From assembly GCA_012932865.1 (NCBI GenBank), contig SAXG01000009.1, positions 915,163 to 979,162 on the forward strand: DNA of 64,000 nucleotides. Reading direction: 5' to 3'. The translations under genes and the position numbers were made by a program. Within the stretch, counting starts at the first letter, position 1. Every line of letters begins with the position of its first letter. Shown here piece after piece: positions 1 to 64,000 of the stretch. The notes beneath the pieces were generated by a model, which ran no database searches, was not told where the DNA came from, and saw only the letters and a program-made list of their open reading frames with translations. This DNA is from Amylostereum areolatum. Taxonomy: Eukaryota > Basidiomycota > Agaricomycetes > Russulales > Stereaceae.

Positions 1-581
1 GTCCTTCGCGCTCTCACGCTTTCCTCGTAGTCGCCTGGTCTTCTTCGTATCTTCACTCCGCGCATACACCCTTCGCACGCGCATACCACCACCGTACGCC
101 CTTCTTACTTTACGCTTCCTTGCATACCTCGCACCTGTACCTTATACGCGTCTTTATATATTTATGGTCGCTGCGTCTCGCCGTCCCTGGTCCAATAATT
201 GGTGGTAGATTCACCCTTCGTAGTCTCCCATCGGCATGCCGCTTTACAGTCTTTTTCAATTTAACCAAGGACATGTATTTACATAGGCGTACACCTGGAT
301 TGCCAGTGATGAATGGTCCAGCCAGTGTTTCGTTTCCCGTCCTTATAAGTGCGCGATATGTCCAATCCAATCATTACGTCGGAGGATCGACAGTTGATTA
401 CAATACATTGAATGTCCAAGGTGTACAGTACGGGTCATGTTGGTGTAAGCCTCGCTGAATTCGTGTATGGGCACATGGCGTGTGGCACCGGGCGTTCGCT
501 ACCATCTCATCATATCTGTGGGATGTACATTCACTCTTTGTTACGAGGGAGGAAATAGACATGGGAACAACTCACAGCCAG
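1..581. other. Window start, no gene resolved
   Basis: Short overlapping reading frames exist on both strands, but none has a recognisable domain or a splice pattern joining it to another. The segment lies downstream of the minus-strand membrane protein gene that ends at 582, so part is probably its 3' untranslated region. Confidence 0.4.
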
Positions 582-1514
582 CTACGCCGCGTAGGCCATC
601 TCACGATGACCCCGACGGTTCAATGGGGATTCGTCGATGCTCAGCTCGTGCTTGGCAACCCCCTTCGACAAGCGCAGATCGTACGCGAACGTAAGGAGGT
701 AGAGCGTGAAGCCAAACGCGATCACCCATTCCAAGATGGCTAAATGGGTCGGGTTAGTCTGCGAGGCGCTCTTGCAAGGTAACGAAGACGCACCTCCGAC
801 GTTCGTGCTGCGCCAAAGCGCGATCGCGAATGCAATGGCCAGTAGAATGAGGAGTCCAGCGATGATAGGCTTTCGCCATATATGCGCGTCTCAATTGACG
901 CACGTAGACGTAGTTTTTGCTGATCCAACGGAGCTGCGAACACGCCGTCAGCGCCTTGACTTTTTAATAAACGAGGGATCAAGGTACGCACCTCCACGAT
1001 GGTGAAAATCGCACTGAGAGCCACGCCGATCATGAACAGGAGTAGAAACCCGCGGTGCAGATTCATGTGGCGTTTCGTGTCGAAGATGGACAGTAAAATC
1101 AAGCCCGCGCCGCCAATGACAGAGCCTAGGATCGCAAGATAGGAGAACACCTTTTCTCTTCGTCGCTGCTCTGGATGCAGCCTTCCGGAGTGTCGAAGCA
1201 GTCGTTCGACGACGAGGGTAAGCACGAAGCACACCGCGGTGATGCAGCACCCCGTGACGAACAGCGGTTTGAGGATGTCGGCGCCGATATCAGAGATGTA
1301 GGGAATCGAGCCATCCTCCGAGACGTAGTGCGGTGTACCCGTGCCCACCCACGTCAAGATCATCGCCAGCAGTTGGCCTAGGCGAGAGCAAACGGTGAGA
1401 AACGGTCTGCATTTGCAGGTCGTGAGAGCAAGCAGATGACGCACCGAACCAGATAAACGCCCCGAAGATGGGGATCCAGACGTACGCCCAGTGCTGATGG
1501 TTGGCAAAAGGCAT
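582..1514 (-). CDS. Frag1/DRAM/Sfk1-family multi-span membrane protein, with apparent one-base frameshift
   Basis: Exons on the minus strand: 1514-1445, 1377-992, 933-794, 739-582. The start was chosen at MPFANHQHWAYVWIP, whose aromatic first membrane segment followed by a TWVGTGTPHY-type loop is typical of the Frag1/DRAM/Sfk1 family. Later landmarks are the YISDIGAD loop, hydrophobic segments in exon 2, and a NVGAILEWVIAF block made by joining exons 3 and 4 across a 54-bp intron with a CTAAC branch site. Family members are roughly 250-residue proteins with five or six membrane spans at the plasma membrane, Golgi or lysosome/vacuole; yeast Sfk1 is linked to phosphoinositide signalling. Total exon length is one base more than a multiple of three: the frame must slip near 867, between YMAKA and IIAGLLILL. 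Family assignment is firm, the substrate or partner unknown. Confidence 0.75.
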
Positions 1515-2205
1515 GATCTAGAATCTGCTGAAAAAGCTGGTGGGTGGGTGGGTGGGTGGAAGAGAAGGGGCGGGCGGGGTGCTTGGCCCGGGCTAACAGG
1601 CTGTCAGCGACTTTATGCAACATCGAGGCTTGGAGCGGCAGGCTCCGTGACGTCATTTGCGCCATCTTGTCCGTGAGACGTTCCTACAACCTTCTTTGAC
1701 AGTCAGCGCGCGGTTCAAGGGCCATTCGCGTCACCGTGTATTGGCCTCTGGAGGACATATTTTCCCGGGAATGCGATTTGGTAGGAAGACCTGGGATGCG
1801 CAGGAATAGTCATTCCAAGCCGACTCCATTGCCGTCCAGACTGCGCAAGGAGCAAGCCACCAAGAGAACGCGAGAGCCGTAAAGTAGGAGCTGACCAAAG
1901 CTGACGTCCATGTCCATGGGCGAAAAAAGTACAAATCCGGGATTCCATTACGACGCGCACCGCGTGTGCGCTCGAACCTAGACGCGACAGAAATACATAT
2001 CGTCGACAAAGCGAAGAACGCCGCCCTCCACGAACGACGTTGTGAAAGAAAATAAGGATGGGCAAAAGCGGAATAGGGAGACAATACGAGAGGGAGATAC
2101 GGGCGCAAACCAAACAGCAGCAGGGAAGAATAGGTGTAGAATATAAAGACCGTCCCCGAGAGATGTCGACAAGGCGAAACGGACGAAACGTGCACGTCGT
2201 GTGGA
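1515..2205. other. Intergenic between two minus-strand genes
   Basis: Contains the upstream region of the Frag1-like gene and the 3' region of the DsbA-like gene. Long minus-strand frames here lack any domain and simply run on from the DsbA-like exon frames. No RNA gene seen. Confidence 0.4.
1539..1559 (+). repeat. GGTG microsatellite
   Basis: Five consecutive GGTG units, 25 bp upstream of the start codon of the minus-strand Frag1-like gene, where they would appear as CACC repeats in the 5' leader or core promoter. Confidence 0.85.
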
Positions 2206-3296
2206 TCATGCATCTGGAGGGACCGGGCTGCCCGTGGGCGTTCCCTCATCTGACTCGTGTGAAGGGTCGGGCAGTTGTGCGAGCTTGGTAAAGATCTACG
2301 AGCAATGCACGTTGTTGGCGATGTGATCACTGAAGATAGGGACCATCTACGCACCTTTACGAAAACAGGTGCCGTCTGCCCTCCGCTCACTGCCCACTTG
2401 CCGTCAATGACGGTAAACGGCACGCCCATTACACCCTTCGATCGCGCTTCGTGTATCTGGTACTCGACTTTCGCCAGCAGCTCGTCCGTGGACAGGAACG
2501 CGAGCGCCTGCATGCGTTGAGCACAGTGTCAGCATTCGGGGATGCGAAGGCGTGGCCGACAGGAAAAGTAAGACGACTCACCGACTCCTTGGTCATTAAA
2601 CCCGCCTCTTCGGCGATATCACTCAGCACGTCGTGGTCTGAGATATCCAAGTCCTCCTCGTTGTACGCTTTGAAGAGCCGCTGCGCCACCTGCATCCTGT
2701 CCCGCCGACCCATTCAACTCCCAAGCTTTCGACATCAGACGGTGTGAGGTGATGCTATCACATAGCGGACCCCCGAGGGAGCTGAATAACAGAAGAGAAA
2801 GTCCGGTGAGTAAATTATGCACAGGGGGAACTCGGAAGGAGAACGCATCAGGGCGGACGACGGAGGATTACTCATCGTAGGCCCAGTCGCACGAACAGGC
2901 CCCGAGGAATGCTCTCGCTCCTGGTGCAAAGCCGAAAGCGAGAAAATACGAAAGGATGCAACTCACAGAGTGATTCCCGCCTCCTCCGCCTTTGCAACCG
3001 ACATCGCCTTCATCGCCGCCCACTTCTCTGCTCCGTACCGCTTGATGAGGTGCCCTTCCCGACTTGAACAATCAGGGGGGAGGCATGTGTTGAGAACGAA
3101 CGGTCGGATCTCGACGTCGAAGTCGAGATTGAGTCCTTTGCTCTGTTGGATGGCTGCCTTGAGATGGCGGTAGCCAATGTAGCACCACGGACAAGCCTGA
3201 GATCGGCGACGTGATGTGAGCGGAAAGCACGGGCGAAGAGGGGGGGACACTGACGAAGTCCGAGATGAATACGAGTTTGACTTGGCGGGTGTTCAT
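2206..3296 (-). CDS. DsbA-like (FrnE/HCCA-isomerase type) thioredoxin-fold oxidoreductase, with apparent frameshift
   Basis: Exons: 3296-3255, 3196-2967, 2781-2582, 2507-2355, 2295-2206. The N-terminal strand ends in ISDF and joins ACPWCYIG across the first intron, giving the CPWC active site of the DsbA/FrnE family at about residues 16-19. The insertion domain follows (SHRLMSKAWEL, QRLFKAYNEEDLDISD), then the cis-proline loop GVMGVPFTVIDGK and a final helix IFTKLAQLPDP. Length, about 238 residues, is normal for the family. Such proteins are cytosolic two-cysteine oxidoreductases or glutathione-dependent isomerases; the substrate cannot be read here. The exon total is one base over a multiple of three, with the slip near 2713 (one A too many between AWEL and MGRRDRM). 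All other junctions are in phase. Confidence 0.82.
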
Positions 3297-6200
3297 AGCT
3301 TGCGCTCGCACGAAGGGGGAGGGGGGGATGACGGTTGGGCTGGGAGGGTGCGCGGGTGCGACACACAGCTTAAGAACGGCGGCTGTGTGAGATCCGGGAT
3401 GGTTGGATGGCGGGGAGGTGTTGAGCTTGGTCAAGGCGGGGTCGGCGTCGAGGAAAGGATGATTTGAAAGGAACCGGTCGGCGGAGGAGGAGAGGGGGTG
3501 TAGTGGATTATAAACATACAGCAAATCGCGCCGACGGGGGAAACGATGACTGACGAATCTCGATTCCCCCTCTGATTGGTGAGCTCGCCACCTCGTCACT
3601 CTGGGTCACATGGCGTCACGTCCTTCAGCCTTCGCCAACGGTCCTCCTCCCTCCGTAGGACCGTAACCGCACTCTTCCTCCCATCTAATGCTCCCGTTAA
3701 CGTCCTTATCGGCGCCATCGGACCCCATCCGTCTGTGCAAACGATGGACACATGGCAAGGGATTTGTGAACCCGTGCGTGCCGCCGGTGACCACATTTAA
3801 TGAAGTGCTTACGTTCCGTGACGGGTGTAAGCAGAGCTTCGTCTGACAGCCTTTCATCATTGGCCAATCTCCCACGACCGATTACCACCAGACATCACGT
3901 TTGGTCGATGAAGTGAATTGAAAAATCATGAAGTGGCGTACGTACTAAGTAACTTGCGTTAGGAAGAGGTCCCTGCAGTAACGCCGCCGTAATAAAGTCT
4001 TGCCCATGTGGCCAAGCAGATAGTTAGCTTACATACCTTTCCGTGAGCGCCAGCACTATTCTTCACGGAGCCCGAGTGAAATGCAAAGCCCTACTGGTAT
4101 ACTGGCGGCACGCCGATTCGGCTTCAAGCTTCAGTTTCAGCGGTTAGAAACGACCCCGTTCTGGAACGTCAGATACTTATACATAGGAGCGCGATCCAGT
4201 CGCTTCCCAAGCGGACACCTCAGGCGGGCAATCCAACATACAAATACAACAAAGATATGCTACATACAGAAGGTTCTATTCCATCCACCGATACAAGCCG
4301 AGGTAGGCTAAGTAAGGAGCGGGGTGGATTAGTCAAAGTATCCAGACTCGGGCGCATGTAACCCCACCTCACCGGGAACCCCGAGGCAGCGATGCTGAAA
4401 CATGAGGCTAATACACCATGTCCGCAAAAAAAAACGAGCGACGGCAAAAAAGAGGGGTCGGTGCAATGAGTCGGTGCACCACCGGGGACGACAATCGGGA
4501 AAGTCCAGGCAACACGCATGCACGAAGTACATGCCTCAGGAGCGGGGAGCGTGACGATCTACGCCACGACGGAAGGGGTCGGGGTCAGGGTCGGGGTCGG
4601 GGTCGGTTCGGTAACGGCAGTGAGTGAAAGACCGGCGGTTGCGAGCGTTGATATGTTCACTGTGCTGAACACAACGCCCGCAACCGAGCTAGAGGTCCTT
4701 CATGGCCGGTCGCCGACTGAAAAGCCTTGATGACCTCTATAATGCCGTTCATGAGATTGTTAACGGCAGCGTGCCACGCCAAGTCGGTGCTAGCGGCAGG
4801 ACTTGACGATGTCTGCACGATCGCATGAGTTTAAAAAGAAGGGTTTGCGTGTGAAGAACTTCTCATACAGGTACCGCATTCCGACAGGCATACCTCGGGC
4901 ATCGCTGCTCAAGGGCTGCCGGAGAGTAAAGGGGGAGCGCTGAAACCGATGGGATGTCTAGAGGAAGGTAAGACAAGACTCGGTGGGGAAGAAGAATGTG
5001 TGCACTTACAGAGCCAGAGTGCAACGAGAGCAAGCACGAGGTACAAAGCGGACGCCGGACGCATACCGCTACTGCGGACGGGGGACGGGGATGGATGTCG
5101 AATGTGTCGAAGAGTATTAGAGCTGCCAATGGGTATGAGGCAGACACGAAAGGATGCCCAGTATATAAGGACCTGCAACGCTGGTACGTCGCATGAAGCA
5201 CCGTGCTGTGGGGGGAACGCGCGCGTTGCTGGCCACATACCGCAACAGCAACGGTCCTTATATCCAGACATAGCGCGTACGTCGTGACACCGAAGGCACC
5301 GAGGCCGAAAACAAAGTTGTGTCCAGATTGGGATATCAGTATGTTTTGAAGACGTGCCGAAAGGGAGACGGGACGGTGGGTCTCATCGCCCTGAAGCCCG
5401 TACATTTGGTAAGGATAAGCAGTTAATAGGAAGCGGGGGCTTCTTCCCAGTACGACATTCCCTTTCTTTATTTTTGCGAGCGTGCAGGTACGTCCGGCCA
5501 TGTTCTTTTCCTTCAAAGTCTGATGCCAGGTGAAATAACAAGGATTTCCTCTTTCGGATATACCTTTGCCATGGTCGATTCTTCGCCAAGGCGCCGTGAA
5601 CAGTTTTGTGCAATCGATAGTAGGTGAAAAGAAAATATACGGACCAAGTTGTTGGCGACTGACGGGTGTTGTTGGAGTTTGATGCCGTGCATATCAGCCG
5701 TCCCTCGGAGGAGGGACGTCGCTCTAGATCAAGGGGTCAACTGAATGACAAGGAACATGTTCGTGGAACGATTGAATTGTGTACGCCTGTGGGAGATTGT
5801 TCGCCGTGCGTGTAGGAGAAGGTAGGAGATTGTACGCAAGAGGTAGAAAGCGTCATACAGATCCTTAGAATGCGATCAATCACCTCACGCAGAACAGCGG
5901 CCTGTAATCGGCGCAGAACAGTGGAAGAAGCAGGAATGGAGACGCATTGAAAGCGTATCCTTCCCTTTCCCTTCCAACTTCATCGTGTTCGTGGGTGGGC
6001 GGTGTCGGTCCAGAGGCACGATGCCGACGATTTTTCTGTTCGGATATATTGGACCTAAGAATGGCATCCAGGGAGGAGAGCATGAATCAACCTCCAGGAG
6101 GCATGCCTGCTCGGTGCTTGTCTTATGTTTTGTGTCAAGGTCGGCTGTGTTGTTGACATCGTCGCCGTCGGCAGCCGTCAGCGACCCGCTTGATGAAGTT

Positions 6201-6678
6201 GTAGCAAAGACAGCGACCGTCAAAGTTAGAGGACTTCCGTTGGCTGACGACGACGATCATACGCTGACCGAGGAGGCCCTAAACGGAGGGCGACGACCCT
6301 AGAGAATCGAGATGGGCGTGGTCCGACGATGGCGCAGCGGTAAAGATGGCTGTGAGTTTGGTGGCTAGCCTTCCGTCCTGAACGTTCCCGGAGTCGACGT
6401 TGATTTGTGGGACATGGCGCGGGGAGCAAGGGAGAGAAGAGAATAAACCGGCTGAATTGGGGGACCCTGTGTGTAATGTATGGCGACGAGGTGGAGGAAC
6501 ATTGGCAAATGCAATTGGGGAACGCCGACGCGCAGTGGGCGGCGCGAGGCGGCGCGGGCCTGCGCGGGCGGGTGGGCGGAGTTCGAAAAGGGAGACGGGT
6601 GGACGAGAAAGGCAACCAACGCTCTCTGCCCCGCCATCTCCCCTTCCCTCCTCCCCTTCGTCTTCCCCGTCGGCCACG
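3297..6678. other. Long gap with no confidently resolved gene
   Basis: I found no recognisable protein across these 3.4 kb. A minus-strand frame at about 4863-5516 and its neighbour at 4909-5271 contain hydrophobic stretches (for example FVFGLGAFGVTTYALCL and ALYLVLALVALWLC) and could be pieces of a small spliced membrane protein, but no consistent exon set emerged. The last few hundred bases form the CT-rich leader of the casein kinase gene. A G-rich repeat is listed separately. Confidence 0.4.
4575..4606 (+). repeat. GGGGTC hexanucleotide repeat
   Basis: About five imperfect tandem GGGGTC units (one is AGGGTC). Five closely spaced G runs could fold into a G-quadruplex on the plus strand. 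Confidence 0.8.
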
Positions 6679-8874
6679 ATGACCACTCCCCATGTCATAG
6701 CATCGTCCTCCGTACACTCCTCAACAGCAACTTCAAACGGTGTCGTCGGTAACCACTTTCGTGTTGGCAAGAAAATCGGTGAAGGCTCGTTCGGTGTCGT
6801 CTTCGAAGGTCCGTGTCCTCTTCCCTGCTTTCTCCTCCCTCTCGTCCGAATACCTTTCACTTTCCAAGGAAGCAACCTGCTCACCAGTCAACCCGTCGCA
6901 ATCAAATTCGTGGGTGTCGTCCTGCCTCCTCTTCGCCCTCCCCTGATGGCGCTATCCTATCACTTCAGGAGCCTCGCAAGTCTGATGCACCGCAGCTGCG
7001 CGATGAGTACCGTTCGTACAGGACATTGAATGGGACCCGTACGTTCTCTTTGTCCTTCTCGTTCGCCATCACTCACCATACTCCCTCTCCCTCCTGTATC
7101 CCTCCTCATCAGTTGGTGTACCCCAGGTCCATCATTTCGGCCAAGAAGGACTGCACAACGTCCTCGCCATCGATCTCCTCGGCCCTAACCTGGAAGACCT
7201 TTTTGACATGTGCAATCGCCAGTTTTCCATCAAGACGGTCTGCATGGCTGCTAAGCAAATGGTCGGTCACATTGTCCGCGGACATCCCCCACCCGCATTC
7301 GGCTACCATTCTCGATGACTGACATGCTCTGCAGGTCACTCGTATACAATCCGTCCACGACAAATCCCTTATTTACCGCGACATCAAACCCGACAACTTT
7401 CTTATTGGTGTACCAGGCACCAAGAACGCCAACGTCATTCACTTAATCGGTACGTATGCAATATTCGAGGGCCTTGGACAGCATATTCGTGCTCGTCGAC
7501 TGATACGCATAATCATGCTTGGTTCTTCGTGCATCACGCACATGAGGCGAGGACGAGGATAGTCGTGCCGCCGCGCGGGCTCAGGCCTGCTAAGCCATCG
7601 ACACGCTCGTGTTTCTGAATTGCGTACTGACGTAAATTTGGCAGATTTCGGCATGGCGAAGCACTATCGTGACCCGAAGACGAAAGTGCATATACCTTAC
7701 CGTGAGCGCAAGTCGCTCTCGGGCACGGCACGTTATATGTCCATCAACACACATCTCGGCCGCGAGCAGTCACGGCGAGACGATCTTGAATCCCTCGGGC
7801 ACGTGTTCATGTATTTTTTGCGAGGGGGCCTACCATGGCAGGGCTTGCGAGCGGCGACCAACAAGCAGAAGTACGAGAAAATTGGCGAGAAGAAGCAGAG
7901 CACTGCAATTTCCGAGCTTTGCGAGGGCTTCCCCGGTGCGTGGCATTCATATAAAGCAATGTATGTTCAGGGAAGATCTGACGTATGCACTAATTTAGAG
8001 GAGTTCGCTATCTACATGAACTATGTCAGGAAACTCGGCTTTGAGGAGAACCCGGACTACGACTTCCTTCGAGAGCTTTTCACCAAGGTTCTGAAGACGA
8101 CCGGAGAGGTCGAGGATGGCGTTTATGACTGGATGTTGTTGAACGGGGGCAAGGGTTGGGAAGCGGGCCACGTACGTGATTTTTCTCCCTTTACACCCCT
8201 GTTGCGTGTTGACAACCTATCAGCAGTCGTCGTCTCAAGTCCTCGCACAAGCCCATGCCAGTGCCGGCACGCCTCATACTCCCCGCGACCACAGACCACG
8301 GGAGCACAGGCGTGGATCTCGACAAGCCCTCCAGGACGTCAATGCCAATCAGACTCCTCTTCTCGTCAGTCCCAATGCTGCGCACATCAAGCCGTCCAAT
8401 CGCAGACCAGCACCAGACTCTCGCGGGGTCAGTCGTGGTGGCGATACGAGCGTCCAACCGTTGGCACCCACCAGTCGTCGGGGCAGCCAACAACATGCGT
8501 CACGGGCCGACACAGGCGGCCTCGCCGCGCCACACCCATACGCGAACACACCGACCTCGGCGTATCGCTCGATGCCCAGCCCGTACGGCACTGGCATCCG
8601 TCCAGACAGTGGGAATGGTCTCGGGAACGGGAATGGGAATGGCAATGGCAATGGCAACGGCAACGGCAACGGCGGGTCCAGCGGTGCGAACGGCACCTCG
8701 GATTCGTATGCGTACGGCGGCCAACCGCAAGCTCCGAAACGGGGAGAGGAGGGCGCACTGCGCGCGAATATGGCCGTGTACGAGCGTGGCCAGCTGGAAG
8801 GGGTAGGAGAGCACGACGACGAGCACGGCGGTGGACGAAAGAAAGGATTCTGGGGTATGATCTGTTGCGCATAA
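6679..8874 (+). CDS. YCK: Casein kinase I, YCK-like membrane-anchored type
   Basis: Exons: 6679-6808, 6869-6909, 6969-7038, 7113-7261, 7335-7449, 7645-7935, 7999-8171, 8224-8874; 539 residues, all phases correct. After a short Ser/Thr-rich leader comes the glycine loop [12 protein letters not shown], then VAIKF (catalytic Lys), the CK1-specific [10 protein letters not shown], catalytic [23 protein letters not shown], and the CK1 substitute for [17 protein letters not shown]. The kinase domain ends around residue 320. The rest is a low-complexity tail with an Asn-Gly repeat, ending GFWGMICCA. The near-terminal cysteine pair matches the palmitoylated CC of yeast Yck1/Yck2, so plasma membrane attachment is likely. 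YCK kinases act in nutrient sensing, endocytosis and polarity. The family call is secure; the paralogue name is less so. Confidence 0.95.
8624..8672 (+). repeat. In-frame GGNAAY repeat encoding poly(Gly-Asn)
   Basis: Tandem GGGAAY/GGCAAY hexamers within the kinase's last exon encode about eight Gly-Asn dipeptides in its disordered tail. Confidence 0.85.
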
Positions 8875-10217
8875 ACGGACCCCCCTCTTTCTTGTGTTAT
8901 GCGACCGACGACTTTCCTGTGGGTACCGCCGGTCATATTTGATGGTTTTGTGATCGCTCATCGTCTTGTCCAGGTAGATATGGCCCGTCCACGCTCTTAC
9001 GAAACCTCTACGACCCGTCCTTCATCATATACTCTCAAGCACATTCTAATTCCTTTGCATTCGCATCATCGTCTCATAGCTCATTCACGTACGCACTGCA
9101 CCTTTGCGCTCTTTCAGTCTGTTCATCTCATCCACCCTCATCGATTGCTTTCATGTCACCGCGTTCCCTTTCAGTCACATGCACAGCTCGTCTATCTTGC
9201 GAGGACAATATGGACACGACGCATATACCTTCCTCCTCATCCCATCCCCACATCCTCCATCCATTCCTCCTCCTCGCCTTTGATCTGCGTACCCGACAAC
9301 ATGTCCACGTTGATTTTGCCCTCGCTTGCTTTGGATCGGTCCCCGTTTCGCTCGTGTATTTTCTACGGTATTTCTTTTTCGCCTTCTTGTCCCATTTCCG
9401 TGCTGCACTGGCGGCGTGTACATAGACATTGCTTGGGTGCGCTACGCGTGATCCCGGGCTATGATGACCTTGTGCTGGCTCTCAAGTCATCCCTCCCATC
9501 GTTTGCGATCGTCGTCCCTCTTTTTCTTATTATTTCGTCTTTCGTCCATCGTTTTCGCTTGCTGGTACTGTCTCATCCTTAATAATGATCAGTTGCGCTC
9601 TGCTGCTGCCCCTGCGTATTTCAAGTGGGGCTCAACGACCAACGTCAACGCTTGGGGTTTGGCCACGGGTTGCAAATCCTGTGATGGAGTACCGCCAAAG
9701 TACCGCGGCCGACTTACCGGGGAAACGGGTGGATTATTCTTGTCAGTCTGTTTCTCTCTGACTTCCTGCTGAAGTAGAACTGTGCCAAGTCCTGCGCAAC
9801 AAACGACGACCAACATTCTCCTACGGAGAACGATCTGTTCCCCGGCCGACAAGCTCCTTCAAACTCCTCCAAAAGAAATTTCCAAACCATTCGCAAGCCA
9901 TTTTCGCTTCTCTTCCTTGCCGACGCTTGGCACCTTCGCGCCTCAGTTCACCTAAACGACCAGAACACGCCGGCAGACAAGACGAAGAGAAAGATCTATG
10001 CAGGTTGGCTGGAATGATTATGACACCTCTATGATGCAAGGAAGCGCGGCGATATCGTACACGAAGAACAAGAGCAAGACGCGACGGAATTATAACATGA
10101 CTTTCATAACGACGAATCCACGACGACGGTGACGAGAGAACCCTTTCCATTTCCGAAGACGATCCCACTCTACCCCCACCCGGACAAGTGGACGAGCAAG
10201 CGTTTACGTCAGGCTCG
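8875..10217. other. Intergenic, pyrimidine-rich 3' flank
   Basis: The first 700 bases are CT-rich on the plus strand and carry long open frames of Ser, His and Leu-rich nonsense composition, as expected for a 3' untranslated region. No domain or splice pattern seen up to the small gene at 10218. Confidence 0.4.
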
Positions 10218-10631
10218 TCAGGCTCCTGGCATAAGCCCGCGGGGAAGTGGATGGGGCGCCAATCCCTGAGATATCTACGATCGCTAGAGTTCTGTCAGGC
10301 CACGCTGGAAGGAAGCCAACGGACGAAGGAAACGTACCTGTGCGGTCGGCTTCGCGTCGGTACTGGCGTAAGGCACGGAGGTGGGATACGCGCCGGCAGG
10401 GACACCGTACGGGCGTTCGGCGGGGTACGTTTCTGAGACGACGTAGACCTTTCCGCGGGCGCTCTCGTATTCTGAGGCGGGGGTGGATGCGGTGGACATG
10501 ATGGTGGTGCGGGAATGTGTGAGGGGTGTCTTGTCGGAGAGGGCGGCGAAGGGGGAGTAGAAGGAGCGCGCGTGGGCGGGTGCGGGGCGAAGCGGGCGGG
10601 AGACGGAGCGGGCGGCGCGGAAGACGGACAT
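10218..10631 (-). CDS. Small protein with mitochondrial presequence, function unknown
   Basis: Exons 10631-10338 and 10265-10218, about 113 residues. The N-terminus MSVFRAARSVSRPLRP followed by ARSFYSPFAAL is rich in Arg and Ser without acids, a typical cleavable mitochondrial import signal. Downstream are YVVSETYPAERPYGVPAGAYPTSVPY and a GTACGT donor. I recall similar AYPTSxPY proteins in other Agaricomycetes but know no function for them. The first exon is well supported; the short second exon (two acceptors nine bases apart, at 10266 and 10275, are possible) is tentative and the C-terminus may be longer in reality. Confidence 0.5.
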
Positions 10632-12211
10632 GATGTGAGGGGGACGGGGTATGATGCTGAGGAGGGATGGGGCGTGGACGTGGACGTGGGCGCGGGTGGG
10701 AGTGAGGGGGACTGGGACTGGGAGGGAGGGTATAAGTAGGTAAAGGATGCGTGGGAGCGTGGGGTAATTAGCCGGGATAAGTGCGTGCTGCGATTGGTCG
10801 CGACCACCCTCGAACGAGTTGAGAAATAGAATTCGTTGGGGCAGTCTCTCAGATCTCAGAGACTGCCCTCGCTTCTCGCCGCTCGCACGATCGTACCATA
10901 CAATGTATCCTATCCAACAACTCCTCTTCATTCTCAACGCCTATTCATCCTCGTCTGCCCCGACTTGGCTCCAAGCCACGCACGCACGGTTGACTCAACG
11001 TCCTCTCCCCACGGAGAATGCGTATGTAACCGTTCGGACGGAAGCCTCGAAACTCAATCCAAATTATCATCGTCCTTCGCCCTCCAGACAAGCTTTCGAC
11101 CCTCCTTGAGCTTCACTCTGACCATCCTCCGCCACAAACTCCTCCAGTCCTCTTCCAGAACCCGTCCAGGACACGGCTCGGCCAACCCAGGTCATCTCCC
11201 CCGGCCGCCATGCTCGTTATCGCTCGACGTCACCACCATCTGATTCTGACCTCGTCTTGCCTGCCTCGAGGTTGGCCTGGACAATGCGAATCTTCCGGGA
11301 TTCGCACGAACGACGGCAGTCAAAGGCCTGAGCGCGTCACGGGTCGATCCACGCGGGGTCACCAGGGCAATACTTATTTATAAGTACATCGACGGGGCGC
11401 CAACGCAAGGAAAGGTTGACTGTCGCGGGCTTCCTCATGCCTTCTTCCCTCTTCCGACGGCTTTCTCCGCTCGTATCCTGTAGGATTGGGGTGGCTCGGT
11501 CTTCCGTAGACGTCCAGTACTCCGCGTTTAGTGCGGTAAAGACCACGGCACCCCTCCCTCCCTTCCCCCCTTCACCAAACAGTGCCACACGACGACCATC
11601 GCGCTGTTCGTGTGCCCATTATGCCAATCAAAATGTCATGGTCGTTTCCAACGAAGGATGCAAAGTGAGACATTCTCTGGCGCGTCGCGCTCACGTGACC
11701 TCTTAACCACCCCACGAGACTGGCTCGACAAGTTTTCAACTCCTGTCAAGCATTTCTTGGTTCTGCTGATCTCCTTAGTTTGTCCTCCCCCTTCAGCCGT
11801 CACAGCACCAGGACTCACGTTCGATGGAATGTACCGGATTCCCAGACCAAACTTTCGGTCCAGAAGCGTTGTCAAACCTCGAATGACGTTAACTCAAGCA
11901 ACAAGATGCAACACAGCTTCCCTTCCCCAACATACGAAAACGCCAAAAACAAGTGCATAGCTCGAGTCTGGCGATCCTAGGATTGTCTACGCATATGTCT
12001 TAGCCTACACCGCCGCATTCTCCACCGATACATCGCAGGCTGTAGCCTAGTCCACGGACTGTCGCACTTGGATTGCCCGGCCGAAACTGAAACCTCGCGG
12101 TTAGCACAAAGGCTTATGAACACCGTTAAACGTCCCCGTCCCCTTTCACGACTGCCTTGCCTCCTCCCACTACCACCTCCGAGCGCACCCCTTCCATCCA
12201 CCCGCCCTGCC
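10632..12211. other. Intergenic, no gene resolved
   Basis: Overlapping frames on both strands without domains. A hairpin-forming inverted repeat at 10839-10868 is listed separately. Confidence 0.4.
10839..10868. repeat. Perfect 11-bp inverted repeat with 8-base loop
   Basis: Arms GGGCAGTCTCT (10839-10849) and AGAGACTGCCC (10858-10868) are exact reverse complements. The eight-base spacer contains AGATCT, itself palindromic. It lies about 200 bp upstream of the minus-strand small mitochondrial gene. Confidence 0.85.
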
Positions 12212-12987
12212 ATGTTTTCGTTCTCCTCCACGCCTCTGCGCTTCAAATCTCCCTTCAAGAAGGACACCTCAAACCGTCGTTCTCGCTCCTCGCGTCGGTC
12301 CTTGTTTAGGTTCTCTTTAGGATCCAAAAATCCTCCGTCGGTTCTCGACGCGGCGCGGCCGTCGCCGATGTTGGAGCTGTTCCATCGCAGCATGTACACT
12401 GCTTCCTGTCCTACGGGAACAAATACCGACGACGACGACGACCGCTGGATATTCGGCCAGGAAGTCGTGCTCGACATCCGCGCTCCGGGCCCCTCCACCC
12501 CTTTCATCCCCTCCGACAAGCTGCCCGTCATAGGCAACTCCTACGACGAAGACGTCGACCTCGCCCCTGACGAGGTAGCGGACGAGAATGGACTCTGTCC
12601 CCGACTGCAGACTATTCGAGGGCCTCTCTCAAGAAATCGACAACATGCTGGAAGATTTCCTTCGCGAGCACGCCTCCGACGTCCGCACGCTCTCTCAATC
12701 ATACTACGAGCCCCCCACCCTACCTCTCCCTCCCCTCCCCTCTCCTCTCCCCGATCCCTAGATTCTTCTTCCCCGCTGCCTCCCCACGCCCCCGCACACA
12801 GCGTCTCCTGTCCCGCCGACATCGGCCGGAGGAGCGTCCGGTCCAAGTCGAACGTGACCGTTGCCCTGCGTTCGGTGAGCGATGGGAGTTGGAAGCGCTC
12901 TTGCCGCGGGAGAAGAGGAACTCGGATCCGGAGGGCGTGCTGGGGACGATGTGCGCGGAGCTTGTGGGTGAGCTCGAGCCTCGATAG
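12212..12987 (+). CDS. Uncharacterised coding-like locus with interrupted frames
   Basis: From MFSFSSTPLRFKSPF a basic Ser/Arg-rich start runs to about 12590 through RWIFGQEVVLDIRAPGPSTPF and DEDVDLAPDEV. The protein-like signal then moves to a second frame (GLSQEIDNMLEDFLREHASD, then Pro-rich) until about 12770, returns to the first frame (RRSVRSKSNVTVALRSVSDGSW), and ends in the third frame (LLPREKRNSDPEGVLGTMCAEL, stop at 12985). I found no intron set that joins these pieces in phase. Either several single-base indels have broken one gene of about 255 residues, or it is a pseudogene, or the apparent signal is partly GC-rich coincidence. No family recognised. Confidence 0.3.
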
Positions 12988-13526
12988 CGAGTGGGCGAAG
13001 CTTTGTTGTGTCGGGCAGCCTACCTAGTCAGAGCTGCAGTCAGAGCCGAGACCCCTCGTGTCTGGTGTGTTATCTCCTTCTTTCTTGGTTGTGCGTTCGA
13101 CTGAGCGCGTTTGGTTTAGGATCGCTAACGGCCACCCGTCCAAAGTCCAAATGGTTAGAACAGGGATAGCATCTCTTCACCCGGCCCTTACTGTTTTTTT
13201 TTCTCGTTATGTTTATGATAGTCTGCTGCCAATTCCGCGCACACCCTAATCCAGCTGCTTCACCATACAATACGACTAAGTATCCTAATCACGAATAGTA
13301 CGATAGCATCCTACGTTCAACAACAGCCTCTCACGCCGTTGAGTAATCTCAACGACCTTGACATCACGATCACCCCAGAGCACGCGAGCACGGCCAGCTT
13401 TCGAGACTTCGTTGAACGTGGCGAAAGTGTTATTTCAGCGTCAATTCGTTGCTCGGGGTACAAATTCACAGTATTTACAGCGATCGATAATTGTCCATCG
13501 TACATCCAGCAGCAGCAGCGTACCCC
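12988..13526. other. Intergenic, 3' flanks
   Basis: No gene seen. It separates the interrupted plus-strand locus from the 3' end of the minus-strand aldo-keto reductase. Confidence 0.4.
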
Positions 13527-15107
13527 TTACCAATGCCCAATGATGGACAACGGCTTGTACGCATCCTCCAGATACTTGATCTCGTCCTCCTCGAGCTTGA
13601 TCTCGAGCGCTTTTATCAGGTCCAGCAGCTTCTCCAAAGACGTCGTGCCCACGATCGGGGCGGTCACGGCTGTGTAAAATGGGAAGAATGTCGAGGTCAA
13701 CCTCTGGCAGCCAGAATGGGTAAACACGAAGTAACTTACAGTCTTTGGCGAGCACCCAGGCGAGGGAGAGCTGCGCCATGCTCACGCCCTTCTTTTTCGC
13801 GAGCTCTTCGATGCTGTGGTACGGGTCAGTGGCCGACGGTAAGGAGACGCAGTAAGCAAGCGTACCGGTCGATGATCTCTTTTCCGCCGCCTTGCAAATA
13901 GTTCTTACCCCAGCTAATCGAAACGAAATTCATCAGGGAACTCTGAACGCTCGTCGCGGGGAAAGAGGGATACGCACACATCGACGTCCGAGCGCGTGGT
14001 GGACCCGGTGCTTTGAGCGTTCGGGCGCGTGGCGAAGCCGCGGGCGAGAGGCGACCACGGAATGCAGCCGACACCGAAGTGCTTAAGCGTGGGCAGCATC
14101 TCGCGTTCCTCCTCGCGGTAGAGGACGTTGTAATGGTTTTGCATGGAGATGAACGGCGTGAGGTTGTGCTGGAGGGCGTAGCCTGAATATATGCACATGT
14201 CAGATACACGCTTTCAGCTCGTAGGAGAAGCCGCACTTTGCATCTCGAAGACTAGTCGCAGGAGAAAACTATTGTGAGCACCGGGCCAGATGGGAAGGAG
14301 AAGTAGGACGTACATTGCCACGCCCAACAGGACGACATTCCAAGGTAGCGCACATAGCCGGCTTTCACGACGTCGTTGAGTGCGTGCATCTTTCGAAGAC
14401 CTCGGGCTCAACATGAAGCAACCTGATAGATAGAACCAAGAAGCGTACGATTTCTGCCGTGGGTGCGCCGCCGACACGGTGACCTACGTTCATGAAGTGA
14501 TGAGAATATGCGCGGGTGAAGGTAAACGAAGGTCAACGTACATTGGAGGACGTCGATGTAATCCAGTTGGAGCCGCTTCAGGCTGTTCTTCACGGCGTCG
14601 AAGATGTGCTTCCGGCTAAGGCCAGTCTGGTTGACGTATCCCCACTGATCGGGGTCCTTCCCTTGCGCGTAGAGGTTGTCGCCGTAGTTGCGGGCGACGA
14701 CGGCGAACAATTTGGTCATGACGACGATTTCCTCGCGCGGGAGGTTGTGTTGCTTGATCGCCTTTCCGAGGATGATCTCGGAGAGACCGTTCGAGTACGT
14801 CTGTGCGGTAGGATGAGCGAGGGAGGGGAGAATGCGGGCTGCAGAGGACGAACGTCTGCAGTGTCGAAGGTCTGGATTCCGGCGTCGTACGCGGCCTTGA
14901 TCTGCTTGATTCCCTCCTCCTCGCCGAGCACCCAGTCCTCCCATTCTGAGCTCCCGAAGGACATGCAACCGAGGATGATGCGGGATACTTTGAGCCCGGA
15001 GTCGCCGAGGCGAACTAGAGAAATGGATGGTGAGAAAGGCAACAACGGGGTACGGAGGGGATCGTACCGTAGGGCATGGTGCGCTTGAAGTTGGGATCGG
15101 TGGCCAT
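13527..15107 (-). CDS. Aldo-keto reductase (AKR9/YakC-like)
   Basis: Ten exons: 15107-15068, 15014-14854, 14800-14542, 14483-14449, 14389-14314, 14251-14237, 14182-13978, 13913-13866, 13813-13740, 13669-13527; 351 residues, in phase throughout. The NADPH-dependent reductase barrel is complete: LGDSGLKVSRIILGCMSFGS near the N-terminus, catalytic FDTADTYSNG (Asp, Tyr), VVMTKLF (Lys), DVLQCHR (His), MHALNDVVKAGYVRYLGMSS, SMQNHYNVLYREEEREM, IPWSPLARG and a C-terminal VTAPIVGTTSLEKLLDL cofactor loop. Members of this clade reduce aldehydes and ketones, and several act in degradation of aryl alcohols; the substrate is not deducible. The sixth exon is only 15 bases. The gene is divergent from the ASA1-like gene. 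Confidence 0.93.
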
Positions 15108-15485
15108 GATGGTGCGAAGAAACGATGGGCGGGATGAATGGCCCAGGGCGGCAGCCAGTAGCCAGATATATATCGTGCAGACGCCGAGGTGGGTCTGCTG
15201 AGCGCGGGTGCATGTTGACGATGGAGGCGTTAGGTATACAGCGGTTTCATGAGCTTATTTGCGAACTTATCGGGGCTTGTGACCATAGATGAGAAACGTA
15301 GACAAGGAAAGAAGCCGGCGGCGAGTGGGTCACGTCCATATAGATAGCCTTTTGCCGCCGGTACACGTACGTCCAAACTTCAAAGCCGTACTTACTTACA
15401 GTTACGGTCGAGGAAAAGGTGACGACCGCTTTTACTTGCCAGAAACGCGTGACGTCACGCGTTTCTCCCTTCGCAGTCTCCGGTC
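15108..15485. promoter_or_regulatory. Shared divergent promoter of aldo-keto reductase and ASA1-like gene
   Basis: These 378 bases separate two start codons facing away from each other. Near the ASA1 side is a perfect palindrome (15441-15466) combining a TGACGTCA core with two ACGCGT boxes. Confidence 0.6.
15441..15466. promoter_or_regulatory. Perfect 26-bp palindrome containing CRE and two MluI-box motifs
   Basis: Every base pairs symmetrically about 15453/15454. The centre is TGACGTCA (15450-15457), the ATF/CREB bZIP consensus, flanked on both sides by ACGCGT, the MCB motif bound by MBF (Mbp1-Swi6) in fungi. It ends 19 bases before the ASA1-like start codon, so it may lie in the leader. 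Binding is inferred from motif identity only. Confidence 0.65.
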
Positions 15486-17081
15486 ATGGCTGCTCCTCCC
15501 CCACCAACACCCGTCCATCTCATTCGTGCCCACTCTCATCCTCTTTCCGCTCTCTTTGTCTCAGAAGACAACGAGCGAATATACTCAGGCGACGCCTCGG
15601 GTCGGGTCGTCGTCACCTCCACCCGCTTCCTCCGTGCCCTCGTCGCTTGGAACCCACATTCAGACGGCCTTCTCGGTTTGCAGGAACATCGAAATCAGAT
15701 CATAACGTACGCCTCCAACGCATCCCATCTCACCGCTATCTCATGATCCTGGAACAGGCATGCCCGGGACAACAAGATCCACGTGTGGGCACTTCCACCA
15801 CCGCCTGGCCCCCTCCAGCTCGGCGCATCCGCCGCCGTCCCAGACCTTCCTGTCCCGGACCTGCTCTACTCTCTCGACGTCAACGCTCTGAACTACTGTC
15901 GCTTCTCGCTGCTTCCCTTCCACAACGATGCATTTCTTCTTGCAGTTCCCAATCTCGTCGAGTCCTCACTTGTGCGTCCGTTCTATCCGACTGGGCGCAC
16001 ATCACCGATAAGTGATGCAGGCAGACATTTGGTCACTTCCCTCGAAAGAACGCCTTCACGCCGCGATAGGAAAGCCCACCCCTGGTGCACCTGCCCCCAA
16101 GGATGGTCGAGGCGGTAGCGGACGCGATGCAGCAGGTATGATCCTATCGCCATCCCCTCTCAATCGGACCTCTCCATTTACCGTTATTCCCGTTCACAGG
16201 GATCATCATGTCCATGAGCCTTCTCCCACCCGACGTTCCATCCAGTCCCTCCTCTTCGCAGAGCAGTGCCCTGCGCTTGCTCGCAGCGTACGAAAGCGGC
16301 GCCGTCAAATTATGGACCTACGACGCCTCCAAAAACGAGGGTCGATCGACATCTATCGAAGGCATCGCTTGGCAGTGCACGTGGGAAGCCAAAGCCCACG
16401 TCGAGTCTAGTATGTTCCCTCGCTATCCATCTGAGAAACCTGAGGGACTGATAGTCTCCTGTCAAGCCATGGCCATGGCTGTCTCCCGTGATCTCTCTTT
16501 TGCTCTTTCAATCTCTGCGGACCATCTCATCGGAAAGTACAATCTGTTGGTCAGCATCCTCTTTCACTCCGACTGAACTCTCGCGTGTGCTGCGTATTCC
16601 ATTTTACGCTACCCCTCTACTCGGATCATCCGCTCACACACTGTTCATCATCGCAGGCACTTGAAAAAGATCCGACCTTGAAGCCCGAGCCTCATCGGAC
16701 GAAGCATCCTGGTAATGGCTCATTGGCTATCCACGACGCTGGTCGTGTATGCGCCGTTGGAGGCTGGGACTGGCCGGTAAGCGCATCTACCCACTCGCCC
16801 ATTTCCCTCTAACCAAGTCCCTCCCCAGAATACGCCTCTACTCTACCAAAACTTTCAAACCCCTCGGCACCCTGACGTATCACAAAGACTCTGTGCAGGC
16901 GCTGGCCTTTGCACACGCCCAGCTCCGCGAGACCGACGGAGGTCCGTTGCCCCAGGAGGATGTCGACGACGACGAAGACATGACGTCCTCTGAGAAAAGG
17001 GCTCGCGCGCGGTGGCTCGTGAGCGGCGGGAAAGATGGGAGGGTCGCCATCTGGGAACTCGTGGACTTTTCGAGGCGGTGA
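15486..17081 (+). CDS. ASA1: ASTRA-associated protein 1-like WD40 protein, with apparent frameshift
   Basis: Exons: 15486-15706, 15758-15971, 16021-16135, 16200-16409, 16467-16549, 16657-16776, 16829-17081; about 404 residues. WD40 repeats begin PVHLIRAHSHPLSALFVSEDNERIYSGDASG and include HARDNKIHVWALP, SLDVNALNYCRFSL, LAAYESGAVKLWTYD, ADHLIGKYN, VCAVGGWD, IRLYSTKTFKPLGTL and the final LVSGGKDGRVAIWELVDF. This order and wording match Asa1, a subunit of the ASTRA complex with Tra1, Tel2, Tti1 and Tti2 in PIKK maturation and chromatin regulation. Splicing exon 6 to 7 is in phase only if one base near 16771 is ignored (GGWD followed by GR-IRLYS). The GTAAGC donor and CCCCAG acceptor are otherwise sound. 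Confidence 0.85.
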
Positions 17082-18496
17082 TGACCACGCTGCCTTGCAA
17101 CTGACGGAATCCACTCTACAGGCGTGGGCATGCGATCTATCTCCGCTGGACGTGGACGTTTCCTCCCGCGGAGAGCGGTCATTACCGTAACTGTCAGTCC
17201 ACCGCGGGCGTTGTGGCTGGGTCATAGGGAGGCGATGTTGTGCTGCGTGTAACACGATGCATGAGGTTTGACCAATGACTGATTCTCTTGTGTCTTCTTT
17301 ATGTTTGGGATTTCACCGACAAACCCAGTTTGTTCATCCTCGCACTCCAGCGAGCTCACGAGGCTACTTTCCACACGCACCAAAGACACCTCTGCATGAC
17401 CCACGCGCTCGTCTTTCTTGATTCACGCTCCCCAAGGCAGTGATGAACTCGAGCCACCTTTTCCCGAGCCAAGTCACCACTTCGACCGCCCATCTCCGAG
17501 CTCATCGCGGCGAACGTGTTTTTGACGTCATCACCAGGATCGCAAGTACGTATACTTGCATCACGATTTACAAGCTAATCATGTACGCAAATCCCCGCGC
17601 CCGGCGGTGCCGCTGTGGGAGCGGCGCATACTTACCAGCAAATCATCAATGTGGCGCATGCGCGCAAAGTTGTTGATTGATGCTGCGACCATACCTAAGA
17701 AAACTCACCCACGCAAGACACCTCGTATTCTCCATCGGATGTAAGTAAGAAACCACCTTTGTTGTCCGTCACATATGTGATCTGGTGCAGAATCCTGACC
17801 GATGGCGCGGCGGAGAAGCTCGTCTTCCCGAACCTCTTCCACATCCCGGAGGATCGTCGTGGTAGCTGCCGCCCCGATGTCATATGAACACAAATCACTC
17901 CGCGGCCTCGCAAACAGCTTGCGAGAATCCCGCACACGACTCCCCGGCCTTCCACAAATGGTAAAGTAGCCTTGGTAAATGATGTGTTATTCTGATCCAT
18001 ATGTACTCGACTTCTGGGGGATATGATTAGGTGTCACAAGCGACCGGGCGCGAGAAAGCCGCGACGTACACTCATGTGGTGAAAAATAAGTAAAACGAAA
18101 GTAGAGAGGCGCTGCGGCCGTGTGGAGAGTGAATACGGAACGGCGCCGAAGCAGAGGTACCATGCGTGCAATCGCCGCACGGGCGACCTTTACTCACTGC
18201 GCCGGAATAAAAAGAAGTCCAAGAGAAGAATGATGGGGAGACTGGAAGAGATTGTCGGACAAAGGCATGAAGCTGGACCGAAAGATGTCAAGTAGGATGA
18301 TCGCGGGTTGAGACACGACAGAAGTCTACTGATCGGGAGTGAGAAGATGATACAACAACCGACGGATGACGAGAGCAAGGAGTGAGCTATGTACAGAGTG
18401 CACAGTGAAAAAAGCAAGGCCGTATACAGGAGAGAAGGAGTAAGGAGTCGTGGTATGGTCGTGACGGCGGGCACAGTGGAAAATGAGGCGCTCAGT
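17082..18496. other. Intergenic, no gene resolved
   Basis: Contains short frames on both strands (for example plus strand from 17440 and minus strand from 18000), none with a recognisable domain or with clear exon partners. A short unspliced or non-coding transcript cannot be excluded. Confidence 0.35.
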
Positions 18497-20430
18497 TCAG
18501 ACGAGCGCTGCTGACTTGAGATAGTCCCGGAAAATTGAGTCCCGAACTGAAAAACAATCATCAACTCCCACGCCGTTGGAAATACCAAGCAAATTGACCC
18601 ACCATTCGCGATGATGCTTCGTGTGGTCTTCGTGTCCTGTACGCGATCGTGAGGAACTGCGGTTTATGCAAAGGGAAAAATAATGCATACAACGACGCTC
18701 GTGAGATGTGAGTACAATACTCTTTTCTTGTCGTTCGTCTTGCGATGTACTTGGTTGAAATGCGCCCGGAAGTAACTGACGATGGTGTCGTAGTCGTTCG
18801 GGCGCTCCCCGAAAGATGTGATACTGACACCGCGTCTATTAGGGACGGTGCCGTTGAGAGAACTGTCATGGCGACTCACTACTTGTTCACCCGCACACCG
18901 GCGGCGAGCTTTGCCTGTAAAACATCGCATTTATCTACAGTGGCGTATGATGAGCATCAATATAACACGATATGAACCACAGGAGAAACTTACTCAGGAA
19001 CAGGACAAGATGGACATTCTTCAGTAGCGGATTGGAGCAGATAGATGTGAAGAGTTGGAGCGAGTCGTCGATACGATTGGTTCGAGGATCTTCCTCCAGA
19101 TACTGGGAAGTTCGCCGCGCTGTCAGCGATGCGCGCGGGGTATATACAGACAATGTGGAAAACACACCTGATCGAATGCACTGATGGGGGCGACAAAGAT
19201 GATTGCATTGGCGTTATCGAAATATGGGACCCAGGAATGTCGTTGTCCGCGGGCTCCGCCGACGTCGTATAGATGCCATGTCACAGGCTTTCCGTGTAGT
19301 GGAACGTCAAATGTATGTTCTGCAACGCCCATAGTCTGGATGCGCGCATGTAGAATATCGTCTATTGGGAATCAGGCCCGCCGTAGAAAATGGAACAGCC
19401 GGCCCAACGTACCGACTTCGGGGATATAACCTCTCGCCGCAACGCGGCTGACGTCGCGCATGAAGCTGTGTGGAAACCGTCGGTCAACGTCAGACATTCG
19501 AGGAAAGTATCTGGACACGCACTACTCCGCAGACTCTTCCAGTCTCAGCCGTCTCCGCTTTATCAGCTTGCGCACAACCTCGTTTTCCCACAACTGTCGC
19601 ACTTCGCCCTGGCAAATGTCCAGGATACGCGCCACCTCCTCCACCATCTCGTCGGTGTCGGCTTGGTTGTAATCGTCCCAACCTTCCGGAGATCCACCCA
19701 GGCTCCTTGTCCCACGACGCTGCACAGTTCGTGATTGCCAACCACGACGAACGAACACCTTTGATTTGCCAGGATTCCGATAACCACCGCTGAGGCGGTC
19801 CGCGAGGGAAGCTTCGGCAACCACGAGAGGGGAGAGTTTAAGCCGGAGAGACGCAATAACCCGTTGATTCTCGAGATTGCTCCGGGAAGACGCAGCAGAA
19901 GCGCCGACTGAGGGTGAACGACCGCGTGAGCGTGAGCCAATGCCATGGCCATAACTTGAGCCATCGGAAGAGCCTTCAGGAGTTTCGCCGTCGGGAGAGT
20001 CGCCGTACGCTTCGAGAACTTCGAGGATGTGTTTGACAGAGCGGGTGATGTTATAATATACGACCATACGCCATGAAGCGCGTTCATCCTCCAATGACTC
20101 GGGATTGTGGATTAGCTGAAACTGTTTCTGCAGCGTGGACTTTCCAGACTCTGCCTGCCCGAGAAGGAGGAGCTGAAAAGTGGACAGCGATCAGGCCGCG
20201 TGTTGGAATTCAAAATGCGAAGAACATACCCTGATATCCCGCTTCTGCTTCTCCCACATTTTGCGGTCTGCACGCAGCTCCTCGTCGATGGCCTCTGAGA
20301 CTCGCTTGGCCTCTGCTTCTCTGAGAAGACGAGACCTGCGCTCTGATTCTGTTTCGGTGTCCGGTGGACGCATAATAATGGAGAGGGGATCATCGTGAGA
20401 GATGGAGGGGGGACGGCGCGCGGTGAGCAT
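18497..20430 (-). CDS. G protein alpha subunit of the DVGGA subgroup
   Basis: Nine exons: 20430-20230, 20172-19523, 19465-19413, 19361-19168, 19102-18994, 18934-18880, 18823-18691, 18636-18603, 18546-18497; 492 residues in phase. Guanine-binding motifs are the P-loop LLLLGQAESGKST (72-80), switch I ARIQTMGV with the arginine finger at 308, switch II YDVGGARGQR, FLNKCD, and TSVVDTKTT. Canonical G-alphas have Gln after DVGG; this one has Ala338, so intrinsic GTP hydrolysis should be weak. The N-terminus MLTARRPP lacks the Gly2 and Cys needed for myristoylation and palmitoylation. The helical domain carries a Ser/Gly/Arg-rich insertion of roughly 100 residues, hence the length (usual about 355). 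I recall expanded families of such divergent G-alphas in Agaricomycetes; the receptor or effector is unknown. Confidence 0.92.
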
Positions 20431-20568
20431 GATGGCGAGGGGGGGTTGATGGCAAGATGCCGTTCAGAGGCGGCGGTATATATACCTATCACGTGCATGA
20501 TCTAAAGGCCTTCCGAAATTCGGTTACGCCATCCCATCATCTTCACCTCGTCCTTGACCAAGTTCCTC
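20431..20568. promoter_or_regulatory. Compact divergent promoter (138 bp)
   Basis: The only sequence between the start codons of the G-alpha (minus) and the cyclophilin (plus). It contains TATATATA at about 20477-20484 and an E-box CACGTG at 20490-20495. Both genes probably draw on these elements. Confidence 0.45.
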
Positions 20569-21265
20569 ATGGTTCGTCTCTTCTAACTTCTCCCGCCATC
20601 GCACTTACCCGAGCTAGTCAGTCACCCTCCACACAACCCACGGCGATCTCAAAGTACTCTACTTTCCTATTCAGTCTTCAGTACTACACCTTTCTCACCT
20701 CGCTGCCCTTGCACAGGATCGAAATATTCTGCGAGGCAGTTCCCAAAGCCGCCGAGGTACTTGCAGATTCACTTTGTCCTGCCCGAGTCGCAAAAGCAAA
20801 CCCGTCTCGTATAGAATTTTCTCGCTCTCTGTGCCTCCAACTATTACGATGGCTGCATATTCCACCGTAACATCAAGGGCTTCATGATACAAACCGGTGA
20901 CCCCTCCGGAACAGGAAAGGGTGGTCAGTCCATCTGGGGTGGCCCATTCGCAGATGAGGTACGGTCCACCTTGAAGGTATGTCCGCGTCCTTTAGCCTCT
21001 GTTTCACCTTCTTCTTACTTTCCCGGTCCAGTTCAACGCGCGCGGGCTGGTCGCGATGGCCAACTCGGGCCCGGACACGAACAAGTCCCAGTTCTTCATC
21101 ACATACGCAAAACAGGCCCATCTAGACGGAAAGTACTCGATATTTGGCAAGGTGATAGATGGTGCCGACTCGACACTTGATGCGATGGAGCGCGTCCCAG
21201 TCGGCGCGAAAAATAGGCCACTCTCCGAGATCAAGCTGACCCACGTCCGTCGTCTTCTCGTTTAA
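20569..21265 (+). CDS. CYP10: Cyclophilin, PPIL3/Cyp10-type peptidyl-prolyl isomerase, with apparent frameshift
   Basis: Exons: 20569-20571, 20618-20653, 20717-20756, 20815-20976, 21032-21265; about 158 residues. The first exon is only the ATG. The protein then reads [55 protein letters not shown] (catalytic His-Arg), [15 protein letters not shown], the [24 protein letters not shown] core, and ends [20 protein letters not shown]. The short compact form and the FHRNIKGF loop fit PPIL3, a spliceosome-associated cyclophilin in animals. Exons 2 and 3 join in phase only if one A of the AAA at 20651-20653 is ignored. Everything else is in phase. Confidence 0.88.
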
Positions 21266-21664
21266 TCCACACTGCCTGCATTGATTTCTCCTCCCTCCGC
21301 TTTCGCCTCACGCAGATAACCGTCCACGCTAACCCCATCGCAGATGCCCAACTGCGGACATAGTCCTCCAACCATCATTTCTTACGCTCTGTATCTTACA
21401 TTTTACATGCCACCCATCAACCGTGTATCATTCACTCATACTCGTATGTCATTACCGCTCCCACACCACGGCATTCCTCGCCTACCTGTGGTGGTTTGCA
21501 ATGTGCATCGTTCCTTGTTGCTTCCCGGAGCCTGAGGCACGACTGCGTACAAGCGGCAAACCAGGACCTGTAGATCATTCGATCGGGCGATCTTATACCA
21601 CGGCGATACGAGTGCTATCATACAAGCGGCAGTCACCAGGAAGAAGGAACCAAGAGAACGAGCC
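21266..21664. other. Intergenic between convergent genes
   Basis: Separates the 3' ends of the cyclophilin (plus) and capping protein (minus). No gene or RNA seen; expected to hold both 3' untranslated regions. Confidence 0.5.
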
Positions 21665-22786
21665 TCATGGTCGTTTGATGAAACCGACCAGCTCCTTCTG
21701 CAGCTCGCGCTGTCGGCGGGCGTTCTCCAGGTTCTCCACGCTCCGCAGGTCGAACACGACGTCGCGCGTCTTGCCAAAGTACACCTCCTGCAGCAAATTA
21801 CGAATCTTCATCTCCATGTCCTCGATCATCCGGCCCGTGTTTGGGATGTGGTTCGCATACTCGGGGAGCGGGTTATCCTGTTCCATCTGGTGGATAGACA
21901 GAGGTCAGAGTGAGATGGTCCTCCCTCGAGGCGAAGGGGCCGACGGCGAAAGGAAACACACCTGACGAGTCATGCTGCCGCTCAAGCTGATCTCGCCCTC
22001 GTGCTTCCAACCCTCGCCATCCTTGACCGTCCCTAAGCCTTCACCTTCTCTTCGCGTTACCAACTGCAACATCGACGGTCGACGTGAGCTTGTAGTGAGC
22101 CTGTCGACCACGCTCCGCGGCCTCGAAAACATGGATCGAGTCCCAGCTCCCAGAAGGATCTGAAGGCGTCCCGGGGTTCAAGGCTATACCGCGTTAATAT
22201 ATAAGCCCGGCCAAACGCAGAGCGAAACTGAACAGCCGCACTCTTCTTCAATAGTACAACGCCCGCGAACCCGCCATCGTCGAGATCCCAGAGATATACG
22301 GAGGACACGCCACCCTCGTAGTACCTAAACAGGCCGCGTCCAAGCCCTGCCGTCAGCGTCCGTACTACGGTAAGAGATAAAACGTACATCTCGCGGTATA
22401 AGTCAAACGCCTCGTTCGCTGCGATCTCCAGCTTGCGTAGCTTCGTGGAGGGGACGGTCCCGTCGTCGAGAGGGGGATCGTACTCGTTCGACCAAGGTGA
22501 CCTTCACCACACATGATGCACCCCATATCCCAATACATCACAGATCAATATCCGAAGAGGGGATGTGCGCGCACCTGTAGCTGTCGCCGTCGCGGTTGTA
22601 GTCGCAGGCAAGGTACTCTTTCCCCGTGGTCCTATCCACGCGCAGCTTGAGGGGCTGGTCGACGCTCCCAAGGAGATCATCAGCATAATTTGGTACAATT
22701 TGCACAAGCGCGGACACGTTGTCCTCGATCTGCGTCGGGGGAAGGCGACGCAGGAGGTCGAGCATGGAGTCGATGAGGTCCGTCAT
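21665..22786 (-). CDS. CAP2: F-actin-capping protein subunit beta, with apparent frameshift
   Basis: Exons: 22786-22575, 22501-22388, 22324-22242, 22159-21962, 21886-21665; about 275 residues. Landmarks of capping protein beta are all present: [117 protein letters not shown], and the C-terminal actin-binding tentacle [12 protein letters not shown]. With the alpha subunit it caps barbed ends of actin filaments at cortical patches. The exon sum exceeds a multiple of three by one: between TSTV and [10 protein letters not shown] one G near 22073 must be ignored. The identity is certain. Confidence 0.93.
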
Positions 22787-23435
22787 TATGGCAGAGTTAT
22801 CGTGTTCTTCGTTTCAGAATGGTGGCAAGGATGGTCCGGTGGTGGTGGCCACTTACTGTGAGCCGTTTGAGCTTACAGGAGTCGGTGGCGATCGGTGAGA
22901 TGGAAGGTAAGGGCAAGATGGCTTTGGCGAGTCCCAAGCGATCAGGGTTGTTGGGCGCCTATCGCGCTGGTTACACATTTGAAGTGTCTAATACGAATCC
23001 GATCGTAGTTGCCTTTAACCGTTGGGAAACTACACAACGTCCAGTAGTCGGACTGCACTACGACGTGCTACTACAATACCTACCTACATGAGACTATATA
23101 TTATATCATTTTGATATATCTCCCTGGCATATATCTCGCTCGCACGATCCACCGGCAGGGATACTCTTGGACGGACCTGATATCCATGCGGAACTCGAGG
23201 GGCGCATAATGAGATGATACATAGGGCAAGGAGTAGTGGCGGGCCTACATCATCCGGCGTAACTTAGGGATAACTTGAAAGGGAGATCGGGGAGGAGGAG
23301 GGGGTGAGGATTTGTACCATGCTCTCAGGCCTCAGTATACCTAACCAGTGACTGAGTAATACCTTCCTTTTTTGAGGTCATTTTCACAGCTATCTGTGGA
23401 ATACCGTTTCCTTCCCCGAGCCATGGCATGCACCT
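22787..23435. other. Intergenic
   Basis: AT-richer than its surroundings around 23080-23130 (several TATA runs). No coding frame or RNA recognised. It holds the promoter of the capping protein gene and the 3' flank of TAN1. Confidence 0.4.
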
Positions 23436-24726
23436 CTAACTAGGGTCTACACCCTCACCCGCGCGAGCGTTCCCCACCCGGCCCTCACCTTCTTTGAACT
23501 TCCCCTCCCCGTTCTTCACGTTGGCGATCTCCATTACATTGAACTTCTGGTGCTCGTAGTAGTCCCTCACCTATGCTGATGCCACACACGCTCTACCGGA
23601 TGTCACTCAGCACGTGGAGTAGGAACGAATAGGGATCACTGCATACCTTGAACACCTCGACGAGCACGAAGATCTCGGGGTCTTCTAGATCAACGGCCCA
23701 ACCTTCCGGAACACACGCGACGATAGCGTCAATGATGGTCTGCCTGGAGTGCGTGTTGTGGTTCCGCGTCCGAAGCTCGACTTTGTACTGCGTGGCCCAA
23801 TTAGGTTATTGGACGCTAAACGCGAAGATGGTACACACGCGGTATTTTCGCGTTGGCTCAGAGACTTCGGCATCTGGTTGTGAGGCATTGAGCACGCGCA
23901 GGAAGAGCGATTTTATCTCCGGTGGATTGGCTACGCATGTATTCACGACTGGTGTAAGACGCTGGGTAAACCTTAGTCGGCGTGAGTACTTACCGCGACC
24001 AAGAGGACAGGATAGAAAACGTACCTGGTGTGGGTTACGCCGGTATTTTCCACATTCTCTATATGTTTGACGACGAGTTGGACAGGATCAACCGGAAGGC
24101 TTGCAGGCGATGAACACCACTATTTCGAATAGGCATCAGCGGTTCAGAATAATGACGAAGGGGTGATACGTTGGAGACGGACGCACCGCATGGTGTATTT
24201 GTTTGACAATTGACTGGAATCACCCGGCGGGACGTGAGTAAACAGATCGACAGGACGAAAAAGAGACCGCACCGAACCTTTGCTCTCGTCGTGGGCGTTT
24301 CATGGACGCCAACTCCTTTGCGATCTGTTTTTCGAGGTCTTCCTCCTCCCCATCTTCATCCGCATCGTCCGCATCCGCCTCTGCGAGAGCGGTTGGCCCA
24401 GGTTCTGGCCAGAGCTCCGTGGCAATCTACACACCGCAAAATCGAGGATGAGCTAAAGATGCGTCGTGCGATCAGTATACAACGCACCATCTCGAATAGA
24501 TCATACAGTTCTCCTACGGTCTGCTTCTCCTTCCCTTTGACGCAACTCACCCACACCCCGGGTCCGTCGATGACGCGTTTCCCCCAGATCGGCGAGCCAT
24601 CCTGTCCTCGGAGAACTATACATATCCGGATCTCGAGAAACGGGGAGATGTGGGAGGACTTACGGAGCGATATCGCTTTTTTGAACGGTCGTTCCCGCTT
24701 GAGTTGCGTTTCTTCGGGTCGGACAT
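23436..24726 (-). CDS. TAN1: TAN1-like THUMP-domain tRNA acetylation factor, with two apparent frameshifts
   Basis: Exons: 24726-24664, 24601-24488, 24426-24273, 24213-24187, 24119-24025, 23971-23839, 23787-23647, 23592-23436; about 293 residues. It starts MSDPKKRNSS and continues RSDGSPIWGKRVIDGPGVWVSCVKGKE, an acidic linker (ADADDADEDGEEED), IAKELASMKRPR, NCQTNTPC, FIACKP, VDPVQLVVKHIENVE, then the THUMP core TQRLTPVVNTCVAN, YKVELRTRNHNTHSRQ, ILVEVFK-like and DYYEHQKFNVMEIAN. Tan1/THUMPD1 binds tRNA and guides Kre33/NAT10 to make N4-acetylcytidine at position 12 of tRNA-Ser and tRNA-Leu. Two extra bases are implied, near 24096 (CKP/VDP) and near 23570 (CGISI/VRDYY). The second may instead reflect use of a downstream acceptor. 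Confidence 0.85.
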
Positions 24727-25464
24727 GGAAGTCGGGATGAAGAGAAGATATGGCCGAGATGGCCGAGCTTTCTTTCTACAGCCAGCCTCTGCCCAGCTTG
24801 CCGTCGCCCACCACCCCCATGCACTCGATTCATCCTTCCAACACCCAGGCCTTATCTATCGATGGACTATCCACAATACGCCCGGGGGCCAAGCACTCAT
24901 CAGTTCTGAACACGTTACCCGGTGGCATCGTAACCCCGTTGTCTCTGCCATCGGGTTGGCAGCGCAGAGCTTTAGCTGTTAGCCACTGCGGCAAATATGA
25001 CAAGGAACCTGCGCGGATTCCACGAGGCTATGTCTTGATTTCATATCGCGCACAGAAGCTTTCCAGAGCTGTGCGTATTACTTGCCACCGTTATGGTCAC
25101 CGTCCCGCATCTTCCCTGACCGCTGTGGTCATGCCTCCAGAGTTTCTCATTGACCTCCTGTTCCAGATCATCCTCCGCCAACGATGCGGCGCCATTGTTC
25201 ACGGTGGGATGCTCAGATCTTGGATTCGACAAGCAAAGCCGGTTGCCTCTATGTGTTGCATTGTTTCTTCTCCATTATGTCGCTCGCGTGGCAAAGGCCA
25301 AAGGGTGGCTTACTTCTCTGTCGCCAGGAATCAGGCCCACCGCCCGCCCTCTGGGCCATAGTGTGGCATCTGTGTATAAAGGGGATGTCTAAGCCCGCGA
25401 TCCTCCACTGTCCGCTTCTTCCCAACTTCTCCGCACACAAACGCAACATCACAGCTCAAACACC
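24727..25464. other. Intergenic with an unconvincing plus-strand frame
   Basis: A plus-strand frame beginning 24750 has an initially protein-like Pro/Ser-rich N-terminus but starts only 23 bases from the TAN1 start codon and has no domain. I treat the segment as promoter for TAN1 and for the gene at 25465. Confidence 0.35.
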
Positions 25465-27091
25465 ATGCCCCGCGCATTCAGCGACGCAGAGTTCGAAAAA
25501 CTCCCCCTTCTCTTCCGGGTGATGGACTACTGCATCCGAGAGAATAATTGGGAGCAGACCCGCGCACGGATCCGAGAGTACTTCCCGTCCCAAGTCCCCA
25601 AACTCTGCGGCTTCCTCGAGCAGCATATCCAGGACGGGTGTGTTCGATTCGAGCTGGCTAGATTACTTCACCCAGCGAGATCCCATGGACCACCATCGCG
25701 AGCGCTATGGCCTACAAAGTACGTACTCTTGCGTGTTCGGCGGCAGACGACGACGCTGATGTCCTTCTACAGTGTCTCGGGACAAATATCGGATGGCGAA
25801 GGCCCTCATCCATGCTATCGTCGAGAAAGGTCGCTTCACGCTCGATGACCTGGTGGACGGCAGGATCGACCTCGTCGTGGTCATCTACGCCTGCATTGAT
25901 CTCTCCCTCCCCCTTCCCTCCAACATCCGACCGGCGACCTTCTGGCAGCATGTAAGCAACTTGATGGAAACGGGCCGTGAACTCGATCTGTACCAGGACC
26001 TTCGACCGTGGTACATCCCCAGCCACATCGACGCGCTCCCCGACGACTGCCGTCGGAACAAGGACGATGATCCTTTGGGTACCGTCGAATCGCTGTTCTA
26101 CATCTTCAGGCGAAGCGTTTTACCAGCCCTTCCCCTCGCCTCTGTTCTTGAACCTATCCCCGAGGGCACCCCCCAGCCCGAGGACAAGGAACCGTTCGAA
26201 GTCTACGTCGCCGCGTCCGTCAACGGCACGGGCGCCGTGCTCTCCCTCCCTCATGGCCCGCAGCACTTTTCCCTCTATCGCGCAAGATCCCCTCTGGGGC
26301 TGGAATACCAGCGCGAAAGCTACGCGCTCCTGGACGCGACGTGTGTGTGGGCGCACCTTTGGACGGGACGCAAGGTTCGTTTCACTGTGACGACGGAGCG
26401 TCTGGCGGCGTGCATCAACGTCGGACCGCAGGACGCGACGGTGCGAAGGCTCTTCCCAGTGCTGGAGGCGGTGACGGCGCTCTCGCTGAAGTGGAACTTT
26501 ACGTTCGAGGGGCACTACCTGCCGATGGAAGTCCGACCGCGCCAGGGCGATTCGTGGTTACCGAGATGCTTTGCCAACTTGTGCGCGAACGGCTTCGAGG
26601 AGCGATGCGGGCTGGTGATCCAAGTGGTCGACAGCCTGATGGGGCTCCTGACCTCGTTCGAAGACGAGATTTGCGACGGGTTGAAGAAAATCGTCCTGAA
26701 ACCATACATGGAGGCCCTTGTGGAACATCTGGGACCGGCGGCGGAAGGGTGGGAGCCCGGGCGACTGTACCAGCGGATGCGACTGGAGCAGCAGAATGCG
26801 GTGGCGGCGCAGATCATGAGAGAGAACGGAGGGGGGGACGAGGGACGGATGGTGGGGGACGAGGGGGACATGCGGCGGCGGGACAGACGGAGGATGAAGG
26901 AGTTGGAAGGGGGGATGCACGAGGAGTGGGTGAGGGAGGCGCGGCGACTGGCGGAGAGTCGGGGGAGCGCGATCGTGGAGTTGGCTCGGATGGATTTGAC
27001 GCGAGGGGGCGCGGAGGAGGCGAGGTTGTCGTTCTGGCCACAGGTGGACGACTGGAAGAAGGTGATGGAGGACGTGCACGGTCTGCCTTGA
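25465..27091 (+). CDS. Uncharacterised 523-residue protein, with apparent frameshift
   Basis: Exons 25465-25718 and 25773-27091. It starts MPRAFSDAEFEKLPLLFRVMD, continues NWEQTRARIREYFPSQVPKLCG, then VFDSSWLDYFTQRDPMDHH, and in the long second exon KGRFTLDDLVDGRIDLVVVIYAC, SLFYIFRRSVLPALP, VWAHLWTGRKVRFTVTTERLAAC, and a charged, probably helical C-terminus. No known catalytic motif, signal peptide or membrane segment was seen and I recognise no family. The frame must slip by one base near 25639 (between IQDG and VFDSS), after which the intron splices in phase. Codon use and open length argue it is a real gene. Confidence 0.65.
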
Positions 27092-27395
27092 AGCCACTTG
27101 CTATGTATTTTATTTAGATAAGTGTAAATGAACGTGACTGGATGGCAACGGCAGGAGTGACGAGTGACCGGGTTGGTCATCGGGAGTCGGGGCCGCAGAA
27201 AGGAGAGCAGGAGAGCCGGGCGGCGAACGGGAGCCAACGGGCGGCAGCCAAAAGTGGGGAAATGCGGGGAAGCCGGGGAAGCGACCCAATCGGGACCGTC
27301 GCGGCCGTCCCTGGCTCGCCCTCAAATATGACATCCGCCTGGGCTCCTCCGCTTTTCGCTTTCCCCTCGTTTTCCCTTTCGCTCGCCTCGTCAAG
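27092..27395. other. Short intergenic promoter region
   Basis: 304 bases between two plus-strand genes. GC-rich, ending in a CT-rich tract (TTTTCGCTTTCCCC-like) just before the bHLH start codon, a common fungal core-promoter feature. Confidence 0.45.
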
Positions 27396-28568
27396 ATGGA
27401 AAGCCTCCTTTCCGCCTCAGAGGCAAACGCCTTTCAGTCCTTCCTCTCCCAGATCAACTACGACTCCTCCCTCGTCGACTCCCTCGTCGCCTCCGCAGAG
27501 TGGTCGTCCCTCTCAGACGACATCCCCGTCCCCTACGCCTCCGATCCAGACAAGAAGGCCCTCGCAAAGGCAACGAAGGACCTCATGTCCCTCCAACCGC
27601 GCTCCCCCGTGCTCGCCTTCTCCTCCGGTCAGGATTACAGAGACCTCGCATTCTTCAAACAGCATGCCTACCCCCGCCAACTCCCCCCACAACCGCCCAC
27701 AGATCACCTCCTCTCTTCCTTCCAGGGCTGGCAAGACGCCATGCGCGGTCGACAAGACCGCACCGCCACATCCCCTCCCCTTCGCACCCACTCATCCTCG
27801 TCCCATTCCCTCCCCAGCCACCACGGTGACCATTCACCCTCCCCCACCTCTTCCGCACCCACCGCCAAGCGTTCCTTCTCCAACGACTCCAACGAATCCG
27901 CCGGCCGTCCAAACGCGAAACGCCTCCGCCCCTCCTCCTCTCACACACCGAAACCCCCCACCTCCGCCACGTCCTCCCACCCAGCCCCGCCCGCGGGCAA
28001 ACCTGCGCTCCTCACCCCCTCACAGAAGAAGGCCAACCACATTCAGTCCGAGCAGAAGCGACGCGCCAACATCCGAAGGGGCTACGAAGCCCTCTGCGAG
28101 ACCGTTCCGGCGCTGCGCGAGGCCATACGGGCCGAGGAAGAGGCGGGTCCTACAGGCGCGGTCGTTACCGCCGCCGCCGGGGGTGTGAGTGGGGTTAAGA
28201 AACGGAGAACTCGCGGAAAGGTCGGCGACGATGGGGAGAAGGTCGACGGACGCGCCGGTCCGCGCAGCGAGAACATCGTCTTGGGCAGGAGTCAGTCTCT
28301 TTCTTAAATTTCTCAGCTCGGTTTTCCGTGGTGACGCGTATGCTGACGGTCGCATCTGGGTACAGCCGTGGAGCACATCCAACAACAGCTCGCGGAGAAA
28401 CGGGCCCTGCTCGACCGCCTCCACCGCGCCCGCACGATGTTGCCTCCAGGCCATCCTGGGGCCATGCCGTTATGTGACGGCACGCCCTTGTGGGACCGGG
28501 AGTGGACCGGGGGCGAAGGAGCGAATGATGACGAGGCCGGGGAGGGAAGCGACGACGAGGATTCGTAG
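27396..28568 (+). CDS. Basic helix-loop-helix transcription factor
   Basis: Exons 27396-28290 and 28366-28568; 365 residues, in phase. The N-terminal 200 residues are Ser/Pro-rich and low complexity. The basic region and helix 1 run from about residue 209: SQKKANHIQSEQKRRANIRRGYEALCETVPALREAI. His, Glu and Arg at the E-box contact positions of the basic region (H, E four residues on, R four further) predict CANNTG, probably CACGTG, binding. A long Gly/Lys-rich loop of about 50 residues follows, and helix 2 (VEHIQQQLAEKRALLDRL) lies in exon 2. The C-terminus is acidic. Wording is closest in my memory to Ino4/Mlx-type bHLH proteins, but the exact orthologue is uncertain. Confidence 0.88.
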
Positions 28569-30324
28569 CCGATTACCTCCATCCAACCCACCCTGCTTTC
28601 CACTTTTCTTCCCTTGCCGCTCTCCACCCTATCCCATCGGACTTCGCATCCTCGCACTCTATCTCCACGATCGGTTCGCTCCGCCACCCGATATCTCGTT
28701 ACATCCTACGCGCCGGGCACGGCGTGCCCGCCATCCACACCATACGGATACCCCTCCCTCCCCTTCCCTCCCCCTCTATTCTTTCGTCGTCGTAATCGGT
28801 GCTGAGTCAGCGGCGCCGGGAGTTGGAATGGAATACGTGGACCGTATACCAAAATCTACACTATCTCGGAACCCGTGTCCCGGCTCGAAGAGTCGAAGTC
28901 TTCCATGTCGACGCACGGCTGCAGTCGCACGCGTCGCGTCGAAACGCGTCCAACGAGCAAACGCTCGGGGTTCAGGCATGTGAAATCGCGTCGGCCAATG
29001 CGATAGCCTGGAGGCTGGGGACTTGTGGGCGCAGGTTTGCGGCACAGTACTACATTCTTACAGTACTTACTGTTGGTCCTTTGCTCAGCGCCCCCCGCCG
29101 GCACGACTTCCCCATGGGGAGCCGTTGGAGGCTCTGCCTCCGGCGGTGACGCGGGTGCAGTTGCCACCATTGTCCAGGACCTCCCCCTTTTTCAGTTCAG
29201 GTCCAACGCCTGGCGAACTCAAAAAACAGCACCCGCAGTCAGAGCAGCCCTCTCGGGCGTTCTAGTCATCGTTCATTTTCACACTGAGGGGTCGTGCGCG
29301 TGCGCGTGTTGTTGGGCCGTGGCGTCGCAGGATCGCGCGCACAGGCTACTCGCCGCGGTCAAGCGCGCGAGTCCGAGTCGGATCTTTCCTATATTTTTCT
29401 GGGAATGGTCGAAGATCCAAGGAAGACGGGGTTCAGTAAGAGAAGGGGTTGTAGAGAGGGGTTCACAAAGAGTGTCTATTGGGAGGGACGGTGGTGGGAG
29501 GATGTATACAGGTTCATTGGGTGGGGATCGCGTGGCCACTCGCGCATCCCTACCCATGTCTAGATATCACGTCTGGTTCCGCTGCCCACAGCTGCCGATC
29601 TGTATGCGCGCATCTACACCAAACTTTCCCATTGCGATCCGCTCGAACAGGAAACAACGCGCGTCAGCTTCCTCAAGTCGTCTGCTCCTGTCGTCTGCTC
29701 CCGTGGGCTGCCGTGGTACGCGTCAGGCCGCTGGTAAGAAGATGCGCTTCTTTCCGACTCGGACGAGGGAGAGGCGTCGTCATACGGTGCAGGGCAAGGC
29801 CGGGTCGTTTGGGCTTCAATTGGAGCGTATCGACCATTCGATTGTCGACGCGGCACGCCGAACGGGATCAGGTAGGATCAGGTGGTCAGACGCAGACGCG
29901 CGGTACCGCGCGGGTGGTCCTGGAAAACTTTAGACGAGGAGCGATGCGTCGATGATAAGTTAGAGATGGACAAGGCACGGTGGATCTGGGATGGCGGGGA
30001 CGCGGGGGGCGCTCCAAGTCTTGGTCACTGGGTCTCTCGACGACGGACCCGCAGGATCCACGAGACATTGTCTCAGATTGGGCTCGCCGTTGTGCGTGCT
30101 CGCGGACCAATACTTCTAGTTCCAATCGGATATTTCGAGACGTCGCGTGGTTTGTCGACGAGAATTTGGATGGTGAATGTTGAAAGGCGGAAGGTGGAGA
30201 CGGGACAGAGGATCCGATGGGCGGCAGGAAGGGTAGTTGGGGGCAAGTTGGGGGCCTCGTGCGTGATATATAGGTATTAATCTACGCAGCAGTTGGAGGA
30301 ATTTGAAAATGAGATTGAGATGCA
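28569..30324. other. Intergenic region upstream of the transposon
   Basis: No gene is firmly supported. A minus-strand ATG at 29170 begins an Ala/Pro/Glu-rich stretch ending in a good GTAAGT donor at about 29067 and can be spliced to a frame ending near 28776, but the product (about 110 residues) resembles nothing known. Long plus-strand frames at 29025-29955 overlap it and look random. Confidence 0.35.
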
Positions 30325-30358
30325 GGAGGACCCCTGAAACGCCCGCCAGAGGTCCGAT
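30325..30358 (+). repeat. Left terminal inverted repeat
   Basis: 34 bases, starts GGAGGACCCC and ends GGTCCGAT, exact reverse complement of 37143-37176. Confidence 0.95.
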
Positions 30359-30364
30359 GCACCT

Positions 30365-30515
30365 ACCCGGGGTCAAACGGCGCGTCAGCGCCGAGCTCCG
30401 AGGGGGGATGCCGGGTCTGAGACCCCAAATTTGGCTCTATGTCCGAGGATCTGTCCGGGTTAGGGACCGTTTGCTGGCGAGGTCCGATCCTTGACCCGGG
30501 GCTATCCGAGGGGAC
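30365..30515 (+). repeat. Left subterminal repeat block
   Basis: Holds copies of CCCGGGGTC and GGTCCGA-type motifs, including GTCCGAGGATC at 30441 and GGTCCGATCC at 30480, arranged in the same order and orientation as the block at 37027-37100. Likely transposase-binding sites by analogy with other cut-and-paste elements. The remaining sequence to 30714 is leader or promoter with no gene. Confidence 0.7.
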
Positions 30516-30714
30516 TATGAGATGGACAGACAGGGTATTGTACTGTAATTTGGACCAAATATGATAGATAAATAGTTTTATCTCCAAGTAGCAGTTATTC
30601 CACCTATATTCGTCCTATACAGGCGCACAATGACAGGAGCTTGGGCACTTACTCCGCCGTTGATGTTCAACCTTCTGTCCCTTACTCACACTCACACTTC
30701 CCAACCCTGACCAC

Positions 30715-33700
30715 ATGAATACACCTATCTCAGTCCTCGATGATTCTGAAATACCTGATTTTGACCACAAGACCTGGATTGGCACCGGAAAACAATTCCC
30801 CCAAATCGACATTCCTCCGGAACTCGCCCATCACATCAAGACTCTCCTCGTCATCCCCCCTCAGTTGGAGAACGACCTTCTCCCTGGTCCAAACCTTCCT
30901 GTTTGGGACTTTGTGTCTACGTCCCTTCCAAAGAGAAGCAACACATCCGTATACCCGGCACCATCATCAGCATTTTCAAAGGAACCGCCGGACCGCGCAT
31001 CTGCTCACCTCCATGTCCGTGACCTCCCTCCTCGAGATTTTGTAAGGAAGGTAGACCGGTTGATTGGGCAAATGGTCCTGGATGGGATGCAGTCAGTTTG
31101 CGACCCCCAATATCGGGATGGTCGACTACCATTCTGGGTGGTGACGTACTGGCAACAGATGCACACAATTCTGGATATACAGAATGCCTGGAAGAATGCC
31201 ATAACTTGGTTAGAGAGCAAGGCAGGAGAGGAGGGAGAGGAATCAAGAGAACACGTTCAAGAGGCACTCCGACAAGTAGCAACTATACCATGGCACGAAC
31301 CGACGGCAATTCGAGGCGCACAAATGAATGCAACCACAGCAGACTTTGTCAAGCTCCTAGGAGACGGGCGGGTCAGCACATTCACCCTCAACATGATGAT
31401 GCATTGGATTGTGGAGCAGCTTGAAAATGCACCACCGGAAAGCCGTGTTTACGAGGTCCACGGGTTCGACATCTGGAACGAGATTCGAAAAGCAGAGCGC
31501 GCGGATTTCTATCAAGCCAGGTCGCCCCGATTTCTCCGTCAAACCGAAAGAATCCTTTCCGAGGGCAAGAAGGTTGTCCTCATGCCGGTTTTTGTCCAGG
31601 ACCAACAACACTTCGCTATTCTACGGATAGATGGTCATCAGCGCACAGTGGCTTATGGTGAGGAAACCCAATCTATGATACATGATTTTGGGACATTTAC
31701 CAGAGGGGTACAGGCGACAGTCTTCGGCATAAACTTGAGCGGCCTCAAGAAGTGGTCACGAAAGTACAACACTGGTTGCGCGTCCGGCTCGGCGGCGAAT
31801 ACAGATGGGTTGACAGCGACGATACATTTCCCTGTGCGACTCAAGACGACTGGGTGTCATGTGGAATATGTGCGGCAAATACAATTGCCCACACGACATT
31901 GAACGAGGCTCTCTGGACACAGACAACAGCTGTTGAACACCGAGTCCGCTGGTTTGTCCGGTTAGCAGAAGCACATACAAGGAGCAGAGTGGTAAGTTGT
32001 TATTCTTTATCATCACGAACACGAACTCACCTACCCACGATACTGTTAAGGGCCGAGTGGCAAGCATACCACCGCCAGCGCACACTGCAGGATCATTACG
32101 AGCCAGCCGCCTTCCGTCAGGCATGGCAAGGCTGTTAGCTGTGGATGAACGCCATGTTCCTTCTGCTCTGATAGCAATTAGCCCTCCTTCGCCGATGGCC
32201 ATGGATTCCAGAGACGCTTACCTTCCGACCGAGCAAGCAATAGACGTTATGATTGCTGACGACAACGACAACGGATCCTACAACGATCCGATGGATATTG
32301 ATGACCCTACTACAGTTTGCATGAGTGCGCAACTTCAGCTTCCCACCCAAGATGCAGAGACAAACCTTTCGACATCATTTTCCAGTACAATGTCAAATGA
32401 CACCGCCGACACTGGTCCCCCAATCCCTCCCCCTGTTGTGCCACATAATAACTCGGACATACTACCCAAACTCAACTCAAATCCTCCCGCTTTCCATCCC
32501 TCTTCTCGTGCAGTATCTCGTGGGTCTACCCAGTCCTCGTCGTCCGCACCGGCAGGACACAATGAAGGCCGGATAAAGCTCAAGACCTTTGATATATTTG
32601 CGAGCACAAAGAAGGCAGCGGCGGAGGGGAAGGTGGCAAAAGCCAACAAAGTCATTGGCTGGTTCAAAAAGCGTACCTTCAGTGACATCGAGGGGTCAAG
32701 TGAGGAGAGCGACCACACACCAAAGCCGACAAAGATCAGCAAGCTTTTTGCCCGCGCTTCCTCGAAGGGGAAATCATTGCCAACGCATGTAAAGGTCGAC
32801 TCAACCGGGAGTGTTGCGAACGTAGGCAACTCAAGGACTGCCCAGCGTCAGCGGTTTATCAAACAGGGAGTGGCGGACGGGACGTACACTGAAGATTGTG
32901 CAAAGAAGGACGAGTTCCAGAGGAAGGTCCGCGAGTACGACTCTCATGCTGAATTCGACCCTCGGGATCCTTTCCTTGTTCGGCACTCTACTTGCGGCTG
33001 TGTCATCCGCATGGATGCTCTTCATGAAGTCAACGCATTCCGAAGGCATGTCCTTGGTCGTAAAGACGGAAAACAAAAGCCATGTAGAAGTGGCACCGGC
33101 GGAATGTCGTCACTTGACTCGTGGCGTGCATCAACAACGATGCCCACTTCCCGTCGCATTGTCGAATTACCATGCCCAGGACTCCTTGCGAGAACGGATG
33201 ACAAGATCAAAAACTACCTAGATCGAGGATACACTGATGGCGGTGGAGCACCCTCCCTTTCACTGTTGACGAACGAACTCTTCCCCTCCGCAAAAAACTT
33301 TCGGAATTTATCCCAAGATCAGAAAGAGGTCGTCTATGCTGCTCAACGGTCCCGCTGGAAGTGGCGTGTTGATTTAGACCTCCAACGTGTAGTTTCCACC
33401 GAGTGTTCACTATCTGTTCAAGTTCCTGAGGACACGGACATTGCCTCTCGCCCACCATGTGTAGCTTGCAAATCGCTCCGATCTCTCAAAACCTTTTCGA
33501 ACGCACTCCGTCGCCACCAGAAAGACAAGGACCCAGAAAATGCGAAGTATACGGCAAAAGTAGTGGTTCGTGGGGCGGAGATGAGCACCGACCGGTACGC
33601 TCGAGTCATCGGCCTCCAGTCAATCCTTAACGCATTCAAGGAGGTACGTGATTGTGTTATGTTGAGTGGATGCGATTTCTTACATCACACTTTGCAGAAT

Positions 33701-36700
33701 TCACGCGAGCCATACCTAGTTTTTGCACGAGGAGTATCAGAGGGAAGATTCAAGAACGAGGATGTATTCAAAGGTTTCTTGAAAGCCCTAGTCGACCGAG
33801 ACGAGATGGCTCGTCGTGGTGTGGATTCGCGTGCAATGCGTTATGCTCCCACCGTGACAGAATTCGCACATGTTCTCAATATCCACAGCCCGAAAGCATA
33901 TCAGGCAATGCGACAGGTCCTGCCACTTCCGCACGCGCGCACGCTGCAGTAAGTAGAATTACAGTACTGGCAAGCTTCTTTCCGAGTTGTGCTAACTTGT
34001 TACCCAGAATTCAAAGGTCACGCGAGCCACGTTTTCCTATTGGAATACAGGAGCGTACATTCGACCGTGTTCGACAGATTCTCGACAAGCTCAAGTACAA
34101 CGGCCCCGTTGCGTTGGCATGCGATGATACCAAACTTGAGCCATCGCTAGACCCGTACTGGGATGCCGACCTTGGGCAGTATGTTTTGCTCGGTGGAACC
34201 GATTGCCCACCCATGATACTCCCTGAACCTGACGAGCTCGCACATGCAATCAACCAAGGGAAAATCGAAAAGGCTACCCAGGTGTGCTGTCCTGTACCAT
34301 CACCAATAACCAATATCTGATCCATGCTCTGGTGCTCAGCTCCGTGTTTGGACACTGCAAACTTTTGCCCCAAATGTTCCTACCATACTCGTATGTGCGA
34401 TGCCGATATCTGCCAAAGCCAAGGCCGAGGACCTCTGGAAGCACCTCGAGACTGTTTTGGTTGGGCTCCATAAGCTTGACATCGAGGTTGTCGTATACTC
34501 AGCAGATGGCTCGTCGAAGGAGCGATCAATCGAGCGTATCTTGCATGGAAAAGCGGCCAGGTATCGAGACTATGTCATTCCCCATCCCGTTGACCCTGCG
34601 CGTAACCGCCACTACCGAGTCGGGTTCTTCAAGGTCAACGGATCTGACCGGGAAATCCCCGTCATCTTTGCTCAAGATCCAGATCATGGTCGAAAAACAT
34701 ACAGGAATAATCTGTTTTCGGGTGCTCGTGTCTTGACATTGGGGCATTACATCGCAGCCTACAGCCACATACGCGCTCTCGCATTTGAAGTTCAAGATGG
34801 CCAACCCGGTCCCATTTATCATCGCGACATTGAGAAGCTAGATCGCCAGGATGACAACGCCGCAATCCGAGTTTTCAGTGCCAACACCTTGCGCTGGTTA
34901 GTCAAGCATCATCACGAGCAACGTGGCACAATTGTCTTCTGCTATGTTTATGGCGAGCTTCCCGACGCTTACAGCAATCGTTTCATATGTCTATCGGATC
35001 GCATCCACATTGCCCTACGTACCCTCTATTTTACAGAGATGTGGGAGGATTTCCTCGCGCGTGGAGGCTACCCCAAATCCAAGCACTGTCTATCCCCAGA
35101 GGCCCTCGACATCACCCAATTTCTTGCCGACGCACTCATCCAATCTGTTATAATCTTCCGCGACGAACTTGGCGGGAAGTACCCGCTCCTGCCATGGAAG
35201 ATTGGTACTCCAGGCTGTGAGCATGTCTTCGGCGTGTCTCGTCAGATTGTCGAGGACTTCAATGCGCTCGACTTCCAATACATGGCACCTAAACTGCAAA
35301 TTCGACTTCGGGAGAAATTCCTCTTCAACAACGTCTCCGATGGCAAGGCTCGCGCGCAAGGTTACAACCACACGTACCAAGATGACCAAAACATGGACCT
35401 CGCTGCACTGTCCGCTTTCCCGTCCGATGAAGAGATCAAGACAATTGCCCATGCCGCATATGGAGAAGCTGCTGGCTTGTGGGAACTTCTCGGTGTCGAC
35501 GTCAATCGTGACTGGGAGGTTTCCCGGATGCGGTTACCTTCAGTATATTCTATGCTGGCTAAAAATGCATCGTCTTCTAGTGCGGACCATAGCGATGATG
35601 ACGATGACAACGTACTAGGGGAAGATGAACATGAAGACAAGTCGGAGGACGAAGACGACACAAGTGCTTGCGAGTTGCGTCGTACAATGGAATTCTGGGA
35701 AGACGAGACCACCACTGTCTCTGAAGATAACGAATTGAATGCACTTGCAATGGCCGCCGCCTCGCTTTCCATCGAACGAGGCATCATGATGTATGTATTC
35801 TCTATCACCGTCTGTTTAGGTGGTGAATTGAAAGTTCCTAACTCAAATTCTCAGCAGCGAGATGCTTGACGAGACAAGTGCCGACGCAGATCGGATGTGG
35901 GAAGAGGATGCTCAACAACTCGGTAATTATCTTGCGAATGCACTTCCGGATACGAGGGATCCACGAGAGCGCACTACGCTTGCACTGTCAGACTGCTCGG
36001 ACTTGGATATGGACACTCTCACAGAACTTCGCGAGAAACACCAGACGCGCCAGGCCGAAACAGGGACTCGTCAGTCATCCACCGAGCAAACACGACCTGC
36101 GGAGGCAGTGATTCGGGCGCAACTCGTCAAAACATATCGAAATATTCTCCATAAACCTGGAGAGAAGGCTGATGGATCAGGCCAGGATCGTTTGGCACGT
36201 TGGACAAACACTGGGGGGAAGAAGACGGGGAATTCGGCGAATGCTGCACTGGCTGCGGACAATCGAGCTGGCTCGGTAAGTGCAAATTTTGTATCTTGTC
36301 GTGAGCGTCGATTCGACCTACGATTCTAGGAACAAACCAAACGAACGAAGGCGATTCGCAAGTTCAAGCTTCCGGCTCTCCTTGAGACTGCCCTCGTGTC
36401 CAAGGAACACCCCGTCAAAGCCGCTGCCGGCCACGACTTCGCATTTGTGTTCCACGAGGGCCGCATACAGCTAGCGCGAGGTGAGTACAACGTCCTCCGC
36501 ACCGATACTTCGAAGAGCTAAATAGCCCGTGTTACAGTGCTTGAACTTTATGTCAAATCAGGCGGAAACTACGGCGCTCATGGTTGGGTGCCCGAATGCA
36601 CGCAGATCATGGCTCTCTCTCATATCGCTGTCCAGCTTTTCGAACCCGGGAAGGCTGGCCATGGCCATGTCCCTCGTATGTTCCGTGTCATCCCAAAGCC

Positions 36701-36920
36701 AACCGAATCACGTCTGCTCAAAGTCCCGCGCTTCGCACTACTTCCACCATCGGCCTTCTTGGTATCTGTTTCTTCTGTTGAACAGAGTAGTCGCGAGTAT
36801 ATTATTTCAAGCCAGGATGTTCAAATCCTTTCGCAAATATGGAGCAAAGAGGCCGACATTCAGCGGGCAATAGGAGCAATGCACAGCCGTTCTCGAGCAC
36901 CTGCCGGTGGCGACTCGTAA
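30715..36920 (+). CDS. Transposon protein: C48 (Ulp1-like) protease fused to candidate DDE transposase
   Basis: Nine exons: 30715-31657, 31714-31991, 32051-33643, 33698-33948, 34008-34281, 34340-35790, 35855-36275, 36330-36480, 36538-36920; 5745 bases, 1914 residues, in phase at every junction. Residues about 200-375 are a C48 cysteine protease with all four active-site positions: His299 (QQHFAILRID), Asp316 (YGDSL), Gln358 and Cys364 (QDDWVSCG). A disordered linker (410-620) follows, then paired-cysteine segments (C722/C724; C877/C880). The transposase-like half has Asp1061 (LACDDTKLEPSL), Asp1226 (AQDPDHGRKTYRNN, recalling the D-x-x-H-x-x-K-x-x-RN of P-element enzymes) and Glu1407 (PGCEHVFG), a plausible DDE triad. 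The protease may remove SUMO- or ubiquitin-like tags; that is inference. Not domesticated, as it sits between intact element ends. Confidence 0.85.
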
Positions 36921-37026
36921 ATATGGTACACTTCCCCCCATACTTTACCCTAGTTACATCCATAACATTTTAGAGTACCCAGTCGCATTATGAACCTACA
37001 ATACATACACGGTTCGCTATCTATGA

Positions 37027-37100
37027 GGTCTGAGGACAGGTCCGGGGTTAGACCAACCTTTGGTGGAGGTCCGAGGACGCGACCCGGGGTCGAACGACCC
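37027..37100 (+). repeat. Right subterminal repeat block
   Basis: Direct, diverged copies of GGTCYGAGGA (37027 and 37068), TCCGGGGTTAGACC and GACCCGGGGTCGAACG matching the left block. Between here and the gene's stop at 36920 there is no other coding signal. Confidence 0.7.
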
Positions 37101-37142
37101 TTTCGAGCTGCTGCGGAACCCGGGGGAAAGCCCCCCTAGCGG

Positions 37143-37176
37143 ATCGGACCTCTGGCGGGCGTTTCAGGGGTCCTCC
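37143..37176 (-). repeat. Right terminal inverted repeat
   Basis: 34 bases, starts ATCGGACC and ends GGGGTCCTCC, exact reverse complement of 30325-30358. Confidence 0.95.
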
Positions 37177-37697
37177 CCCATTCCGCCTGGTATGTACAAC
37201 TTAAAATCCGTTTCTAGTCGCCTCCATCTCATTTGCTTGATCTTAAGTATTCAACAGCTGTCCGTTCACTCACTGCCACGGAATAGGCAATGCCTCTCAG
37301 CCTTCATGGAGTGATCCGCCCCCAGGCTATGTACTTCGTCTTCTCCAATCCTGTCCTCCGGTTTCTCGGAAAACCCGAACGCTAATCTACGGGAAAATTT
37401 GCAGATAAAGTGCCTCTGAGAATTAGCACACATGTCGTCGTAGACTACCACCTATATACGAGCGGTCGGAACAGAGGCGGAATATAGCTCACGAGACGTT
37501 TGTACGAACGTTGCAGTCTCGGGTAGACGGTACGTACCATATAGATTGATCTGATCCCTCGGAATGCTGTTCCGTTCCGTGTTCCCGGCGCAAGGCGGGG
37601 CAGGAAAATGCATCGAAATATAAATTGTCACTGATTATCGCTATAAAGGCTGTTCGTGTCTTTTTGCTCGTCCAGCCGGTTATTCTCCAGCACAGAG
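37177..37697. other. Intergenic, promoter of oxygenase gene
   Basis: No coding signal. AT-richer than average. It connects the transposon end to the 2OG oxygenase start. Confidence 0.45.
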
Positions 37698-39303
37698 ATG
37701 TCAGTATTGACCCACCCGCCCATTGGCCGATGGGTAGCCCCCCCAGTCACACAAGAGAACGGTTGGTATGACTTTTCGTTTCCTCAGCGTCCCTTCTGAC
37801 ACGTTATTTCTTAGTTGAATGGGCCGAGCTCGCAATAATCGATCTCGCGAAGGCAAACATGCCAGAAGGTCGCCGTGAACAAGTAGTCGCCGCCCGAGAT
37901 GCGATGCATAAACAAGGATTTTTCTATGTCGTCAACCATGGCCTTAGCCAGGCTACGGTGCGTGGTGCCTTGTTTCACCGTTGATTTTGTCTGGATTAAC
38001 CTCCTGCAGAATGATCGCATGCTGGACATAGGATCTATCGCCTTTGATGAGGTTGGCGACGAAGAAAAACGCCAATATGAAGCCAAGATCAAGGAAACGG
38101 GGACCTATCTGGGTTATAAACTCCCCCAGTACTGGGTTTGTAGGCATGTCCTTCTCTAATTCGTAGACTGACGGTTCTTTCTTTGGCAGCATATCTCTAA
38201 CGGCGTCCGTGACAGGATTACCCACTACAATCGTAAGGCGTATTCCGCCCATCTTCGGATACGCCACCTACCTTCTAACTGTCCACGCAGTACCCCGCGA
38301 CGTCTCCAAGAGGCAGCATCCGCAGGCACTGCGGCCATATCTACCAGAGATTCAAGACATGATCAAATTTACTCATTGCACTGTATTAAACGAGGTCCAG
38401 AAGTGAGTTCGTCTACACTCTTTAGAAACCCCCATGACTCTTCAACTCTTCGCAGGCTGCTTTCTCTTGGCCTCGAGCTTCCAGAGGACACGCTCTCTGA
38501 TTTGCATTGTTTCGACGAGACGAACCATTCCTTTTGTAAGTGTATAAACTTCCTATGCGGACACACCCGCTTACGACAACTCATGCTCACACACAGGGAG
38601 GTTCATGCTATAGTAAGCGAGCCGTACGCCGCGCCCGGGCCCCTCAGCTGAGCCCGCTGACCTTCGTCGTTTTTCTACAGCAATCCGCGATCCGAAGAAG
38701 AAGAAGAGAAGACAGAAGGTGTCTGGATGAAAGGCCACGCTGGTTGGTCATTTGCCGACTCCTATGACTTTGATTTATTCACACGAGCGATGAGCAGACC
38801 ACATGAGTTTTACCGCACTGTGGAGCCAGCCAATTACTGCACTGCAAATCAAAGACTATGACGGACAATGGCGCTATGTCCGACACATTGACAATGCCGT
38901 CGTAAGTTTATACTTCTTGAACTAGCGACGTGTGCGGTGGCTTACCGCCTTACGCGTCACCTAGATCATCAACTGTGGCGACTTCACTGAATATATGACT
39001 GGTGGGTACTACAAGTCGGCCATCCACCGGGTCGTCAAGCCTCCCTCGGATCAAGAAGGCTTTCGTAGGTTGAACCTCATATATTTCGGCTACACGGCCG
39101 ACGAAGTCCTCCTCAAGCCCCTTCTCGAGAGCCCCGTCATCCAACGCGCTGGAATCACGAAATTTATCGAAGGTGAGCCGATTACAATGGAGAAATGGCG
39201 CAAGACGCGTACAGCGGTGTACGGCGTGTCGGAGCTGAAGAAGGCCGAGGACGGAAGCGAGTACGAGATTGTGAATGGTGTTAAAGTGACTCACCATAAA
39301 TGA
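37698..39303 (+). CDS. 2-oxoglutarate/Fe(II)-dependent dioxygenase (isopenicillin N synthase-like), with apparent one-base deletion
   Basis: Exons: 37698-37761, 37815-37957, 38010-38135, 38190-38232, 38291-38402, 38456-38535, 38597-38612, 38681-38742, 38799-38901, 38965-39303; about 362 residues. The N-terminal DIOX_N part contains RDAMHKQGFFYVVNHGLSQ and YLGYKLPQYW; the C-terminal jelly roll has GHADHMSFTALW with the iron-binding His-x-Asp, TGGYYKSAIHRVVKPP with the distal His, and RRLNLIYF with the 2-oxoglutarate Arg. This family hydroxylates or desaturates small molecules, often secondary metabolites; the substrate is unknown. Exon 7 is 16 bases. The sum is one base short: a C is missing at 38880/38881 between QWRYV and RHIDNAV. 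It is convergent with the esterase, a possible but unproven functional pair. Confidence 0.87.
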
Positions 39304-39615
39304 CTCGTGCTTTGGATTCGCCGAGTTCGAACCTTTCCCCAGAAGCATTCCTGTATTATAGTATCGTATGCGTTCGCAACATGCCGCGCACGATTTGAGG
39401 GTTTCGGCACAAATATTGGATGGCCTGAAATTGTGTCATTCTACATCCGACCTGACGTGGTTTGCTATGCTGAACTTTTCCCCCATTTGCATAACATCAG
39501 GTGTCCCACCGGGTTGTTATGCGTAACTTTAGTCTTCAGACAATTGATAAGAGACCAAGTGCAAGTGCATGGGTACAAGGAACGAGAATGTGTTCAACGA
39601 TGCCGATAGTCCTTC
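39304..39615. other. Intergenic between convergent genes
   Basis: 312 bases holding the 3' ends of the oxygenase (plus) and esterase (minus). Nothing else recognised. Confidence 0.5.
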
Positions 39616-41989
39616 CTACTTCTCCCACTCGTCAAGTACTTCCACCGAATTCAAGAAGTCTGTCATCTCCTCACGAAAGTCTGTATGGAAGTTCGAGTGA
39701 TGTCAATGCAGGGTCGCTGGCGAAAGACAGGAAGCTCACTGTCGACAATTGGGGTAATGTTGTCTCTTTTCAGCTGTAGGATCAAGTTGGTTTCGGGAGT
39801 GAACTGTGGCCAAGCCGCTGGGTGTTTGTTGTTAAGGTTGAAGATCAAACTACGAGGTAAGTGGACATACGCCCGGGATTCAAATCGCTGATAAAATTGA
39901 GGTAAAAGTCGAGGTAGGTATTGGCGAATTCAAGTTCAACATCGGATGCGGGGATTGGACCACCGAAGAGAAGCGGCAGCTCTGACGCATGTGCCACTGA
40001 AGAAGTCGGGGTCAGTGGGGCCCCGGTCAACACGGCCGCCATAGGCATGGCTCACCACCGAAAGTGACATTGTTCCCAGGAATAAATTCCCGAAAATGGT
40101 AGGCAAACACGGGCTGCAAGGGAGCCGCGCTATCTACGAAGCGTCTCCGCGCCGCCAAGAACATGTTATCGCCGTACCAGGCCGACGCTCGGTCAAACAA
40201 AGAATCGCCAGTGCTGAATGGGAGCGTCGGCGTGTTGGCAGGATAAAGTGAGTGGATACGAGACAGGACATCCGAAGTGACCTTGGTCTGGTCAATGACC
40301 GATTCTAGGATGAACTTGTCGAATAAACTATCTTGTGCGGCACCAGTCGAATTGAGGCCGAGGATGGTATCGGTGAACGTAGCTCCCTCGTTCAACTGGA
40401 CAACATAAAAGACGTCATAAGTAGAACACCGCTAGAATCAAACGCGGATCTCTCACGTTCGTGCCAGCGATCATGGGGATGTGCAAGAAGTCGCCGGCGG
40501 CCACTTTGCTAGAAGCGCGTACCGGAGAAAAACTTCCCGGTGCGATTGTGGGCTCCCAGAATTGGTTATTCAACGTATCTGATATCTGCGTGTTGCTGAA
40601 GTTGACGAGAAGCTGTGTGCGCAATCGTTAGCCCATACAGACACAGGCATGCCAGCTGTTCGCGTACGTCGAAGGGTGCCTGCTGAAGGCAGGCGAATGC
40701 CGCTGGCCCAGCAGGGCAGTCAACCGCCTTGAGCGTGATATCGAACGGCTTTCCCGGTAGGTCGAACGTGCTGGGTGCCGGGGAGTTCTTGCTGGTTGCT
40801 AATGCATAAACGAAGAGAAGGGTATAAAGAGTCCATACTCACAACGGGCCGGTCATCGAGTCCATTATGGCACCACGGAAGAGGCTACGGTTGGACGGAA
40901 ATATTATTTGTGCCTCGACGCTGCCAGCCCCAGCCGACTAAGAAACCATTAGCTCTCTTATTCAGAACGTAGGAGTGTCAATAACCAACCTGACCCCAGA
41001 TGGTAACCTTCGAAGGTCAGTTCAGCAATTGTCGACGGGGGAAGCAACAGATGTTCGCACTTTGTCGGGATCACCTCCAAACTCTGCGACATTTTCTTGG
41101 ATAAAAGTGAAGGCAGCGCGTTGGTCTTGAAGACCAGCATTTAAGTCTTCCACTGGAACATGCGTGCTGGCAAGCTATGAGATGTCAATAGTGAGACAAT
41201 AGTATGAGAGTTGCGAGACTCACGAATCCGAACGTGTTGAGACGATAGTTACTAGCACAAGAATGGCACGATAAGGAAAGCTTTAGAGAAAAAGAGAACG
41301 ACGCTGACATAGAAACAAACACAATGGGTTTTCCTATCTCAACGCTTCGATTGATGATACCTGACGGGAATTGAGAAGAGCTACGAATGTAGACGCGACG
41401 ACTCAAGTACTGACGAGTGGCATCAAACTCGGGATCAGAGGATGCTCTGCAAACAAACATCAGGGATGCGATTGTGGAAGATCGTGATACACATACCCTG
41501 TATTGTAGACCCCACCCTATGTCATCTGAATATCAATTTTTCTGTGAATCCCCTTACGGAACACTTACATGAATCCAAACTAAGACGGGGAGTTTAGAGT
41601 CGGATGTTGTGTTGATTGGGCGCCATACCTGACGATCGCACGTTTTAGTTAACGCGATATAGCATCTATAGGAAGCCCGTTACGTTCAAGAAGAGACAGT
41701 CTTCTCCGATGGGCGCACCAAGGCTTGTCCGCGGAGGTTGAGGACACGCACTACCAAATTGAAGAGCGTCCTGTATACCTGGGAAAGGGGTCGTGATCGC
41801 TACAGGAGCCTTGAAACGAAGGTTGCCAACTGGTGGCTGGGCGTAGGGCACCCCAAGGAAGCGATCTGTGCCATTGGGAGTAGTCAAGCCGCGGAACGTC
41901 CCCGTGGAGAGTATCACTTCTGGGTTAGCCGCGATGACCCTGGAGAGAGTTGCAGTGTAGAGAAGATGGAGTAAGGAAGAGTGGTACAT
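39616..41989 (-). CDS. Secreted type-B carboxylesterase/lipase
   Basis: Fifteen exons: 41989-41684, 41628-41569, 41516-41497, 41446-41415, 41360-41309, 41251-41224, 41174-41061, 41007-40990, 40937-40843, 40791-40668, 40612-40457, 40395-40056, 39996-39871, 39817-39740, 39680-39616; 537 residues, in phase. A signal peptide (MYHSSLLHLLYTATLSRVIA) precedes the alpha/beta hydrolase core: GTFRGLTTPNGTDRFLGVPYAQPP, EDCLFLN, LPVLVWIHGGVYNTG (oxyanion hole), NYRLNTFGF, GLQDQRAAFTFIQENVAEFGGDP, VTIWGQSAGAGS (nucleophile Ser), NEGATF (Glu) and VAHASELP (His). Such enzymes cleave carboxylic esters, including lipids and sterol or feruloyl esters, outside the cell. Two exons are only 20 and 18 bases long. 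The triad is complete, so it is probably active. Confidence 0.93.
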
Positions 41990-42896
41990 GGTGGAGGTTC
42001 AAGCGCTTGTCCAAATGGGCGGGGGCTGGCTGGTCTTACTTATCAGAAGTTGAGATTAGTTCACGGGACACATGAGAATGCCGGGAGAAATACATTGATC
42101 ATTTAGGTCATGAGTCTCTGTCCATGGGAGGAGAAGCAACTGGATCACGTATACATTCTTCGACTTGAGCCTCCTGAAGGAGAGGTTATGCTGAAGACTC
42201 CAGTATTGAATGTTGAACTCTGGGCGATCGGACGTGCGGTTAGTTGAATGATACAGAATTTCAGATGGAGTGCTGACCATTGGAAGGAATGGAGACGAGA
42301 TGTGGCCTGATATATTGCGTGCTGAGAAAGAAGGTGAACACGAGGCCGCCTGAGAACTAAACAGACTGTCGCTGTCAAGTCAGCCCTTGAGAGTCATATG
42401 ATGCCAGCCCAAGGAGATAGTGGCCGTCAATATATATAGTCATGAAGTGAGCCAGGGTTCCGAATGTCGACATTGCTTCCAAGAAGATAACATGATCTGG
42501 GCTATGGTGGGGGTTGGTTCTCCAAAAGTCCAGTTCGACAATTCCCAAGCCGGCGCGACGGGCGTCGGCAAAGATCACGTGTCGCCCCGGTATACTTATC
42601 GGAGGCGGAGCCAGGGCCGGGAGCAAAACCCAAGGCCCAACTAGGACCACTTACTTACTTGCCACATTTCCTTCTGTACATAGACGCAGTGCACCTGATC
42701 TATCACAGCTCTCGACACCGAGACGTCCAAGGGCCTGCATACATAATTGCCAAACCTTTCCTCCGACTGTGGCTGCGACACCGGAAGTCTGCCGCACTCG
42801 GGTCATCATGGTCGGCGCGAACTACATGGGGGGAAAGAGGTGCGCTCACTTCTTCCACTGCTGAACCGTTACTCATGGTATCGATGCGTTAGGAAC
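41990..42896. other. Intergenic, divergent promoter region
   Basis: Lies between the divergent esterase (minus) and unknown protein (plus) starts. Frames on both strands lack domains. No RNA gene seen. Confidence 0.4.
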
Positions 42897-44688
42897 ATGG
42901 CTAAGAGTCGCTCCAAAGATTGGACGGGTAAAGCACAGAAGAACCACTTTGGCACCCAGCGGATTGCTGTGCTCCAGAAAGGGCTCTCTGGCACATCTCA
43001 ACATCAGTCAGTCTTAAACACGACGTCTAGCGGACCATCGGCCATTAACTTGGGACACATGGCTCGGGACTCCGACCTTATGGGATCTCAGCAACCTTCA
43101 TCCACCGACTGCCCCATGGTTCTGCCTCACATGTCTCCTTCGCATACAACAGCTATGGACGCATCCCACGCAAATTCAGATCAAGAATCCATGAAGCATA
43201 TCTCGAAGTCCATCCTTGCGTTGGACGCACTGGGCGGTAAGTTTTCATTCTGACTGGCTTGCTGATGGTAGCAATAACAGTTGTGCCGTCAAGGTTCTTC
43301 TTTTCGTACCGTGATCAACGAAGTCCTACGGGTCTCGACATCGGTGGGCTTGAGGACTTTTCGGGGACGAAGAAATATCGCTGCAAATATGAGGCCGAAG
43401 CGAAGTGTGTGTTCTCAGGTTCGTATCCTGATATGTGCATTTCTGCATACGAAATACGAGCATCGTGTACCAGAAGCAAGGCAAGACCCCCGACTTTCCT
43501 CAAACTGCACGAACTCACGCAAGTGTATCACAAGAACATATTCCTATTATTCCAAAGGTGGTGAATGGTTCGTACACTCGACCCTTTCCCAGTATATGCA
43601 CTCTCACAAGTCATCTATTTCTCCAAGTATCAACCCTTCCACCATCCAGTGATACTCGATCCACTTCTACCTCATCACGTGTGGAACCCTACGACGATGA
43701 TTCTGGATATGCCGAAGATGGATCCAGCGGGCTCGGAAGCGACCGCTTAGCCTTGCACATATCTACATCGCTTAGCGAGCGGGCTTCACCGGGGGCATAC
43801 CTTCACCAGTCATCAGGCGAAGGTTTCCACGAAGACATCTTGGAATTCCCGTCGCCTATCCCCTTCGATATCCTGGAGTTTCCGATTTCGCCAGTACCAC
43901 ATCGTGAACATAACACACCACCCTGTACTACGAACGCATTGGACTACTCGTTCCCACCAGATCGCCTTTTTGCTCGCCGTCTTGCCTCCTCCAACAACCG
44001 TCACTCTCTACCCCCTCAGTCTCCCGTGGCTCAAGGTATCGGCGGGGATATGCCAGAGCCTGAAGACCCCTCAGTTGAGATCATTCTCCTCGAGGAAGTT
44101 CTACACGATCCAGACCCCTGGAACGCAGTAGGCGAGCTTATGAGTCTTCCGCCTATCGACATGGACACCGAATACCACGGGATCTCGCTCCACTCTCAAG
44201 ACTTCACTAGGAAAGGCGTTGGTTGGAATACTCCAACCCCATCTCTCGACCCGCCTCCAGTCCCTCTGACGACTCCTCCGTCGCTGCCGACACCTTCCGC
44301 ACATTCAATGCACACTGGGGAACAAGACGACGTGGACTATGACATGGATATTGATGAATTGCTAGGTTTTACTGACATCATAGACTCTCCGTACAGCCCG
44401 TCTCGAAGTCCAGCAACAGCAAGAACAGTTCAAAGTCTATACCTCTTGACGCCCATCCCCGAACTGCCCCCGACACACTCTCAGCCACGCACAGATGACA
44501 CTCTATCGAGGATTCATGGCAATGCTTCGACACCTACAGAACTCGTTTCACCGGCTGTCCACACCCCCTCTTCACGGCACCTCAACAATGCGAACATCCA
44601 TTCGCATAGGTTCGACCTGGACATAGACGCTCTCTTTGCTGAAGTCGCGCCAGACCTCACCAGTCGGCGAGCACACTACCGCGAATGA
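42897..44688 (+). CDS. Uncharacterised Pro/Ser-rich acidic protein
   Basis: Exons 42897-43236, 43294-43418, 43474-44688; 559 residues, every junction in phase. It begins MAKSRSKDWTGKAQKNHFG, and exon 2 contributes a basic stretch SSFRTVINEVLRVSTSVGLRTFRGRRN. The long last exon is disordered and acidic, with DDDSGYAEDGSSG, PSPIPFDILEFPISP, IILLEEVLHDPDPWNAV and DYDMDIDELLGFTDIIDSPY, the latter resembling an amphipathic acidic activation segment, and it ends RFDLDIDALFAEVAPDL. No domain is recognised. A transcriptional regulator is possible from composition alone; there is no direct evidence. It is convergent with VPS39, the stops being 227 bases apart. Confidence 0.65.
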
Positions 44689-44914
44689 TCCTTCTCAAGC
44701 TGAACCGCAACCCATCCCTGCACCTGACGCAGTATATCTTCGAGGCCCGTGTCTATTCTCAAATGATTCCGATGCGGAAGAGGCATGAGGCAGGTTGATG
44801 TGGTGATGTCTGAAGTCGTTCACGGGGACAAAAGGGATATTACGATATATTGGTGTCCTACTTGTACAGTAACGGTAGCTGGTGGAATACGATCAAGAGA
44901 TCGAACACTATGAA

Positions 44915-47900
44915 TCATGAATGCCTCATCTCTTTAAGCTTGCGTGCAAAGGCCTCCCTGCATTGATAATGAGTCACCTCGCCTCTACAACATTCAATGA
45001 CCGTTAAGGATAATCAACGCAGATGATGACCGAAAAGAACTAACCCAGGTGTGTGAACAGCGATTACGCTATGTCCGATACGTTTATGGCACTGAGGGCA
45101 TCTAGAAATACAGCGCTCAGTGCTATGAGCGAGACCAAGGACCAAGCAAGGCGCATACATTCTCGTATCGGTCACCTTGACGCGATTGGACTCGAGATAC
45201 ATCAGCCTACAGGCGACTTGCTCGTCCCGTGCCTTGGCAATGTCCCGAACTACCTTGGTGTCGAATATGGGGGAACGCAGTCCTTCGACAAGGAATGCGC
45301 GAACGTCTTGTGCGCTCACGAGCGGTGGAAGAAGCTGGAGAGTTTCCTCGGGGTCTAAGCGGGGGTTGTGTTGACGAATGAGGGCGAGGGCTGGGGTTAG
45401 AAGGTCGTCCGAGGTCTTGACAACAGGGCGAAGGTAGATACGAAGCAGGGTGAGGAATATTTTGTCTGTATCCGTTCCTGATTGATATACACGCCTACAA
45501 TACCTACGAGTAGCACATTAGCACACCGTCGCGCATAAGATACTGGCCACGTACTGCTCGGCCTTGGCGTAGTCCCGTAGACGATAAACGTACAGCTCGA
45601 GAGCACTCGAATGTCTTCCGAGTTTTCCCAAGAGTATAGCCTTGGCTTCGTATAGGTCTAGAAAGCGGTATAGTTTAATCTCGGTATATGGCCGGACGGA
45701 CAGCTACCCACCTTCTGTGGGTAGGAGCCCAAACAAACGGTCTACGCGGAAGTGGCTGGTCGAGTCGATAAAGTGCAGCAATTTGTCATAGGTTTCATCC
45801 TTTGTCGCTAACAATAGCCGAACATAAACAGGGGTCTGAATCAGAGAGGAAGAAACACTCACCGTCATTGCCCGTCTTCTTCGCATCGAGAGTCATCTTT
45901 AAGTAGAGTTCCGCAAGACGATCGTGAAACTCGGGCGAATCCTCTCTCCGGTCATCAATGAGAAACTCCAGATACCGAGCGCACAACCTTCGATCAATTC
46001 CCTCAAGAAAAGATGCAACATGCTCCTTCGGAAGTTCGACCTCCTCCGAGGTGAAGATCTGCCACGAGTATATCGAAACGTGCTCATCGTCCATGCACTT
46101 ACTGGACGTACCTCAAACCCACGATCTGGATCTTGCTCGAGCACCCAGCGTGAATGTCTGAATATCTGGTCGAGGTGTTCTGGTCCTAGTCTCTGAAGGT
46201 ATACAATCGACGGTTCCAGCTTATCGGCCATGTCCGTCTCCTTATCACTGAGTCTGATGAAAAGAATCATCAGCTCGACGAGTCCTGAAATGTGAACAAG
46301 ACACTGACTTGCGTAAAAGATCCAATGCTTTCGTGTGCATCTTCTTCCCGTTGTACAAATCAATGAGTTCGGAGTATTTCTGAATACGAAAGTTTAGCAA
46401 TGCCTGAGAAAGACGACAAAATGAACAGCACACTTCTCGAGCAATGAGAGCCTCTTCAACTTCGGACACCTCACACCAATTCTCTGCTCGGCACAGCGAT
46501 CCAACAAGTCCCGGACGGACGATAAGATAACTCTTAAACATCGCAGTGCTGATGACCTGCGCGTAGCGCACAAGTTGCTCCGGAGTGAGCGCCGAGACGG
46601 GTGCGTTTGGAATCTGGAACAGGTCTTCGATCGACGTGTCTGAAAGGGAGGGATGCCGATGTGATTGAGCGGGCGTAATCTTGAATGTTTCGAGCGCTCC
46701 GGTAACCTTCTGCCTGCGGTCCGGTAAGTATTGTATGAGGCTTTCGACTGAGCGGCTGAAGTTGTCTGTCCAACGCGTCAAACCGGTCATTAGTCTACAA
46801 AGTTGGGTCTCACAAACCTACTTGGCCTCCCCTTCGTTTGCTGGTGATTGACGCCGTCTCTGGATCTCTATTTACAGAAGGTCGGATGGCATCCAGCGGG
46901 TTCCTGAACCTGCTTGCAAGTCCGGTGGATGGAGGCGACTGTGCACGAGAATGGCCAGTCTCTGAGCTTTCCCCTTGCCCATCCGAACTACTATCGTCGT
47001 GCGTTGATGCATGCTCTTCTTTGGCTGTTCCCTTCGGAGCATGACCCCCAAACAATGATATCCACTCGTCCTTAGGAACAGAGAGTCGACCGGCAATGGT
47101 TTCAGGGTAGAGCGCCACAACCTTCGCTGGGTTGATGTTAAGCTCAATGAAGGTTGCAAGGGCCGTGCTATAGTCGTGAGATTGAAACTTGGAAACGGCT
47201 TCCAATGCTCGAACGGTACTTCGCCGACGTTCCTGGAGATTGACTTAGTGTGCATACGGGTGGTTAACGCGGTGAGAGTTGACGAACTTTGTCCGGTAAC
47301 ACTGCAGGATCGATGGTGTCCAGCAATGCTAACGCATCGGAATAGAGCGCTCCTTCCACAAGCTCGTCGATCTGCTCCGCCCAGGACTTCATCCGAAATT
47401 GCCAGATGGTGCTCCCTTCCGAAGCCGCGGCAGTGCGATCGGTGGGAGTGCTGATGAGGTAAAGCGGGGACTTCGCTGCGGGCGATGGACAAAGTAAACG
47501 CAAAACATGATGTGAAGTGGTAGTCGAAGAGGACGACGCATCATCTGTGAACGGAAAGGGCATCGTCTGGTGGGAGGATACGGAGATAGATGACCGGATT
47601 TCGAGAACAGGAGCGGGAATAAATGATGGGTGACCTGCTGTCGTGGGGTCGGGAGTAGTCCTGTTTGGGACGGTAGACGGAGGAAAGATGCTAAAGACGT
47701 ATGGTTTTACGAATGCTAAGTTGACGATGTTAATAACTGGGCACAGTGCATCCGATGTAGATGGTTACCGAGTTCTTGGGGTGGGGCAGGCCAATCAATG
47801 CGCCTTGGTCGAGTTGGTTTGCCGTCTACGCCAATAAACACTCCTTCGTCTGCGGCGATGGATTTAAGTCACGACCTGCATGTGATATTAATCCACTCAC

Positions 47901-48846
47901 TGTCTTTCGCCAACAGTACCTCCCCTTGCCTGACATTTGTTACACAGGGTTTGTCTTTCGCCCCAAGACCCAACGTCATGTATCCTCCGAAACCAGACAG
48001 CGAGCCCATTCCCATGCCTCCGATGGTGGTCGCCGAGCTACTTGCCACGGGAGGTATTGTGATTTCCGAGGTAGACATAGTGTCCAACGAAAACAAAACA
48101 TGGTCCGTTGGCGAGTAGGAAAGCGACATTACTTTGTCGTCGAGAAATGCGATCGTACGAGCCGAGTGCGGCAGGACTGCTTCCTGTTCACATCAGCGTC
48201 TTTCGACAATGACCATCTAGGACGAACTTACGGAAACGTCCTGAGGTTCTCCATCCTTCCACGAGTATACGACTAGCTTTCGTCTGCAACCCACCACGAG
48301 GTATGTCACCACCGTGGGGACAGACATCCGCTTGTCAAATTCCGTGCTTGATGATGGCTTCTGTGGTGTGTCTGGGGGTAGATGCTCCACAAATGTGTGC
48401 ACGGTGAAGGAGAAGGCTGCTTTAGCTTTGGAGAGCGGCGTGGGGTTCGACATGTCGGACAATGGAAGCAAGATAACTTGCATATCTACATAGCCGTTAT
48501 ATGAGTAGTCGAGTATCAATGTTGGGGGACGACGCGCCTGAGAGGACGACGAGGGAGTCGATGTCTTTCACAAAGCCTAAGCTGTCAATCCCCTTCTTCG
48601 TCAGTACCTTCCGCGTTTCTACTAAGCTGTTTGGTGCTATACCTGCGCGCTCAGATATGTGAGAAATCGCGTAAAATTGTTCAGATACGATGTTGCGAAG
48701 AACTCACCGGCGTTACCATTGATACTGTAGATATAGAGGTTTCCGGTAGCTGATCCAAGGTAGAGGCGATCACCTTGAACTGCGATGGCTTCTATGCGTT
48801 CTTTAACACCAGTGGCGACTACATTGGGCACCTCAAAGGGTGCCAT
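44915..48846 (-). CDS. VPS39: VPS39/VAM6, HOPS tethering complex subunit
   Basis: Sixteen exons: 48846-48708, 48642-48538, 48485-48232, 48183-47901, 47849-47769, 47715-47288, 47232-46818, 46765-46434, 46379-46309, 46253-46112, 46058-45863, 45807-45712, 45657-45555, 45503-45159, 45101-45045, 44984-44915; 1038 residues, in phase. The N-terminal CNH propeller starts MAPFEVPNVV and includes QGDRLYLGSATGNLYIYS and GFVKDIDSLVVLS. The middle alpha-solenoid contains ELNINPAKVVALYPE and YLPDRRQK; further on are IDRRLCARYLEFLI, KLGRHSSALELYVYRL and NPRLDPEETLQLLPP, and the C-terminal zinc-like motif ICPQCHKRIGHS with THYQCREAF. Vps39 links Rab7/Ypt7 to vacuolar fusion and mitochondrial contact sites. 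I chose ATG 48846 rather than an in-frame TTG upstream. The second intron begins GC (GC-AG type). Confidence 0.95.
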
Positions 48847-49800
48847 GGGTTCCAAGCCGTGGGTTTCAAGCGTTGAACGTTGAACGTTGACTTCGTGTTT
48901 GTGGTGAGACTGACACGAGTACTAAGTAGTACTGTAGGCGGCTGTAGTTTGGCAACTCGCAACCGGTGTCACATGACCGTGGGAGCGGGTAGAGGAGGGC
49001 AACCCGGCCTCGGGGACGGGCCCGGGGGACATCCACTTTAGGCAACGCAACCTCTTGTGAGTGAGCTCTCCCAAAGGGCCAAAGCTGTCCTATGTAGCGT
49101 CGAGCGATCATCCTCACGCTTTGGCCCATTACACTGTACACGAATCTGTATATGAATACAAGGTTTTGTGCACACTGACCACCTTATTTGTCACTGAGTG
49201 CTGATTAGCTCATGAGGCTGGCAGCGCCGCGGCGGTTTGTAGAAAACAGAATACAATATGAGCGAACCTCATGTCGATTTCGTACTTGGTGCCGCTGGTG
49301 ACGTATTCTTGAGGGTTTTTGACCTTTTTTCTGCGAAAATTAAGCATGGGTAAGCGGAAAGCAACTCAGCCTCGGGGACAGGGGACAACCCGCAAATTAG
49401 GCAACCACAACCGACCCCCGGGGACAGGGGACGTTGCCTAACGTCGGCCGCGTACAGTAGTACCGACTCGGAGGGTCGCGGCCGCTCACCACGGCGAGCG
49501 ATCACGTGATCCGAAAGCTGTCGCTCAAGCCGCTCCTCAGGAGGGTTGTGCTTGAAGCAATTGAATTTGGTACACGCTGATCATATAAATGTTTACAGAC
49601 GGAAAGCATTATGCGGGGATTAGGTTCAAGAGAAGCTGAAGGGGAGTAAGCAAAAGAGTACGGTCCAGGCCGCTGTTGAGAACATGATACAGTAGATAAT
49701 GCCATACGGTAATGCTTGACCAATAAAAATATGAAAAGAACAAGCCAAAAGTCCAGCTAACATAGGGTAAAGGAATACGATTCTCGCAGAATCCGCCTTG
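48847..49800. other. Intergenic with short repeats
   Basis: No coding frame with a domain. It contains related GGGGAC/TTAGGCAAC segments listed below. Upstream of VPS39 and downstream of the AT-hook gene. Confidence 0.4.
49007..49445. repeat. Diverged GGGGACAGGGGAC...TTAGGCAAC repeat units
   Basis: Three related segments: 49007-49050 and 49370-49412 in direct orientation (CCTCGGGGAC, then GGGGACA, then TTTAGGCAAC or ATTAGGCAAC), and 49416-49445, where GGGGACAGGGGAC is followed by GTTGCCTAA, the reverse complement of TTAGGCAAC. They may be remnants of a small non-autonomous element. Confidence 0.45.
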
Positions 49801-51736
49801 TCATCGACCATCTTTACTCCCCGTTACCTTGCCATTCGGCTGGTACATATATTGATGGGCTGTAGACGAGGTTGAAGATGCTGGCTTTGATGGCGTTGCC
49901 GCTGCCGTTTGTTTCGAGCGGTAGTAGTTCGGACGCGAAGCCTCGGCTGAGTTGATCACGGGGGAAGTATTGGCTGCAACGGTCGGCATTGGCCATGGCA
50001 TACTCGATGATGCCGACTGGGAGGCGGCGGTGGCAGGACGACTTGGAGCGGGGGTCGTCGACGAAGATGGAACGGGTGGTATAGCAGGATGAGTGGCAGG
50101 AGAGGGCTGTGCGGAGGAGTTTGAGGGTGTGTGTGACGGAGAGGGAGCGACGTTTGCAGCAGCGGCAGCGGTGGTAGCCATATGCTGAGCTGGTGGAGCA
50201 ACGGAAACCCCTCGGTCGGATGGATTGTGTACAGCATCGCCATCTCGTCTGCGTTTTGTACCGCGAGTGGTGCTCTCTTTCAGGCCCATGGATGTCGCCT
50301 TCAGTAGGATTTGGTGTCTGCGCGGAGAGTCAGAATACACGTTCTGGCTCAACAAGCTGGGAGCATACCTTGTACGGGTATTACCCCATGAGGTCACTAC
50401 CCAGTCCCAATCAACGTCGCCGCCGGACGTTGACGCCTTACTCTCTTCTGAAAGCTTTTTCAAGCGCTCCACCTCGTCTTCGCCCCAAGTCCCCGATGCA
50501 CCACCTGCAGTTGTGTTCATATTTATCGTGGTGGCCGTCGCAGGTGCCGACGCAGCAGGGGGTGGCGGCGGCGGCGAACTGGCGTAGTGCGTGGTGGGCG
50601 GCGCAGATGTCGACATCTGTTGGGCCTGGACAGGAGGATAGTAACTGGAAGCAGGGTATTGGTAGTAGGGGGTGGTGGGGTATCGCGGCGGATACATTGT
50701 TGGATACATCGGAGGAGGAACACCTCCTGGCGCACTCAAAGGCATGACGAACGACTGAGGATTGGTGATCACAGGAGGAGGCTGCGAAGAGGTACTGGCA
50801 GGTGTTGAAGCGGGTGTTTGTGGAGGTGCAGCGTAAGGGAGGGTTGGGTAAGAGCTGGGAGGAGCCTGCCCGACAAGCTGACTGGGATTCTGGAGCTGAA
50901 GCGGGAACTTGATCAGCTCAGAGTAATGCGAACGAATGAAATTCTAATTCACCAGCTGGTCGCATATACGCCTGGCTTCGTTGAGCATGTTGAGGGGATC
51001 GACTTTGTTACCAGGACCCATTTGATACGACTGAGCGATAACCAAGGGTGGTGCTGCTTTCTATGGCCCACCAGTGTGGGTGCGCGTAAGGAATGGGAAC
51101 GGAAGAAGAGACCGGGGGACATACGACCAACTCCTCCGCCGCGCCATAGAACTCCGAGCATAAATTGAGCACGCGCCACTGAAATTCGTAATAAGGTTGG
51201 TTCTGTGGCGTTACACCGGAAAGAGGAGGTGCGACGCTTGGATTGGGAGCGTAGTTTTGGAACTGAGGTTTGGATGAAGAAGAGCCGCCACTCTCGCGGG
51301 GCTTCCTGTTGCGAGATCCTTTGGGACGGCCTGGACGACGCTTTTGGGAGCCATCGGTGTTGACATCCTGGGCCAAAGCTGATGAAGAGGATGAATGGTG
51401 AATAAAGGTGCTGTCGGTGGATGTATTTATAAGAGGCGCCGAGCTGGCCGGAGGAAGGAAGGATCAATCGGGTTTGTGTAAGATACATATTCGAGGGTGA
51501 CACGGTGGGGTTACACACTTTGGGAGTTGTTGAGAAGGTTGCGGACTTGGATGTTGGAGGTCGGGGGAGCCGAGCTCTTCTTCGACGACGTCCTCCTCCT
51601 CCTCCTCTTCCTCTTCGCGGCGAGTCCCGTTCGGAGGCAAGTTCTCGGAGGGATCGTAGTAGTCGTCTGAAGAGCGAACGAGAGGAGGGTGAAGAGCGTG
51701 TGAGAGGTCCTGGTATTGTTGATGGTGGTTTTCCAT
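49801..51736 (-). CDS. AT-hook DNA-binding protein
   Basis: Exons: 51736-51519, 51410-51128, 51030-50953, 50907-50369, 50317-49801; 544 residues, in phase. The N-terminus (MENHHQQYQDLSHAL) leads into a Glu-rich run, then KRRPGRPKGSRNRKPR at about 95-110, a consensus AT-hook that inserts RPGRP into the minor groove of AT-rich DNA. Next is a helical block (NQPYYEFQWRVLNLCSEFYGAAEELSYQMGPG), Pro/Tyr-rich low complexity, and a conserved-looking DVDWDWVVTSWGNTRTRHQILLKATSMGLKEST segment before a Ser/Ala/Pro tail. The last intron (50318-50368) is exactly 51 bases and open, so retained and spliced forms both read through. Likely a nuclear chromatin or transcription protein; partners unknown. Divergent from MEX67. 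Confidence 0.8.
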
Positions 51737-52253
51737 TTTGATGAACAAAAGGACCGAAAGACGGGAGCGAATAAAATAAAACAGAGATCCGGACGAGGAG
51801 CAAACGGACTGTCGTCGTGTCGGAGTCGAGAGGAAACCCGGGGAATCTCGAGCGAAACTGGAAGAAAGCCTGGAAATCGGACCCGTGGGAATAATTCGTC
51901 GGAGCCCGCTTTCAACATCTTCTGCACTTCCGCCTCTCTCGCGCCCCCCGCTCGTACGCAAAAATTGCCATAGTCTCCTGAGCCTCGCTTCCTTTCCCTG
52001 GACTTGTTGTTGCTCGACCGACGAGCGGACGCGTGTCCGTCGAGAAACCAACCCCAGGCCGCTGAGTCAGCCTAAACAATTGAAGTGACTCCAACCGTGG
52101 CCAGAGTGGCTGTGCCGAGGCCGGGCCCGACCGCCAGAGGTTTCCTTTCTCCGGATCCATTTCTCTGTCTCTCCTCCCGCCGCCGCCACCACCACCACTG
52201 CTTCCACCTCTGAATCCATCCTCCGCTCTCCGTCCGATTCACTCTACTCTGGC
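51737..52253. promoter_or_regulatory. Divergent promoter of AT-hook gene and MEX67
   Basis: 517 bases between opposite start codons. A CT-rich tract (CTCTCCTCCCGCC-like) precedes the MEX67 ATG. No single strong factor site stands out. Confidence 0.45.
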
Positions 52254-54681
52254 ATGTTCCAAACTCCTCAACCACCACTCCATCCACCGGTCACCCCGGC
52301 GCCCCCACGCACCTTCTCAAACGCTCTTCGTCGCGCGGGCCTCATGGATCGCGACCAGAAAATGCACGACGCGAACGACAAACATGCAGGAAAGAAAGGA
52401 TCCAACAAATTTCGTTCCCATCGTCCCCGTCTCATCGACACCATCAAGGAGCAGCCCGGTTCCAGTCGAAATCCTATGGTAAATCTACCGTTACTTGTCC
52501 CCAACCTTTTCTGTTCTCCTGGACTCCTATGCACGAACGGTGTCCTGTATCCAATCCCTATCCTTGAATCACAACATTGTGCTTACTTTGTTCACATTGC
52601 CTCGTCCACGTCTGTCCCTCCTATCCCTCCAAGCTCGCCAGCCGCATTGGTGCTGCTTCTTCAACTGAGCCTCTGTCCATCCGTGGTGCCGCAAGGCCAA
52701 CGACGGCCGGTCGCCTGCGTAGGAACGCGATATCCGTGAACGGTGTTAAACCAGCCTTGGGGACTAGGGTGGCGCTAGGAAAACCTGTGGACATTTGGAG
52801 ACAGTTCGTTCAGAAGCGGTTCAACCCAGAATTGCGATTTCTCAATCTCGAGGTGTGTGTGCTGCATCTTTGCATCCGTCTTTCGCCCTAATTGGCCGTT
52901 CTTCGAATAGCGTATGGGCGACGATGAACTCTTGGGGAAGGCCCATCTCCTTCCTCCTGGTGTGCCCGGCAGTTCCTCCCGAGAAGCGGCAGTCATCTTC
53001 AAACTTGCCTCTCAGCTGAAGCCTTCCGTGCGCTAGGTCCACCTCTCTCTACAACATATGCGACTCAGCGTTTCTCACAGATAAAAACCGTATCTCTGGC
53101 AAACAATAATCTCACCAACACCCACGTCATCTCCACAATCGCCCACTACCTGCCTGGCTTGTCCAACCTGTCTTTGGAGAACAATCAATTACGCGTGTGG
53201 AAAGATCTGGATAGCATTTCACAATTAACTGACAAGAAAGACAAGCTCTCGAAGTTGCGTGAACTGGTCCTCCTTGGAAACCCCATCCGAGAGTTCGAAT
53301 ACCAACACAATCGCGGCGATTCGTATAAAAAGTGTGTACACCCTATATCGGTGTTCTCCCAATCTCACAGTACGCTTTTGAAGCAATATCATGCGACGTT
53401 TCCCTACACTCGAGATGCTGGACCAAGAGCCGGTAGCAAAAATCTCATTCGATGCTCCTGAGACATCTCAGGCTTCAGCACCCTCCGTTGGACCGCAACC
53501 CATTGCGAAGACATTTCCTGCGAACATGCAACCGTCATTTGTCACTGGAGTAGATGATTCCCTCATCACGGGTTTTCTCGCCCGGTACGCCGTCCTTACA
53601 TCTCTCTTGGACGCATAATAACATCAGGTCAGGTTTTTCCCAATGTACGACACGCAACGACACGCTCTCAAGGACGTTTACAACGAGTCCGCGACCTTCT
53701 CTTTCCAAGCCAACACCTCCATCCCCGCGCGCGCCCGCATACAGGGCTTCCAGCGTTCCGCCGAAATGCCAAATCAGCGCAATTTAGAGTGGTCGAAGTG
53801 GCTAGGGGCGGGGTCACGCAACCTTACGCGAGTGGGAGGGGCGGTAGACAAGATGTTGAAGAGTCTACACATTGGACGGGAGGAAGCAATGAATGCCATG
53901 ATGTTGCTCCCTCAAACCCGACACGAGATCGCTGGCGCTCCGGAGAAATTCAGCATCGACGCATGGCCTGTGGTCGAAGAGGGGAGAACGACGCTGTTTT
54001 TGTCCATCCATGGTCAATTCACAGAAGGTCTGCACGTCATCTTCGCCTTCCCGTTCGCCGCATACTAACCCGACCACCTAACCCGACCACCAGAACCTGC
54101 TCAGGGCGTCCGATCATTTGATCGCTCCTTCGTTCTCGCGCCTGCGCCAGACGGTTCTCGGTACGTTTGTGGGGCTCCGCGTCTTTCTTTCTGCCGCTCA
54201 ACCACACCACAGGGCCAAAGCAAGTGGATGGAACATTGAGATTCTGTCTGACCAACTGGTCATTCGCGCATATTCCAGTCACGAAGCATGGAGGCCAGGA
54301 CCTCTTCTTCTTCAAGCCTTGAACCCTGCAGGCGAACCCAGCGTCCCGAGTCCTGCCCCTCAAGGTCAAACGGCCATGCAAGAAGCCCTGAACGCTATTG
54401 TATGTCGCTTTGTCGTCGCCATTGCGAAAGTAGACCTGATATCATTGATATCCAGCCCGAACCGCAACGGTCGCTTGTTGCTCAGATATGTCAGCGAACG
54501 AACCTGAATGTCAAATTTGCGGTGGATTGTCTGCAAGGGAACGGTTGGAATTTCGAGGCCGCGGTTGCTAACTTCGAGCAGGTCAAGGTGAGCTCGCCCC
54601 TTCGCCCTTGTTATCGCCTCCCACACTAAATGCTTGCTCGGCTTGTCCCAGGCTACACTTGGACGAGAAGCTTTCCTGTGA
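52254..54681 (+). CDS. MEX67: mRNA export receptor Mex67/NXF1
   Basis: Ten exons: 52254-52478, 52634-52852, 52911-53027, 53081-53331, 53384-53584, 53633-54027, 54094-54160, 54213-54399, 54456-54587, 54652-54681; 607 residues, in phase. The basic N-terminus ([19 protein letters not shown]) is followed by a divergent RNA-binding part, leucine-rich repeats ([43 protein letters not shown]), an NTF2-like domain starting near [18 protein letters not shown] and including [16 protein letters not shown] and [13 protein letters not shown], and a C-terminal UBA-like TAP-C domain ([36 protein letters not shown]). With Mtr2/NXT1 it carries mRNPs through the nuclear pore via FG repeats. The final coding exon is only 30 bases. 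Confidence 0.95.
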
Positions 54682-55714
54682 TCCCATGTCCTTCGTCTTT
54701 GTCTGATGCCACCCACACGCATTTCTTCTCATACCGGACGCCCTTCATATCTTACTGCACACCACCGCATCGGGCTGATAATTACATACATTTTTGCTGT
54801 GACCACCTCTTCCCAAGCCTCATCCCACGCACCGCATTCATCCATCATGTAAACTTTATGTATCCACTCGCACTAAGTACTGATATAGTACAACGCTCCG
54901 GTGACCCCCCTTCCACCTCTCTCGTCGACGAGCTCCCGCCCGCGGCCTACCGCCCTACAAACATCATGATCGTTACGTAGACTTGGGTCAACCGACGCTA
55001 TCAAGCCGTCTGATCAAACCCGTGCAGTTATCGATTTTCACGTTCGGGAGAAATGCTGGGGCAGCAAGCTTATTCCTGGATGGTCGAGGGTGATCATACC
55101 CTACCGCCTCGAGGTCCGAGGAGGATAGAGAGCTATCACCGTCTCCTCGGTGCGGACAAACGCATCAGTAGTCCTGGGCAGAAGATAAGATTCGAGGGAT
55201 TTGCAGCCTTTTTGCAGCATAGCAGATCACAGGCACGTGTAAGTCCGTCCTTAGGCTCATGTATGAGACTTACAGGGAGATTGAACATCGAAACCCCCTG
55301 ACGATGCGTGCTTTCGGCGGTCCTGGAAGGTGCGTTCACGCGCCAATAACGGTGAGGGACAAATAAATGCGCTAAAAAGGAGCAAATGAAGATGAGCGCC
55401 GCCTCGTGAGCGGGGCGTGGGTCCTTAGCCGAGATGAACATCGAAGTATTGGATTAGGAGAACTGAGGGAGACCGAGCCTTGAGGTAGATTTTGATGAGG
55501 CGCGCGGCATGGCAGGCGGCAGCCTCGTGCATGAGCGGAAAGCAGGCCGGGCGGCTGTCCCAAGCGCGGCGGGAATAAATACGAAGGAGCACGCTTCGCT
55601 CGTTTTCCTTCTTCGGCCACGCTTCTCTCCTGCCTCGTTGTAGCTACTGTACACCTCCCACCACACACTTCCTCTCCTTTGTCTCCCCCCTACGACCTCT
55701 GTCACGACTCCTTC
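54682..55714. other. Intergenic, no gene resolved
   Basis: MEX67 3' flank and ankyrin-gene promoter. Frames on either strand are short and without domains. Confidence 0.4.
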
Positions 55715-58700
55715 ATGATCCAGGATGCACATCCCCCACCTTCTCCAGATGAAGATGCACTTAACGAATCCTTCCTTGACGCCGTAATGCGTGGGGATGA
55801 AGACGCGGTCACGCTGGCCCTCGCCGCAGGAGCGGACGTGAACGCAACCGACAGCGTCGGTCGTTCTTCACTCGCATGTGCCATCACGGGCCCAAAGTGT
55901 GTCTCACTTTTCTGCTCCTCTCCGACGCGCTTTTTGACACGACTTCATCAAGCTGGGAAACTGCCGACGCGTCCGACGCGTCTTTCATGACGGAAAGCCG
56001 CGTTAAAATCCTCCAACACTTGATCAAACATCCCCAGGTTTCCCTTTACACGTTGAACGCGCCGCAATACGAAATGCACGGCGTCACACCACTGGGGCTT
56101 GCCGCATGGTTGAACGCGTCTGAAGCTGTTCGAATATGCCTGGAAGTCGGTTCGGGGGCGGTCGCGGTCGACGCACCTGATGACCATGGCGTGACGCCTC
56201 TGACGTGTACGTGGCTCTCTCGTGGCGCGTATGGACCCGGAATGTTCACCTCGATTCTCCGACAGACGCCGTTCGTGATGGGCGGAAAGAAGTAGCTCAA
56301 TGCTTGGTTCGTTGCAATTGATTCTGTTGTGACATACTTACCAATTGAAACGCGTCGTTCTTCTGCAGCTTTCCCATGGCGCGCGTGCCGACGCGCGTGA
56401 TACGAACCATCGCTCCCCTGTACAGTTTGCAATCCCGCATAGGCAGGCGCTATGGCTATGTGAACGATCTCTGCGCCTCCAGAGACGTAAGGAAACTCAG
56501 GTGCGTTCATACTAACTTCTCACAATCGTCTCGCGTATTCATAACGAACGCCAGTCCGGCAACCCGTGCAATCTGTGCCCAAAAGCACGAGATGACCTTC
56601 CGTTGGATGTCGAATCCCTCGCTTGCCTCGTCCGCCACTGGCCCCCAGAACAATCCTTTTCTCGCCCCTCGGTCCTGACGGCTGCCAGCGAGCTTACGAA
56701 ACTCGTCATATCCTCTGATGCGCCCTCGCTTCAATCTCTCCTCTTCCCCCACCCCCCATCTCAGCCTTTAACTGCCGCACCCACCGAGGCCATGCCTCCT
56801 GTACTTGTCAACAGCCCGGATAACGATGGCTGGTCCCTCATACACTACTGTACATCAGTTCGCCAACCCTCTGTCGAGGTCCTCGACCTCCTCTATCGCG
56901 CTGGCGCAGACATCAACCTCTTCTCCATTATGGGGAACTGCACTCCCTTGCACTGCCTAGCGCGCAAGAAGCGAGGCCCTGACACTCTCAGGGACGCTCA
57001 TGCCAACCGGCTCCTGTATGACTTCGTTATACATCTCGTCCGCGATTTTCGCGCGCCCCTCACGGCACTCAATAGCGCGAAGGAGACGTGCATTCATCTG
57101 GCGGCGGAGTTCGGGGACAGCACGGAGGTGCTTCGTGCACTGCTTGATTGCGACAAGGACCGTTCCGTTCGCGAGATGCGCAATGCGAGAGGGTATGTGC
57201 TCGTCACCATGTTTACTCTGCTTCGTTCTGACCGTAACGACAGACTGACCCCCCTGGAGGTTGCAAAGCCCGAATTCCGGTCCGTGTTCGGTATCCACGA
57301 CGAGGGAAATCGTCCAGCGTCAGCGGCTTCTCTTCTGACCGTGCGACCCTTGCGCCATATCAGTTCAACCCCCTCCATATCTTCCTTTGCCACTTCCTCA
57401 ACGTCAAGCCCCCCTGTGCTCACACCACGCGGCTCGCCCGATGCGCTCCCGTCTCCCGACATCAATGCGTCCCTGACGCCGTTCGAACGCCTCGTCGACA
57501 GCCTCCGTTCAATCGTGGGCGAACGTATTGGTGACACCGCCTCGGAATTGGATCGGGTTGAGGCCATCCTTCGGAACGCTCAGGCTTGCAAACAAGATGC
57601 GTTTGGAAAGTTTGGGACGAGGATCGCGGAAGTTCGGGAACATGTCACAGCGGCCAACGTTACCTGGACTGAAGTCGACGCCGCCCTTGACATTACAGCC
57701 CAGGCTTTGGACGAGAAGGCCCAGGAAACATTGCTCTCTGCGAAGGCGACGGATGCTCCTTCGACGACTCCTGGGGAATTTCCCGGTCGTTCGCGTAGCG
57801 GCACTACATTCTCTTCTGATTCTCAGCGAACGGCCGTGTCTACCGGTGATAGCGGATTCTGGGAGGTAGCCAGCAAAGTCTCGTCTCACCAAGGGAATTC
57901 GGATGCGAACTCCCGTCGCTTCCCCTCTGCGTCTCAAGCAGGTCCCGATGACCAAGACGAGCCCGACCATGCGTCGGACGGCTCTCTAACACCATGGCCA
58001 ATCTGGCTGGACCCTGGCGAATACAACCCTACGCGTCCTTCGTCGCCCTATTCAATACACTCTCGCCTCAAAGCGTTCAAAAGCATGAGCGACCTTCAAG
58101 GTGATCAAAACGTTCAGCCTCCCCCTCCATCCACGACTCCTCCTGTACCCCGACGTGCTCGTGCAGACACCCTGGGAGGTATCCTCCGCAGACCGGGGGA
58201 CGCTGGCATGGAAAAAAGCGGGACGGCTAGGCTGAAGGCGTGGTTCAAAAAGAAGCTCATGCCGGAACGTCCAATCAAGGTCGTAGTCGCCCCACGGCCC
58301 AGTCACTCCAGAAAGTCCACCGTTACGGAACCCAGGTCTTCATTAGGCACACTATGCGAGGCCAACGAAACCCCTGATTACCTGGGGAAGGATAGCGATT
58401 CTGCGGTGGATGCGGGTGGTCAAAGACATCCTGCATACGGCGTGCTGGCCACTGTGGGCAAGGACCTTGCCAAGGTTGATGCGTGCATTTCCAATGTAGG
58501 TGATATCCGCTTGCTTTTGTATGGGTTTCAACTGAATTCTGGTGCTGGATAGGCGGACAAATTTCTCTCGTCTGCGTTACGTGGTGTTTCAAGGGCAGAA
58601 CGCCTCACCAAACGGGCTATTCAGGTACGCTGCATTGCTCTCCTGCCAAGTCTACAGTGCTTATTGAGTACTCCAGAATCGCTCTGAGCTTGTTCGCGAG

Positions 58701-59051
58701 CAGCGTATGATGTCTGGAGGACAGCAGACTTCCTTCAGCGAGGACGACGTTGCCTCCCTCAGTCGCTCATCGTCGCTCACTCTTGATATTCCTGCGCGGG
58801 ATCGTGTTGACTCGTTCTCGAGCCTTTCCTCGCCGGGCTCAGTGCTATCGTCATTGCCCTCACCCTCGCCTTCTCTGTTCACCCCGGAAGGGGACGGCGA
58901 CGATGTGGCTGCGATCGAACGATTGGTGTCGCGGAAGATTCAAAACAGGATTGAACTTGCCACTGACGAACTGGAGAGGGTGGACACTTGGCTCGGTATC
59001 ATCCAGACAGTGCTTCGTGGGGTCCAAAACCAGGTCGGGATCCGACTGTAA
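55715..59051 (+). CDS. Ankyrin-repeat protein with C-terminal coiled coil
   Basis: Exons: 55715-55896, 55953-56206, 56266-56306, 56369-56500, 56555-57192, 57244-58495, 58553-58624, 58677-59051; 981 residues, in phase. Ankyrin repeats occupy about residues 15-410: FLDAVMRGDEDAVTLALAAGADVNATDSVGRSSL, GVTPLGLAAWLNASEAVRICLEVG, DDHGVTPLTYAVRDGRKEVAQCLLSHGARADARD, VEVLDLLYRAGADINLFSIMGNCTPLHCLA and TCIHLAAEFGDSTEVLRALLDCD. The rest is Ser/Pro-rich with helical heptads (FERLVDSLRSIVGERI, AAIERLVSRKIQNRIELATDELERVDTWL). Probably a scaffold or adaptor; no enzyme domain seen. I know similar ankyrin proteins in mushrooms but no assigned function. The intron at 57193-57243 is 51 bases and keeps the frame if retained. 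Confidence 0.85.
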
Positions 59052-59377
59052 TTCATTTCATCGCTCTCCCGCCGTACTTTGTTTGATAGATTAGCTGTGC
59101 GTTCGCATTTACTGTAAATACTTATGTGTATCTATACTTGCTGTATATACTGTCGCAATGCTTTGACGATCGTGATTTGTTGGCCGACCACTGAGAGTTG
59201 GCGGTCACCGGTCACCGGTCATGCATCATGACTCATCTTTATGGACCGTGTGTGCGTGACGTTCGGCAAAGGCCGGGACGAGCGGGCAAACCGGTGGAGC
59301 GAAAAACCAAACCGCGAGGCGACTGCGAGCGCGACTGAGAGCGGGTGGTTCAAGCGGCGAGCGATTGCGCAGAGACG
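59052..59377. promoter_or_regulatory. Intergenic promoter with a Gcn4/AP-1-type site
   Basis: Includes GGTCACC twice around 59202-59215 and TGACTCA at 59229-59235, the consensus for Gcn4-like bZIP factors, about 145 bases upstream of the SANT-like gene start. Motif identity only. Confidence 0.4.
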
Positions 59378-61098
59378 ATGGCCGCCCCAGTCCCAAGGTC
59401 GGTCATCATCCCCGCTCCCGTCTCCGCCCTAGACGCCCTCGTTCTTACTCACCCCACAGCCATTCTTCCTTGCCCGATTCCGCCGTCGATCATGGACACG
59501 TCGCCGTCGACTCCAGCGGCCAGGTTCGCGCCTCTTCTTGTCCGCTGGCAAGCTTATCATAAGCTGATTTCAACTTCCAGTCCCTCAATCAAGCTTTGGA
59601 CCCGCACCTTTCGCAAGGGCCGACGCACTACCATAATCATTATACTCCTCAGCACTTAATCCCGCAAGACCATGCAACACATCCGCCCCCGCCGCACCAT
59701 GCCGAGCACATGTCGTTTTACCCCTCTGCTCATCCAGCCACGGCCGATATGTCGGTCGCATCCGTAGAGCGTCAACAAACCCCTGCAAAACGAAAACAAT
59801 CAGAAGCACAATATGTGGACGGGGGTGTCGGGAAGAAGAGGAGACATACCAGTACTTATGAAGGCGAAGAAGGCGACGAGGATCCGGAGGGGGAGGGAGG
59901 AGGATCGGGCGCGAGGCATTGGACCGATGACGAGAAGACGACGCTGTTCAACTGGCTCATGGGCCCCGGCGAGGACGAACACTTTGACGCGCTCCGCACC
60001 AAAAAGAACACCTGCTTCCGCGACGTGGGTACCATGTATTTATCTCTGCATTCACTCTATTCAATGGTTGATCTCAGTGCGCTCAAGACGCTTTCGGTGG
60101 CCGCAAAACATTCCTAGCGGTGAAGGGTTGCTACGAGCGTAACTTCGTGGTGTTCAAGCAGATCTTCACATTCGAGACGTTCACGGCTACCATGCAGCAA
60201 TCTAACATCGATGAGGAGAACGAGGTCGATCGTCTACGCGAGTACGAGCGGCGAATTTACAACGCCCGCAAGGCCGGTTTTCATGTCGGCAATTTATCGG
60301 CGCGTATCTTGGATCACTGGCACCGCACAGGTTGGTACAACACGTTCCACTCAAGGTTCGTTGATCTCGTATTGGGAAGTGAATACCTGATCGACCTTAC
60401 TTAGATGGAACGGTGATCCCAACGTTCGCCGTCCGCCTGCCCGACCCAAGTCAACCATGGCTCCGCCAACGTCTATGCCGACCCATGTCTCCGCAGAAGC
60501 GATGATCGAGCCATCCTTGAGAAATGAGGAGAATATCGCCCACAATGCTGTTGCGGGTCCTTCGCGGTCATTTGACCAAGATAGCTCTTTCGACCAAGGA
60601 GAGGCCGTCCCTTCACCTCCCCTTACGCCTAACGCGCATCCAACGTCCTCGCGCTACGCCCATAGCCCTTACACCTTCCAGCCTCAATCTCAACCTCAAC
60701 CTCAACCCCAACCTCAACCTCAGCCTCAGCCTCCGCTTCAGCCACACCCGTCACCTCTCACAAATGATCATCAGCTCCACGCCGGGGTTCTTGCGATGGC
60801 ACAGACGACGATGAATGCATGCATGCGTATGCTGCAGGCCCAGGCGGAAGATAGCAAGCTCAGGCTAGAGTATCTTCATCGGCGGGAGGAGCGTGAGGAA
60901 GAGGAGAGTAGGTTGCGGCTCGAGATGGAGAAGCAGCGACATCAGCGGGAGTCGTCTGACTGGGAGCGTTTGCAGCAGGCTGGGAAGATGAAACAGAAGA
61001 CGGAACTCGCGACAGACATCTTGTCGAAACACAATGTGGAAGGCTCCGTGAAGCAGGCAGCCGCGGACTATCTAAAGAAACTGTTCGCGACCGATTGA
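59378..61098 (+). CDS. Myb/SANT-like DNA-binding domain protein
   Basis: Exons: 59378-59397, 59460-59523, 59581-60024, 60078-60355, 60405-61098; 499 residues, in phase. The start MAAPVPSHSSLPDSAV was chosen because the first two short introns then splice cleanly into SSGQSLNQALDPHLSQG. A basic/acidic region (TPAKRKQSEAQY, KKRRHTSTYEGEEGDEDPEG) precedes the Myb/SANT-like domain at about 138-205: RHWTDDEKTTLFNWLMGP, FDALRTKKNTCFRDCAQDAFGGRKTFLAVKGCYERNF. A Gln-Pro repeat and a Glu/Arg-rich coiled coil (LRLEYLHRREEREEEESRLRLEMEKQ) end the protein. Such proteins are common in Agaricomycetes and are presumed transcription factors; no target is known. Confidence 0.8.
60690..60732 (+). repeat. In-frame CARCCY repeat encoding poly(Gln-Pro)
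   Basis: Tandem CAACCT/CAGCCT hexamers encode about eight Gln-Pro dipeptides in the SANT-like protein. Confidence 0.85.
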
Positions 61099-62005
61099 AG
61101 ACGGACAAGTCGTGCTGGATACGTATATATGGACGATTGTACGACTGGATATACATACTTCCTGGTTTGTGGCACTTCCTGTTTTTTTTGTACGAACGCG
61201 AGCACCTATGTACTCTTTTCTAGGACTGGTGCCAATGGGACCATCTTTTTGTTGCATCTCGCCAGGTAGTCAGATAAAGGATCCCGAGGTACGAGGGTTG
61301 ACGCCTATCTACTCTGCTACTGGAGACTATCCAGGTACTCATATGGGTTTGTTTCGCGGGTGCGACAACATCTGCACAGACTCGGTAGCTCGGGATTTGG
61401 TATGGATGTGCATGTGGAAGGACGTTCGTGTCTTATAGCACGTGACACACCACATATTTCTTCTTTTGAGTCCCGCGCCGTACGTTTCCGAAGCTTTGCG
61501 GATTCAATATTCAATATCTTATCTTAATGACCTTTGAGATGTAGGCAAGTGGCTCGAGGAGTTTTAAGCACGGAGAGGCCTGGAGTAGGGCTAAAGCCTG
61601 GTGCTTTTGCACTTTTGTATGTGTAGTTAGTATGCGTAATTAGTCGTTTTGGACGTCAAGATGTCAACGTTCAGCGTTCAACCATTGAACAAGACGCAGC
61701 GACTTAATCTTTGGCTGTGGCTTGCGGGAGCCTCGGTCACTGAGGGTCACTGGGATCACCAGTTCGTCCCACCGCAGATAGATAGTCACCAGATCTTCAG
61801 ATCTTCAGATCTCAGACTCGACACAAACCGATCTGACGATTGGATCTCAATCCGACTCGATTCTCTTTGCGAACTTTTGCAAACACGTTCTGATCTCGAC
61901 GCTTGCGAGTTGCGATCACGCTTCTGCTGCTTTCTTAGCTCCGCCTTCTCGTCATCCGGCTCTCCTAAACACCTTCCCAAACACATTGCCCAAAATTGTA
62001 CAAGT
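61099..62005. other. Intergenic, promoter of DEAD-box gene
   Basis: No coding signal. Short tandem AGATCTTC units occur near 61794-61812. The last 100 bases are the leader of the helicase gene. Confidence 0.4.
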
Positions 62006-64000
62006 ATGTCTACGGTAGCTGCCGTCAAGGTATGTGATAACTTCGTTGCCCTCTTACAAAAGACCTATGTTAAAGGTGCGATAGGAGAAAACCAAGGCGA
62101 AGCATCGATATCTAAAAGCGAAGAAGGAACGTCGGAAAAAACGCAAATCGACTGCGCCGGGTCCTTCAATTGCACATGGGGTGAAAGACGGAGAGGGCAA
62201 CGAGAGAGACAGAGATGACGACGATGAGGAGGGGGAGGGAGAGGAGGCGAAAGACAAACGATACGAGGAGACGGACGTGGAGATACAGGAGGCCGCGGTG
62301 GGTGTCAATTCGCCTACGAAGCAGTCGAAGAAGGAGCGAAAAAAGGAGGGAAGGGATACGAAAGGAGGAAATGACCAGAGCACAGTGGAGGGAGGTGATG
62401 AAGGCAAACGTCCTCGAAAACGTCACAAACGCGAAGTCGAGGACGTTGACGAGCCTGCAGCCTCAGAACGTCGCATTCCCAGTCCCGAAACGCCTTCCTC
62501 AAAAACACCTTCCCCCGCACCATCGTACCATCGCACACCGACACCGCCACCCACGACTCTCCCCTCCTTTCCTCTTCCCTCGCGTCCCAATGCTCCTGCA
62601 AAATCAGATCTTGCGTCCCAAGGGCTTGACCGTGCCCTCGCACGCGCACAACTCATCGACCCTACACTCTCCTCTCCCGTGTCCTTGGACGTGGAGGATG
62701 ATACATGCCTTAGTCTGAAAACGCGCACAAGGCTGAAGGAACTGGGCATCACGGAGCTCTTCGCAGGTTCGTGCACTATTTTCGAGTGATAACGAATGAT
62801 CCGGGCTGACCTACCCTATGAAGTGCAAACCACATTACTACCCCTGTTGTTACCCCGCGATCGGTTGCAGCGAGCGCTCTACTTGCCTTATAACCCTCCA
62901 CACGATATATGCGTGTCTGCACCAACAGGGAGCGGGAAAACTTTGGCATACGTTCTTCCCGTTGTCGAGGTACATTCAGCTTGTGAAATGCATCCATGTC
63001 TAAATTGAAAAGGTGCATTTTTGCAGACGCTTTCAGCCAGGATCGTTACGCGCCTACGAGCCCTTGTTGTTCTCCCTACGCGCGATCTCGTTGCGCAGGT
63101 GCGAGAGACGTTTGAAGTCGTCAGTAAGGGTAGAGGTCTAAAGGTTCGTCTTGATCCAAGATGTGCGCTTAAGTCCCACCGACTGATCTTGGGTAGATCG
63201 GGACTGCAACTGGTCAACACTCCTTTGCGCATGAGCAGTCACAGCTTGTCGGCGATAAATCTCCACAGTGGGTGAACTTTTGCTTCGACGTACGGACTGC
63301 TCATCTCATGTGTAGTATCCAAGGGGCTTCAAGCAAAGTGGACATCCTCATTTGCACTCCTGGACGACTCATGGACCATATCAACGGAACTCCCAACTTC
63401 TCCCTGCAGCACCTGAGGTTCCTTGTGAGTTAGAAGCATTGGTTTTACTCGAAGCTCTGCTCACGTCAGGCTAGATCATCGACGAAGCCGATCGCCTGCT
63501 GGCACAATCGTTTCAAGACTGGCTTTCTCAAGTGCTTGCCGCTACCCGCCCACCGCCACCCCTTGTCCACGATCTTCCAGCTGAAGACGTTCTCAGTTTA
63601 CCTTATGCAGATGCTCTCGCCCCGGCATTCCTTCATCTTCTGAGGGATGTCCCGACTATATCAACCGATATCGACGATAAGAAGGAATCTTCATGCCAGA
63701 AATTGTTATTTTCGGCCACGCTAATGAGCGATCCGGGCAAGATCGCTGCATTGGATCTAAGGACGCCGCGTTACATCGTGGTGCAAACGCCCGGAGTGGG
63801 CAAGGATGGGGGCATATTGAATGTCGTCATGGAGAAATTTAGTATGCCAGCGACGTTGAAAGTGAGTGGAATATTACAGGTGATCACGGATACAAACCTG
63901 ACACATCGTAGGAACACATGCTCGTGTGCGAATCTTCGGTGAAACCCTTGGTCCTCTTCCACTTGGTTCATCGACAAGGGGTCAAAAATGCGCTGGTGTT
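62006..64000 (+). CDS. DBP6: DEAD-box RNA helicase Dbp6/DDX51, 3' end beyond window
   Basis: Exons: 62006-62029, 62085-62766, 62824-62969, 63027-63143, 63197-63267, 63316-63424, 63475-63861, 63912 to the window edge; in phase so far (about 540 residues). A short first exon (MSTVAAVK) joins a basic, then acidic extension (KHRYLKAKKERRKKRK; DRDDDDEEGEGEE). The core has the Q-motif region AVQTTLLPLLL, Walker A APTGSGKT (268-275), PTRDL, GTATGQHSF, TPGRL, IDEADRLL (DEAD at 386-389), an SAT motif in LLFSATLM, and the start of domain 2 (VLFHLVHRQGVKNALV). The insertion after DEAD with Pro-rich sequence and the wording of motif I fit Dbp6, which acts in early 60S ribosomal subunit assembly in the nucleolus. 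The C-terminal RecA-like domain lies outside the window. Confidence 0.92.

Follow-up and report, generated by a model that had tools for sequence, protein, structure and literature searches.

What kind of mobile element encodes a cysteine protease and a DDE-like transposase in a single spliced protein, and where does it begin and end? The locus lies in a 64,000-nt stretch of Amylostereum areolatum contig SAXG01000009.1, which we refer to as the window and within which all coordinates below are positions. The initial annotation, made from the letters of the window, described an intact-looking DNA transposon enclosed by exact 34-bp inverted repeats. The arms of the window copy do pair perfectly over 34 bp (30325-30358 with 37143-37176), but sister copies share the inner 32 bp only, with one copy reaching 33 by chance, and their matches to the first 300 bases begin at base 2 or 3 counted from 30325. 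Because the other copies share only these inner 32 bp, we assigned the outermost two bases to the flank. End-to-end alignment of five copies places the complete transposon at 30327-37174 on the forward strand (6848 bp), with perfect 32-bp terminal inverted repeats (TIRs) at 30327-30358 on the forward strand and 37143-37174 on the reverse strand.

Searching the genome to which the window belongs (57.13 Mb, 182 contigs) with the element's first 300 bases returned four more copies that carry the same ends and are close to 100% identical. The five copies differ in only 6 columns from end to end, 2 of them private to the window copy, and all are 6848 bp long except L012, which measures 6849 bp. The frame is open in four of the five and is broken in L012 by a one-base insertion. 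This near-identity suggests recent mobility, in agreement with the earlier proposal that the element is active or recently so. Each of the four sister copies (L009-L012) is bounded by a perfect 8-bp target duplication, different in every case. The window copy has no such duplication even though its ends are intact, as its left flank GATGCAGG (30319-30326) differs from its right flank CCCCCATT (37175-37182). Ectopic recombination between copies or loss of a flank after insertion are possible explanations. Since each flank has a single match in the genome, there is no empty allele with which the window copy could be compared. One pattern search of the genome for excision footprints gave nothing convincing. 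A 44-bp palindrome-like sequence, AGGACCCC...GGGGTCCT, is identical at C2:1078463-1078506 and C114:41549-41592 and is not a clear footprint.

When a pattern for the ends was run against the genome with up to 3 mismatches, it matched 25 sites, as compared with 0 for the reversed control. These sites are accounted for by the two ends of each of the five copies, both ends of a divergent full element (L014), the twelve ends of six short derivatives, and one lone end on contig C102. L014 is 6862 bp long, has its own 8-bp duplication, and is about 56% identical to the window element at the DNA level. The short derivatives are approximately 490-500 bp, and 8-bp duplications were present in all five of those retrieved (the sixth, C103, was left out). 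Two derivatives, L015 on C143 and L017 on C94, are identical over 491 bp and represent one site on two contigs, because the duplication (on opposite strands) and the flanks are common to both; this is either a duplicated stretch or a pair of uncollapsed haplotypes. Repeats of the type AGGTC(C/T)GA-N-ACCCGGGG lie inside the ends in the window element, L014 and the short form alike. The first in the window copy, AGGTCCGA-N-ACCCGGGG (30350-30372, forward strand), overlaps the inner end of the TIR and is a candidate transposase binding site. A second occurs in the same orientation at 30480-30501 (element position 154, and 155 in L015), and a third lies close to the right end (37067-37089, forward strand). 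These subterminal repeats may bind the transposase.

Between the ends we predict a single forward-strand gene of nine exons (30715-36920) encoding 1913 amino acids and a stop. The prior description of one gene that splices without a stop was sound, although the predicted coding length is 5742 nt including the stop rather than 5745. The introns are of the GT-AG type and lie at 31658-31713, 31992-32050, 33644-33697, 33949-34007, 34282-34339, 35791-35857, 36276-36329 and 36481-36537. Splicing stays open in 12 of 1080 combinations, which vary by no more than 23 residues, and because these 12 differ at introns 3, 6 and 8, the junctions of those introns are uncertain. The 1593-nt third exon holds a linker and the start of the transposase, and the intron at 31992-32050 joins it to the protease exons. 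Keeping this intron would yield a protease-only product of 455 residues. Drosophila P carries a regulated intron, and it is possible that retention of intron 2 would likewise generate a regulatory product.

The candidate DDE domain had been placed at residues 950-1500, and this region contains three acidic residues that are nearly invariant among homologues. Asp1061 (CDDTKL, 34123-34125) is D in 138/138 ungapped rows, Asp1169 (SADGSS, 34505-34507) is D in 135/137, and Glu1407 (CEHVFG, 35219-35221), C-terminal to an insertion domain, is E in 123/126; all are encoded on the forward strand. Together they would form the D, D, E site of a split RNase H, where the fold is taken from a model of homologue P0019 and the residues from the alignment. 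All structure models used here represent homologues rather than the window protein itself, and the fold comparison covers families represented in the PDB fold lists. Within that scope the predicted RNase H domain is P-type and includes the P-type insertion domain. hAT and RAG/Transib transposases, which have the same broad fold, were considered and set aside at far lower Z scores.

Profile searches give a second line of evidence. Residues 964-1022 (33773-34008, forward strand) match the P-transposase helix-turn-helix, PF12017, with E=3.6e-9 and 37.3 bits against a cut-off of 23, and this is the only Pfam family matched by the window protein at E<=10. The same profile was found in just 6 of 29 homologues at E<=0.01. 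A profile search of PDB sequences retrieved no P transposase at E<=10, and assignment to the P superfamily therefore leans on the fold, the helix-turn-helix and the ends. Upstream is a Cys/His-rich part (32984-33469, forward strand; C722, H740 and C752, then C782, C859, C877 and C880), in which each residue is kept in at least 80% of ungapped rows. It is a candidate DNA-binding module that may bind zinc as well as DNA.

The N-terminal half contains a C48 (Ulp1/SENP-like) protease domain, residues ~181-407, encoded by exons 1 and 2 (31255-31991, forward strand). The quartet was placed exactly by the initial annotation and aligns with the quartets of the homologues. It comprises His299 (31609-31611; H in 110/110 ungapped rows), Asp316 (31716-31718; D in 102/109), Gln358 (31842-31844; Q in 111/114) and the nucleophile Cys364 (31860-31862; C in 110/111), again on the forward strand, and it is complete in the window protein, as it is in 97 of the 109 rows with a C48 core. 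On its own the window protein has no match to PF02902, the Pfam C48 profile, at E<=10, so the call is based on the aligned quartet, a family profile and the structure predicted for a homologue. That model has the Ulp1 fold, and both folds named at the outset, C48 and RNase H, are thus predicted for homologues. Cellular SUMO and NEDD8 proteases match the model best in structure, and poxvirus core proteases are also on the list. The Ulp1/SENP SUMO proteases (PDB 1euv, 2hl9 and 1tgz) share the fold and the His-Asp-Gln-Cys quartet; however, they are cellular enzymes with no transposase fusion, and identity over the matched fold is only 13-14%. When the protease half by itself served as the query of a protein search, nothing was returned at E<=0.001 even though known homologues carry the domain, which points to a word-filter limit and not to absence of the domain. 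Most likely, the protease would remove SUMO from the transpososome or from silencing proteins. Indirect support for this role, and for the earlier proposals that it protects the transposase or counters host silencing, comes from the SENP-like fold, the conserved quartet, the joint inheritance of the two halves and, in part of the family, an N-terminal motif similar to those that bind SUMO.

An exploratory look at the N-terminus bears on this substrate. Residues ISVLDDSE (30727-30750, forward strand) form a hydrophobic-acidic stretch resembling a classical SUMO-interaction motif. Motifs of this kind occur in a minority of N-termini (14/84 or 24/84, depending on the pattern), and the patterns were chosen after sight of the sequences. 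A stricter expression matched 7 of 50 N-termini, which is not significant against a shuffle maximum of 8, and a looser one matched 23, where the shuffle maximum was 15; the classical type is only marginally enriched. None of the patterns is present at the N-terminus of L014, and the clearest of them is absent from the window protein as well.

For the same element, the protease might instead process its own polypeptide, cutting between the protease and transposase halves like viral CE-clan proteases and acting on no host target. The poxvirus matches fit this proposal, and so does a near-invariant GGG at residues 804-806 (G in 114, 113 and 122 of 123 rows), given that Ulp-type enzymes cleave after Gly-Gly. 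However, the GGG sits directly before a helix in a stretch modelled with confidence (pLDDT above 80), and cellular SUMO and NEDD8 proteases, not viral ones, are the best structural matches. The linker itself covers residues 408-700 (32051-32929, forward strand) within the exon shared with the transposase start, and the counterpart of residues 409-572 has pLDDT<50 in the homologue model. No conserved Gly-Gly occurs in the alignment between residues 380 and 719, where there are only single conserved G columns (666 and 684). We consider self-processing unlikely.

To place the fusion in time we turn to its relatives. We collected 137 homologues, and we take the recognisable ones to be Agaricomycetes; two of them (P0053 and P0098) belong to Pleurotus ostreatus. 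A protein search of the genome also found two distant relatives, L034 and L035, at 35-37% identity, and one fragment. Both match the protease and transposase halves alike, and their closest homologue is P0032. L035 has an additional gap of ~1.3 kb between matching blocks, and no terminal repeats for either locus were recognised among the inverted repeats listed. For the 102 rows carrying both parts, we built protease and transposase trees separately. Distances in the two correlate at 0.847, where the maximum of 1000 permutations was 0.23. Of 48 protease splits with good support, 40 reappear among the well-supported splits of the transposase tree and 2 contradict one of these, and overall 54 of 99 splits are common to both trees. 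Common ancestry of the hosts could by itself raise the correlation, but free exchange of proteases would not produce it. The largely agreeing trees indicate an old fusion inherited as one unit.

This history speaks to whether the protease is a passive passenger that came from adjacent genes or exon capture and hitch-hikes without a role in transposition. Such a reading could draw on the 30 of 137 rows that have a transposase core but no C48 core, and on the fact that the spliced fusion is predicted from genome sequence. The C48-less rows, however, are 27 short models (at most 1418 aa) and 3 long ones with partial N-terminal coverage, and the frame continues from the second protease exon into the 1593-nt exon and on to the transposase. 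Comparison of the window gene with L014 gives saturated synonymous differences (0.74-0.79) and nonsynonymous differences of 0.35 in C48, 0.23 in the RNase H and insertion domains, and 0.40 in the linker, the last from the 118 of its 280 codons that could be aligned. The C48 figure argues against a passenger; the linker figure, not far above it, favours one, since over its alignable part the linker is almost as well conserved. Given the complete quartet in most rows and the agreement of the trees, we find a passive protease improbable. We also reject, as having almost no likelihood, a reading suggested by the initial annotation's comparison, namely an element of the KDZ (Kyakuja-Dileera-Zisupton) or CACTA type accompanied by a Ulp1 protease. 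Proteases can occur in such elements, and this genome has 160 PF18758 matches, yet PF12017, not PF18758, is the only Pfam match of the protein at E<=10, none of the PF18758 matches listed falls inside the five copies, and the predicted fold is P-type. As a separate observation, the KDZ load of this genome is large, with stops in many of the matches listed, as compared with few clean P-type copies.

We conclude that the locus is probably an autonomous cut-and-paste transposon of the P superfamily, from an Agaricomycete branch, whose one protein combines an N-terminal Ulp1/SENP-type (C48) protease with a P-type transposase. This agrees with the original view of an intact-looking element with both domains in one predicted spliced protein, and names the superfamily that had been left open. 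Its ends, copies, 8-bp duplications, conserved active sites and old joint inheritance are demonstrated, and the two domains are identified by profile and by predicted models of homologues. In the mechanism we propose, the Cys-rich and helix-turn-helix parts would contact both the 32-bp ends and the subterminal repeats, and the split RNase H (D1061, D1169, E1407) would excise the element and insert it into a target cut with an 8-bp stagger. The short derivatives, whose ends are similar, may be mobilized in trans. At the site of transposition, the protease would most likely strip SUMO, or a similar tag, off the transposase itself or off host proteins of repair or silencing. More tentatively, and with considerable doubt given that the clearest N-terminal motif pattern is missing from the window protein and from L014, we speculate that Agaricomycete P elements are an old, still mobile branch that has a Cys-rich module in place of THAP and gained a SUMO-directed protease once. 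The transpososome would be drawn to SUMO-marked chromatin that is silenced or under repair, where the SENP domain would remove SUMO and serve as a built-in counter-silencing enzyme.

P elements are a founding model of transposition, and Drosophila P is the natural comparison (PDB 6p5a and 6pe2). By the excerpted review PMC7776569, which treats animal elements, Drosophila P is 2.9 kb with TIRs of ~31 bp, as compared with 6.85 kb and perfect 32-bp TIRs here. THAP domains are said in the same excerpt to be absent from fungi, and the window protein has no THAP match at E<=10; a Cys-rich part takes that place and the C48 protease is added at the N-terminus. Without an N-terminal THAP, we do not assign the protein to the canonical animal P element or THAP9 sub-group. 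Traits of the P superfamily that recur in the window family are 8-bp target duplications (lacking in the window copy itself), TIRs of about 31 bp, the helix-turn-helix and a split RNase H with its insertion domain; the superfamily is also characterized by GTP-dependent cleavage with a 17-nt stagger. Asp528 of the Drosophila GTP pocket (PMC7776569, excerpt), the sole pocket position mapped, is not conserved in this family, as the equivalent residue three before the catalytic Glu is Glu in 38/40 ungapped rows and Pro in the window protein.

Fungal P elements are not new in themselves, as follows from a "P-Fungi" label and a Rhizophagus profile. The excerpted PMC12387193 tabulates a "P-Fungi" class for Pleurotus ostreatus PC80 (10 copies, 46,557 bp), by name a fungal P branch in the species that supplies P0053 and P0098; that excerpt mentions no protease. 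P is also among the transposase profiles applied to the fungus Rhizophagus in the excerpt of PMC11075540, and distant P homologues are recorded from Amoebozoa and Chromalveolata in that of the family survey PMC3985635. Against the initial annotation's "poorly described basidiomycete lineage", repeat annotation already includes a class of this name. A 2016 survey recognized Tc1-mariner as the only cut-and-paste superfamily in P. ostreatus (PMC4905642, excerpt), a species in which we find two proteins of the window family. A connection with the transposon-like insert of Pleurotus MSH4 was considered and dropped, as the excerpt of PMC7641404 presents a CxC5/CxC6 cluster and nothing of the window family.

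Ulp1-type proteases accompany other mobile elements as well. According to the excerpt of PMC2836005, Ginger1 likewise has a DDE transposase and an Ulp1 (or OTU) cysteine protease in one protein, but its transposase is Gypsy-integrase-like, its protease is C-terminal, and its table lists animals. CryptonF and CryptonS of oomycetes have an Ulp1-type C48 peptidase, as here, whereas Cryptons use a tyrosine recombinase and the CryptonS peptidase is an additional protein (PMC3212892, excerpt). Basidiomycete KDZ elements (PF18758) are also fungal DNA elements, and Zisupton makes 8-bp duplications, but the window protein does not match their transposase profile. Searches of an open-licence library, judged by their listings, turned up no account of a P-type transposase fused to C48. 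The fusion is possibly only undescribed rather than unseen, and a repeat-library entry may well already show the protease.

Why several unrelated transposons carry Ulp1 proteases could be tested directly on a P-type transposase that is permanently fused to a SUMO-type protease. With five almost identical copies, four of them flanked by clean duplications, this is also a candidate active element for fungal genetics. A tblastn search against plasmids gave no match. Elsewhere in the window, open reading frames at 743-1603, 1734-2528 and 56516-58549 matched the Frag1/DRAM/Sfk1 family, a DSBA-like thioredoxin (barely over the cut-off) and ankyrin repeats.
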